Source: Daucus carota subsp. sativus
Taxonomy: Eukaryota; Streptophyta; Magnoliopsida; Apiales; Apiaceae
DNA length: 64,000 nt
Assembly: GCF_001625215.2 (NCBI RefSeq)
Contig: NC_030388.2
Span: 25,656,558 to 25,720,557 of the forward strand
Direction: 5' to 3'
Under the pieces are notes generated by a model. It was given only the letters and a program-made list of their open reading frames with translations. It was not told where the DNA came from and did not search any database. Made by a program: the position numbers and the translations under genes. Below, in pieces: positions 1-64,000 of this stretch (its first letter is position 1; each line of letters starts with the position of its first letter).

Positions 1-1800
1 GCCTGTTCTTGCTTATATAATATAACTGCTCTACACATTGTTGCTGTGATATTCACAGTTATTTTTTTTCCAACAAAAACAACATAAACAGTGCGGAGCT
101 GGGTTTGTCTCGGCAAAATTTTAAGATAATTAGGTATTTTACATATGTTGTCAGTTTAATATATGGTCTAGAGCATTCTCATCTCATTCCTCAAAACCAA
201 CCCCAATCTCATAATTTAAAGAAGGGATTTTCTATATAATAGTCCCTAACTCCAATAAAAATAGCTTATTCTGATTGGTGGATGAATAATAAATGATAAT
301 GGCCCCCCTACATTCACATCAACTCCACCAATCAGAATAGGCCATTTTTTTTTATAGAATTTAGTGATTATTGTGTGCCTTTGGGCACACATTAGAAAGA
401 CTGTTTAAAGAAATCTACTAACTTTTACAAAAATGTACTCTACATCCGGAACCCTAAAATAGAATTTGGTTTTGAGGATTAGAAATAAATCCCCATATTT
501 GGGGTTACACTATTCATCCCTCATACACTATTCATCTTCCATTACAATATCATTTCATTATTATTTTATTAATTTCATGTGTTATCTTATACTTTTATGG
601 GGAATAGGGATTGAATATGGGGAATGGGATGGAAGAAATTTTTAAAACTTTGTAAATTGTTTTGAGTGATTACTATTTTTAGTAACTTTTTAGGATTCGG
701 GATTGGGATCCGGATGTGAATGCTATTAGTAGTTTGATATTGGCAGAAAATACCTCCGTATGTTTTCATAAACTCATTTTTAGAGAGTCAATATCGAATT
801 ATAAATAGAATCCACTTATTCATATTGTTTATGTTATAAATATATAATCTAACTTCTGACTTTATAAACCAGAATTGAGAAGGTCAGAGTCCTAACTTTT
901 TTAATTCATACTTTGATTTCTGAAATTTGATTCTACAAAAATAGATGTGATCATTCTAAAAGGTACTTTTTCAATATTATCATTATTTTACTAGTTTTTA
1001 TCTGAACAGTGTATAAGTCAAAAATTCGTTATATTTATTGCATGAATAATTTAAAATAATTTTTTCTTACTTTATGCGGAGGAAAGAAAAATATTTAAAA
1101 TACGAGATAAGAGAATCTCTAATGGCCTCCTAGTTTGACTTAAATATTATATAAAATATTAATGGGAAAACTCTAACATCTATTTGCAGCCGAGATTAAT
1201 TCTCAAAAACGAAATGTAGTCCCTGTGTTTTTCTAAAAATCATTTTAATTCTTAGCATATTTAAGTATTTTAACTATATAAAAAGTACTGTTCAGAAAAT
1301 ATAAATAAATATACTGTCAAAATTTTAATTCACAAAACAATTTCAAAAAACTCTATTAGCAGGGGTTAAAATAACAGCTCTTAAATTTATTCTCATATTT
1401 CTATTCGTGAAATAAATAATACACATACATTTGTGAGAAGGGTAATTAATATGAGAATCCTTGTTCCTTTCCTAACAAATTCAAAATTTGTAGCAGGAAA
1501 GTTGGGTGCCTTGCTCATTTTTATCACTAATGTATAAAATTAATGGGATTAATTAATTACGAGTCTCATTATATAGGTCCTATCTCCAATGTAAAAGTTT
1601 CGATACAAAAGCTTCCATATCACTAAGTACATTTTTGTCTAGACTTTATTGCAGATGTTAATAACAGAAGCTAGCAATACAACTGAGACAGATAGCACTC
1701 ATATTTCACTAGTGAGACTCCTTAGATATTTGATTTCATCAGAAACACATGCACTTGTTTTTCTAGCATCTCAGAGCCATGCAACAGGAACTAATATTTA
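1..1800. other. AT-rich intergenic flank with a MITE-like inverted repeat
   Basis: No gene is visible. Between about 173 and 727 the ends resemble each other in inverted orientation: GAGCATTCTCATC on the left and, read on the minus strand, AGCATTCACATCCGG on the right. This suggests a degraded MITE. An internal inverted pair around TTCTGATTGGTGGA (270) and CCACCAATCAGAA (327) strengthens the foldback reading. No clear target-site duplication was found. The rest, to the end of the glycine-rich gene, is plain AT-rich sequence. Confidence 0.4.
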
Positions 1801-3135
1801 TCAGTTGTGTCCGCCAATGCCTCCGCCGCCACCACCTGCACCGCCTCCACCACCACCACCACCTGCACCGCCACCAAAACCACCCCCAAAGCCACCTCCT
1901 GCACCTCCGCCTATTCCTCCTCCAATTCCACCACCTTTACCGAAACCTCCTCCACCCCCAATGCCGCCACCTTTGCCTACACCTCCTCCAAAACCACCAC
2001 CCTTACCAAATCCTCCACCAGCTCCCCCACCATTGCCTGTGCCCCCGCCAATCCCTCCACCTTTACCAATACCACCTCCAATGCCACCTCCTCCGCCAGC
2101 ACCTCCACCAAGACCACCACCTTTTCCAATCCCTCCACCAACACCACCTCCTTTTCCAATCCCTCCCCCAACACCACCTCCTTTTCCAATCCCTCCACCA
2201 ACACCACCTCCTTTTCCACTCCCTCCGCCAACACCTCCCCCTACACCACCACCTTTTCCAATCCCTCCGCCAATGGCACCTCCTTTTCCGGTCCCTCCAC
2301 CTACACCACCACCCTTGCCATATCCTCCACCAACACCACCACCCTTGCCACTACCTCCTCCACCACCACCACCTTTACCAAACCCTCCTCCGCTACCTCC
2401 TCCTTTACCAATACCACCACCTAAACCACCACCCTTTCCATGCCCACCACCCACTCCTCCTCCAATACCACCACCTTTTCCACCGCCTCCTCCAATGCCA
2501 CCACCTTTCCCGCCTCCTCCTCCAATGCCACCACCAACTCCTCCACCTTTCCCTGTTCCGCCCCCGACTCCTCCACCACCACCTTTTCCGATACCTCCTC
2601 CTACACCACCCCCAAGTCCCCCACCCTTACCAACTCCTCCACCTACACCGCCACCCTTACCAACTCCTCCACCTACACCGCCACCTTTTCCTATTCCTCC
2701 ACCTACACCGCCACCTTTACCTATTCCTCCACCTACACCACCACCCTTACCAATTCCTCCACCCACACCACCACCTTCTCCACCCCCAATCCCTCCACCC
2801 TTTCCAGTGCCACCACCAAATCCTCCACCACTTCCACCTCCAAATCCACCACCACTTCCCCCTCCAAATCCGCCACCGCTTCCACCACCTCCTCCACCTC
2901 CACCTCCAAATCCGCCACTGATTCCCCCTCCACCCCCAAAACCACCTCCAAATCCGCCTCCACTACCACCTCCAAATCCTCCACCAAAACCACCTCCCTT
3001 GCCAACACTCAAGTTCTTTTCTTCCTCAACACCATCAGCCCTCACATCCCTAGCAAAAACTACATGACTCACTACAAGAACATGAAGACAAAGCAAAGTC
3101 AAGACACTCACTCTCATAAAACCAACACGACCCAT
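1801..3135 (-). CDS. Glycine-rich secreted (cell-wall type) protein, 444 aa
   Basis: This intron-less gene encodes a signal peptide followed by an almost pure glycine repeat. The chosen ATG (3135) opens with an Arg-containing n-region and a hydrophobic core (VSVLTLLCLHVLVVSHVVFA), with likely cleavage before RDVRADG. A short charged linker follows (about residues 29-45), then roughly 400 residues of GGG-x-GKGGG and GGG-x-GGG units. Such class I glycine-rich proteins are usually exported and build or plasticise the cell wall; that role is inferred from family. An upstream in-frame ATG at 3198 lies only 10 bases from a TATA box (3209-3216), so it is unlikely to be transcribed; the ATG at 3135 fits better. 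The complementary strand is also open in several frames (Pro-rich), an effect of GGN/CCN composition. The repeat array may vary in length between haplotypes. Confidence 0.85.
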   Translation of the reverse strand: MGRVGFMRVSVLTLLCLHVLVVSHVVFARDVRADGVEEEKNLSVGKGGGFGGGFGGGSGGGFGGGFGGGGGISGGFGGGGGGGGGSGGGFGGGSGGGFGGGSGGGFGGGTGKGGGIGGGEGGGVGGGIGKGGGVGGGIGKGGGVGGGIGKGGGVGGGVGKGGGVGGGVGKGGGLGGGVGGGIGKGGGGGVGGGTGKGGGVGGGIGGGGGKGGGIGGGGGKGGGIGGGVGGGHGKGGGLGGGIGKGGGSGGGFGKGGGGGGGSGKGGGVGGGYGKGGGVGGGTGKGGAIGGGIGKGGGVGGGVGGGSGKGGGVGGGIGKGGGVGGGIGKGGGVGGGIGKGGGLGGGAGGGGGIGGGIGKGGGIGGGTGNGGGAGGGFGKGGGFGGGVGKGGGIGGGGGFGKGGGIGGGIGGGAGGGFGGGFGGGAGGGGGGGGAGGGGGGIGGHN

Positions 3136-3208
3136 CTTTAACGTCAGTATCAACCTCGAACTGAGTGAACTACACACTGATATTGAATTTACAGCCATCA
3201 CCGGTGTC

Positions 3209-3216
3209 TATATATA
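3209..3216 (-). promoter_or_regulatory. TATA box of the glycine-rich protein gene
   Basis: TATATATA, read on the minus strand, lies 74 bases upstream of the chosen ATG, leaving room for a transcription start near 3180 and a short 5' UTR. It decides the start codon because the upstream in-frame ATG at 3198 is too close to be in the mRNA. Confidence 0.6.
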
Positions 3217-4772
3217 GAGGCTAGAAAATCCTAAATATCCGATTGGTCTATTCTAAATCATGTTACATGCAATAAATACTTTCAACAACTAACTGCTATC
3301 CACAATGACAATGAATGCTAAAACTACTGCACCTCTGTTATGGAGCATATATTACCACCATTTGCTTTCACATGGCATCACTAAGTACCACACTGGCCTG
3401 TTTTACTGGTAATCAACAGCATCTACACAACTTAAGTAATTGTGCCTAAATATAATGTACCTTCCAAAAGTACACTGACTCTGAGCATTCAGTCTAGTTT
3501 CTAAATTTTTTTAACCGAAAAAGTTACTGAAAAATTTAAGTGACAAGATATACTGTAACAGTGAGATATTATTCTTTCAGTTCATCAGGTGTTTCAAAAT
3601 TAATGTAATAATGAGGCAGTAACATATTTGTATAATTAATAAAGGTTTATCATGCATGTATATAGCTAGCTACTTAACATCACAATAATATTTATATAAT
3701 TATATTCTCAGCTTGTGTATATGTACAGTTTATAAGCTTGTTAGATAAAGAGATCAAGATCTATCTAATAGATAAAGAAAAAAAAATTACTGGGGGGTTG
3801 TAAGTTGTAACCATGTGCATGGTAGATTTGAATTTAATGTTTACGTGAATGCACTAGACATTGTTGATATGTCAACCATCAATTGTTCATTAAGGTGGCT
3901 ACAAGACAATAATTATAGGAAGAAAAAATATATGTACAAGGCCATGTACAATTGTTGAGTGAGATGCTTTTCTAAACCTATTTTACACAAATATAACCAA
4001 GAAGAGGTCGTTTCTAAAAGGTATCAATTCAACTTGGTGCTTTGATTAGAACCTTAAATAACATATAATTAATATTTGCTACGACTTGCTACATATTAAT
4101 TGGTCGGTTAACTATCTGCTATACACTTGTAGAAAACTGATTGATATATTTATGTGTGAGGAAGATACATTAAACGTGAAAAGAGGGTGTGCAAATCACT
4201 ATCATAATTAATGATCCTTGGATATAAGTAGTTTTGAAAAAGAAATATTACTCAAATTAATCGTATAAATGTATAGCGTTATTAACATAGTTTGTTTCAG
4301 AAAAAAAAATAACACAATTATTTACTCCATATATAAGCACTGTGACCTCTATGCAAGTACTAATATAATTTTACTCGAAATAAAGATATCTAGTGCATAT
4401 CGTTTTTGCCGGCGACAGCCGACAGTTAAAAAGACGTGATCTTTCCAAATGAACTGAAATTATAAGCTCCCTCAAGAGAAGTGCATCTGATCAGGCTAAC
4501 GACAGTTGTATAAGAAGATCCCATCATCTAATGTTCGTATATCATGGTGAAAGACTGAAAGTTATATCACAATTATACAACAAGAGTCGGGGCAGATTAA
4601 CTACGAATCAGATTATATAATCCAACATGTAGAAACTAGATTCTGCCTCAAACCTGTATTTCTGCCAATATGAGAAACCAATTTGCTGAAACTGACACAA
4701 CCAAATCCTCAGGAGGAGTTGCAACTATAAAGTATATGAGGTTCATAAATCCTATCATCATGAACTATGTGT
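3217..4772. other. Intergenic: upstream of the glycine-rich gene, downstream of the GTE gene
   Basis: This stretch of about 1.5 kb is AT-rich with short A and T runs. I see no coding sequence, tRNA or clear transposon ends. It should hold the distal promoter of the glycine-rich gene on its left and the 3' UTR and terminator of the GTE gene on its right. Confidence 0.5.
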
Positions 4773-7700
4773 TCATTTCTTGCTTCTTTTTTGGGATGAC
4801 TTGGCAAGAGCATCATATATCTTCCGTTTGTTATTGTTGTTTTGGTGGGAGTTGTTGCCGCCCATGCTTGCTGAACTCTTACCGTGAAACTGCATAGCAC
4901 CCTTCACGAAAAACTTTAATTTCAATAATGTGGACTCACTCTGCATAAAAATAGACAATCAGCAACACAGCTCTATAAACGTGCTTAAAATAGTTTTATA
5001 ACATCAAACCATTAAACCAAAGAAAAGATTACCAGGGAATCAATGTCAAGGTCCACCTCTCGACTAGTTGCATGGAAGTTTGGGTAATCATGCGAAACAA
5101 TTAGTAGTGCATTGTCAAGATCTTCAGGTGATAAACTTGTCAGAGCTGTACTGAGCTTCTTTTTCTCTTCAGTTGACATTCTCCTGTAAACGTCGTATAA
5201 ATTAAGCTTGGTTGCAGCCAGTATGCTAAATAAGTATATGATAGATCACACAGAATACTTCCAAATCGATGATCAATGGTCACTAAAGCCTGTCCAAAGA
5301 TAACTACAGCCAGTGAATTTTGAATTACAATTACAACTGGTGACAAATGATTTCAAATGATTAAACATTAAATGAGCCTTCCCTAAAAGGATATATAGGC
5401 TTACAAAATTAGTGAGAACCATATATATTGCAAACAGGTTCATGATGCCTACAGTATTATTGTAAAGGTTATTACTCCAGCAAAAGTACTGGGTCACTTG
5501 ATAAGCCCAAGTGATTTCTAATAAACGGTAGAAAAGTTTAAGATTCATAGAACATGCAAATGTCAGTCTGAAGGCCATTAGTGGGGCTCATAGTTGTAGA
5601 GGTGAGCCTAGACTTTGACCTAGGCAAAAGTACATTTTTCTGTAGCACTTGAATTTCCCCTTGCGTAAGGTGAGGCTCAACAGGCACGCGCCTGATCCTG
5701 GGAGGTGGTGCGGAGGCAAAGGCGAGAGAAGTGAGTCACTCACCTAACTTGTCTTCTTCTTCTTCTTATGCTGTTTTATTAGCCTTCTCTTTCGGCTGTT
5801 TCATCTCGAGGTTTTTCTAAAATTAGAAATTGCTGACGATTACTTGCCTCATTCCAGTCAATACGAATGTGTCCGTAAAAAAATAAATACTTAATATTTA
5901 AGTTGTATACAGTCCTACTCCAGTACAAACATCCTTAAATAAAAACTAAAATAAAACATTTCCAAATCACATCGAAATATAGCACATATAGTATGCAAAT
6001 TGATCCTTAAGAGATGAAGAAAATTACAATAAAGTCAAATTTCAAAAAAAAAAAAAAAAACTCACCGATGGAAAGGAAAAATCATATTAGAAACGGAGGG
6101 GATCATATGTGGGACGGTGTATCTTTGTGTACAGTGACTTCTAGGGACCAGGCCATTAGATTAGATTTATCTAAGAGTTTAGATAAGTTTGTAGTTTTCA
6201 TTTTAATTTTGGTTTGTATTTTAAGCAATTGCCTATATATAAACAAAAAATTCGCATACGTTACATATTTCACATTCAGCTACATATGCACTCCTCACTT
6301 CAACAAGGCTCCTAACTCAGCTTAGTCTCGCTTGGCCTCGTGTTGTTAGCAAATGCTACCACTCCGCATAGGAGGCTATTGGAATTATATTTCAGGTCAT
6401 GGCAATGTATGGTTTAGACAATGGTGGATCCAAAAGTCAAATGGAGGGGTGATGGTGATTTCTGAATGGAACCAATATCAATGATATTAAATTAGTTTTA
6501 CAATAATTACTTACGGGCTGGCTAACCTGTGCCCTCACAGGTTAAGGTGTATTTAATACAACTGTTTGTGGTTGACAGTTGTACTATAGTTACTTTTCAT
6601 TCGTTCAAACTCTACTAATTACTATTTTCTTTTTCATCACCTTCCAACACTTCACTTTGATGGTTACTTTTCTAATTTTTATTTTTTTACCCACCACATT
6701 TAATTTTATTAAGTTTTATAAAAAAGCATGCAGAATAAAAGATTTATTTTAGTATAATAATCTATACCCCATTCTTGCATTTTTTATAACTGGAAAATAA
6801 ACAAGTATGTCTATAAAAAATATAAATTGATTTCATCCCACAAATAAAGCGAGACCCATTTTCTAACTAAAATTAGTATTAAAAAATATAAATGATTATA
6901 ATTTTATCATTTATATTTTTTGATATTATTAAAAGAATAAAAATTCATCAATTTATTATTAAATATCAAACTGGCTAATTTTAATTAGAAGGCTAATTTA
7001 GTTAGAAAATTAGTGTGCATGCAAGGGGGCCTCGTTATTATTTGTGGGATGAAATCAATTTATATTTTTTATACACATATTTGTTATTTTTTAGTTATAA
7101 AAAAAATGCAAGGATTGGGTATAGACTATTATATTAAAATAAATGTTTTACTCTACATGTTTTTCATAAAAATAAGTAAGACTAAATGTGGAAGTTAAAT
7201 ATATAAAAATTAGAAAAGTAAACGTCAAAGTGCTGGAAGGTGGTGAAAAAGAAAGAATTAGTAAAGTTTGAAGGAATGAAAAGTAACTCTGGTACAACTG
7301 TCAACCACAAGCAGGTGTATTAAATACACCCTAACCTGAGCCAGCCCGAATTACTTATGGTATATAAGAAAATATATCAATAATATTAAAATCTAATGAA
7401 ATGACAAATAAGCTCCACGATTTACTAATGAAATGATCTAGGGGCTGCCATATATCAAACTAGTGATGTTGATCCAGAGCAAGGAGATAAAAAAAATAGA
7501 TGGTTCAGATTTTTGCTTCTACTGAAAGAAAAATCTTGTTAGATTTTATTGGCAAAGAACCTGGACATCTGGAGATTGACACCGACTAGAAGTCTGATAA
7601 CTGTACATATGTATTCATTGTTATTATTAAACTCTGCATTTAGATTTTTGTTTTTTGACATCATCAAATAAGAAACTTGTACATATAGTTGGGGGAGATT

Positions 7701-10700
7701 ATTATATGTATATTTGATGATATCGGAGTTTTCTCGGAAGATGAAGAACAAAGTTTATTCTGTGATCCGTGTTTAACAGCTGCTAACTACATCAGAGTTT
7801 GCCATCAGAGATTATTCTTATCAGAGTCTGTCAAAACTGGTTTTCAGAAGCTGATTGATTGTGTTTGAAGAGACATGTCGGTTTCGGGACTTCGATAACT
7901 ATTAATTATAGGATATGTGTTGTAATGCTTATTCATGTATATATCAGATTTGAAATTGATAGGGTAGCTGTACATTATATAAGCACAAATCAGATTTATG
8001 TGTTGATTTACATAGTTATCATTCGTAACATGACAGCTCTCAATATATCTGTTCATCCTTTGAAATAGTAGTTCTTATTCAATGTACACAGTATTTATCA
8101 GTTAATATAAAGACTATTTTGATTCAATTGTGTTATAATTTGATTTAATTGTTATCACTGTATTCAACCTCCCTTCTGCAGTGGATTAAAAGCCTGACAT
8201 TACTTCATACCTCAACTCGTAACAAGTAACTATGAATCCTTGTTGTTTCTCAAAATCATGAATTTTGTAAGTTGTGGTTGCTTCTTCCTCTCATTTCTAG
8301 GCATACAAGCAACTGCAGCAAAACCTCATATTGAAATTTATTGAATAACACGTGTGTATATATGCTAGATGCATCTCGAATGGTGATGGGACCTCAATGC
8401 ACGTTGCTTGTTCTATGTATCGTAAAATGGTTTCATATTGTCTTTGAAAAAAAAAAAAAAAACATGATCTAGAGGCAGCGAAAAGAAAATAGACATATTT
8501 GGTCATTCCGTGAGAAAATATCTGGTTACACAAACTTACCTAGTAAATTATCATCCGAACTATCGTACTTATATTTATCCGGAAAAATTGATGTGTTTGG
8601 CTGAAAGATGAAAACACATACGAATATAAGGAATTAATTAGCTAATGATCAATTTAAAATAGTTGGATTACGGCGACTACGATGACGTAACTAAAACACA
8701 ACATGCAAGAAAAAAACAATAAACTCTACATGACAGAACTTACAGGATTTTTTTGGATTTATAGGGTGAATCATCTAACAATAGTGTGTTGGATTCATTA
8801 AGATCTCCAATAACCTTTTTCTAAACTCAGAATCCTCCCAAAGTTTTTTTTATTTCCATTAGGAACACAGGTTTATCTTTATTCCCCGGGACTTTGACAC
8901 CTATATTCGTATAATGTTTTACATCATGCATAAACAATTATCAACATATATTCGGGATGATAAATCTGAAATAGCTAAAGATCAAACATCTGAATAGGGA
9001 GAAACAAACTCTAGTGCTTACTTGAGATGACAAATCTTTGAAAAAAATTGGAAACGTAAACAACCTACTCATTGAAAAGCCAACTTTGACTTTTAATTAT
9101 TTTCGAAAACATAGTCAAGAATCGGGTCTGAATTAATCATACAATGATGCTGTAAAAAATTTACAAAGTTAAATACGGAGGTGTATATTCCATAGAGACA
9201 CAAAAATATCCAAATTACAAGAAAACACATACTTTAATCTCAATGACCATACGCCTGCATTAAATCTCTCATAACGAAATTCTAGAAAATCATCAACATG
9301 AGGTCTCTTAAAAACTAACAAAAAAGGGTAGTTAAGTTAGAAATACCAGATCAAAAGGTTGATTTGACTTTATTAAAAAAAATCATATAAATTTTACCTT
9401 GTTTTATGGCTAATTATCTTGTATTGCTTAGATAGAAGTGAGGACCTAACTATATTTTCTAAGATGATATCAACAAAAAGGCCATTTACATCAAGGATAA
9501 GAGTTTTTTTTTGTGAAATAGCTTGAATCATCAACAAACTCTGACCGCTTCTTTCTCTGATATTATTTTACTTGATTTTTTCTGAACAGAGCAATGATCC
9601 TGAAGACCAGACATGAAACACTTAACAGGTACAAAGAATTTATCACATGATACCCTTGTGTTCATTAATATTATATATATATGAAGTAGGACAATTTTTT
9701 TTACATGATATCATGTGATAAATTCATTGCCCTACTTCATTTATATATAGTATTAATGAACACACGGATATCATGTTATGAATTCTTTGTATCTGTTAAG
9801 TGTTTAATCCCTGATGTTCAGGATCATTGCTCTGTTCAGGAAAAATCAAGTAAAATAATAACAGAAAAAGAAGCGGTTAGAGTTTGTTGATGATTCAAGC
9901 TATTTCACAAAAAAAACTCTTATCCTAGATGTAAATGGCCTTCTTGCTGATATCGTTTTAGAATATATAGTGAGGTCCTCACTTCCATCTAAGCAAATAC
10001 AAGATAATTACAATTAGCCATAAAACATGTAAAAATTATATTAAAAGTTTTGTAATCAAGTTAATTCCACTTTTTGATATGCTAATTTTAACTTAGCCAC
10101 CCTTTTTTGTTAGTTTATAAAAGGCCTCACGTTGACGATTTTCTAGAATTCTGCTATGAGAGATTTAACGGAGGCATATGGTCATCGAGATTAAAGTATG
10201 TGTCCACCCTTTTCTTGTAATTTGAATATCATTATATGGAATATACACCTCCATATTTAACTTTTTAAATTTTTTATAACATTACTGTATGGTTAATTTA
10301 GATCCGGTTCTTGACTCTGTTTTCGAAAATAATTAGAAGTCAAAGTTGGCTTTTCAATGAGTAGGTTGTTTACATCTCCAATTTTTTTCAAGATATTTGT
10401 GAGTTCAACTAATCATTAGAGTTCGTTTCTCCTAGCTATTCAGATTTTTGGTCTTTAGCTATTCAGATTTATCATCCCGAATATATGTTGCAAATTGTTT
10501 GTGCGGGATATAAAACATTGTACTAATACAGGTGTCAAAGTCCCGAAAAATAAAGATAGACCTGTGTTCCTAAAGGAAATAAAAAAATCTGAGAGGATCT
10601 TGAGCTTTGAAAAGGTTATCGGAGATCTTAATGAATCCAACACACTATTGTTAGATGATTCACCCTATCAATTCGAAAAAATCTTGTAAGTTCCATCATG

Positions 10701-13700
10701 TAAAGTTTATTGTTTCTGCATGTGTTTTAGTTACATCATCATAGTTATCATAATCCAACTATCTCAAATTGATCATTAGCTAATTAATTCCTTACATTCG
10801 TATGTGTTTTCATCTTTCAGCCAAACACATCAATTTTTCCGAATACATACACGTACGATAGTTCGAATGATAATTTACTAGGTAAGTTTGTGTAACCAGA
10901 TATTTTCTCATTGAATAACTAAATATGTATAATAATCCATCCCTATTGTGTCATTGTGTAACCTGATATCTATCTATGTAGATAATAGTTTGATAAATGA
11001 TTATCTCCAGTTTGCTTCTAATTGTAGGAGATGGGGAGATCTTCGAGTGTACCTTGAAAAACTATCCTCGACTCCTAATGTCCAAGAATTGTTAAGCAAA
11101 ATATGTTCTCACAAGAGTCGAATATTCTCACAGAAGTCAAATACAAGTAATACCGCAAAAGATTTAAAGATCAATGAGACTTTTGAAAGGAACTTTAATG
11201 CAAAATCCAATAAATCAGCTTAAGCGGATTATTAAAAGGCTCATCCGTGAGAAAGCTAGCTTCGTAGACGCTTCCAACAAGCTGCCAAAAAAAATCGTAC
11301 TTTAATTTTGACTTTGTATTAGTTCTTCACGCTAACTATCTTTTATTTGTTGGTTGACTGCTAGTAGGTCCTGTTTACTTGTTTGTTTGTAGTAGTACAC
11401 GGTCTATTTTCTTTTCGCAGGAGATCCCTCTAGTTTATGCTTCTCGATTTTTTTTAAGACAGTATGAAACCATTTTACAGGACAGGTATGAAGAGGAATC
11501 TAAGGCAGATTCTGATACATGGAACAAGCAACCTGCATTGAGGTCCCCGTCACCATTCGAGAAGCATGCATTTGGCATATATGATATATACAAATGTGTT
11601 AATCAAAAAATTTCAATACGAGGTTTTAGATGCAGTTGCTTGTATGCCTAGAAATGAGAGGGAGGAAGGAGCAACCACAACTTACAGAATTCATGATCTT
11701 GAGACACGGCTTACAGAATTCATGATATTGAGAAATAGCAAGAGTTCATAGTTATTTGTAAAATATTGAGCATATTGAGGTCAGAAGTAATTTGTATGTT
11801 TGAATTTAAAGGTTTATTTGTAGACATACCCTGCTCGACATAATTTTTTTACTTCAAGTACCTGCATTTCTGTTGTTGTACATAGATAATGTATTTATAG
11901 GTTGCTTGTTGAAGCCTATTGGTTACAATTGTAATTGTAATCAGTAGTCAGTACTTATGTTTGACAGTATCAGTTTGATAAATTTAGTCAAAAACATAAA
12001 AGCCCATAATTCAAATATCTTTAATTTTGTATCCAAGAATTAGGGTCCCCCATCAATATGGTAGAGATGGGTACAGAGTCAACAGATATGTAATATGTAT
12101 ATAAATAGATTGTGTAAGTCAGCTAGCCACCGCAATAATTAGATATTCAAAATATGTCAGCCCACCCTGCTGTCAGACACTTCATTACCATTTAAAATGC
12201 AGGGTGGCCCCTGAAATGCAAATTTAAGACTTTCTCTCTCTTTCTAAGACTCAGTGTAAAGTTCAGCCACCGGAATGCGACCAGCTCATTTTTAATAATA
12301 TTTGTTTAAGCTACAGCAATTTACCAGAACACAAAATTTCTACCCAATAAAAATCCAAGGTGGCAACTAGTGCTAATATACTGATACTTATCAAGGAAGG
12401 GTAGTGAAAAAAGCAGCACATTAGATTAGGGTATTAGACTGTCAAGAGGTACTTGGACACGACTATTTAAACAATAACAAAGCTAAAGCAGCAATGAATA
12501 TGAATAACCATGTCTCATTTACAAGCAAACAATAAACACCAGCCAATATATCAGTAATATACCACATATTTACTTCCCTAGCTCAGATTTTAATGCTGTG
12601 GGGCAGGGACCCTGCTGGATCTGTCCCTGGCCCCTGGGTGTATAGTACTGGAGCAAGGTGGGTTCTAAGATGATCCTTATTCCACCCAGTATAAATATCA
12701 TATCTACTTGATATATGCTTGTATTAAACTATACTAGCTTATATCCCGTCCAAAGCACAGGTAGCTTTTAACATATTATTTTATAATTTTGTTTTACTTT
12801 GATAACTTTTTACTAATTCTATTAATATTATTTTTTTGAATACAATTCTAATACTAACTTTGAGTTTTCTTATATAACAATTATAACGAGTTACTTTTTT
12901 GTAATTTGGGGGGATCGAACTCTGTTCAGTTTATTTTCGAGCAATATTTAATATGACAGTTTTGTCCCTGACGACCAACCATGTTAACTGCCTTAATCTA
13001 ATTATACATAGGATAGGATATAATACAAACATATTTTGTTTATGTTCAATATGTATAAAGTTTTGGGTCAGTACAGTGCATATATCTAGTAAACTCTTAA
13101 GATTCAAGGCAGATTTGGATATTGATCCAAAAGAAGACAGCAGATTTTATTACTGATCTAAAATGAGACGGCAGATTTAGGTGCAAAGTCGGTTTGAAGG
13201 ACAAACTGGTAGAAAGGGTTCTCTAGACCATATCAGCTTCTGGAAACCCCGGAAAAGCTGCTGTAGAAGATCCTAATTCTACATAAGCCATTCTAACCAC
13301 TAATTCAGGTCCGTATTCACTAGGCCAAATGTACAACTCATAATCAGCTTCTGAAAACCCCGGAAAAGCTGCTGTAGAAGATCCTAATTCTAAAACAGGC
13401 CATCCTAGCCACTAATTCAGGTCATATTCACTGGGAGAACTCATAAGACCTTTTCCTTTGATTTTTATAACACAAATGAAATCAATGAGACACAGATATA
13501 ACTAGAGTTGTCTATAAAGCTGAGTCGGAAGTAGTTGAAAATTAAAAAGTGCAAGAATAAACCTGCACTTTTGAAGCACCATATCTCTTAGTTCTTCCAG
13601 ATCCCTATCAACCTTTTCCAGCTAGAAAGAATATTTATATGAGTTGCACATCCAAAAGTTATTGTGGTATGTGCAAGTTTATGACCAGCTAGGAAGCACT

Positions 13701-16700
13701 GACTCGGGTACGGCGACACGGGACACAGGACACGGGATACGGGGATTCGCCAATTAGCAAAGAGTCCTGGATACGGGACACGGCAAAAAATAAATAGTAT
13801 TTATAAAATATATAATTTATATATGTTGAATATTAAACAACTTCACACTTGAACTCATTGTCCCACTCGTATATTTATATAATCAAGTGATCTTTAGCAA
13901 ATAGATATAAAGAATGTATTTATATATAGGCTTTTGCGTATGTATATCAGATTACATGATGAAAAACATGGGAGAGATAGCTAAATAATTATATACATAT
14001 AGAATCTGTATACATATAAAAGACGTCTGGTATTAGGCTATAAACATTACTGGGCCTTTTTTAAAGTTGGGCAGAGGTTTTGGTTGCATGTCGGCTGCAT
14101 TTGCGTTCCGACACGCCACATGGCGTATCGGATACGTACTCAGCCGTGTCGGTGCCGTGTCCCCGTATCAGCCGTGTCCGACACGCATACGGCAGCCTTT
14201 TTGCCGTGTCCGTGCTTCCTAGATGACCACATATTAGTTTACCTCAATGTTTAGATCCTTTGAGATCCTGGCATGAGTAGCTTCCTGAGCTAGCTGCATA
14301 TCTATCTGAGCCTCTGCTTCTTCCTCTTTTCGATTTTTCTCCTATAAGTCATAGTTACAAATTAAAAAAGATCTTACAATTAAAATTAAAAAACTTAAAA
14401 AACCAGATACTTAAAACACACCTTCTAACCATCTAAAAGAAGAGATCTAAAATCTTGATAAATAAATAAAAACATGGTAATACTCCAAGAGGACAAAGCT
14501 GAAATCTTAATCATCTGAGAGAAAATGTTTACCTCTTCATCTACTTTTGGCAAAAGTTGCAACCATTTCTCATCAACTTTTCCCAGCAAAGTTTTTGCCA
14601 TTACGTGAACATCCTCCCTTTCATCATTATATTTCATTGCATTCTTAAATATCAATCTCACATCTGCATATATTTCTCTGACGCTTTTATATACACTGCA
14701 ATCCTTAGCCTCCATTTTGTTTTTGATTGTACTGAAGTCCATCGGCTTTTCAATCACCTAGTATAAAGTATCAAAAACACACTATCTAAACAACTAGTGA
14801 TGAAAGAATTATGGAAAGCTAATTAGTGGGTACAGATAGGTAGTGTGACTACTGGCACGTTCAAATAACGGACAACCAGAATAGGAGTAAAAGGAAAAAA
14901 AGGTTTACATCATAGTAGTCGTGCAAACCAAGACCTACAACATCTACAGGTTGCATAAATGGCCCTGCCCATTTGTGCTGAGTAATCTGAGAAGTAAAAC
15001 AAGGCATGTCAAATAACCTTTTTCATATTTTGGATACTGATCCACACACATAATCTGTTTAAACTCTTCATAACAATATAATAGAGTTATAAAGAAGCTT
15101 CAGCTCATAGATACAAGTCCACTTATTTGTTCCCAATCTTTAAACCTTTCATATAATCAGCGCATACAATAGATATCATAACCACCTAGTTAAACCGAGA
15201 CCAGTATCAAGTCATATACTTCATCATTTACGAAATCTAAATAATCTTCACTTATAAAAGCCCCTTTGTACAGATAAAAGGAAACAACAAGATTTATGAT
15301 ATTTCTTGATCATATTAGTTAAAACTAAATGTACTTGTATTAATTTAGTAAAACATGGAATACAAAAGTCAATATGTTCTAATGTATTATCATTAAATAT
15401 ACCGTGTATATATGTACAGACCACATAAACATCAACCTGATTTTGTACAAGTTATCATCTTCAATATGCCCCTTTTATTGACTACACTGGAACATTAAGA
15501 ACGTATTTTAGTTGTCTGACCACTTAACTTGTTGCTTTCATCATTTCAATGCATAGCGAGTCACCCCAGAAACAAGTAGTTTTTGAGGCCAACATAATAC
15601 CGTCCTTTCTTAAACAGCAACTTAGTGAACCAACCTATATATAGTACAAAAGCAGCAATGTGTGTTATGTCTCTCTGACTGCCTTATTCTAATGTAATTT
15701 TATGCAATTCGACCATTCCAAATTATGTAATGCCCAAATATTTTACTCTTATTTTAATATAAAAACGAACAAATGAAGACAAACCTTACCCATTCTTTAT
15801 GCTTCAGAGTACAAAAAATAGGAATTTCTATATTTTAATAACAGAGTACGTATATGAAAGATAATGTCAGGGTGAAATTCTTACGGAATTCGCGTATTTC
15901 AAGAGAAACTTGCTAATGACCACTACTTGCCTGTCTTATAATTGTGCCAAACTGGCGCATAAGCTCTTGCATTCTCTTAGTGGCAGCTGACTCCCTACGC
16001 GATGCATCCAGTTGCCTCTTTCTGAAGCTAGCGAGATGCTTATCCTTGTCCTTTTCCTTCGGAATTGAACTACCTTTAGAAGTATGTAGTTGCTTTTTAC
16101 TTGAGTAAAATTGCTCTACTTTGTTAAGTGTTTGCTCAAGCTGCGATAAATAAGATAAGGCATTTTTAGCCATAAGATATAGTTTATACTTGCAGCAAGT
16201 TAATTGACACAACGTATCTAGAGACTATCATCGTGCAGGCAATTGGAACGGTATTTTCTCAACTCGTTTTAATTATAGTAGGCTATATATCCAGCAGACA
16301 ATGAGAAAAGTGTATTATAAATGTATAAACTATTAAATATTAAACTGTACATTGGTATACCTAAAATCATGAACTAGCATCAAACGACAAAGTATAATAC
16401 AGAATAGTTAAAAAGAAAAAACAATTAAATTCATCTTCAGCATGTCTTTAAGTTCGATGAGCCCTAGCAGACATATATAAGACCCAGTCTGCTGGTCCTA
16501 TTATGGGTTGGTAACTGATTTTCAGAGATAATGATACATAAGCTAAGTGTATAACTATATTGAAAAATTGCTTAAATCTTTTTTTCTAAAATCTGAATTT
16601 TAATACAGCATTAGGAAAGAAATTTTAATAATAATAATAATAATAAAAGATATGATGCATGAAAAACAAGAGCAGTCTATATAGGTCATCCATAGCTTAC

Positions 16701-17470
16701 ACTTTTAAGCCAAACAGATTCCATAACAAATTAATTGAGAATTGGATAAGAGAACAAATCCCAAGATTACATGTTACTCCCTCCATCCCAAATTAGATGA
16801 GCTCATTGACTTTGGGCACGCACTTTAAAGTCCATTGACTGCATAGCTACATTACTTATTTTTAAAATTTTATTTTTGCAAATAAAAATTTAAATATGAA
16901 ATTTTCGTTTACAAAAAAAAAATTAAAAAATAAATTTAGGAACTAGACGGTCAATGCACCTCAAGTTACGTGCCTAAAGTCAACTAGCTCATCTAATTTG
17001 GGATGGAGGGAGTACTTGATCTATTAATATGGAAGCTCTCAAAAAGATACATCATATGACAACGAATTTACTAAACATAGAACAAATCACAAAAGTAATT
17101 AGCAAGGGACAAAACAGTGAAAGATAATAACAATCTGTTATCATCCAACAAATGCAGATACCTCCCTGCCATAAAAACTAAAACTAACAACTATAGTATC
17201 TTCAAAGCCTCAAATACGGCAAAGGTAAGGTACATGCTGATATACCTTAAACTGTGTGCAGCAGTCAAAGTCTTGCATAAACAGGGAATGTAAGAATAAT
17301 ATTTACAAACTTATAAGAACTTGTAATCGATGAATGATGATGCAAACCTGATCAACCTTCATGAACATATCATCAACACGTTGCCCAATATCCTCCACAT
17401 CGCTACCATTGACGTTCAAATTTTCTGCATCTGCTATTGTTTCTGGAATTAATGCATCCACAATTCCCAT
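4773..17470 (-). CDS. GTE1: GTE1/GTE6-type bromodomain-NET transcription factor, 370 aa, 8 coding exons
   Basis: Coding exons, in order: 17348-17470, 15931-16140, 14909-14986, 14533-14757, 14243-14341, 13563-13621, 5033-5183, 4773-4940. They total 1113 bases with phases that match at every junction. The protein has an N-terminal coiled region ([22 protein letters not shown]), a basic linker, and a bromodomain (about residues 100-205) with the acetyl-lysine Asn in NAMKYND. A NET/ET domain follows (MSTEEKKKL...[10 protein letters not shown]), then an Asn-rich tail ending in basic KRSKK. The family binds acetylated histones in the nucleus; Arabidopsis GTE1 (IMB1) promotes seed germination. The conserved WPF shelf reads GPF here. 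The intron after exon 2 has a GC donor (CAG|GCAAGT). A splice acceptor (TTCTTAATAG) just before the ATG implies a 5' UTR intron. Intron 6 is 8.4 kb. GTE1 and GTE6 cannot be separated by eye. Confidence 0.9.
6514..7348. mobile_element. Mutator-type foldback MITE, 835 bp, 9-bp target duplication
   Basis: The ends are CGGGCTGGCT and its inverted copy. The terminal inverted repeats run on, imperfectly, for several hundred bases; GGTGTATTTAATAC and TTGTGGTTGACAGTTGTAC are repeated in inverted orientation. The element is flanked by a perfect 9-base duplication AATTACTTA (6505-6513 and 7349-7357). A 9-bp duplication with long inverted repeats is typical of Mutator-like elements. No transposase is encoded, so the copy is non-autonomous. 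It lies in intron 6 of the GTE gene. Confidence 0.85.
8245..8470 (-). pseudogene. FAR1-related (FRS) fragment, left arm
   Basis: The minus strand keeps pieces of a FAR1-related protein: RQYETIL, then PSPFE, then sequence matching the CMPRNERE region in the other arm. A poly-A run and in-frame changes break it. FRS proteins derive from Mutator-like transposases. This is a relic and the inverted partner of the fragment at 11430-11751. Confidence 0.6.
8500..9570 (-). pseudogene. NIF-like (HAD/FCP-type) phosphatase relic, left arm
   Basis: This is the inverted counterpart of the phosphatase relic at 9880-11223. Near 8765-8900 the minus strand carries the [12 protein letters not shown] coding region and the preceding VFLKEIKK-type segment, with frame breaks. 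Near 9480-9530 it carries the [10 protein letters not shown] motif region. It lacks the exon encoding [10 protein letters not shown] that is present in the other arm. It is not expected to encode protein. Confidence 0.6.
9880..11223 (+). pseudogene. NIF-like (HAD/FCP-type) phosphatase relic with introns, right arm
   Basis: In order the plus strand encodes [16 protein letters not shown] (9905-9955, phosphatase motif I region), [19 protein letters not shown] (10130-10185), [20 protein letters not shown] and [20 protein letters not shown] (10530-10685), [18 protein letters not shown] (10830-10880) and [20 protein letters not shown] (11030-11095). These match the plant family of NLI-interacting-factor-like Ser/Thr phosphatases. 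Introns still separate the blocks, so the copy was captured as genomic DNA and is not a retrocopy. Frames are broken and the first exons are missing, so it is a pseudogene. Confidence 0.75.
11430..11751 (+). pseudogene. FAR1-related (FRS) fragment, right arm
   Basis: The plus strand reads [20 protein letters not shown], then [15 protein letters not shown], then in another frame [20 protein letters not shown] and [10 protein letters not shown]. This is the region just before the SWIM domain of FAR1-RELATED SEQUENCE proteins, with one frameshift near 11570. It sits directly downstream of the phosphatase relic and has an inverted partner at 8245-8470. Confidence 0.75.
12734..12762 (-). mobile_element. 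Helitron-like 3' terminus
   Basis: On the minus strand the sequence ends GGGATATAAGCTAG followed by T, as in Helitron 3' ends (CTRR then T). It closely resembles the terminus at 46817. The usual GTGC/GCAC hairpin is degraded here (GTGC paired with GTCC). The 5' end was not located; the element would extend to higher coordinates. Confidence 0.45.
13232..13432. repeat. Tandem duplication, about 110-bp unit, two copies
   Basis: The block starting ATCAGCTTCTGGAAACCCCG at 13232 is repeated from 13342 with few changes. Each copy ends in a TATTCACT motif. It lies at the upstream end of intron 6, about 130 bases from exon 6 of the GTE gene. No coding potential is seen. Confidence 0.85.
13689..14222. 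mobile_element. hAT-type MITE, 534 bp, near a splice donor
   Basis: Perfect 11-base terminal inverted repeats CTAGGAAGCAC/GTGCTTCCTAG are flanked by an 8-base duplication ATGACCAG (13681-13688) and ATGACCAC (14223-14230), with one mismatch. This fits hAT-superfamily MITEs. The ends are rich in CGGACACGG-type motifs and the middle is AT-rich. It makes up most of the 621-base intron 5 of the GTE gene and lies 20 bases from the donor site of exon 5. Confidence 0.75.
16777..17012. mobile_element. Stowaway MITE, 236 bp
   Basis: Terminal inverted repeats CTCCCTCCATCCCAAATTAG and their inverted copy are flanked by TA on both sides. This is the classic Stowaway (Tc1/mariner) MITE form. It lies in intron 1 of the GTE coding region (17347 to 16141). 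Confidence 0.9.
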
Positions 17471-19882
17471 CCCTATTAAGAAGTTAAGAAGTATAAAAAA
17501 CATGTGTAAAGCCTGTTGGCCCCTTCCTTCACTTTAACATGAACTAAAATGTTTTGGATTAAAAAAATCAAGTTTCACTTTCTTTGCACTAAAACCACTA
17601 TTGTTAGTTTTGCAACAACAACCATACCAACTATGTTAAAGTTTAGCACTATATGTTAGGGTAATTAAAACTTGGTGATTAAGCTGATTTGGCAGTTACT
17701 TCAGCAAACACCAGTGGCAGACACGTTAGGAAAGAATAAAGATATTACTCGCACCTCTTCCTCACGAGCTCTCTTCACCTAAAATCAAAATGGTTCAGTC
17801 TTATTTTCAGATTCATCATTAAATTTCAGCTCCGTTTACCTATGCTACAATGCAGCAAAAATATAGGATCTGATTTTCCCCGTCAACATCCAACACATCA
17901 ACTTCAATCAAAATTCAGTTCATTTCCTTATCAACCATGTATAATATTAGAAAAGAAACTCACAAAAAGTTCTCAAGCAAGTTCTTGGAAATAGGTTAAT
18001 AGATTCCCTCTTTTTTTGTACTGTATCACAGACTATAATGATGGGCAGAGCTCTAAACTCAAAATGAAACTTTTGCATCACATATAGTAAGTGCTACAAT
18101 TTTATTACTCTTAAAAACAAAGATCTTAAATGGGACCACAACAGCATCCCTGTAGAATCTAAACTGTCTGTAGAACCCAAAAGATATTTCAGCTGCCTAC
18201 AGTGCCGATCCACCAGTAATTGAAATAGAATACTACAACATTATGTTTTCTTTTAAAAAAAATCAAGGATTAAATTTAATACCATTTAAATCGAACAGTG
18301 ATATAGTAAATTTCAAATTAATTACTAGAAAATAAAAGAATGCAAATAATAAACATTGGCCAAGTCATATTCATTCACAATTTTCAATTTTAAATTTTAA
18401 AGCCACGTGAATTGTCCTTTTTACTACGTTGAATATATAGATAGAAGGCATCCACGTGTAGCTTAAATCAATGTGGCACTTGGCAGATTTAATATTTACA
18501 CCTCGGATGTAACTCCTTTAAACCAAGGTTAACGTTCATGCATTTTCCACCTTTGCCAAATTTATTTAATTTTTAAACATATTGTTAAACCGCTAATCCC
18601 TCCCCCTCCCCCTCTTTCCCTCTCTCTCTCCCTCCCCGACTCTTTCCCCCTCTCTCCCTCCCTCCCCGCCTCTTTCCCTCTCTCTCTCCCCCTCTCTCCC
18701 TCCCTCCCCGCCTCTTTCCCTCTCCTTCCCTCTTTCCCTCTCTATCACCCCTCTCTCCCAACCTCCCAACCCCCCTCTCTCCGCAGACACACATTTGTTC
18801 CGTAAATCTTATTCACACAGAAACACCAACATCCTAGAGCCTCCTTTTTTCTCGTCCACTCAAACTGCACAATCTACGTACAATACAGATTACACCAATC
18901 ATCCAATAACCTAAGCTTACTATTTACCTTTCACGGAAATTACCAAATCGATGAAAACAAAAATTATCACTTCCACATAAAAAAACCATCACAAGATCGC
19001 CATCTTAGCTGTCCTAATAGAGACTCCGAAGGATTAAAAAAAACTTACGATTATATGTTTGAATCAAACAGGAATTAAATTACAATTGATGCATGCAAAA
19101 ATTCAAGAGATTGAAGAGGGGAAAACAATTACCAGAAGTATATGACTACGAAGAAGACTAAGCAATGTATGTATGAGTTGTGGTAATCAAGCGATGCTTG
19201 ACGGCAGTCTGATTGAATTTGCCAAATTAGGTAAGTTGCAAGACGAGACGATGAGGCTCTCTCACTGTGTGTACAAGTCCAGGTATAACTATAAGTAGGA
19301 AGCATAAACATAGACAAGTCCAATTATTTATAAATAATTTTTTCTAAGACAAATATAAATACAAATCAAATATTAAGATATGTTTTTTTCAACAGAAATA
19401 CACTTGCCCGCAACGAGATACAGCAATACTCCCGAGAGTTTATTTCATTCAAAAAGCTTATTATCTAACCGAAAGACATGAAAATGTCTCCGAAAGTTTA
19501 GATAATGATACTTAATGTCCGAAAAGAGAAACGTCTCAACTTGTAAGATTACGTTGCCTGAAACAAAAAAATAATCTATTAATAATAAGAAAAATAATTA
19601 TAAATTACTTATTAAGACAATACAGTATAGGAAAATTTTTTAAACTTACAAATATAACTGACAATTTAATGTCTTCACAAAAAAACATTAAAACCTCATT
19701 TAAAGCTAATTAAATATGATAACTAAATGAAATTGAATTCCAATTTACAAAACTGACGAATATACTTATTGTCAATCAAGAATAAATAAAGAGATATAGA
19801 TGCATTCAAAATCTGCAATATTAAGATATGTTGATAATATTCCAATTATATATTTAACTCTGAAATAAATCTGAAAAATATA
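17471..19882. other. 5' UTR intron and promoter region of the GTE gene
   Basis: No coding sequence is visible. A splice acceptor sits just before the ATG (17470), so at least one 5' UTR exon lies further upstream on the minus strand. The best candidate zone is about 17750-19150, which includes the pyrimidine-rich tract at 18597-18783. The exact transcription start cannot be fixed by eye. Confidence 0.45.
18597..18783. repeat. Pyrimidine/purine strand-asymmetric tract (CCCTCT-like repeats)
   Basis: This stretch of about 190 bases is almost all C and T on the plus strand, so nearly all G and A on the GTE sense strand. It is built from CTCTCCCTCCCTCCCCGCCT-like units. It lies in the GTE promoter or 5' UTR region. 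Open frames across it are low-complexity artefacts. Confidence 0.85.
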
Positions 19883-20870
19883 GAGTAAATGACAAAGTGA
19901 TGGCCGAAGTTTGTCAAATTTTGCAGAATGGTGGCTGAACTTCGAAAACTACGGAATGGTGGGTGAAATTCACTTCCGCCTTTCAATAAGGTGGCGGCCG
20001 TGATACTCCGTTAGTTTCCTCCGTTAACTCCAAAAAAAATTAAAAAAAGTAAGGGTAAAGTAGTAAAATCATCCTCAAAAGTCATCCATCACTCTCATCA
20101 CAATCCAAACCACCCCATCTTCTACGATCTCAAAACCCTCTTAGAAATCAATAGCAAATCCCAATGAAAACAAACCCTCAACACGTCACTACCACTCCTA
20201 CCAGAGCCTCAACACCCCAATTCACAAGTTTTACGAGGTATCCACCTCGCCTGAGTTTCTTTTTCATGAAGATTTTGGTGTTGATTTTTTCGAGGTTGGA
20301 TAGTACTGTTTTGCATTATAGATGAACCGGTGAATAGTGTGGTGGCTGGGTTACGGACTGGAGTGATGTATCGGGCTACGAAATGAGCAAAATCAGTTGT
20401 TCCTGCTGGTGTTATTGATGGATTGGCTGCTGGTGCTACTGGGATTCTGGGTGGGGTATGGGCGTATGGTTAGGTTTGAGTAACCAACAAACCAAATAAA
20501 CAACTAACAGCGGAATAATTGGTTCTAGAAAAGTTGGTAGGTGAAATTTGTGGAGGCCTAAAGCAAGAACAATGACGGTGCCAGAGACGGCGGCCAGGAC
20601 GGTCGGCAACATCCAGGACGGTCGGCAACATCACCGTGCTAGTACTAGAAATTGTATTCAATATAGTTTACTGTGTTTTATCCTAAAACCCACTTTTACC
20701 CTTTTTTTTTTATTTTTTTTGGACTTAACGGTCTAAATTTAACGGACCTTGACGGCAGCCACTTTATTAAAACGGAAAAGTAAAGTCTAGCCACCGATCT
20801 GTAGTTTTTTAACTCCAGCCAACATTTTGTAAAATCCGGGAAACTACAGCCACCATTTTGTCATTTACTC
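19883..20870. mobile_element. Mutator-type element (Pack-MULE-like), 988 bp, 9-bp target duplication
   Basis: The ends are GAGTAAATGACAAA and its inverted copy, with further matching over about 50 bases. They are flanked by a perfect 9-base duplication AAAAATATA (19874-19882 and 20871-20879). The same ends occur at 59601-60092, so this is a family. The interior includes a TIM23-like gene fragment (20215-20462), which makes this a Pack-MULE-type capture. Confidence 0.85.
20215..20462 (+). pseudogene. TIM23-like mitochondrial import channel fragment captured in a MULE
   Basis: The plus strand reads HKFYEVSTSPEFLFHEDFG (from about 20222), resembling the TSPEFLF motif of plant TIM23. After a gap it reads DEPVNSVVAGLRTGVMYRAT (from about 20322), a stop codon, then a small-residue segment (AKSVVPAGVIDGLAAG), as in the Tim17/22/23 membrane domain. 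The central part of the gene is missing and stops interrupt the frame. It is inside the element at 19883-20870. Confidence 0.6.
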
Positions 20871-20879
20871 AAAAATATA

Positions 20880-21421
20880 TAAACAAAAACTTATGAATGT
20901 ATAATTTGATTAGTTTGGCAAAAATGAGTTCATAAAATAAATCCAATCAAAATTTATGAAATTCGTTTCAGAACTCAGAAGTATTAAATTTTGTGGCTTC
21001 GATTCAATCCCATTTCAACAGGATTTGTTTAGTTGGCAATTTTTAGTGTGGCCAACATATGGGCTAGCCGGCTAGACCATTCTACCGGGGCTTTTAAGAG
21101 CTGTCCACTAACCTGGACACTCTACATAATCTACAACAACTTACAGCAATATTGATGAAATGTATTCAAAGTTTTTTGGTACATATTTGACTTCTTGTTT
21201 TGAGATCAACATTGAGTTCAAAATTTTAGTTGCCTGATGGTACTGGTCATTAAATTTTTGCAAGCCAGATCTGATCTGCATTTCCAGTGTACGAGTAACT
21301 TACTATATGTAGACATATATACAGTATACCCAATAAGGTTATCATGACTCATTCTTCTAAAATCTCGAGATGTTCATTGATTACAGATATAAATGAGTAA
21401 TAATTATATTTGAATTTAAAT
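20880..21421. other. Intergenic: 3' flank of the alcohol oxidase gene
   Basis: AT-rich sequence without visible genes. The part near 21300-21421 should be the 3' UTR of the minus-strand alcohol oxidase gene. Confidence 0.5.
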
Positions 21422-24400
21422 TTAACTTGAATGGGATGCCCTTTCCTTTAGAATCTCTGTGATCTTGTTTGAGAGGCAATAAGCAGTTGCTTGGATGGTG
21501 ATCATTGGATTAACTCCAACAGCACTAGGTAGAACACTAGCATCACAAACAAAAAGGTCCTGTGCTTCCCAGCTCTCCCCATTATCATCAACCGCGCCTC
21601 GAGAGTCATCAATCCCCATTCTGCAACTTCCCATTTGATGTGCTGTGCAATAAGTTGTCCAATTTTTTACCATTGCTTTTGGCCCCGGAGCTGCAGAAAC
21701 TTCATGGAGGAATTCTTCTACCTCAGCTGGAGTAGTACCTTTGCACTTGAATCTCTGTCCATCGCTCTGATGAGTTCCCACCTCAGTAGCTCCCGCGGCT
21801 ATCAAAATCCTCAGTGCTTCCCTCAGCCCGGCTCTACAATTTTCCTCGTCCTCCCTGCTCATACTATAACTTATTCTCCCTTCCACCTTCACTTCCCCCG
21901 AGCCTCGGTCCCTAACTATTGAAATTAAATGAGATGTTCTATCATACCTCAACATCCTTGTCTTGTAATCAAGTCCAGACTCCCAAGGACATAATGCAGC
22001 AAATGTCCCGGGTAATAGTGCTGGAGTTTCAAGTATAGCTCTGACATTCTTAGACTCCGGATCAACAACCTTGTGGACCGATGTAATAATTCCACCCTGG
22101 TAGGGGAGTCCTTCAATCCCTGAACTACTTTCTTCTGGAAAATACCCCCATGCCATCAAAACTGGATGCAGATGAAGGTTACGGCCAATGTGTTGATTTC
22201 TCAACCCGCTTGAGATCATAAGAGGCGGTGTCAAGAGCGCTCCACAAGCAGAGACGGTTGCTTTTGCCTCAATCTGAAGTATGCTCTTCTTATGAATGTT
22301 GCTATCCCCGTTCAAATTGAATCGAGCAATCACTCCTAGGCATTTATTTTTTCTTTTCTTTGCGTGATGCAGGCTCAAATTCTTTTCTATTATGAATTTC
22401 TCAGCTTTACATCCTGATATGATAACTGCGCCAGCATTCACTGCATCAACCAGCCAAGTCGTGTCAGTCCCTTTCTTATCTCCTGATTTACAACCATAAT
22501 TGCAAGAACCACAATAATGATCCTCTGAAGAATTCCTCGAAACTGCTTCAACTTTAAGACCAAGCTGTTCACACCCTTTCCGAAGAACTTGATTTTGGAA
22601 ACCCTCTTTAACACATTTCTCTGTAACTCCTATTCGTTTACTCACCGTATCCATAGCTGAATCATACTCATGGCTTGTAAATAGGGGGAGTTTATCGTCG
22701 TTCCCCCATTCCTGGAGCACATCCTTTGGTGTTCTGATGCAGGCTGACCAGTTAACAGCTGAACCACCACCAACTGTCGATCCTGCCATGACCATTGTTT
22801 TCCCATCAACGGTGGAAAGAATACCTCCATTTTCATATAGCTGGGCAATAGATGGTCCTTCCAGTGAAGAATAGTCTGTCTTCGTAAAATAGTTGCCTTT
22901 CTCAAGAACCACTACCTTATAACCTGAACTTGCTAGCACTGCAGCTGCTACACCTCCACCACAACCAGACCCTACAATTACAACATCACATTTTAACTTG
23001 TACACATCTCCTCTTTCAGGATCTTTAGTAACAGTGAGGCCTTTCTCGGTAAGGGAATGGACGAAGCTTAGATCAGTCTCATAAATGGTTTCCACCATTC
23101 CCTTATCAAGAGGTCGTTCCTCCTCTTCTTTTTCTTCTTCTTCTGATGAGAATTTTTCATTGACATCATCCACATGGTACCCAATGGCTTTCCATGCCGG
23201 GTTTTCTGAATTTTCATTAGCCTGACAGCATTTCATAAAAAAATTTAGAACTTAATAAAATATATCAGTGATCATATTGACGAATTTTACGTCAGGGACA
23301 GACGATGAGGATGCATTTCATTTATTTCAAATATAGAAGATTATGACAAACAAAAACGCCAACCTGGTCCTAATTCTCGGATAGGGCAAGCTCTTTTCCC
23401 CCACCCACCCTATTGCATCTTATGGGACATCCATAATTGTATCGTATGCTTTGTCTTTATCACCTATCATGAGCTTTTTTCGATAGAATATGAAAATTTG
23501 GGAAAGGTGGTCAGGGGACAGCCAATCCATTTGGCTTGTAAATCAACAATATCTACATTTATCTTCACCTGCTATCTATGGCTACAATTGAATTATCTAT
23601 GGCTACTTTTTGTGAATAATTGATCTTTGTAATGGTAACATATCGTCCTTTTTTTGGTTGTTGAGTTGATACAGTGATGTCCAAAAATAATAGAAGTGTC
23701 TGGCAACCTGTTTAACTATTATTAGCTTTAGGCTTGCCTAAATATCTGAAATACGAACAGAAGATAACCTGCTACAACCAGAATTCTGCAACCTGTGCAT
23801 GATTCTGATATTTAATCAGTCAATTAGTAGTTTTCTCCTAACGCGAAGATTATTAGATATACGGATTAATTATGTCACAGTTAAAGTTTTTACGCCTAAT
23901 TAAGCAATTTAACACTCAATTGTATGGGTACATGATACTCCCTCCTTCCCTGTGTTGAAAGGGAAGAAAGAAAAGTGGTGAGACTCCTCGACTATTTTTG
24001 GTAAGTTTTGAAACGTAAAGAATTGGATGGGAAATGGTTGGGGCAGAGGGAGTAATTGTTAACTAGAAATGAAAGCGAGTTAAGAGCCTAAAATGCACAC
24101 GCAATCAAAGCATGAGAAGGAGATGATTTACCTGACTGAAGAACGTTAAAAGACACAGAAATTTGATGAAGATGAAGCCGAGACGGATAGGCGTGAGAAG
24201 CCAATTCTTGTACCATTTCTGCACAACTCGCTCTCTTTTTTCCAACGAAAGAGAGGAGAATTTGTTCACGTATGGCCACTTATCACCAACACACGAAAAG
24301 CCACAGAGTAACAGAGTCCCTAGCCTGGTAGACAGAATCCTTGTGACCAGCCTGACAACCAGCACTGCTTCGAGAAAGGCCTTCTTCATCAGTACTTCAG

Positions 24401-24715
24401 CAACCTGCGGGAAGATCATAATACATGTTTTCAGCAAAGTAGTTCTAACCTCAAATTGTCTGAAAAAATCAAAAAAATGAGCTGTGTCACCTCTTCTGGG
24501 ATGAAATTGTCCGAGCCCGAGGACTCGAGGAAGGACTGAATGTGTTGATCAGATGAGTCTCTTTTGGACGAGAAGTGTACAGAGTTTTTGGGCAGAGGAG
24601 GCAGGAAAACCTCACAGATGCTGGCTAAAGTTTGGAGATCATGTGAGGGGAAGCCATGAGTGTACTTGCTTTCTCTCCTTCCACCTTTAAGCAAAGGATG
24701 ACACTCTTTTCCCAT
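21422..24715 (-). CDS. Long-chain alcohol oxidase (FAO family, GMC oxidoreductase), 765 aa
   Basis: Three exons, 24491-24715, 24132-24404 and 21422-23221, join in frame. The enzyme oxidises long-chain fatty alcohols to aldehydes with O2, giving H2O2, in lipid and wax metabolism; FAO proteins are membrane-associated. An N-terminal domain holds two hydrophobic stretches (about residues 83-115 and 149-165). An acidic linker follows (EEEEKEEEE). The FAD-binding Rossmann motif [20 protein letters not shown] lies at about residues 249-268. A cluster CGSCNYGC and the C-terminal GMC motifs follow: [10 protein letters not shown] with the catalytic-region His near residue 694, and [16 protein letters not shown] near the end. 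The length fits plant FAOs (about 740-770 aa). The start is the first ATG downstream of a TATA box. Intron 2 holds a small Stowaway MITE. All key motifs look intact; the FAO paralogue number cannot be assigned. Confidence 0.92.
23938..24052. mobile_element. Short Stowaway-type MITE, 115 bp
   Basis: CTCCCTCC at the left and GAGGGAG at the right are flanked by TA on each side. It lies in intron 2 of the alcohol oxidase gene. The rest of that intron (23222-24131) holds nothing recognisable. Confidence 0.6.
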
Positions 24716-24783
24716 TATCTCACTCTCACTTTTTGTGATCTTCCAACTTGTGATCTTGCAAATGGCAATCCAGAAGAGGAGAG

Positions 24784-24791
24784 TATTTATA
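24784..24791 (-). promoter_or_regulatory. TATA box of the alcohol oxidase gene
   Basis: TATAAATA on the minus strand, in the context CTCTATAAATACTC, lies 69 bases upstream of the ATG. It implies a 5' UTR of about 35-40 bases. Confidence 0.65.
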
Positions 24792-24947
24792 GAGGAAAAT
24801 GCCTTTTAGTTGGCTGACCTGTTAGTTTTGTACTAACATCAAAACGGGTGTATACTACATGTAATTTAATACGGATTTTTGCCCAATATACACACATATT
24901 ACCTCCCAATTATCATCTTTTCAATAATGAAGCATCTTACGTATATA

Positions 24948-25191
24948 CTGCCTTAGTCCCGATTCTTTTGTCATGTTTAGATTTTTTATGGTCAAACTGA
25001 CTCAACTTTAACTAAAATTAATATATCTTAAATAATTGGAAAAAAATATATTACCATGATTTATATGTATTCTACTTTAAGATGAATTTTTCAATTTTTA
25101 AAAATCATGTAAAAATAATTACTCATCACCGATCAAAGTTTAATCAATCTGACCATAAAAAATCAAATAATATAAAAAAAGTGGGACGAAG
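24948..25191. mobile_element. Degenerate Stowaway-like MITE, 244 bp
   Basis: The element runs from CTGCCTTAGTCCCGATTCTT to AAAAGTGGGACGAAG, flanked by TA. Internal inverted matches include GGTCAAACTGA and TCTGACCATAAAAAATC. The ends diverge from the Stowaway consensus, so this is an older copy. It lies upstream of the alcohol oxidase promoter. Confidence 0.55.
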
Positions 25192-27085
25192 TAATTATAA
25201 AACTCTCCCACAATAAAAAATCTGACGTAACTAGAAAATTATTGTCAGAGACCCAATTTGATAACCAGCTCATTTACCTGCTCTCCGAGTTTTTCCCCTA
25301 TTTAAAGCCGTTAAATATCACAGGATTCCGCCTGCATGCGACAAAAACGTTTCAGCTACGCCGCTTAATTATCTCCAGTTGGAAAAAAGAAACCCCTCTC
25401 TTCAAATTAATCCCAGGGACCTATAACCGTGAAATAAATTGTTCATACGGAATCAACAATAACCGAAATCGATTGGCGTTAATATTATCTTCGTCCTATT
25501 GGATTGTATACAGTTTTCTTTTTGGACGTCAACTGTATACATATCAAAAATAATAAATTTTCATAATATAAAAATTTTAACTACACCCATTAGTTCCACT
25601 GCACCCACTTTATACATTAAATATTAGTAGGTTACTACACTGATTTTACACATTAAATGTGGGTCTCACTATTTTACTCACTTTTCTTACTTGTTTTCAC
25701 TAAATTACTCTTTTTTTTTAACCTCTATACCACTTATACTACTCAATGGAACGGAGGGGATAACCTACTCGGAATTTACGTCGATTGCACCTTATTATAG
25801 CAACTTTCGTACGACAATTCAAATCAATAATTAATTTCTAATTATATAAACCACAATACATTATAGCACACCTACTGTATTTATTTCACTCGATAATAGG
25901 TGTTTAATTTTAGGCGCAAATATTAGTAAGCATCTTACGTGCCAATTCGAAAGCCACAATATCGAATGTCCCACACATTGTACGTATATATATAGATGCA
26001 ACGCTAATATTTGTCTTCCACCTTCTTAGCATACAGTCATACACTATCACGATTTCTTGAAAAAGACTTGCATTATTACGGTAGTTGATAATTATGTAGA
26101 CATGTTTATCAGATTTTAATTGGGTTCTGATAGTCACCGAATATTAATAAATATCCTGTCATGACAATTCGACGACATTTTATCAGTAAAAATTATAATA
26201 ATACATAATTTTTAATATGTTATGTAGAGTAATATTTTTTTTATTCATAACTTCTACATTTTTGTTTCAAGTATTATATCCTAATAATTTTCGGGGTGAG
26301 TCAAAGTCGAACCCGGTATCCGGCACAGAGGATAAACCCACCATTTGACTATCCAATCCGACACTCAGATAGCTTTTTATTTTAATAAATTGATCAACGA
26401 CTTCTTTGCGAGGATGACGACGTTTACAACTTGCATGGTCGTCCCTTCCACCGTTTAATTGCCTTTAGTACAATTTTAGGGGCCACTAATATAAAATGTG
26501 ACAGATAATATGTCCTTTTCCGTAAGCTCGAACGGTAAAACTTATTTATTTATGGACATCTTTGAGTTTTCAACTCCTATTTTTTCAACGTACTGCGTCA
26601 TGAACATTTATTATATTGGTAACAATAATATTGCCGTAGTCTCTTTTGATTTTATATTAGTTCTTTCCGTGAAAATAATGTGTATAGAAAATATATTCTG
26701 TTTCACATAATTACTCCCGGAGTTTGAGTCTGAATCACTCCCTAAGCAATTAATTAATATTTTTCAAATTCATTCATCAAATAATATATTTTTATAATCT
26801 CATTCACAAAATTGGAAAACTATGATACAACTTACTATTCATTCATTTCATCTTTGCAAAATATTAAAGGAATATATAACTTAATTTTTATACATATATA
26901 TATATATATATAAATTTTAAATAAAGATACATGGGAATGAAAGACTCGGAATAAATTAAAATGGACAAATAATTCTCAATAAAAGTACAAAATTTCGAAA
27001 TCAACACTCCATATTGGATACAGAGATATGCACCTGTCCTTTCCGGTTTCAGTAAAGATAGAGGCCAGCTTCATTTATAAGGAAC
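25192..27085. other. Gene-free intergenic region
   Basis: AT-rich with no convincing coding sequence. About 25590-25765 looks like another decayed MITE; its right end GGAACGGAGGGGA resembles a Stowaway end. A SINE-like patch lies at 26288-26375. The short (AT)n at about 26896-26912 is a simple repeat. Confidence 0.5.
26288..26375 (-). mobile_element. tRNA-derived SINE-like fragment
   Basis: On the minus strand there is an A-box-like GGATAGTCAAATGG and, about 35 bases on, a B-box-like ACCGGGTTCGACTTTGACTC, the spacing of a tRNA-type internal promoter. No tail or target duplication was identified. Confidence 0.45.
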
Positions 27086-27088
27086 TAA

Positions 27089-27503
27089 GGGGCCGTTTGG
27101 CGCAACTTAAAAAAAGTGACTTATTGCTTAAAATAAAAAATAGATTATAAGTAATAAGTGAACTTGACTTATAAGTTATTAAAAGTGTTTGGGTAACTTT
27201 TATTTACAAGTCAATTGTGTTTTTGGTAATTTAAATTTATAAATTAAAAAAATTTCAAATTATTATAATAAAAGAAACTTCTATAATAAATAAAGTTTAT
27301 TACATATTAAAATTTTAAAATTTTCATAAAAAAATGCAAATTACTAAAAAAAGTCCAAAAAAAGCTAGCATTTCTAACTTCCAGCTTCTGGCTTATAAGC
27401 ACTCCTGCTTTTTTTTGTCAAACACTACCTAAAAAGGAGAAGTAGCTTAAAGTGCTAAAAAAAAGCCCGGAAGCACTTATAATCAGTGTTGCCAAACACC
27501 CAC
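27089..27503. mobile_element. Tourist-like (PIF/Harbinger) MITE, 415 bp
   Basis: The left end GGGGCCGTTTGGC and the right end GCCAAACACCCAC form an imperfect inverted repeat, flanked by TAA on both sides (27086-27088 and 27504-27506). A related copy in opposite orientation lies at 45291-45537. Internal TTATAAGT motifs recur. Confidence 0.7.
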
Positions 27504-27759
27504 TAAATCAAGTTGTAACGGTTCGAACACGCCAAGTCACCAAAGTTCATGAAGTTTGTAGGTTGGGAGTACTAATTATTGTCTAACTGTTTTTTGTAAT
27601 AATAATAATAATATAAAGTAGTATTACTTTCAGAAAAAAATTATAATAGTATAAAATATTGAGTGAAATTTGTTGATCTCCCATCAGTTAAGTTATGGTA
27701 GAAAAAAGAGGTATTCTTTTGTTCTTTCCGAGCAGGCATTCATTCTCTCAGCTCATTTC

Positions 27760-28065
27760 TTAAATTATTTCAATTGGTACATGCAAGCAATAAGTCAATT
27801 CAACAGCTTCTTGTTCGATTTCCTGTAGAATAACATTTTCATCAGTAGGGAATGGCCCCTGGCTTCTGATATCCATACAAAAGGCACGATAAGCATAAGT
27901 ATTCTTTTTAACTGAATATCCTTTATAAAGAATCGTCGGAAGATGCCATGATTTTTTCAGGGAATCCCCCAAAAAAAAACACACTATTCCTTCTTTTCTA
28001 TCGAATCAATCATAACTGTTCCCTACATTCCACATAATTGGGCACCAGTTATAGGAGCTAATAAA
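27760..28065 (-). pseudogene. Plastid ycf4 3' fragment (nuclear plastid DNA)
   Basis: The minus strand encodes WNVG, FDRKEGIVC, then YRAFCMDIRSQGPFPTDEN and EIEQEAVELTYCLHVPIE, matching the C-terminal half of Ycf4 (photosystem I assembly). It has a stop, a frameshift after GIVC and many substitutions. It abuts an rps19 fragment, which is not the usual plastid gene order, so the pieces were joined before or during nuclear insertion. Confidence 0.75.
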
Positions 28066-28074
28066 GAAAAATTC

Positions 28075-28175
28075 TCGCCGTTCGCCCAATTCTACTTTTG
28101 TGTTAAAGTTATCAATTTTTCTTAATAAACGATTCGCTACAACATTTTTTTAAGTGAACGTTCTACAACTTGCTC
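28075..28175 (-). pseudogene. Plastid rps19 5' fragment (nuclear plastid DNA)
   Basis: The minus strand shows VANRLLRKIDNFNTK, the start region of plastid ribosomal protein S19, with an in-frame stop before it. It follows an rpl2 3' end at the normal plastid spacing, so the rpl2-rps19 junction is a true plastid segment. Confidence 0.75.
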
Positions 28176-28254
28176 CTATTTTTTTGTAAAAAAGAAGATA
28201 TAAATTTTATTTTCTCTCCTATTTACTACCGAATAAGAATCAAATTATCATTAT

Positions 28255-28435
28255 ATTTTTTTTTTACTTCTTCTCCTAAGTGCAAGATAACCCCAAGGAG
28301 TTGCGGGAGTTTTCTCCCAATTGGGGGCCTACCTTCACCACATCCGTGTGAATAGTATACAAGATTCATAACGACTATTTTTTTACAGGATGCTTACCTA
28401 ACCAACGCTTAGCTGAATCATAGTTCAACTATTTT
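28255..28435 (-). pseudogene. Plastid rpl2 3' fragment, copy A
   Basis: The minus strand carries the decayed rpl2 C-terminus: GEGRPPIGRK and LLGVILHLGEE stand for the conserved HGGGEGRAPIGRK and PWGYPALGRR. Frame breaks and deletions are present. It continues directly into the rps19 fragment. Confidence 0.75.
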
Positions 28436-28839
28436 CATATATATATATATTTAGTATAGTATCTGGGGCGCGCGCGTATACTAAATATTCGATAAAGTAG
28501 AACCAACTCTATCAAATTAAAAGATGACACACCCGTTCGTGATATATGATCAATTATAACAAGTCACACACTCATATTTCACTATTTTCATAAATACAGA
28601 AAAAATAAATTTCGCGTTCGAATTGCCATAATAGAATGGCTCTCCTTATAAGAAGAAAATGAGGGCTTCAATTTGGATATGTATCAAGGTTTCAAATAAA
28701 AAAAAATATTATATTTATCTGAATACCATCTTTAAACCAATTTTCAGGATGTTCAAATTTTGATACTTGAGCACTGTTGACGACCGGTGAAAAAGAGCTT
28801 GAGGTGCGGCGCGAGAAAAAGAACTTGAGGTGCGGTTAA

Positions 28840-29140
28840 ATTTGGTCTCCCAAAATGCAGGATGACCCCAAGCGATTGTGGGTTTTTTTCCTCCCACTCG
28901 TGCCCTCACCTTCACTACTCCCGTGTGGATGGTCTACCGGATTCATAACGATTCTTTACTTACTATAGAACGCTTACTTAGTCGACGCTTAGATCCGGCT
29001 ATATCCAACCTTTTTGGTTCATCCCAGCATTCCCCGCTTGTCCAACCGTTGTTGAGCAGTTTTTGGATATCAAACGGAAGTATTTTGACCGTACTGAATA
29101 CATTGGTGCTTTTGTTTTTAACAAGAATGAATTTCATTAT
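28840..29140 (-). pseudogene. Plastid rpl2 3' fragment, copy B
   Basis: The minus strand contains AGSKRRLSKR, then in another frame MNPVDHPHG and GRKKPTIAWGHPAF. These match rpl2 AGSKRWLGKR, MNPVDHPHGG and GRKKP..PWGYPAL. It is a second, differently decayed copy in the same orientation about 0.5 kb from copy A, so this site received duplicated or concatenated plastid DNA. Confidence 0.75.
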
Positions 29141-30722
29141 TTAGTTTCTAATAATTCAGACAATATCCAATAAATTAAACACTATTAACTTTGAATATAT
29201 GACTCTTAAATTATTTTGGCAAACTTTAATTTTAAATGCGTGGAAATAGAATATCTTTCCTAATACATGCATATTTTTTACTTAAAACCAAAAATATGAC
29301 CTTAATTTTATGTTTCGAAGGACTACAAATCTATATTTTGAAAGCAATTTAGGAATATTTGTATTGTTTTTAATTTTTGAATTAAATCTAATAAAAATTT
29401 CACACCATATAATATTATTAAAGTTAAAATTAAAGTTTGGTGGACTATTTAGATTCATTTGCCTTAATTTATGACATATTCTAATGTAATATTTTATTAT
29501 AATTAACACATAATTAAACATTCTCATTGCTTCATGTCAATTTTTAATTAGTTTTTTTAACATGTTTAACTATTAAAACTTATCCAACATGTTAAATAAA
29601 AAATTATTTAACACATTCAATAAAAATTATTTTACTCCAACACATTTATTAGTTATCTAAAATTTTATTTTAATTAAAAAACACAAATTATTCTAGAGTG
29701 AAGTTCTATATAGAGTTATAGACTACTGTTTATATATAGAGCAAGCCACCTTTTATACACTAATACACACATGCAAGCCCTCAAGGTCAAGGAACAAGGT
29801 GACAAGTAATCAAGGTTAGAAGTCATTCAAATATTTGAAAACTAACAACACACAAACATATTTGTGCACACTACACACTCATAACCACTTAGCAAAGCCA
29901 GAGAAATAAATTTTTAGAAAGCAAAAACTTGTGAATTGTATTTTGTTATGACTTTAGCTCGTGCTATAATTTGTTGCACTCTCGATACACACACATATAG
30001 AGCTCGAACTTGTTGGATTTGGATTTTGAAGACATACTAAATTATATATTCTGCAAGCGAAAGTGGAAATCGATGATTTGGTAGTAACATATTCAGCCCA
30101 TTCTACGCCACTTAAATACTAACATATAATCAAGAATTTTTTAATAAAATTAGGCTAGATAAAATTTTAAAAAAGCAAACACATATATAGTTTGTATTGA
30201 CATGCATGATTACCACATTTAAAGCCCAAGATAAAAGATTAGCTTCTCAAGCTATACGCAATATTAACATCAAAAATATGGACTAACTTAGTATGAATAC
30301 AACTGAATGTATCTGAGAACTAACTTAACCTATACATAATTTAATGTATCTAGTTTATTATACTTTTAATTATAATATTTACCTTGCTTAAATATATTCG
30401 AGGAAAATTTAGGGATGATCACGTGAACAAAGATGTTATCATACGAGTATGTCAAGAGTATACTGAGTTTGTATATACTTATATCAAGAAAATTTAGAGC
30501 TTAAAGTTTATTTCTAGTATTGTAGCACTCAAATTAATCAAAAATTAATTTATACAAATACTTTTCTTTGGCTATATTTCTAATTTTGCAATAGATAAAA
30601 TTTAGGTAATTATTGTTAGCTTAGAATGCAAGATAACAATTTGTATTCAAACACCGGTCTGCAGACAGCTTTAACATCATAAATAAATTAGTTTTTTCAT
30701 TCATCCTTTATTATAATACCTG
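29141..30722. other. Gene-free AT-rich intergenic region
   Basis: No coding sequence, RNA gene or bounded mobile element is recognised over about 1.6 kb. A CACACA-rich patch at 29760-29890 has no clear meaning. Confidence 0.5.
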
Positions 30723-30723
30723 A

Positions 30724-31153
30724 GTCTACCACAGTATGCAGTTAACCAATCAGAAAAGAGGAATTATTTTAGGACCAATCAGAAAAGAGGAATTATTTTA
30801 GGACCAATCAGAGATCATTCCTAAATTTTAGACTAATCATATTCATTCTCCAACTTTCCTTCTACCACGATATGCAGTTAACCAATCAGAAAAAAAAGAA
30901 TTATTTTAGGGCCAATGAGAAGTCTTTCCTAAATTTTAGACCAATCATATTCATTCTCTAACTTTCCTTTTACCATTGTATGCAGTTAACCAATCAGAAA
31001 ATAGAAATTATTTTAGGACCAATCAGAAGTCATTCCTAAATTTTAGACCAATTATATTCATTCTTCAACTTTCCTTCAACCACCTTATGTAGTTAACCAA
31101 TAAAAAAAAAAGAATTATTTTAGCACTAATAATACTTATTATCCAACTTTTCT
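30724..31153. repeat. Tandem repeat, about 107-bp unit, four copies, CCAATCAGA-rich
   Basis: Four degenerate copies start near 30724, 30863, 30970 and 31077. Each holds GCAGTTAACCAATCAGAAAA, then AATTATTTTAGG and ATATTCATTC...CAACTTTCC. The first copy has an extra 29-base internal duplication. A partial further copy lies at 31380-31450. Shorter direct repeats (AACTCAACTAATTAGACT) follow at 31160-31300. Confidence 0.8.
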
Positions 31154-31814
31154 TCTATTAAATTTTATCCAAAATATTAAACCAACTAATTAGACTCATT
31201 TTCATTGTCTGATTATAACTCAACTAATTAGACTAATTAATCAACTCCTTTTCATTATCTGATTATAACTCAACTAATTAGACTCATTTTCATTGTCTAA
31301 TTAAAAATCATCTAATTAAATAATAATAGAATTTGAGATTTAATTTAAGTTATTCAATTTAAGTTAAGAAAAAAAATTATTTTAGGATGCTAACCAATCA
31401 AAAAAGAGGAATTAATTAACTACCAATCAAATATCATTCTTTATTTTAGGCCAATGATATTCATTCGTTAATTTAGATAATTTTAGAATAAATAAGAGTC
31501 CATCCGGAAATTTTTTATATGACTAATCAATATTTATATTTTTAGATCAATTTGATAAATCTTTAAAATTATACGACTCTCCGCACCCTACGTATTAGAA
31601 CGAGCTTTTTATTTACCTGATGGCAAAAAAAAACATTCCTACTATTGCGGTGGTTAAAATATTAACATGTACTATATGACGTGCGTGGTCTTTCGAGTAT
31701 TATATGATATAAATTAAATATTTTTATCTTATAAAATTAAATTCACACTCAGCTAATATATATAAACATCATTTTCATAACTATAAATATATAATTATAA
31801 GATGAGAAATAATA

Positions 31815-32490
31815 ATAAAATAAACACAAGTTAGCATCCAGAACGACCAGTTTTCTAAATCTCATAGTGATTTTATAATTTACTAAGACAAAATTTTCAT
31901 TAAATCCATAAAATTTTATTGACATAAGTGACTTTTTACAGATTTACACTTTTACGACATGCTCGATTGAATTTAATAATTAATATTATTTCATAAATAA
32001 ATTAATTGCATACAAATTGTCTGAAATATGGCTACAAAGACAATTATGAAAGTTAAATGAATATGCGTACAAATTAATTAAATTATATAATATAATAGTA
32101 ACGAGTGATAACATCGTTTTTATAAGTGTAAATTTATAATTATAATGAGAGAAATAATATAAAATAAACACAAGTTAGCATCCAGAATGATCAATATAGA
32201 AATCTCACAAAGGCTTTATAATTTACTAGGACAAAATTTTCATTATGTCAGTGATTACGATAGAAATAAAAATAAAATATATTTATCTTTTTTAAATTCA
32301 TAAAATCTTATTTACATAAGTGAATTTGTTACAAATTTACACTTTTACGGCATTCTTCATTAAATTTAATAATTTATATTACTTCATAAATAAGTTAAGT
32401 GCATACAAGTTTTCTAAAATATGGCTACAAAGACTAATCGTGCGGATATAAATGAATTTTGTGCGTACAAATTAATTAAATTGTATATAA
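31815..32490. repeat. Direct duplication, about 340-bp unit, two diverged copies
   Basis: The sequence from AACACAAGTTAGCATCCAGA near 31825 is repeated from about 32166. Both copies continue through TTTATAATTTACTA, ACAAAATTTTCATTA and ATATGGCTACAAAGAC. The second copy has small insertions. No open reading frame of note is present. Confidence 0.75.
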
Positions 32491-32520
32491 TAATAATAAC
32501 AATAATAATAATAATAATGA

Positions 32521-32593
<73 letters not shown>
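32486..32593. repeat. Trinucleotide microsatellite (TAA)n
   Basis: About 105 bases of nearly uninterrupted TAA/ATA units. The Ile-rich open frames on both strands here are artefacts of this repeat. Confidence 0.95.
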
Positions 32594-32595
<2 letters not shown>

Positions 32596-32734
32596 CCGAT
32601 ATCAGGGGATGCATCCACTCGACCCGATCAACCTTAATCTGACATTACTTTATTTAATAAGGGAAATTGAAAAAAAAATTGGCCCTAAAATTACTCGCCC
32701 TCCACCCGTCAATATTCTCTAACTGCCTACCCAA

Positions 32735-33155
32735 TCCTCATATATACTATAGAAAGAATTCATACATAAATATTATATAATTGTTGACAATAATATAATT
32801 TTATGTGTACATATTTTATTCTCTTATTAGTTTTCAATATTTCACTAAGATCATTCAGATTTTAGGTGCAAAACAGGGAGCAGGGATTGCATGGACATTC
32901 CATGATGTCTGAACGATAGTCGATCCTTATATAATATTTGATTAAAAAGAAAATACAGTTATTTCATTTCATATAATACGCGGGTTGATCAGAGTATTTA
33001 AGAAATAATATTATTTTCTTAAAAAAATTATATCTATATTGTGTAATAAGATTATATAAATGATAAAATAATATATACTTGAATTTATAAATATACAAAT
33101 TTATTTTTATTTTATAAATATAACCATTCGGTGCGTAGCACGGGTAAAACGCTAG
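32735..33155 (+). mobile_element. Helitron-like non-autonomous element, about 421 bp
   Basis: The 5' end TCCTCATATATACTATA follows an A (32734). The 3' end is CTAG (33152-33155) followed by T. Eleven bases before it lies a short hairpin GTGC-GTA-GCAC (33131-33141). This arrangement, with insertion between A and T and no target duplication, is that of Helitrons. No helicase is encoded. It ends about 0.4 kb upstream of the KIN10A start codon. Confidence 0.6.
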
Positions 33156-33278
33156 TTAAATATAAAAAAACCCACTTTACATTTAGATAAAAAAAACATA
33201 TTTTAAAAGGAAAAAAGCATGAACATAATAATCATTTTAAACTTAAATAAACATCACTTATTGGGCCTCAAAATCACA

Positions 33279-33289
33279 AAACCGTTGCA
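33279..33289 (-). promoter_or_regulatory. MSA-like element (M-phase) upstream of KIN10A
   Basis: On the minus strand TGCAACGGTTT contains the AACGG core and matches the mitosis-specific activator consensus YCYAACGGYYA at 9 of 11 positions. It lies 279 bases upstream of the KIN10A ATG. Three-repeat MYB factors bind this motif in G2/M genes. Confidence 0.45.
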
Positions 33290-33360
33290 CAAATCGATCC
33301 GCGCTAGAGTCCATAGCTCACGGCCTACACACAATGAAATTAATAGACGTTACAACCTCA

Positions 33361-33371
33361 CATAACGGCTA
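33361..33371 (+). promoter_or_regulatory. MSA element (M-phase) upstream of KIN10A
   Basis: CATAACGGCTA matches the mitosis-specific activator consensus YCYAACGGYYA at 10 of 11 positions. It lies about 200 bases upstream of the ATG, where such motifs drive G2/M expression of cytokinesis genes. Confidence 0.6.
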
Positions 33372-33434
33372 TTTTTTCTTCCCTCATTTGACTAATTTAA
33401 AACCCTTTCGAAATATTCATTTCCTTTTCAATTT

Positions 33435-33438
<4 letters not shown>

Positions 33439-33468
<30 letters not shown>
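33439..33468 (+). repeat. (CT)n microsatellite in the KIN10A leader
   Basis: About 15 CT units followed by a C run, 100 bases upstream of the ATG. CT repeats are common in plant 5' UTRs; it is probably transcribed here. Confidence 0.85.
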
Positions 33469-33470
<2 letters not shown>

Positions 33471-33567
33471 CCCCAGCTTCTTAAATCTCACAGCATTCTT
33501 CATATTCATTCAATTCTTGATTAAAACTCGAATCTTTAGGGTTTGTTGTGTGTACACAGACAATCTA

Positions 33568-36500
33568 ATGGCACCCACACCCAAATCTCACATAATCTCA
33601 ACATTAACAGGCTCATCAAAATCAAATCAGACCCATGTTCATTCTCACTCGAAAACCCCCAATTCCAAGCACAGATTGAATTTCAACCAAACAAAGCCCC
33701 CACAAAACCCCAAAGAAACCCCCCCAATTGATCACCCAGTTGAGGTAATTGGGAGAATTAGGGATCACCCAGATCAGAAAGAAAAACCCAATTCAGCATT
33801 GGTGATTGGTTCCGAAAGCCATTCTGTTCGGGTTCGAACTGATATTGGATACCGGGATTTTACCCTTGATGGGGTTTCTTTATCTGAGGAGGAAGATCTT
33901 GATGTGTTTTATAAAAAATTTGTCAAGTCTAGGATTAATGGGGTGAAATTGGGGGATAAGTGTACTGTTATGATGTATGGGCCTACGGGTTCGGGGAAGA
34001 GTCATACCATGTTTGGGAGTGTGAAGCAGCAGGGGATTGTTTATAAGGCTTTGAGGGATATTTTGGGTGGTGCTGGGGATGAGGAGAATGATGAGGAGAA
34101 AGTTGGGTTTGGGACTTTTGTGCAAGTTACAGTTTTGGAGATCTATAATGAAGAGATTTATGATTTGTTGTCGACTAATGGAGGTGGCGGTGGAGGGTTT
34201 TCTATAGGCTGGTCGAAAAACAATGCTTCTAAGGTGCACAGTTTTTTTTTTCTTTTGATTTATTAGTTTAGTATGGAATTTGTATGCTTCTTATTATATT
34301 GATTTGGTCTTTTAGCAAATTTTAAATGTACGTGCCTGTAAAAAAGCACCTGATTTATTGTTCATTTTGCATTATTCATATGCGAGTTATAGTGTATGAT
34401 GCTTTTCTATGCTCACAGTTTCTTTACTAGCGTCGGTAATGTATGATGATTGTTAGTTGAAATTTTTTGTCTTTGCTTGATTGTTAGTTGCGCTTGATCT
34501 CAGCAAGTGGAAGTCTTTAGTTGTTGAAATACATACAAGCTTCAACCACTTGTTCTGATGTTACTTTTTTGTATTTTTTACTGTGATTTATAGTGGACAA
34601 TGTTCTATTATGCTCGTATTGGAATGTGTTTTTATTTTGAACTTTCCATCTTTGTTTGTTTGGTGTTTGTGATTATGGTCCCAGCTTGTGGATGTTTAAA
34701 GTTGTTGAGCTACATACTTAGAATTACTTGGTCTGATGCTCATTTCCTTTTTTCCAACTGCGACTTGTACTATATGATGTTCACATTGACCTTCTTGTTC
34801 TCGACGAATGTATCATGCTATCTAACTGTCAACTTGTCATCTTTGTTTGGTATTTCTAATTGATCTTAGTACGTGAGATATATCAGTCACTGAGTTACAA
34901 AAGGGTTACTTGATTTGATGTTCATTTTATGTTATAAATTGTGAATTCTAGTGGATCATTTTCTTTCTTTCAAGCTTGATCTATGTTGAAGATTTTGTGT
35001 GGCAACCTTGCAATTTTGACCCGGGCTTCAGTTTACTTGTTTTATTTGTGAGTGATCTCAGTAAGTGGGATATATTGATTGTTGAGTTACAAAAGTGTTG
35101 AGTGATTTAATATTAACTTTTATCTTATGAATTTTAGCTTCTAGCTGATCATGTTCTTTTAAGCTTGATAAACCTCCTGCTAAGTTGTCATAAAGATTAT
35201 CTGTTGCAATTTCAGAGACAGAGTTTTGGGGCTTTAGTTTACTTATTATACTGTTGTTCACTGAACTTAAATGTGGGTAATGCTTGACTGCTTTGGTTCT
35301 CGATTTGTGGCATCATATTGCATGTTCACTTTGTATTTGGGGAAGCATGAATTTTCAATTTATGTTGTGTACAAAACTTTATACGTGCAGGTGAAACTGG
35401 AAGTGATGGGTAAGAAAGCAAAAAATGCAACTTTCATATCTGGAAATGAAGCTGGAAAGATATCAAAGGAAATTCAGAAAGTAGAGAAGCGCCGGATAAT
35501 TAAAAGCACCCTCTGTAATGAAAGAAGCTCTCGGAGCCATTGCATGGTTGGGACCTCAGTATTTTCTCTAATCATCATATATACGTTGATCGCCATTGAT
35601 TAACATTGTCATAGTTTTAGAGTTTTTATTTTTTAACATGATGCTTACTCCTACATCCTTTTGTCAGATCATTCTAGATGTTCCTACAGTGGGAGGCCGT
35701 CTTATGCTTGTCGACATGGCTGGTTCTGAAAATATTGAACAGGCTGGTCAGACTGGAATGGAAGCGAAGATGCAGGTAAAATCTTTTCCTGGTCACATTT
35801 ATTCAGTATTTAGTATGGGTTAGCAAATGATATCTGGTTATAATTGATCTAATTGTTGCTTCCTTTGCAAATACAGACTGCCAATACTAATCTAATTTCC
35901 CTGGTCACATTTATTCAGTATTTAGTATGGATTAGCAAATGATATCCAGTTATAATTGATCTAATTGTTACTTCCTTTGCAAATACAGACTGCCAAAATT
36001 AACCAGGGAAATATAGCCTTGAAGCGAGTCGTTGAGTCCATTGCTAATGGTGATTCACACGTCCCATTTAGGGATAGCAAGCTGACGATGCTTCTCCAGG
36101 TAGTATATTTGGTCAATACAATGTTTCAGTTACAACACTACATCAAGCATTTCTTTTGTATCTCCATTTTTACGTCCCATTTCTTTTTTATCTCCATTTT
36201 TATGTCTAATCCATTTCTTACTTTTTTATTAGGATTCGTTTGAGGATGACAAGTCGAAAATTCTTATGATATTGTGCGCAAGTCCAGATCCCAAAGATAT
36301 GCATAAGACCATATCCACTCTGGAATATGGTGCTAAAGCCAAATGCATTATAAGGGGCCCTCATACGCCAATCAAGGAAAAACTAGCTGAAGATTCTTCA
36401 TCAGCGGTTATTTTGGGATCGAGGATTGCAGCTATGGACGAGTTTATATACAAGCTACAAATGGAAAACAAGCAGAGAGAGCGAGAGCGGAATGAAGCCC

Positions 36501-37522
36501 AGAAAGAGCTTATGAAGAAAGAAGAAGAGATTTCTGCCCTGAGGTCTAAACTTGCTGTTGTTGGAGACAAGAAATCAGGAATAAATGAAGAGGAAATCAA
36601 CATGAAGGTTAATGAGCGGACTCAGATGCTCAAGTCTGAATTGGATAAGAAGATGCAAGAATGCCAGAAAATGGCTGAGGCATTAGTTGAGATGGAAAGA
36701 AGGAAAATGGAAGAAAGGATTTCGCAACAGCACGAGGAACTTGAACTATTGAGACAGCGTTTGAAGGCGTTTGAGTCACAGTTGGACAATCCGAGGGACA
36801 GAAGCAGGTCATCAACAGATACTGATGGAAGCAACTTTGCAAAAAAATTGTTGTCAATGTATGCTGATGAAGATCCTGGGATGGAGAAATCAATGGATTT
36901 GGATAAATCAATGGATCTAGACATGGGAAAACGAGATGGGGTGCTTCAGAAAGCAGACAATAGTTGTATCCAGACCATCTTGGGTTATCCACATGTAAAA
37001 GATTACAGTGAAGAAGATGATCAAGATTCACATGCACTTAACTTCTCCAAGAAACCATTTCTGAGCACTGTCTACGAGGAGGATGAAGAAGATGAGGATG
37101 ACAAAGAAAAACCTGTTGATGATGAAGTTAAGAAAGAGGTGATTGAAGAAAAGATTGTCCGTCCTGCAAGAACACCTTTGAGCATCAGGGATTTGGTGAA
37201 AGAAGAGGATCATGATGAATCTGTAATTCCATTTGACGGCTTGGACAAATCTTCAAGGCTAGAGAGAATACAGAACATATTCACACTTTGTGGCAATTAT
37301 AGAGAGCTGTATCAGCACAGCAGTACTCCATATCCTACCAAAAACAGTGGTGCCAACTCTCCATCATCATCTCCAGTAAAGAAAGTTGCAAACGTTCCTG
37401 CAGTTAACCTATTCTCTGCCGATCTGGTGGCATCTGGAAAGAAGCAGAATGCAACAGAGAAGATTACTGAAGAGAATTTTCTAGACAAGGAGAACTGCAA
37501 CCCATTAGTCACACCATTGTGA
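33568..37522 (+). CDS. KIN10A: Kinesin-like protein KIN-10A (PAKRP2 type), 776 aa
   Basis: Five exons, 33568-34233, 35391-35546, 35668-35775, 35989-36099 and 36233-37522, join in frame. The protein starts MAPTPKSH, the opening typical of this family. The motor domain runs from about residue 50 (VEVIGRIRD) to about 390. It contains the P-loop GPTGSGKSHT (about 138-147), switch I NERSSRSH (about 264-271), switch II LVDMAGSE (about 288-295) and RDSKLTMLLQ. A coiled coil (about 410-550) follows, then an acidic tail ending TPL. In Arabidopsis, PAKRP2/KIN10A sits on phragmoplast microtubules and helps deliver vesicles to the cell plate. Regulation: two MSA-like motifs upstream fit G2/M expression. 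Intron 3 contains a 112-base tandem duplication that copied the splice acceptor. An in-frame ATG at 33334 was rejected because it lies at the MSA region in probable promoter. Confidence 0.93.
34330..35170 (+). repeat. Degenerate tandem repeats in KIN10A intron 1
   Basis: Intron 1 (34234-35390) contains four or five diverged copies of a roughly 190-base unit. Recurring blocks are GATCTCAGTAAGTGGGATAT, TTGTTGAGTTAC and TGATTTGATGTTCATTTT, seen near 34495, 34680, 34862 and 35052. There is no coding potential. Confidence 0.6.
35788..36004 (+). repeat. 112-bp tandem duplication with a decoy splice acceptor (KIN10A intron 3)
   Basis: The block starting CCTGGTCACATTTATTCAG at 35788 is repeated at 35900. 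Each copy ends with TTTGCAAATACAG followed by ACTGCC. The second AG (35987-35988) is the working acceptor of exon 4. The first (35875-35876) is an exact 13-base copy with the same first exon bases but would lead to a stop codon about 20 codons later. Confidence 0.9.
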
Positions 37523-37973
37523 GTTCGGGGGTGGTAAAACAAATTTATTAATTCTGTTTGCAAGTCTAGTAAGGAAAATATGATGATTTTCCTATTAAGT
37601 TTGTAGAGAAAGTTTAGTAAGTTCTATGCATTGCAAAACTACAAATTGTGATATCTGTGGTAACATTATTATATGTACGAAAAACAATTTGGTTGGTTCT
37701 TTCTCTATGTGTTCTCGAGAAATGTTATTTGTTTTTCCTTGCAAGTCTTACTACCATTTTGATCAGGCAATTTTGTTGTTATTCAGGTTCTCTTAAAGAA
37801 GGGAAGGGAAACTATGTGAATTATGAAAATGACTGGGATACAAACAAAAGATGAGATTAATAATCTATCCAACGCAAAGTTGATTGAGGATTTTTGAAGC
37901 ATGAAATAGATTTCTAACTTTCAATAATTTACAAACCATTCAGTGCATGTTCTCAATATCTCTTCAGTCTTCT
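37523..37973. other. Convergent intergenic region between KIN10A and the RIC gene
   Basis: About 450 bases between two stop codons that face each other. It must hold both 3' UTRs and terminators. No other feature is seen. Confidence 0.6.
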
Positions 37974-38856
37974 TCATTTTCGAGATATGTCAAATGTAGT
38001 ATGGAGCTCTGTAACTTTCCTAGGTCGTGAGGATCCTTCACCTGTTGACGCGGCTTTTTTCTTTCTTCTTCTTGTAGATCCATTTGTGTCCTTTGAATTT
38101 TGTTTTCTGCCAGGAGATTCCATACTCGAGTTCTTTTGACGCCTGGGCTTATGAATGCTGGATGGTGAACTAGACCCAGATTGCTTCATTTTGCCTCGGC
38201 TTGGAGATCCAACTGAATTATTCTGAAGGTCTCTAGTTCCTTGTAGAATGCAACGACAAGGATATATTAGGCATGCCCTGACATTTCAAATTTACGACAA
38301 AATATATAAAATGGCCTAAGAGATTTTTATCTAAAGGCCTTGTCCCCGTGCCCTCTATCAATAATTGCAGTTAAGTTTAGTCGAAAACATGAGGGGTAGA
38401 ATTTGTTCAGTTAACATACGAAAAAGATGATACCTCCTCTGGTGGAGGCTGATTTAGCTTTACCATTACCCCGGGCTGCAGATGAATTTGTTGAAGCACT
38501 ATGAAAATCATTCATCTGCATGATTCTCAGATTTTAAATCAGGATTAAATGTGTTATTCGAGTTTCAATATAAATGTTTGTGAAGGGCATACCCAGCTAG
38601 GAGTATTTGAAGATGATGAGCCATCATTTCCAATGTGTGCTACATGCTTCACGTCCGTGGGCAAACCAATCTGCATTTCCTCTTCTTTCTCACTACTCTC
38701 TGCATCATTCATTTAAAAGATCATCGCCACCACGTTATCGTAGAAGAACTAAGAATTTACTAGCAGTTATAAGACAAATATATGAAATGATTAGACAAGC
38801 TTCTACATACCAAATATTTGCGAGAAGTATTTGAAGCCTTTGAATATACCCTTCAT
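37974..38856 (-). CDS. ROP-interactive CRIB motif-containing protein (RIC), 166 aa
   Basis: Four exons, 38811-38856, 38593-38699, 38434-38515 and 37974-38239, join in frame (501 bases); the first three have no long open frame of their own. The protein begins [15 protein letters not shown], as RIC9/RIC10/RIC11-type proteins do. The CRIB motif [16 protein letters not shown] lies at about residues 26-41, followed by TPSW. The rest is Ser/Arg/Lys-rich and probably disordered. RIC proteins bind active ROP (plant Rho) GTPases through the CRIB and pass the signal to actin, microtubules or exocytosis at the plasma membrane. The residue after HIG is normally Trp in plant RICs but is Asn here (codon AAT). 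The gene is tail-to-tail with KIN10A and head-to-head with the eL14 gene, 1.1 kb apart. Which RIC it is cannot be told. Confidence 0.82.
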
Positions 38857-39879
38857 ATTGATGAAATTTTTCGAGAACTTTTGTTACAAAATTAGATTAC
38901 ACAAGATGCATCATCTTCAGGTGTTAAACCGAGAATCCAATGTATAGTAAATCATGATAGATCCTCAGAAAATTTTGGGAGGAGACAAATGAACCATCAT
39001 TGTAACATATCTAGGAGTCAATGGTATATGGTCATGTGGTAAAAGATGATGATTTTATCCGAAAATATGATAGTCCAAGCAGATGATTCTCTTCTTGTTT
39101 TGTTTTAGATATTTGGCAATGATGTTGTAATGGCTCTTTTTTTGGATGCAAGGCAATCAACCAGGAGCTGAGCATATGTTTAGGATACACAAATTGTTCC
39201 TGCTTGCCTATATTTGGCTTCAGTATTTAATGGTTTCAGAGATATGGTAATCATGAACATTTTTCTTACTCTAGTGTTATACTTTATTTATGTAATGTAA
39301 TTATTTATAAAACATATTAAAAATATCTCCTGATCCATAGGAATTTTTTGCAAGCAGCCAAAATTTGTTGGAGTTTATACTGTAAGGTGCACAGATGGAG
39401 TATGTGTGTGTACAACATGCTTGAGAAGATAGAATGCAGGTTATGACCCAATTAGAATATGTTTGTCTGGGAGTAGTGTTAAAAATTTCTGTGCAGTCAA
39501 AAAAATGCTGGTAAGAAAAGTGCCGTTGTATAAATCAGATAACTATTTGATAATTTTTTTTGATATTACTTATATTGAGTTGTAATATAAAAATAATAAT
39601 TTTTTTGGTGAGGTTTAATATTGAAATTTGTAACAAAATGCAAAAATTGAAAACAACTTTTTCCAAAAAACCTGTTTTTTCTAAAAGCAGCTTTTCATCT
39701 AAAAACTGCTCTTCAGCAAAGCTAAAGACTGACTGTATATAGTTTATGAATTTACACTTGCCAATTTTCTTTCTCATTTGTCCAAAAATAAAATTAAAAG
39801 GGACGTTGCTTGTAATAAAAATAATTAAAAAGAAGAAAATACACCGGATGCAAGGAACAGGCTTCACCAGTCGAAACCC
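38857..39879. other. Divergent intergenic region between the RIC and eL14 genes
   Basis: About 1 kb serving as promoter for both genes. About 39540-39740 is T/A-rich and has foldback character (AAAAGCAGCTTTT). No gene or bounded transposon is recognised. Confidence 0.5.
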
Positions 39880-39966
39880 GGCCCATAATAACAAAAGCCC
39901 AAATATAACAAACGCTATAAATCCACCATAAAACCCTAGCACATCTCCGCCTCCCTGCAAACCCTA
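39880..39966 (+). promoter_or_regulatory. Ribosomal-protein promoter: site II motifs, TATA box, two telo boxes
   Basis: GGCCCA (39880-39885) and AGCCCA (39897-39902) are inverted site II motifs (TGGGCC/T). TATAAAT lies at 39916-39922. Two perfect telo boxes AAACCCTA lie at 39931-39938 and 39959-39966. Site II motifs with telo boxes are the known signature of plant ribosomal-protein promoters, where TCP and telo-box-binding factors link expression to cell proliferation. Confidence 0.85.
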
Positions 39967-39996
39967 GAAGAACAGCTTCACCTGCACAGAGCAACC

Positions 39997-41831
<1,835 letters not shown>

Positions 41832-43250
41832 AGCATTGCTTCAAATACTATTCAGTAATTTGGTGCTGCTTTTGTTATTGCCCAGTTGTGTTACGTTTCC
41901 TTTAGGGCTGAGAGGATTTGGGCTGGCCAAGTCTTTCTTTCCCTGTTGGTTCTTGGCTGGTGTACATTTTTGAATTGATGTCTAATGAAATTATGCTTTT
42001 ACAGACTATACATTTTTGTTTCCTGTTAGCAAGCTTGGTCTTGAATGATATTAGATAGGGGTGTTTGCTTCCTTTCTGATTTGATTTCTTATTAAAATTC
42101 AGCTTTTGCAGAATTTTTAGATGTTTTTAGACCCATATTATCTTCCTGTTCCGAATGCCGTAGAAATAGAAAGTTTTTTTTTATAAACAATCAAAAATCT
42201 TTTTAAAAAATTAAATTCTTGAAATATAGACATTTGATAGATCAAAAATTGTTTTCTATATGACATCCTCTTTTCAAATCAATCTTAAGAAAACAAGGAT
42301 ATATATTTTGATTGCTGGTTTGTTTGGCTTAAAATCTGGAATTTATGTCAATTTCGATGTTTGTTTGAGGTATTTGTTTTAGTGATTAATTCACATTTTT
42401 ATTATTTTATTTTTAATAATTTTAACGCTCGTTGATTTTAGATATCTAAAATTTTGTTCTGTTTTATTCGATGAAAATAATGCCTTATTTTGAATTTGTT
42501 TTTTATATTTACATAATCTTTGTTAGCATGATATATTTAATAGGTGTTCAAATTCTTTTATTGGTGTAGCAATAAGTTACTTATTTGTAGAAAAAAATGA
42601 TTATATATTTACCTAGTTTTTTTGGAAATAAGGTAACAGATGACAACGGGTCGGATCGGTTCGCATATCCTTTTTAAAAATTAGATTATTTGTAAAATCT
42701 GGATGTATGAATTTTGAAGTATTTTATTAGGATTTTAAATAATATTATAGAATATGTTGGTATTCACTTATGATTTTAAGTTATCCTTTAAAATATGATA
42801 ATTTTAATTGAGATTATTTAAAATTCATTAATCTAATGATATTTAAATGCCCATGAATTTTTTTGAACGCAATAAAATAATAGATTTTGTGAGATTTTTT
42901 AGTGTATCAATTTTTTTTTAAAAATTGTTAAATTCATGAAATTTGATATATTATACTTAAATTACAAAGATTATGTATCTAACTATCTGATAATTTATCA
43001 AAAATCCGCATAAAATCAAAATCATATACAATACTAGATTATATAATCTGTTAAATCCGATAAACATCTGGTTTCTGTTGAAAATAGTGTCTCCAAACAT
43101 CACAACACCGTGATACTGGATATAATAAAACATCAACCTTTCTGTTAATAAAGTTGCTCAATGAAGTATGCATGCCCGATAACACTACAAATGCAATGTC
43201 AACTGAAGAGCTTCTAAAAAACAATCACACCTAGGCAGCAAAAACTATTT
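41832..43250. other. Convergent intergenic region between the eL14 and HSP70 genes
   Basis: About 1.4 kb, AT-rich. It holds both 3' UTRs. No coding sequence, RNA gene or bounded transposon is recognised. Confidence 0.5.
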
Positions 43251-46200
43251 TTAAACTGGCAATTTTAAATTTGCAATGAAATACCCGAATCTTGAACTGC
43301 ATATAGCTCTCAGTTCCTGCTTCTTGGCCTCATACTCGTTAGCTTCAGCACTCCTGTTAGCTTTAACCCATACGATTGCCTCCTCAATAGCTCTCTCTTT
43401 CCTCCCCTCCATCCGTTTATCTTTGATAGCACTTCTCATGTTATACGCATAATCTTCAAAGTCGTTCATTGCTTGTATGTTCTTTTTAAAATTCTCATCC
43501 TCAGCCCTATACATCCGCGCTTCTTGTATCATCATGTCAATCTCATCCTTTGAATGTCTTCTTTTGTCACCGGTTATTGTCGTATCAGTCTTCACCCCAG
43601 ATACCTTACACACAGCAGTAACATGTAACACCCCGTTCGCATCAATGTTGAATCTGATCACGACTTCAACTTCACCCCTCGGGGCAGGAGGGAGGCCACA
43701 AAGAGTTATCTCACCCAGTAAGTTGTTATCTGTTGACCGTGTTCTCTCACCCTCATAAACTGGAAACCAAACAGAAATCTGATCATCCTCGCTTGTATAG
43801 TATGTCATTTCTTTGCTGGCGGGAATTCTTGTGTTCCTTGGAATAACAATACTCATTTTTTTACCAAGGAGCTGAACCCCAAGTGACAACGGAGTGACAT
43901 CAAGCAATACTAAATCCCTAATATGATGATTTCCTGCACCATTAAGAACAGCAGCTTGGACAGCTGCACCATAAGCAACAGCCTCGTCGGGATTGATACT
44001 CCTGCAGAGTGGTTTCCCATCAAAAAATTCTTGCAATAGCTGCTGAACTTTAGGAATCCTACTTGATCCACCGACTAGAACCACATCATCCACTCTGCTT
44101 TTGTCCATCTTCGCATCTTTCAGACACTTTGCCACCGTCTCCAAACAACTTTTAAACAGATCCAAGTTCAAATCCTCGAATCTGGCACGCGTGATATCTG
44201 AAGAAAAATCCTCTCCCTCGTACAAATAATCAACATTAATAGTTGCAACGACATTTTGAGAGAGAAACCTCTTTGCCTTTTCACAAGCGTTTCTCAATCT
44301 TCTTAAAGATTTAGCATTTTGACTAATATCCTTTCCGTGCTTCATCTTAAATTCATCTACTAAATGGTTCACCAAACGATTGTCAAAGTCCTCACCTCCA
44401 AGGTGAGTATCACCTGCAGTAGCCAGTACTTCAAACCTACCATTTTTGATATTTAGAAGAGAAACATCAAAAGTACCACCACCAAGATCAAAAATAAGGA
44501 CAATTTTCTCCCTTGCTGATCTACTTGTAAGCTCTTTGTCAAGACCATAAGCAACAGCAGCAGCTGTTGGTTCAACAAGAATACGCAAAACATTAAGGCC
44601 AGCTATTGTCGCTGCATCTTTCGTAGCCTGGCGCTGTGAGTCACTAAAGTGTGCAGGAATAGTCACAACAACATTCTCTATGCTCTTTCCCAAGTAGTTT
44701 TCAGCAATTTCCTTCATCTTAAAGAGGACCATTGAAGACAACTCCTCAGGCGAGAACTGTTTCTCCACACCCTTGTAATCGACAACCACCTTAGGTCTCT
44801 GAGTATGATCACTAGTTACCTTAAAAGGCCAGAGCTTTAAGTCATTTTGTACAGTAGAATCTGTAAATCTTCTTCCGATTAACCTCTTAACATCTGCATA
44901 CACAGATATGTAAAATTATTCTGACAATCGACATATAATTTTACTTTTTAATTCTAAATTGTGGTTGCATGATGGTTTAAGTGTATATTTGGCTACTAAC
45001 CAGGTCAGCTTATTTGTACCATTTGTGTCATGAAATTATAAGCTATTTTTTGATTTATAAGTTAAAAATATGAGAAGTTGAATATATTGTGTCCGATTGG
45101 CAAACTATAAGCTGGGTTTCTTTTAATAAAAAGTCGACTTCTACTTTTCTTGACTCGTTTGTGTAAAAAAATAGAAACACTTTTAACAAACTCAAGACAT
45201 ATAAGTTGAAAGTTGAGACTTTTTTTTCCAACTTTTGCTTCTTCTCTAATTAATAACACTCTACTGTTTATAAAACACCAAACATTCTAAGTGGGTGTTT
45301 GTTTAGAAATTATAAGTCCAGCTTCTGGATTATAAGTTATGAGCACTTATTGGTACCGTTTGTGTAATAAGTCAGGAAGCACTTATAAAAAGTTAGGAAT
45401 GCTAGCTTTTGTTTCAGGGCTTCTACTTATTTCCCAAACACTTTAATCATTTATAAGTCTTATCTTGCTTCTAACTTCTACTCCACTTATTTATTTTAAG
45501 CAAGAAGCACTTATTTTAAGTTCACCCAAACGGCCCCTAAGTAAAATATCCAAACACTTAAATAAATTATAAGTCACCGCTTGAATAAATTATAAGCCAC
45601 GTTATCCAAACACTTTATTTATTTATAAATCCTAACCTACTAAGCACTTATTATCCAATTCTAAGTAAATTCTTTTAAGCTTAACTCATCAACTTTTTAA
45701 TCACTTAATTTAATTTTTAAAATTAATATTTTATTATTACATTACTAGTTCTACATCTAATAAGTTGTCAATTAAAAGTTACTTTAACTAAATAAATTGT
45801 TTTAATCTAAACATACTGCCAGAACTGATTTCCCATCCAAATATAGAGAGATCACACTTTATCACTATTAGACTGGATCCAAACATATCAAATTACTCCA
45901 TCTGTCCCACTTCTTTTATCTTGTTTGACTTTTTGTGGTCAATGATCTCTGAAAATCCAAAGCATACCTCTTAAAGTAGAATATATATAGATTTTACTAA
46001 TATAATTATATAACTTCTTCAAAAAAAACTTCTACAATTATTTAAAATATGTAAATTTCAGTCATCAATATGATCACAAAAAATCAAACAAAACAAAAGA
46101 ATGGGACGGACGGAATATTAAATATACAGTACAAGAGTTGCACGTACCAAAGATGGTGTTGACAGGATTGAGAGCAGCCTGATGTGCAGCAGCTTCGCCG

Positions 46201-46358
46201 ATGAAACGCTGGGTTTTGGTGAAAGCAATGCATGAAGGTGTGGTCCGGTTACCAAGATCATTGGCGATGATTTCAACTCGATTGTGCTGCCAAACACCAA
46301 CGCATGAGTATGTTGTGCCCAAGTCGATTCCAACTGCTATATCATCATTATTCGCCAT
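43251..46358 (-). CDS. Cytosolic-type HSP70 chaperone lacking the EEVD tail, 617 aa
   Basis: Two exons, 46148-46358 and 43251-44893, are joined at the conserved HSP70 intron site (IF-D-VKRLIG, residue 71). All three family signatures are present: [13 protein letters not shown] (10-22), [14 protein letters not shown] (204-217) and [17 protein letters not shown] (341-357). The nucleotide-binding domain therefore looks functional. The substrate-binding part is unusual ([20 protein letters not shown]). The protein ends [15 protein letters not shown], some 30 residues short of normal and without the C-terminal EEVD that docks TPR co-chaperones such as HOP. It is a divergent member of the cytosolic HSC70 group; no organelle presequence is seen. 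Intron 1 is 1.25 kb and holds two MITEs. A related relic lies at 47935-48135. Confidence 0.9.
45291..45537. mobile_element. Tourist-like (PIF/Harbinger) MITE, 247 bp
   Basis: The element runs from GTGGGTGTTTG to CCAAACGGCCCC, flanked by TAA on both sides (45288-45290 and 45538-45540). It is the reverse-oriented relative of the copy at 27089-27503. Related TTATAAG-rich sequence on both sides (45060-45285 and 45545-45790) suggests further decayed copies. It lies in HSP70 intron 1. Confidence 0.75.
45896..46115. mobile_element. Stowaway MITE, 220 bp
   Basis: CTCCATCTGTCCCAC at the left and GGGACGGACGGAA at the right are flanked by TA. Inside, TTGTGGTCAATGAT and ATCATATTGATGACT-like arms pair loosely. 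It lies in HSP70 intron 1, only 32 bases from the donor site of exon 1. Confidence 0.7.
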
Positions 46359-46405
46359 TCCTCAAATAAAACCTTAAATCGTTGTTTGCAATAAACTAAA
46401 ATCCC

Positions 46406-46429
46406 AAACCCTAACTTGTGATATATAAA
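46406..46429 (-). promoter_or_regulatory. TATA box of the HSP70 gene
   Basis: On the minus strand TTTATATATC (about 46421-46430) lies about 65 bases upstream of the ATG. Between it and the ATG is a telo-box-like AAACCCTA (46406-46413, plus strand). I saw no convincing array of heat-shock elements (nGAAnnTTCn) upstream, so strong heat induction is not evident. Confidence 0.5.
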
Positions 46430-46816
46430 CTCGGTAGTGTCAGTGTCGTGATAGGAAAGAATCACCAATTTTGGAGTTATAAGAGTTTTCGGAGTTATTA
46501 CAGCATGGATTGATTATAATTTGGGTCCATCGTATGATGGGGACATGTTCAAAGACATTGGGGAACACTTATCCAACAGTTAGGATTAAAATAAAATTTT
46601 AGTATATCTAATGTAAAAAAAATTAGGCGGGAGAAACCTATTTTTCTCGTGTATAACGTTTTTTTATCTGCGGACAGAGTTTCTTTCATCTAGCGCTAAA
46701 AAAGCGCTGAACATATTAGAATTTCTTTTAACATATCCCCAACATATGTATGCTAGGATCTTATAATTTATATGGTCGGAGGACTCCGGAACTTTTTATC
46801 ACTAACTTAAGAGTTA

Positions 46817-46845
46817 CTAGCTTATATCCTGTGCAAGGCACGAGA
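46817..46845 (-). mobile_element. Helitron-like 3' terminus
   Basis: On the minus strand a hairpin GTGC-CTT-GCAC (46831-46841) is followed by AGGATATAAG and CTAG then T, the Helitron 3' end arrangement. The body extends to higher coordinates. A 5' end near 47763 is possible but was not proven. Confidence 0.55.
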
Positions 46846-47270
46846 ACTTTTTAATTATTGATAAACTTTTTAAATATATTGTAACTGGTGTGAAAAAATT
46901 TAATTTATAAATAATAAATTAAAATTTTCATCTAAATAAAATTTGAAATTATGATTTGTTTGTAAGTCAGAACTATTGTAAAAATATATAGGTTCTACTT
47001 GTTTCAGTAAAAAAAAAATTGGTTACACATGTTGGATCATCCAACGATGCGGTATAAAATACACCGTCACACTCATTAATGGCTTCAAGTAAACTATTGT
47101 AATCAAGCCATTACTAGTCTCTTATGTATCATGCCAAAGTATTATATTTTTTCTATCAAATTTTTAATATATATTGAGAAGAATATGTGACATCAACTTC
47201 CATTAGATTATATTTATAAATGTATTTTATATAAGAATTATTATAATATGATTTAAATTTGGCTTACTAA

Positions 47271-47275
<5 letters not shown>

Positions 47276-47353
<78 letters not shown>
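47276..47353. repeat. (AT)n microsatellite, about 78 bp
   Basis: Uninterrupted alternating A and T. Confidence 0.97.
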
Positions 47354-47356
<3 letters not shown>

Positions 47357-47934
47357 ATAAAAATAATTTTGTGACAGTGCGATTTATATGATTCTACAAT
47401 TAAAACTGTTAGGAAATATTTTTTGTATTAAAATATCCGGCTTATTAATTTTAAAATATATTAGATAAAAATAATTTTGTGACGGTGCAATTTATATGAT
47501 TCTACAATTAAAACTGATAGGAAATATTTATCTTGAATTAAAAAAAATCATAAACATGTGAAATATAGACTTTGTTTTGGATTCAGAAAAGGAATTATAA
47601 ACATGCATATCAGTTGCCTTATAGAAATAGAAGTTAATTTTGTTGTAATCTAACGGTACTTATTTGTTCAATATAAGATCCAACGGATGATAATCTTTTG
47701 GGCCATGTGATCATGCGACCAAATTATTTCCCTTACGCTTATTATATATAAGTATATAATAAGAGCTTTTTGAGTTATTAGAGCATGGGTTGACCATAAT
47801 AAATTGGACTCTCCAAGGACTCTGGAGAGTATGGTAGGATAACTCAAATTATGATCTCAAATTTTTTTTATGTAAGGGAGTCTTCTTCTTCTTCCTTCTT
47901 CCTCTTCCTCTTCCTCCTCTTCCTCGCTGAATAT

Positions 47935-48135
47935 TCATCCAACAGCCCCAAAACTTATACCAGTTGACCGTTCTTCACAGTCGACTGCTTGGGACCAACA
48001 CCTCCTATGGCCGTGCTTGGTACTAAATTCCTCTACTAAATGTCGCAGCAGACGCACGTTTGTCCAAGTTCTTACCTCCAAGATAGTGTCGCCTGCAGTA
48101 ACCAGTACTTCAAACTCTATCCTTTTTAAAGGAAT
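47935..48135 (-). pseudogene. HSP70 relic
   Basis: The minus strand reads FEVLVTAGDTILE, then RLLRHLVEEFSTKHG, matching the HSP70 segment [21 protein letters not shown] and [13 protein letters not shown], with a small deletion and loss of the GGEDFD residues. Only about 60 residues of homology remain and nothing else of the gene is found nearby. It lies 1.6 kb upstream of the intact HSP70, in the same orientation. Confidence 0.75.
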
Positions 48136-48150
48136 TAAGTGAAAAGTCAA

Positions 48151-48666
48151 ATTAATATGTTAATATAAACACTCAAATTATATAAGAAGGTAAACAGTTC
48201 AAATTAGCTATTGCTAGAAAAAGAAATTATGTTAAGCTATTTTGGGACATTAGTTGGCACTTACCAGAAATTCGCAATTTATTTTTGCTTCTTGTACTCA
48301 TACTTGACTGTTTGAAGAGTTGAGAGTTCAGTGCACGAAAAGTTCACAAAATACTCCAATGATATCTCTCACTGCTATAGCGGAATGTCTAGGGTTCGAT
48401 AGAACATGGGTGCATGAGCGTGTTTAATTATATAAAAAAATATTGATGTACGAAGGGTGCTTCTACTCGGGCCCTGAGGATGTTTCTTGTCCATGTAAAA
48501 TCTCTGTCAAAACAGTTACACCGACATACAAAAGAGGGAAATCAGTAGGCTACAAGATTAGGATTAGCAAGAACAACGGAGACCTATATAATCTGCAAGA
48601 TTAAAGCATTTGGCTTCTTTAAACTGCTAAGCTCATAGAATATTTGACTTGTATAATCAGCAACAG
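48151..48666. other. 3' flank of the RRM-type gene
   Basis: No gene is visible. A patch at about 48370-48430 containing TAGGGTTCGATAG could be a B box of a decayed SINE. The part nearest 48666 should be the 3' UTR of the RRM-type gene. Confidence 0.4.
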
Positions 48667-51600
48667 TTAAATTCTCAATTTTTGTTCACGATAGAACGGT
48701 GAATCCTCAAGCTTTTGCAGCAACCTAAGCATATTGCCTTTCAGGCGATTCCTTTCTTCCGGTTGACTATATATATGGCAGAGGACATCCGGAGGAACAA
48801 TAGGTGCTGGCTCAGCTCTCAACTCCATACCATTCACTTGCATCCCATTCAATCTGACCAAATTAGAAAATCACATATTTAAGAGTTTTACAAAAATGAT
48901 AAAAACTAAGTGCTCAAAAGTTTGCATATGAACTCACTTGTTTAGAATCTGCAGCATATTAGGCCATTCAGTAATGCAGAAATGTATATCCAAAATGAGA
49001 GGAGATCTTACTTGGACAGTCCTAATCTTCCCTAAAGACCGAAATGTAGATGTATATTTAAAACGTACTAGCGGCGACATGGTTTTAATCCTCACAACTG
49101 TCGTTCTTGGTGCGTCAACTCTGAAGATAAACAGGTGCTTTCCTAGAACAACTATGGATTGCTTAGCAAGTGCCCTTTCTTTTCCATCTTCCGTCTGTCA
49201 GGTATACATGAAGATTAAACTACATGCATTAAGAACACTCAAACTTACAAAATCACACCCACTGTACCATAAGAAAAACTGTAACATCTTTCAAAAGATT
49301 AATATATATAGCTCTCAAGCAGGAGATATTAATAAGTATGAAAGCACAGAACACACAGAGTATGAGAGATGTAGGATGAAGCATACAATTAACAATACTC
49401 AACTTATTAAATAATTTTGAACTAGTATGGGGAACTGATAAAGAGGACTATCAAAGTCATAATCTTTTGTGCAATCTTCCAAGAGAGACTTCACAACATA
49501 AGGTACCCAAGACTGTGAGCAGGAAAATCATATACCATCACCATGACTTAGAAAGTATACCTCAAATTCCACATATGCTACAGAATCTGAGGGGCCCAAG
49601 AAAAAACCAGATATATTGCTTTCACAGAAGGCAAGAGCTTCTTCAATATGCCTTGGGCATATCTCACAAGTCATCTGTTTGATAGCAACAGTCCGCGTAG
49701 GATTCTTCAGTAGGGCAACTGGGGCATCAGGATCTCCAATCAAACCAGGAATGATAATTTTCTTATGCTGGCTTTCCAGGGATGAAGCTGCTTCCACAGA
49801 AAGGGCTAGACCTTTAAGTACATGATAAGTTTTTTGAAGAGCTTTTTGCATGTCTTGCCTTTTCTGCAATTTATTCAACCGCAATTCATAATGATAACAT
49901 GACCAATACAAATTGGAAGGACAAAAGGTTGCAATACTTGCAACTAAAATCCTGTTTCCAGTTCTATAAATTTACCACGCTATAATATCAATCAGGAAAT
50001 GACCATTTATCCTAAATGCAAAAGCTTCTTTTTTTATGCTCTCTTAGCTAACTTTTGCATCAGTTGCTCTTAAAAATAGGATAGAATACCAAATTACCCC
50101 TTATAGTTCAAGCAACAAACAGTCTGTTTGAAATGAGTTGTTAGATAGTGTTTTTGTGGAGTTTGTTCTATCATTTTAACAAGACCATGAATATATAATT
50201 AGCACTTACAAATTGTCATCATGTTTTGAGTACTGACCTCAAAATAAACAATAGCAGATTTAAATGAGCTTTGTCCAGCATCAGAAAGTTCAATCTTCAA
50301 AATATTGCCAAAACACTTTAAAACATTAATTACGTCTTCTTCACTAGCGTCTTTATGCACAAACTTCACAAGTACTTTGTTCTGGTACAGCGATTCTCTG
50401 GATGTTGTATCTTGTGCTTTATCAAGCTGCCTCATCCTCATTGGTGGGACACATGGATCAGACTTTGACTTGTTTGCAGTCAGTGCTGCACTGTCTGCAT
50501 TGCCTTTTTGTTGATTGCAAGTCTTTCCATTATTATTAACTATCTTGACAGGGGTTACTACACTTGAGTCCTTCTCACTCCTTTTTTCGGTATGACTGGA
50601 TGATACTTGTTGTCCATTATTTAAGTTTTGTATGTTGACAAGAGATGGAACTCTAATATGGTCAGTATAATGGTTTTGATCAGATTTATTGGAAATCACA
50701 CTTCCTGAATCACTAGCAACCTGTCGACCTATAGGATTTACCTTGATGCTATGAATTAGATTATCGATGTCTAAAGGATTTGTCAGATTCTCTCGACTGA
50801 CTTCCTCTGAACCTTCCAAATGTCCATCTGTTTCCAAACTATTGCACTTGTTCATAATCTTCCCTGCTTCATGATCAATTAAATTATTAAAAAGAGCAGA
50901 TAATTCTGCAGCACCACCTGATGCAGGCTTTCCATCCTCGTCAGAGACTTTATCTGGTGATATGTGAAGAAAATTATGCTGATTATCTGGATGATTCAGT
51001 CTATTTTCTACTGAAACATGAGCATTTGGAACATTTTCTTTTGATGTTTCAGATGATGATCCCGCCGATTCTAGGTGTCCATTCTCAGGCTCAACACCTG
51101 GCGGCTGAATTAGTTTCTCATCATTACGATCCACATACATTTTGTTTTCCACTTGCTGTCCGCGTCCAGTTAAAGGCATTTTTTCTTTATCTTTTTGCTG
51201 CCATGGTCTAGTCGCTTCAAAGATTAAGCTCGATAACTTCTCAGATTTATCGAATGGCTCCTGGAACTCTTTAAGTAGCACGCGTGTCTTATTCTTCTGA
51301 AACAGATTTTGGTTATGCAAGACACCTTTTAATTTAACTGAATTGACGCTAGAATCAAGGGCAGCCTCAGGCAATCCAGTCTGATATGGAGAATCACACA
51401 CTCCAGTTGAAGTTCTTGCATTAGGCATAATTTCAGAACAATGATTTTCTGTGGCATTTGATATTGCCTGACTCAGACTGTTATCCTCAGTGCTAGAAAT
51501 CATCTGGACTGATGATTGAATTGTATCAGATCCTTTGTTCTCCACATCATTGTATCGCCTCTTAGCATCCAAAACTGTATCACCCATCATATCAGACAAT

Positions 51601-51900
51601 ATATCCCCAGATTTATAAGGCACTTCACTTGGTGGAATGTTATTCTTACTGCATACAACTGTCTCCTGGGTATTACTAGCTTCACCGTGGCCAGACTTTT
51701 CTGAGCCATTTTCTTGAGTTGTCATAACTTCAGCTACTGAAGATAATACATCATTATTATAGTCGTTTTCATTTTTAGGACATCCGAATATCTTTACTTT
51801 CGCCTTCTGTAGAAGTCCTTTCACATTGCACCATGACCAACCAATTTTTCTATGTAAATCTAATGGTTTGGCAAAGGTTCCCGTATGCACATTTATATGC
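48667..51900 (-). CDS. RRM-type RNA-binding protein, about 800 aa seen, 5' end unresolved
   Basis: Four exons, 50238-51900, 49561-49863, 48938-49194 and 48667-48853, join in frame. The first exon starts after a strong acceptor (TTCTTGTTCTTCTCAG) in mid-codon, so at least one exon with the start codon lies further upstream and was not found. The long first part (about 480 residues) is polar and probably disordered. Two RRM-like units follow. The first contains KVLVKFVHKDASEEDVINVL and AIVYFE-KRQDMQKALQKTY. A later unit contains RTVAIKQMTCEICPRHIEEA and SVAYVEFETEDGKERAL. A third, weaker, unit with KIRTVQVRSPLILDIHF and MLQILNKLNGMQVNG lies near the C-terminus. I do not recognise a named homologue. 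An RNA-binding role in the nucleus is inference from the RRM folds. Confidence 0.7.
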
Positions 51901-52577
51901 CTGAGAAGAACAAGAAAGCAAGCCAGTGATAGGGTGAACTGAATTGTGTTGATCAGCTGAAAATGGAACATATGGGGGCAACGGTTCAAGTTTCTTAAGG
52001 GACATGTAGAGAAAAGGGAGTGCTATAAAAAGAGATACTTTTGAAATTATTATTTGAGTGTCTAGAAATAATATAAATATTACAACAGTAGGAATGTGGA
52101 TTTGAAACATTATACCTATAAGCAGAGCAGCGTAATTGAAATAACCAATTAGTATGTTCTCCGAATGGTAACTTGTAGAGCAGTAAGTAATTGCAAATTG
52201 CAATAACACTAAAATAGTAAAAGTGTTAACTATTTTTCCTTCATCATTTTGCATGCCATCTTTAATTTTATATTAGTGTATGTTATCCTGTGATTGATGC
52301 CTGAGTATAATATTAATTTTGTTTAAGCTGAGGACCCTTGGAGGAAGCTAACATCTTCTCTAATTTTACCAAGTACAAGTAAGGTTTGTATACATCTTAT
52401 CCTCTCATCAGAAGGATACAGAGGGTCTGTTAGTTTAATTAGTTCAAATTGTAAAAAGAGACACTCAATGAGTTTGAAGCATGAGTGCGGGTGCATTGTA
52501 CGGGGATAAGGGAATTCGGCAAATTCAAAAGTATGAGGATTCGGGTGCGAGGGAACACAACAAATATTAAAAATATT

Positions 52578-52653
52578 ACACACACACACACACCCGCCCC
52601 CGCCCCCGCCCCCGCGCCCACGCGCGTGTGGGCGCGCGCGCACACACACACAC
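52578..52653. repeat. Compound GC-rich tract: (CA)n, CCCCCG repeats, CG palindrome, (CA)n
   Basis: The order is (CA)n, then CCCGCCCCCGCCCCCG repeats (52593-52619), then the near-palindrome GCGCCCACGCGCGTGTGGGC (from 52614), then alternating GC and CA. The minus strand carries at least four runs of three to five G with 1-base loops, a strong G-quadruplex pattern. The flanking alternating purine-pyrimidine tracts can form Z-DNA. Confidence 0.9.
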
Positions 52654-53263
52654 TAGAAACCAATACAAGTTAGTGATATTCTCATTACAATTTAGTGATA
52701 TTCTCTTTAGGATTTAGTGATCTGTGTTGTAGGAATTAGTGAAATTTGCAGAAACTGTCTAGAATCTCCAGATATGTTCTAGATCTGCTCAGAATCTCCA
52801 GATTTGTTCATGTTTTCGATTCAGATGGTGGTAACGGTGGTGGAGATTGTGGAGGTGAAGGTGGAGATGGAGGAAGGATGATTGTAGCGGAGGTTTGGGC
52901 GGCTTGAAGTAGGGGGTTGGAGCGTTGCCGGAATAGTGGCGGCTCCGCCGCGTTTTTAAGTTGAGCCGAGGTGGAGAAAGAAGTATGAACGGGGCTGAAA
53001 GAGGTTGAAGCAGCGACCAAGATGTGGCTGGTGAAGATGGAGGTAGAGATTGTGTTGTTAGAGAAATAATGGAGGTGGTGGTTATGGAGGGGGCGGGCGG
53101 CATAGAGGTGGTGGTGGTTATGGAGGAGGGGGCGGCAGAGGTGGTGGCAATCGTGGATGTGGAGATGGGGTTGTTTAAGAATTTAGTGGTATTTGCTTTA
53201 GGATTTAGTGATATTCCAGCTTGATTTTTAGTTTCTAGAATAAGGAGGTTTCTATTGGAGTAA

Positions 53264-53355
<92 letters not shown>
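53264..53355. repeat. Compound microsatellite (CT)n(TA)n
   Basis: About 18 CT units pass directly into about 27 TA units. Confidence 0.95.
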
Positions 53356-53359
<4 letters not shown>

Positions 53360-53912
53360 TTATAGATGCATTCAGTTATACAAATAGTGGAACAACTAAA
53401 ATTTAAAGGACAAAAAATAACTATACTAATTCAAGATAACTAAAGTAATTCAATCATCTTGAATAATCATAACTTCCATCTCCGGCTCATCGAGAGAAAG
53501 ACTAGCCATCTCTGAATTGTTTCTTTAAAGTTTGACCACGTCTTTCCTATTTACAGAAAAAGAAGAAAAAAAAGCTGTTTAAAATTACAAAAGACGCCAT
53601 TTAGCCGTATCCTCGTGTACCCCCACACTGATACATATTGATACACAGTTCTTCGGCTTAGAGAAGAATCCCTGCTTTCTAGAACTTAGGTCCCCGGAAC
53701 TCTTTCTTGCACATTTATACCATTATAAAAATGCAAACTAGAAATAAGATCGATTGATGATATGTGGCAATCAATGTTACGCTATACCATTTAATATATA
53801 AAGTGTAATTTGCATCTTCAATACGACATACATGTAAAATCTAAGTTAATTGCATATAAAAGTCTTAAGAATTGTAAATCCTATTTAAATCCGTTATTGC
53901 TATTAGGTATTA

Positions 53913-54630
53913 GAGCATCTCCAAGGGAGATGGTTAAAATGGTTAGCTAGAATAATATAAAATAATGATTAGTTAAAATTTGGTGAACCCCAGTGGTGCT
54001 AGCTATAATAGTTTTTTTTTTTTTTTTTGTCACATGCTAGCTATAATAGTTAGCTGTATTTCAAAAACAATATTTAATTACGCTTCACGCATTTTATCTC
54101 CTTTTTATTTTTTTGTATTTAATTTATTTATTCCATTATATATTTTCAATTATCATCTCATTTTAGTTAGGAAATTATAAAACCCTTATCATCACCATTC
54201 TCTCCTCTTTGATTTGTTAGAGTGAACAATCGACTCATGTTTTTACTTGTTCGATCTCCTCTCCCTCTCTTCCCCATAGCCGATGCGACTCCGCCATCCA
54301 CACAGCCACGGTGGTTGCCTCTTCGACCTAACACAACACATACACACACTGAGAAACTCGATCTCCTACTTCTACGAGAAGAACTCATATGGTGGGAGAG
54401 AAGCAAAGAAGAAGCGGGAGAGGAGAAATTGACCGGGAGATGAAGTGTACATATATAGAAGGCGAGATTGTAATCGCCAGAAGCAGCGGATGAAAACTCA
54501 GTAGCTAAAATTTTAGCTGACAGCGATGAGCGGTTGGAGGGAGGGATATGGCTGACGATAGGTATAAATATTAATATTATACGCCAGCTGTAGTAATATA
54601 GCTAACAGGTGCACTGCCTTGGAGTTGCTC
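53913..54630. mobile_element. Tourist-like MITE, 718 bp
   Basis: The left end GAGCATCTCCAAGG and the right end CCTTGGAGTTGCTC are inverted repeats, flanked by TTA on both sides (53910-53912 and 54631-54633). GAGCATCTCCAA ends are widespread in plant PIF/Harbinger-type MITEs. The interior around 54180-54450 is less AT-rich and open on both strands but without a recognisable protein. Confidence 0.8.
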
Positions 54631-54785
54631 TTAAGAGGGATATGTCAACCCGAAAGCTCTCTCGTACTTGGCAATGTGAGAGGGCATAACCAACAAATTC
54701 TACATGACCCAACCAGCATATCAACAAACACAAAACACACATAGACATGATGACCTACATATAATGTAATTTACACAACTTATAA

Positions 54786-55108
54786 TCATATATAACAGTG
54801 GGCAGGTAAAATTACAGAATAAAATAAGGGATCAAATTTATTTACACACTTTTCATGAGCTTGGGTTTCTGATTCCCCAGGTTTGTTTCCAGCTGAAGAA
54901 GAGGATGTAGAAAACTGGAGCCTTGTTTGCCTTGCAAAACCTACAACAAATACATTTATTTTCAAGAGAATTAGAGCAGAAAAATTAATTGAACGAGCTG
55001 CAATATGAACAAAGTAGACACTAGAAATTTAGAATAGTGGGATGGGTCATTACCAGCTGTACGGAAACGAAAGATCATGTGTTCTTTGAGGAGGCGAGAG
55101 AGACCCAT
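54786..55108 (-). CDS. Small protein with presequence-like N-terminus, 69 aa
   Basis: Two exons, 55054-55108 and 54786-54940, join in frame across good splice sites (CTG|GTAATG and TTGTTGTAG|GT). The protein opens MGLSRLLKEHMIFRFRTAG and continues FARQTRLQFSTSSSSAGN. Such an Arg/Ser-rich stretch with few acidic residues is typical of mitochondrial presequences. The leader upstream is rich in GAGAGAG and CACAC, as in plant 5' UTRs. I do not recognise a homologue. The C-terminal end after CATGAAAAG is less certain, since another intron could begin there. Function unknown. Confidence 0.5.
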
Positions 55109-55943
55109 TCTCTCCCACTCTCTCTCGGTGTTTGTGCGTGTGAGTATTTGTTCGTGTGTGCACTGTGCACTGGGGTTTAATGTTTTTTCTCTGGAGATGG
55201 AATATTGGAATATGGTTTGTTTAAAATCTGATTTTTCGTCCGAAAATATTTTCTTCACCGAGAATATTTGAAGGATGAATTAGTTTTAATATTATAAAAT
55301 TTTAAATTTTGTAAAAATTTAAAATATAAAAAATTGATACAAGACATTAAAAAATGTGCATAGGATGGTGAAATATATTTTGTAAGACCAAAAGAGGAGA
55401 AATTCTTGAAAATATAATATACGTGATAGATTATGGATAAAAATATATTATATGTACTTTAAATAAAAATATATAATAGCGTAAAAGATTTTCACATAAT
55501 ATTTTTCTTTACCAAAAATTTAGTCCAATATTGATTGTATTTTTGACATATTATTTATTATCACATTAATATAAAATATTTCATTTATAATAATTTAAAA
55601 TAATAATATATCATTTTTAATATTTATCAATTCGAAGTCTAGTACGGTAGTACCCAATAAAATTTATATAATCAATATTTTATATTATTTTCGTCTATCA
55701 TTTTAACCCTCAAATCATAATAATGGAAAGACAGAAGGTGATCCATATATTCTAACCTTGCTGAAAAACAAGAAAGTAAAAGCATTGAAGTAAACAATTT
55801 AATCCTCATTCTTCTTTAAATTGTATGCTATGTAGCAGGAGATAACAACTACAAGTAAAGACTCAAAATCTTGCATCTACGCCAGATTCTGTTCTCATTC
55901 TCAGACAACTCATACATTGAATTCTACTATGCAACATTTCTAG
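55109..55943. other. Intergenic region, promoter of the small gene and 3' flank of the ENTH gene
   Basis: AT-rich between 55260 and 55700. No gene is visible. The segment 55790-55943 is probably the ENTH 3' UTR. Confidence 0.5.
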
Positions 55944-57531
55944 TTAATACTTGGTAGAGAGGTTCCTTTCCATCCTTTTCACCTTGTTCCTACCAACATC
56001 AGAGAGACACCGAAACGCAACTCTCTCACTGTGATCACTTCTCCCTAAGGGAGTGACAGTGCTTAGCTTTGATCGTATTCCGCCCAAAAAACCAGACAGC
56101 ATTTGATCACCATACTGGTTATTATTGTCGTTGCACTCGAAGTCATTGCAGTTGTGTAGCCCGTCCTCTGCCTCTTCCTCGTCGTCTTGGCTGAGCAGGG
56201 AATCCTTTTCTTCAATAGGAGCGGAGGGATCCCACAAGTGTGATGCTTCGGACTTTGGTTTGGCAGGTATCTTGTCTTTTAGTAGGTCAATATTGCTGAA
56301 ATCATCTGCTTCGTTCCATGTTGAACTTGTGGTTGAGAACGAGCCAAAAGAACAAATGGAAACGCGTGATGAGGATGGTGATGAGGACGAGGAAGAGGAA
56401 CAAGGAGAGTGAGCTTTGTTTCCAAATCCTTGAATTTGGTTTGATATTTTAAGAGCGTGCAGACGTTCTTGTTTAAGCATGTCTCCTCCTTTTAGTAGCT
56501 CTAATACTCTCTCTGACCTCTTTCTCATCATAAGTCCCCAATCAAACCTTGTAATAATAATAACATTGTTAATGAAATGACTCAAAATACTTAGTCCAAA
56601 CTTCATGAAAATCTCTTAGAGTGTGTTTGGAAACATGCATTTCATTTCAAATGACATGATTTGAGTTGTCATTTCAAATTTTCAGCTCTATACTAATATT
56701 TGAATGTCCTTGATTATAAATGAAATCCAAATTCATATTCCCAAATAGGTTATTTATTCAAATTCAGAATTTCAAATGAAATCCAGGTTTCCAAACAAAT
56801 CATAATTTGAACAAGAAAATCCAGAATGTACCCTTTTTCATCTATATATTTGAATGTTGAGAGTTCTTGAATAATTTCTGTGTCACCTAGATATTCTCTA
56901 GCAAGATTGTCAGGGCCATGAGCGAGTAAAAACTCAAGCAATACTAAGGCTTTGTAGGATTGCCTCCATTGCTTCCAGTCAAAGTTGTATAACCTGCAAC
57001 ATTAGATTTGATATTACACCAGAAGCCGGGTAATTCTTAAGCTATACCATTCAATACTCACAATGCTTAACCCGACCCAGAATCCATATTCACAGCCATG
57101 TCATATCTTATCCATTTAGATAGTATCCAAAAGGGTATGAGTACAAATGCAAGGGCATAAGTATCAATTTTGCACATTAAAAAGTTGAAAATCAGATACC
57201 TTTTACGCAGGACATCAGCAATTCTCCAACTGTTGTCAACATGAAACGATGCCATCGCTATTCTTGTCATAGTTCTGGCGTCCGGGCTGCATGGATCATT
57301 ATTCGTCGCCTCCTCTGTCAGGCTTCAAAATGCAAACGAGCATTTCATCAAAGCAGAACAAGAAAAATCGTATAATTTGCATAATTTCCACATAAGCAAA
57401 TAAAGATTGCAGCATTGGACTTACACTTCTGCAGGGGTAACATCAGTAAAAGTCATCCTTGCAATGTTGTATTTTTCATGAAGAAAAGTTGTTGTCTGCT
57501 TCTTGAGGTGATCTAAAAGTAGGTTCGCCAT
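55944..57531 (-). CDS. ENTH-domain (epsin-like) protein, 331 aa
   Basis: Four exons, 57425-57531, 57200-57322, 56832-56993 and 55944-56547, join in frame (996 bases). The ENTH domain (about residues 8-160) reads TFTDVTPAEV, EEATNNDP, NFDWKQWRQSYKALVLLEFL, AHGPDNLAREYLGD, FKYIDEKGFDWGLMMRKRSE and ALKISNQIQGFG. ENTH proteins bind phosphoinositides and help form clathrin-coated vesicles. The C-terminal half is Ser-rich, then acidic (DDEEEAEDG), with LLSQDDEEE resembling clathrin or adaptor binding stretches; no UIM was seen. The length fits the shorter plant ENTH/VHS group, not full epsins (500 aa or more). The start ATG (57531) is the best in-frame one, but an extra upstream exon is possible. 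Intron 3 contains a 184-base MITE. Confidence 0.85.
56619..56802. mobile_element. MITE with GTTTGGAAAC ends, 184 bp
   Basis: The left end GTGTGTTTGGAAAC is inverted at the right as GTTTCCAAACAAAT, with inner inverted copies of CATTTCATTTCAAAT-like sequence. The flanks are TTA and TAA, one mismatch from a PIF/Harbinger duplication. It fills most of the third ENTH intron. Confidence 0.6.
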
Positions 57532-58696
57532 ACCCTGGTAAATTATTGGGAACGGGAGATTTTTCGAAATTTAAGACTAAACTCAAGCAACTGGTTCAAG
57601 GACATGAAATTACAAGGTGATGCTAATCAATGTCGAGAAACCATGCTTGAAATTAATACAAATTAGAAAGCCCCTTCCAAACAGATCATCTGAAATTTTA
57701 AAGTTGCATATATGAAAGAGACATTGTGTGGGAAACCTGTGTTTTTGGTGAGAAATTCAAGGGGAGACCATATGTGCATTTTTACTATTCCCCTTCCGAT
57801 TTTCACCCTACTTCTTTTTAGTTGAAATCCACTAGTTAAAATATTAATATATTTTTAGAAGAAAATCTAAAACATTATTATTAATAAGGTAATCTTGCTG
57901 GCATAACTTTGTCACTTTAGAAATTAGTTTATTGGATACTACTTCCCTATCATATTACATGTCCTTATTTTAGTTATTATATAATTGAAAAAAATATAAA
58001 CAATATTTTCTAATATTTAGATATTAGAAAACTGAAAGAGATTTGAAACTACATATTTTAATATTTGGTTTCCTATTTCATTATTGTATCCAACCTCCAT
58101 AAGTCCATATAATTTAGTCAATCCCAATTCCCACTTCCAAAGACTTCCAACAAAATTCCCATATCATTTACTATTATATTTATAACAGGAAATAATAATA
58201 ATACTTTTAAGATATGACCAAGATCGTATACTAATTTCTCAAACACATTCAGCAAAGTATAGCCCAGCATCAATATATAACGATACAAGCAAGTCCCATT
58301 GGAGAGGCCGAGGCTCTTCCCAAGCAGAAAATTACCAAACCAATTATAAAACAATGCACTGGCCGTGATTTGTAATTATATAAAAAGCAAGGACAAGTGA
58401 TCATCTTTGATCTTAGTAGTTCAATCATCAATACCATGCACTAGTTGCAAACCAGAGTCACAGATATACGCTATATTTCTTCAGGAAATTGAGATACACC
58501 TCGAATCCTCGAGGTTAAGTTTACAAGAAATACTAATTAAACTACATAGAAATCTCTTTGAGATGAGCTGTGACCAGATGATATGATTTCTTACGTACCC
58601 TATTTAATGCTTTTAAAATAGAATCGCGACCAAGGGTGCATTCATAAGAGCTGCAGTAAAAAACTGGGTCACTAAAGATGCAAGTCAATTGAAACC
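57532..58696. other. Intergenic: ENTH promoter side and CK1-like 3' flank
   Basis: No gene is visible. About 57938-58010 begins TACTACTTCCCTATCATATT, resembling one end of a Stowaway MITE, but the opposite end was not found. The part near 58400-58696 is probably the 3' UTR of the CK1-like kinase. Confidence 0.45.
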
Positions 58697-63313
<4,617 letters not shown>

Positions 63314-63472
63314 TCAGATTAACTTAAGCAGCAAAAGATTGTTATTACTTGCATGCATTATATACTAATAACTAATAAGTGCATACCTAAGAGCGAGAAA
63401 TGCAACATATACTCTGATTTTTACAACATAAATGATAACATAATAGCTTGATACCATTTCCAGAACTATAAA

Positions 63473-63612
63473 TATCTTCTTCTTTCTTTTTTTGGTAAAG
63501 GTCAATCACTGAAATGTAAAAACTCACGCGCACATGCCTCCCATGAGACTTGAACCCTTAACTATTTATTGCCAAGGAGGAGAAAGATATCCTCTCGGCT
63601 AAAGCTTTGCAC
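63473..63612 (-). mobile_element. tRNA-derived SINE, decayed
   Basis: The minus strand has an A-box-like AAGCTTTAGCCGAGAGG, then a B box AAGGGTTCAAGTCTC about 40 bases on, then a short A-rich 3' tail (CCAAAAAAAGAAAG). This is the arrangement of a tRNA-type SINE. No target duplication was assigned. Confidence 0.6.
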
Positions 63613-63744
63613 ACATATACATCACTAAAATTTTATTTAAAATCATTCTGATTGCCAATGTTGATGAACACTTCTCCATACCATAACAAATTCAGCTTCT
63701 AGTTATAATGTACAGGTACTTGTCATATTAAGAAGCAAAATATT

Positions 63745-63853
63745 GCCAACAAGGTGTTGGTGTGGTGGTAGAGCTCTTGTACCCCCTTGCGGGAGGTCGG
63801 GAGTTCGACTCCCCACATGTGCGTGTGTAATCAATTAGCAAAAAAAAAAAAAA
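63745..63853 (+). mobile_element. tRNA-derived SINE with target duplication, 109 bp
   Basis: It has an A box (TGGTGGTAGAGCTC), a B box (GGGAGTTCGACTCCC) and a poly-A tail (about 63839-63853). It is flanked by AGAAGCAAAATATT (63731-63744) and AGAAGCAAAATACT (63854-63867), a 14-base duplication with one mismatch. The strong duplication suggests a fairly recent insertion. It is probably in an intron of the CK1-like gene. Confidence 0.85.
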
Positions 63854-64000
63854 AGAAGCAAAATACTATTTTCATCAAATGTATCTTTTAGATTACCGCT
63901 GTAAGGAAAGCTCAACAAATATCCATCACAACCCGATACAGCTAATGTGCTCAACAGATATATATAACTCCATCTAAGTACAATAACATTTTCTTTAATA

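Follow-up and report, generated by a model that had tools for sequence, protein, structure and literature searches.

Host gene and intron

The window, a 64,000-nt stretch of the Daucus carota subsp. sativus genome (C8:25656558-25720557, within one 33-Mb contig), carries a gene of the GTE/BET bromodomain type, with both domains ordered on one strand and splice sites that join. A frame with the GTE bromodomain exon (14428..14757, minus strand; Pfam bromodomain E 3.6e-13) and a frame with the BET/NET exon (5015..5245, minus strand; Pfam BET E 5.3e-12) lie on either side of an 8,379-bp intron (5184..13562, minus strand). The intron is delimited by a donor GCAG/GTTT at 13562 and an acceptor TTTACAG/GAG before 5183, and the exons flanking it join in frame (KCRRMSTEE). 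An inverted repeat is contained within this intron, as a previous reading of the DNA made from its letters (the sequence-only reading) had proposed. A GTE paralogue on C7 (L026) has an intron of about 2.3 kb at the same position, of which only the exon-adjacent sequence aligns; no empty site could be read from it. A second intronic repeat, Mutator-type in look and with a 9-bp direct repeat AATTACTTA, lies nearby at 6474-7387.

Geometry of the inverted repeat

Gapped local alignment of the window gave a left arm at 8199..9707, with its coding sense on the minus strand, and a right arm at 9712..11791, with its coding sense on the plus strand. The arms align with 89.5% identity over 1,481 ungapped columns, with 155 differences, 32 indels and a K2P distance of 0.114, and BLAST of arm against arm gave 86% identity (gaps counted) over 1,248 columns at E 0.0. 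The repeat is confirmed as real and far exceeds chance, and the 1.5-kb arms that the sequence-only reading had placed at about 8195-11790 were recovered. Its right end of 11790 agrees with that of the arm (11791) but falls short of the FAR1-related (FRS) match, which extends to 11835. The 41-base spacer it had given was not: the alignment reaches 9707 and 9712 and leaves a loop of about 4 nt (9708..9711), enclosed by a 14-nt palindrome ACATGATATCATGT at 9703-9716, whereas an ungapped repeat finder gave a 30-nt spacer. The arms are unequal in length, with 475 bp (10929..11403, plus strand), comprising the last NIF exon and spacer, present in the right arm only and appearing as a 475-nt gap in the arm alignment. 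This stretch holds a short frame (10 protein letters) with related forms at C9 and C6, and the difference is most simply a deletion from the left arm.

Alignment of the arms for their divergence, a check put forward with the original reading, gave 10.5% (K2P 0.114), evenly distributed along their length. A misassembly in which the two arms are a single collapsed copy, named in advance as grounds for abandoning the repeat, is therefore judged unlikely.

Sources of the arms

Both arms carry a NIF-type phosphatase piece and an FRS piece facing outward, as had been described from the letters, and the suggested comparison with NIF and FRS genes of the genome found relatives on C9 and C6 (NIF) and on C4 (FRS). 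In the right arm, a NIF pseudogene piece with retained introns (9862..11133, plus strand) is 80-87% identical to C9:26393986-26395305; the left-arm piece, identified by sequence match, lacks the last exon (8489..9554, minus strand). Profile searches support NIF content of the arms, with scores close to the curated Pfam cut-off of 21.8 bits. The right-arm frame at 10092-10217 scored 21.7 bits (E 1.7e-4), the left-arm frame at 9172-9336 fell below the cut-off (E 0.0089) and the C9 locus scored 21.5 bits, with one of five C9 pieces matched. The homologous exon of a C6 gene scored 22.7 bits, above the cut-off, with one of four C6 pieces matched, and shares 51% identity with the right-arm piece over 57 columns. 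No NIF match was obtained in Pfam for the remaining NIF-like frames, whether from the arms or from C9, and in PDB searches the NIF piece matched SCP1 weakly (E 0.16) in one search and nothing in another, with no support for the C6 exon.

The FRS piece of the right arm (11450..11835, plus strand) aligned to nt 1482-1832 of an FRS frame on C4 and runs 44 nt past the end of the arm, on the right side only. Its left-arm counterpart (8201..8450, minus strand) is truncated and is 82% identical to the same frame over 231 columns, with a further 29-column piece. The C4 frame is stop-free over 740 codons (731 from the first ATG), with FAR1, MULE and SWIM domains in Pfam, and it is by way of this frame that the predicted FRS content of the arms is confirmed; the short frames of the FRS piece itself had no family support in Pfam or PDB. 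Over the FRS piece alone, the right arm stands closer to the C4 gene (K2P 0.110) than it does to its sister arm (0.121); this is a point against the reading favoured below, but slow evolution of a C4 gene under constraint could account for it.

Origin and order of events

Two unrelated source loci are present in the genome, a NIF-type phosphatase on C9 and an intact FRS frame on C4. Genome DNA searches with each arm returned, among the best candidates, only source-like loci on C9, C4, C6 and C3. No joined NIF-FRS pair was found elsewhere among these candidates, and the stretch between the two pieces (11134..11449, plus strand) had no relative among them. Compared with C9, the arms keep introns with splice signals, one acceptor having been lost, and share a TGG to TGA nonsense change. 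The retained introns and shared nonsense change therefore identify a decayed chimeric pseudogene that was duplicated in inverted orientation. A retrocopy was ruled out by the introns, whose splice signals are still present.

The structure, the sources and the order of events follow from these comparisons. A chimeric, intron-bearing pseudogene consisting of a NIF piece and an FRS piece would have arrived in the GTE intron, and we infer a head-to-head duplication from the 5' end of the pseudogene that would have left a near loop-less inverted repeat. The left copy would have been cut off within FRS and would have lost the 475 bp.

Decay of the arms

Arm differences are even across codon positions (12/174, 18/172 and 17/170) and between exon-like and other sequence (47/516 and 108/965, p = 0.25), and there has therefore been no coding constraint since the duplication. 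Transitions show no bias (54 of 101, p = 0.55) towards changes that would keep G-U pairing on the GTE-sense strand. Mismatch density is even, with no miRNA-like protected segment in the arms, and an Rfam scan of positions 5000-14000 gave no match at the gathering score; the conserved short duplex and known family of a MIRNA gene were thus not found.

Along the branches leading to the arms, C to T changes numbered 7/58 in CG, 13/82 in CHG and 24/520 in CHH contexts (CHG against CHH, p = 0.0005, a signal that rests on 13 changes), while T to C changes in the matching contexts numbered 5/194 and 17/978 (p = 0.39). The right arm alone gave 5/41 in CHG and 12/260 in CHH (p = 0.065), and an unpolarised test was weaker (13/45 against 46/298, p = 0.03). 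The faster decay of CHG than of CHH sites suggests past non-CG methylation. CHG methylation can also arise via routes other than hairpin small RNAs, which counts against reading the CHG decay as a product of such RNAs.

Hairpin folding and possible targets

Folding of the repeat into a long hairpin, expected from the outset, is predicted on either strand. For the GTE-sense strand the predicted minimum free energy is -1984 kcal/mol, against -738 to -791 for six dinucleotide shuffles. Perfect duplex extends for at most 48 nt without interruption, a length equalled or exceeded in 54% of shuffles, and perfect duplex 21-mers number 210 against a shuffle mean of 141 (p = 0.02, gap columns ignored).

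NIF and FRS genes elsewhere in the genome had been named as candidate targets, and perfect 21-mers are indeed shared with FRS on C4 and with the NIF relative on C9. The right arm and the C4 frame have 65 perfect 21-mers in common, with runs of 56 and 48 nt, and 242 of the 2,203 FRS 21-mers match the right arm with 3 mismatches or fewer; a siRNA-length match to an intact gene elsewhere is one characteristic of trans-silencing repeats. Among 145 perfectly duplexed 21-mers, 11 match FRS and 6 match the C9 NIF exon-like pieces. In a GTE-sense transcript the right arm would be antisense to both the FRS and NIF mRNAs. The arms are 10-16% diverged from their C4 and C9 relatives, and the 56-nt FRS run lies mostly opposite a 35-nt gap in the left arm and is therefore only partly duplexed. 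The locus could be making silencing small RNAs.

Comparison with known systems

Mu killer in maize and the chalcone synthase inverted repeats in soybean silence in trans in genetic experiments. Like these, the carrot repeat is an inverted duplication with sequence of genes or elements elsewhere; unlike them it is decayed, and its silencing only putative. The hairpin belongs to a known kind of structure, with a putative function.

In rice inverted pseudogene pairs (PMC2708354), stems of 83% and 96% identity produced small RNAs, and small RNAs of the first pair's parent gene were not detected. The pairs were defined there as paralogous copies of a pseudogene, on opposite strands and no more than 2 kb apart, with a stem over 100 bp, a loop under 2 kb and small RNAs exclusively from the duplex. 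The carrot arms (8199-9707/9712-11791) show the structural features of that definition, with pseudogene features and a loop of about 4 nt, and as opposite-orientation pseudogene copies of 89.5% identity they resemble the rice pairs. They differ from these in having 1.5-kb rather than 154-185-bp arms and almost no loop, in joining two source genes, in being intronic and in that their small RNAs are putative. The Arabidopsis Cvi-0 VIM4-VIM2 repeat (PMC13213937) joins near-identical genes (99.86%) with a 50-bp centre, gives siRNAs and is reported to silence VIM1 in trans. The carrot repeat is like VIM4-VIM2 and PAI4-PAI1 of that source in having inverted gene sequence with homologues elsewhere as possible trans targets, and like VIM4-VIM2 in its short centre; unlike VIM4-VIM2 it is 89.5% identical, intronic and composed of pseudogene pieces, and any trans silencing by it is putative. 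It is also similar to the origin of MIRNA genes by inverted duplication (PMC3237417) in consisting of inverted pseudogene copies whose parent genes are possible targets, and by this analogy an early or abortive stage of MIRNA birth is plausible. Unlike the MIRNA genes of that text, it has no protected miRNA-like segment or Rfam match within 5000-14000.

Interpretation

The reading that we favour, with a probability of about 0.5, is of a pseudogene-derived hairpin that is diced and gives small RNAs acting mainly in cis, with non-CG methylation. Synthesis of the GTE pre-mRNA would allow the arms to fold into a long hairpin, dicing would yield small RNAs directed chiefly at the intronic repeat itself, which would acquire non-CG methylation, and the FRS gene on C4 and the NIF locus on C9 would be affected weakly at most. 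We infer transcription through the repeat, dicing, present methylation and any effect on targets.

It is rather unlikely that the hairpin is an inert relic, removed by splicing and broken down together with the intron, giving no meaningful small RNAs and merely decaying. The lack of coding constraint, a longest duplex run that most shuffles match and transitions without a preference for pairing on the GTE-sense strand are all consistent with such a relic, but the CHG decay footprint, a predicted free energy about 1,200 kcal/mol below the shuffles and the excess of perfect duplex 21-mers (gap columns ignored) argue against it. Cleavage of FRS and/or NIF transcripts by small RNAs from a GTE-driven hairpin, the kind of silencing that the sequence-only reading had suggested, is less probable again. 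The perfect and near-perfect 21-mers shared with the intact C4 frame, those of the duplex that match FRS and C9 NIF and the antisense orientation of the right arm would permit it; the 10-16% divergence from the relatives, the partly duplexed 56-nt run and a GTE-sense strand that shows no visible selection for pairing speak against it. An adapted silencer is further opposed by the lack of coding constraint and of a protected segment in the arms, and by the nonsense change already in the unit before the inverted duplication. We consider it doubtful that the GTE promoter drives a two-gene hairpin whose 21-22-nt small RNAs jointly tune an FRS transcription factor and a NIF-type phosphatase; if true, this would be an early natural gene-linking RNAi module, its arms eroding toward a miRNA.

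A transposon whose terminal inverted repeats are the 1.5-kb arms, either a Pack-MULE or a foldback element, is highly improbable. Gene-fragment capture and inverted structure are MULE-like, and the intronic repeat at 6474-7387 with its 9-bp direct repeat has a Mutator-type look. A Mutator-type target-site duplication is 9 bp, but no direct repeat was found within 25 bases of the repeat ends, and the best around the ends, an 11-mer with 2 mismatches (8182/11801) and a low-complexity 10-mer far from the ends (7704/12093), are at the estimated chance level. FRS sequence overruns one end only, and no further copy or repeat family of the joined unit was seen among the best genome candidates. The Pack-MULE or TIR transposon was rejected on the missing flanking target-site duplication and the FRS overrun. 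In the literature library searched, no paper combined NLI interacting factor and FAR1 with transposon capture.

The locus illustrates how decaying fragments of genes can persist within the large introns of ordinary genes, where they may be silenced in situ. As a natural hairpin the repeat is well bounded, and because the genome retains relatives of both sources it offers a direct test case for how much divergence between arms (about 10%) and from targets (about 10-16%) is tolerated before effective small RNAs cease.

Structure and setting of the inverted repeat

The host gene, GTE, carries a bromodomain frame (14428–14757, minus strand, E 3.6e-13) on one flank of the repeat and a BET frame (5015–5245, minus strand, E 5.3e-12) on the other. 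Between them lies an 8,379 bp minus-strand intron, running from 13562 to 5184, whose splice sites join in frame. A GTE paralogue on contig C7 (89% with the BET query) has an intron of ~2.3 kb at the same place.

Gapped alignment showed the left arm (8199–9707) and the right arm (9712–11791) to be inverted copies of one another, with 155 differences in 1,481 ungapped aligned columns (89.5% identity; K2P 0.114), consisting of 101 transitions and 54 transversions, and 32 indels besides. An inverted repeat of host-derived NIF-type phosphatase and FAR1-related (FRS) pieces, as proposed by the sequence-only reading, was confirmed, with corrections to its spacer, symmetry and right boundary. The proposed 41-base spacer was unsupported because gapped alignment brings the arms to within ~4 unpaired bases of each other, inside a 14-nt palindrome at 9703–9716. 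The two arms are inverted but not symmetric, the largest indel being 475 bp present in the right arm only (10929–11403). In the right copy, similarity to FRS extends past the end of the repeat to 11835, and therefore the right copy is the longer and the left is truncated in FRS. A 29-bp tandem duplication (11676–11733) is found in the right-arm FRS piece and is missing from both the left arm and the FRS gene on contig C4. The right arm has a 23-nt direct repeat at its inner end (9707–9729 and 9767–9789), one copy of which occupies the exact centre of the inverted repeat; this direct repeat may have been the start point of the inverted duplication.

The same intron holds a second inverted repeat (6474–6896 and 6947–7387, arms 89.7% identical). 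It may be a foldback or MITE of Mutator type, judging by its GGGCTGGC-type ends and by the 9-bp direct repeat AATTACTTA, found at 6505 and again at 7349. Elsewhere in the window are near-palindromic foldbacks at 16703–17044 (86% arm identity) and 59541–60130 (83.5%), and a long minus-strand frame for a 466-aa glycine-rich repeat protein (1801–3201).

Relatives of the arms and order of events

Each arm was used as a DNA query against the whole genome (441 Mb, 11 contigs), in which the window belongs to contig C8. Among the best candidates scored were a NIF-type phosphatase locus on contig C9 (80–88%), the C4 FRS gene (78–82%), a more distant NIF gene on contig C6 (68–81%) and a short match on contig C3 (80% over ~80 bp). 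No third place with NIF and FRS pieces joined was found among these candidates, and 9712–9861 and 11134–11449 had no relatives among them except the left arm itself. The C4 FRS gene is stop-free over 740 codons, 731 counted from the first ATG, and encodes FAR1 DNA-binding, MULE transposase and SWIM domains. The C9 locus comprises six exon-like pieces without stops, in NIF order as judged by eye, several with recognisable splice signals. Against a Pfam NIF cut-off of 21.8 bits, a C9 piece (21.5) and a right-arm frame (21.7) fell just below and the homologous C6 exon reached 22.7; the remaining C9 and C6 pieces scanned gave no NIF match. In a single comparison, a right-arm frame at 10459–10686 was 51% identical to the C6 exon over 57 columns (E 1e-16). 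The C9 locus (minus strand, 3994–7502 of the fetched sequence) has a DUF1985-like frame, below cut-off, upstream and an ~80-bp tandem duplication close to its fifth exon-like piece, and is possibly a chimeric or element-associated gene itself.

Both arms hold both joined pieces and, where C9 reads TGG, both have the nonsense codon TGA. The inverted duplication therefore took place after formation of the chimera and after at least one nonsense change. An acceptor kept in C9 was lost from the two arms in different ways. In the NIF part, the arms are closer to each other (K2P 0.13) than either is to C9 (0.177 and 0.186), and three-way counts over 890 columns assigned 42 changes to the right branch, 49 to the left and 84 to C9 plus stem, with 13 unresolved. 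The corresponding FRS counts over 252 columns were 9, 16, 18 and 3. There the right arm is closer to the C4 gene (K2P 0.110) than to the left arm (0.121; left to FRS 0.170), a nearness that slow change of a functional gene could explain. At the rate used for dating, 7e-9 per site per year, the overall arm divergence would correspond to ~8 million years, as an order of magnitude only.

Hairpin potential and tests for constraint

The predicted folding energy was -1984 for the GTE transcript strand and -1956 for the other, compared with -738 to -791 for six shuffles of the former. Of 2,203 21-mers in the C4 FRS frame, the right arm matches 65 perfectly and the left arm 11, rising to 242 and 87 at ≤3 mismatches, a level at which a shuffled right arm matched none. 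The left arm has a 35-nt gap opposite most of the longest FRS run (56 nt). For the C9 exon-like pieces, 6 of 474 21-mers are perfect in each arm, with 314 and 259 at ≤3 mismatches. The hairpin pairs 145 21-mers perfectly, and of these FRS contains 11 without mismatch, the C9 exon-like pieces 6 and the C9 locus 37. Raw material for action in trans exists, in modest amount.

Differences between the arms are spread over codon positions (12/174, 18/172 and 17/170), and exon-like columns (47/516) did not differ from others (108/965; p = 0.25). Mismatch density is even along the arms (variance/mean 0.5, 14 bins), the longest perfect run is 48 nt, as in shuffles (mean 50), G-U-preserving transitions on the GTE transcript strand numbered 54 of 101 (p = 0.55), and an Rfam scan of 5000–14000 returned zero families at gathering score. 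Given these results, there is no good evidence for selection on the hairpin. Perfect 21-mers between the arms number 210, where shuffles average 141 (p = 0.02, gap columns ignored); this mild excess goes against pure neutrality.

A probable methylation footprint in the arms

With C9 and FRS used to polarise substitutions, C to T changes along the branches of the two arms affected 7/58 CG, 13/82 CHG and 24/520 CHH sites (CHG versus CHH, p = 0.0005; CG versus CHH, p = 0.03). The CHG contrast was clearer in the left arm (8/41 versus 12/260, p = 0.002) than in the right (5/41 versus 12/260, p = 0.065), and was absent from T to C changes in matched contexts (5/194 versus 17/978, p = 0.39). Unpolarised arm counts were 18/44 CG, 13/45 CHG and 46/298 CHH; unpolarised sums for three other foldbacks in the window were 6/18, 3/16 and 32/138, with no CHG excess in these small numbers. 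The simplest reading of these substitutions is that the arms were for some time under non-CG methylation. Such a footprint agrees with silencing of the repeat itself; it does not demonstrate small RNAs from the hairpin.

The earlier interpretation as a silencing hairpin is upheld in its candidate targets (C4 FRS, C9 NIF) and predicted hairpin potential, but the evolutionary tests speak against a maintained regulator and favour a decaying relic. Such a relic is most likely silenced in cis, and silencing by the hairpin is a proposal.

Comparison with known systems

Points of comparison include Mu killer in maize and the chalcone synthase (CHS) repeats of soybean. In the Arabidopsis accession Cvi-0, silencing of VIM1 in trans has been reported for VIM4-VIM2, a pair of genes 99.86% identical (PMC13213937). 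The closest described objects are rice inverted pseudogene pairs that produce small RNAs from stems of 154–185 bp with 83% or 96% identity (PMC2708354). The present locus is of the same kind by anatomy alone, and differs in being larger, intronic and derived from two sources. For the first rice pair, many small RNAs aligned to the duplex, with none detectable from the parent gene (PMC2708354).
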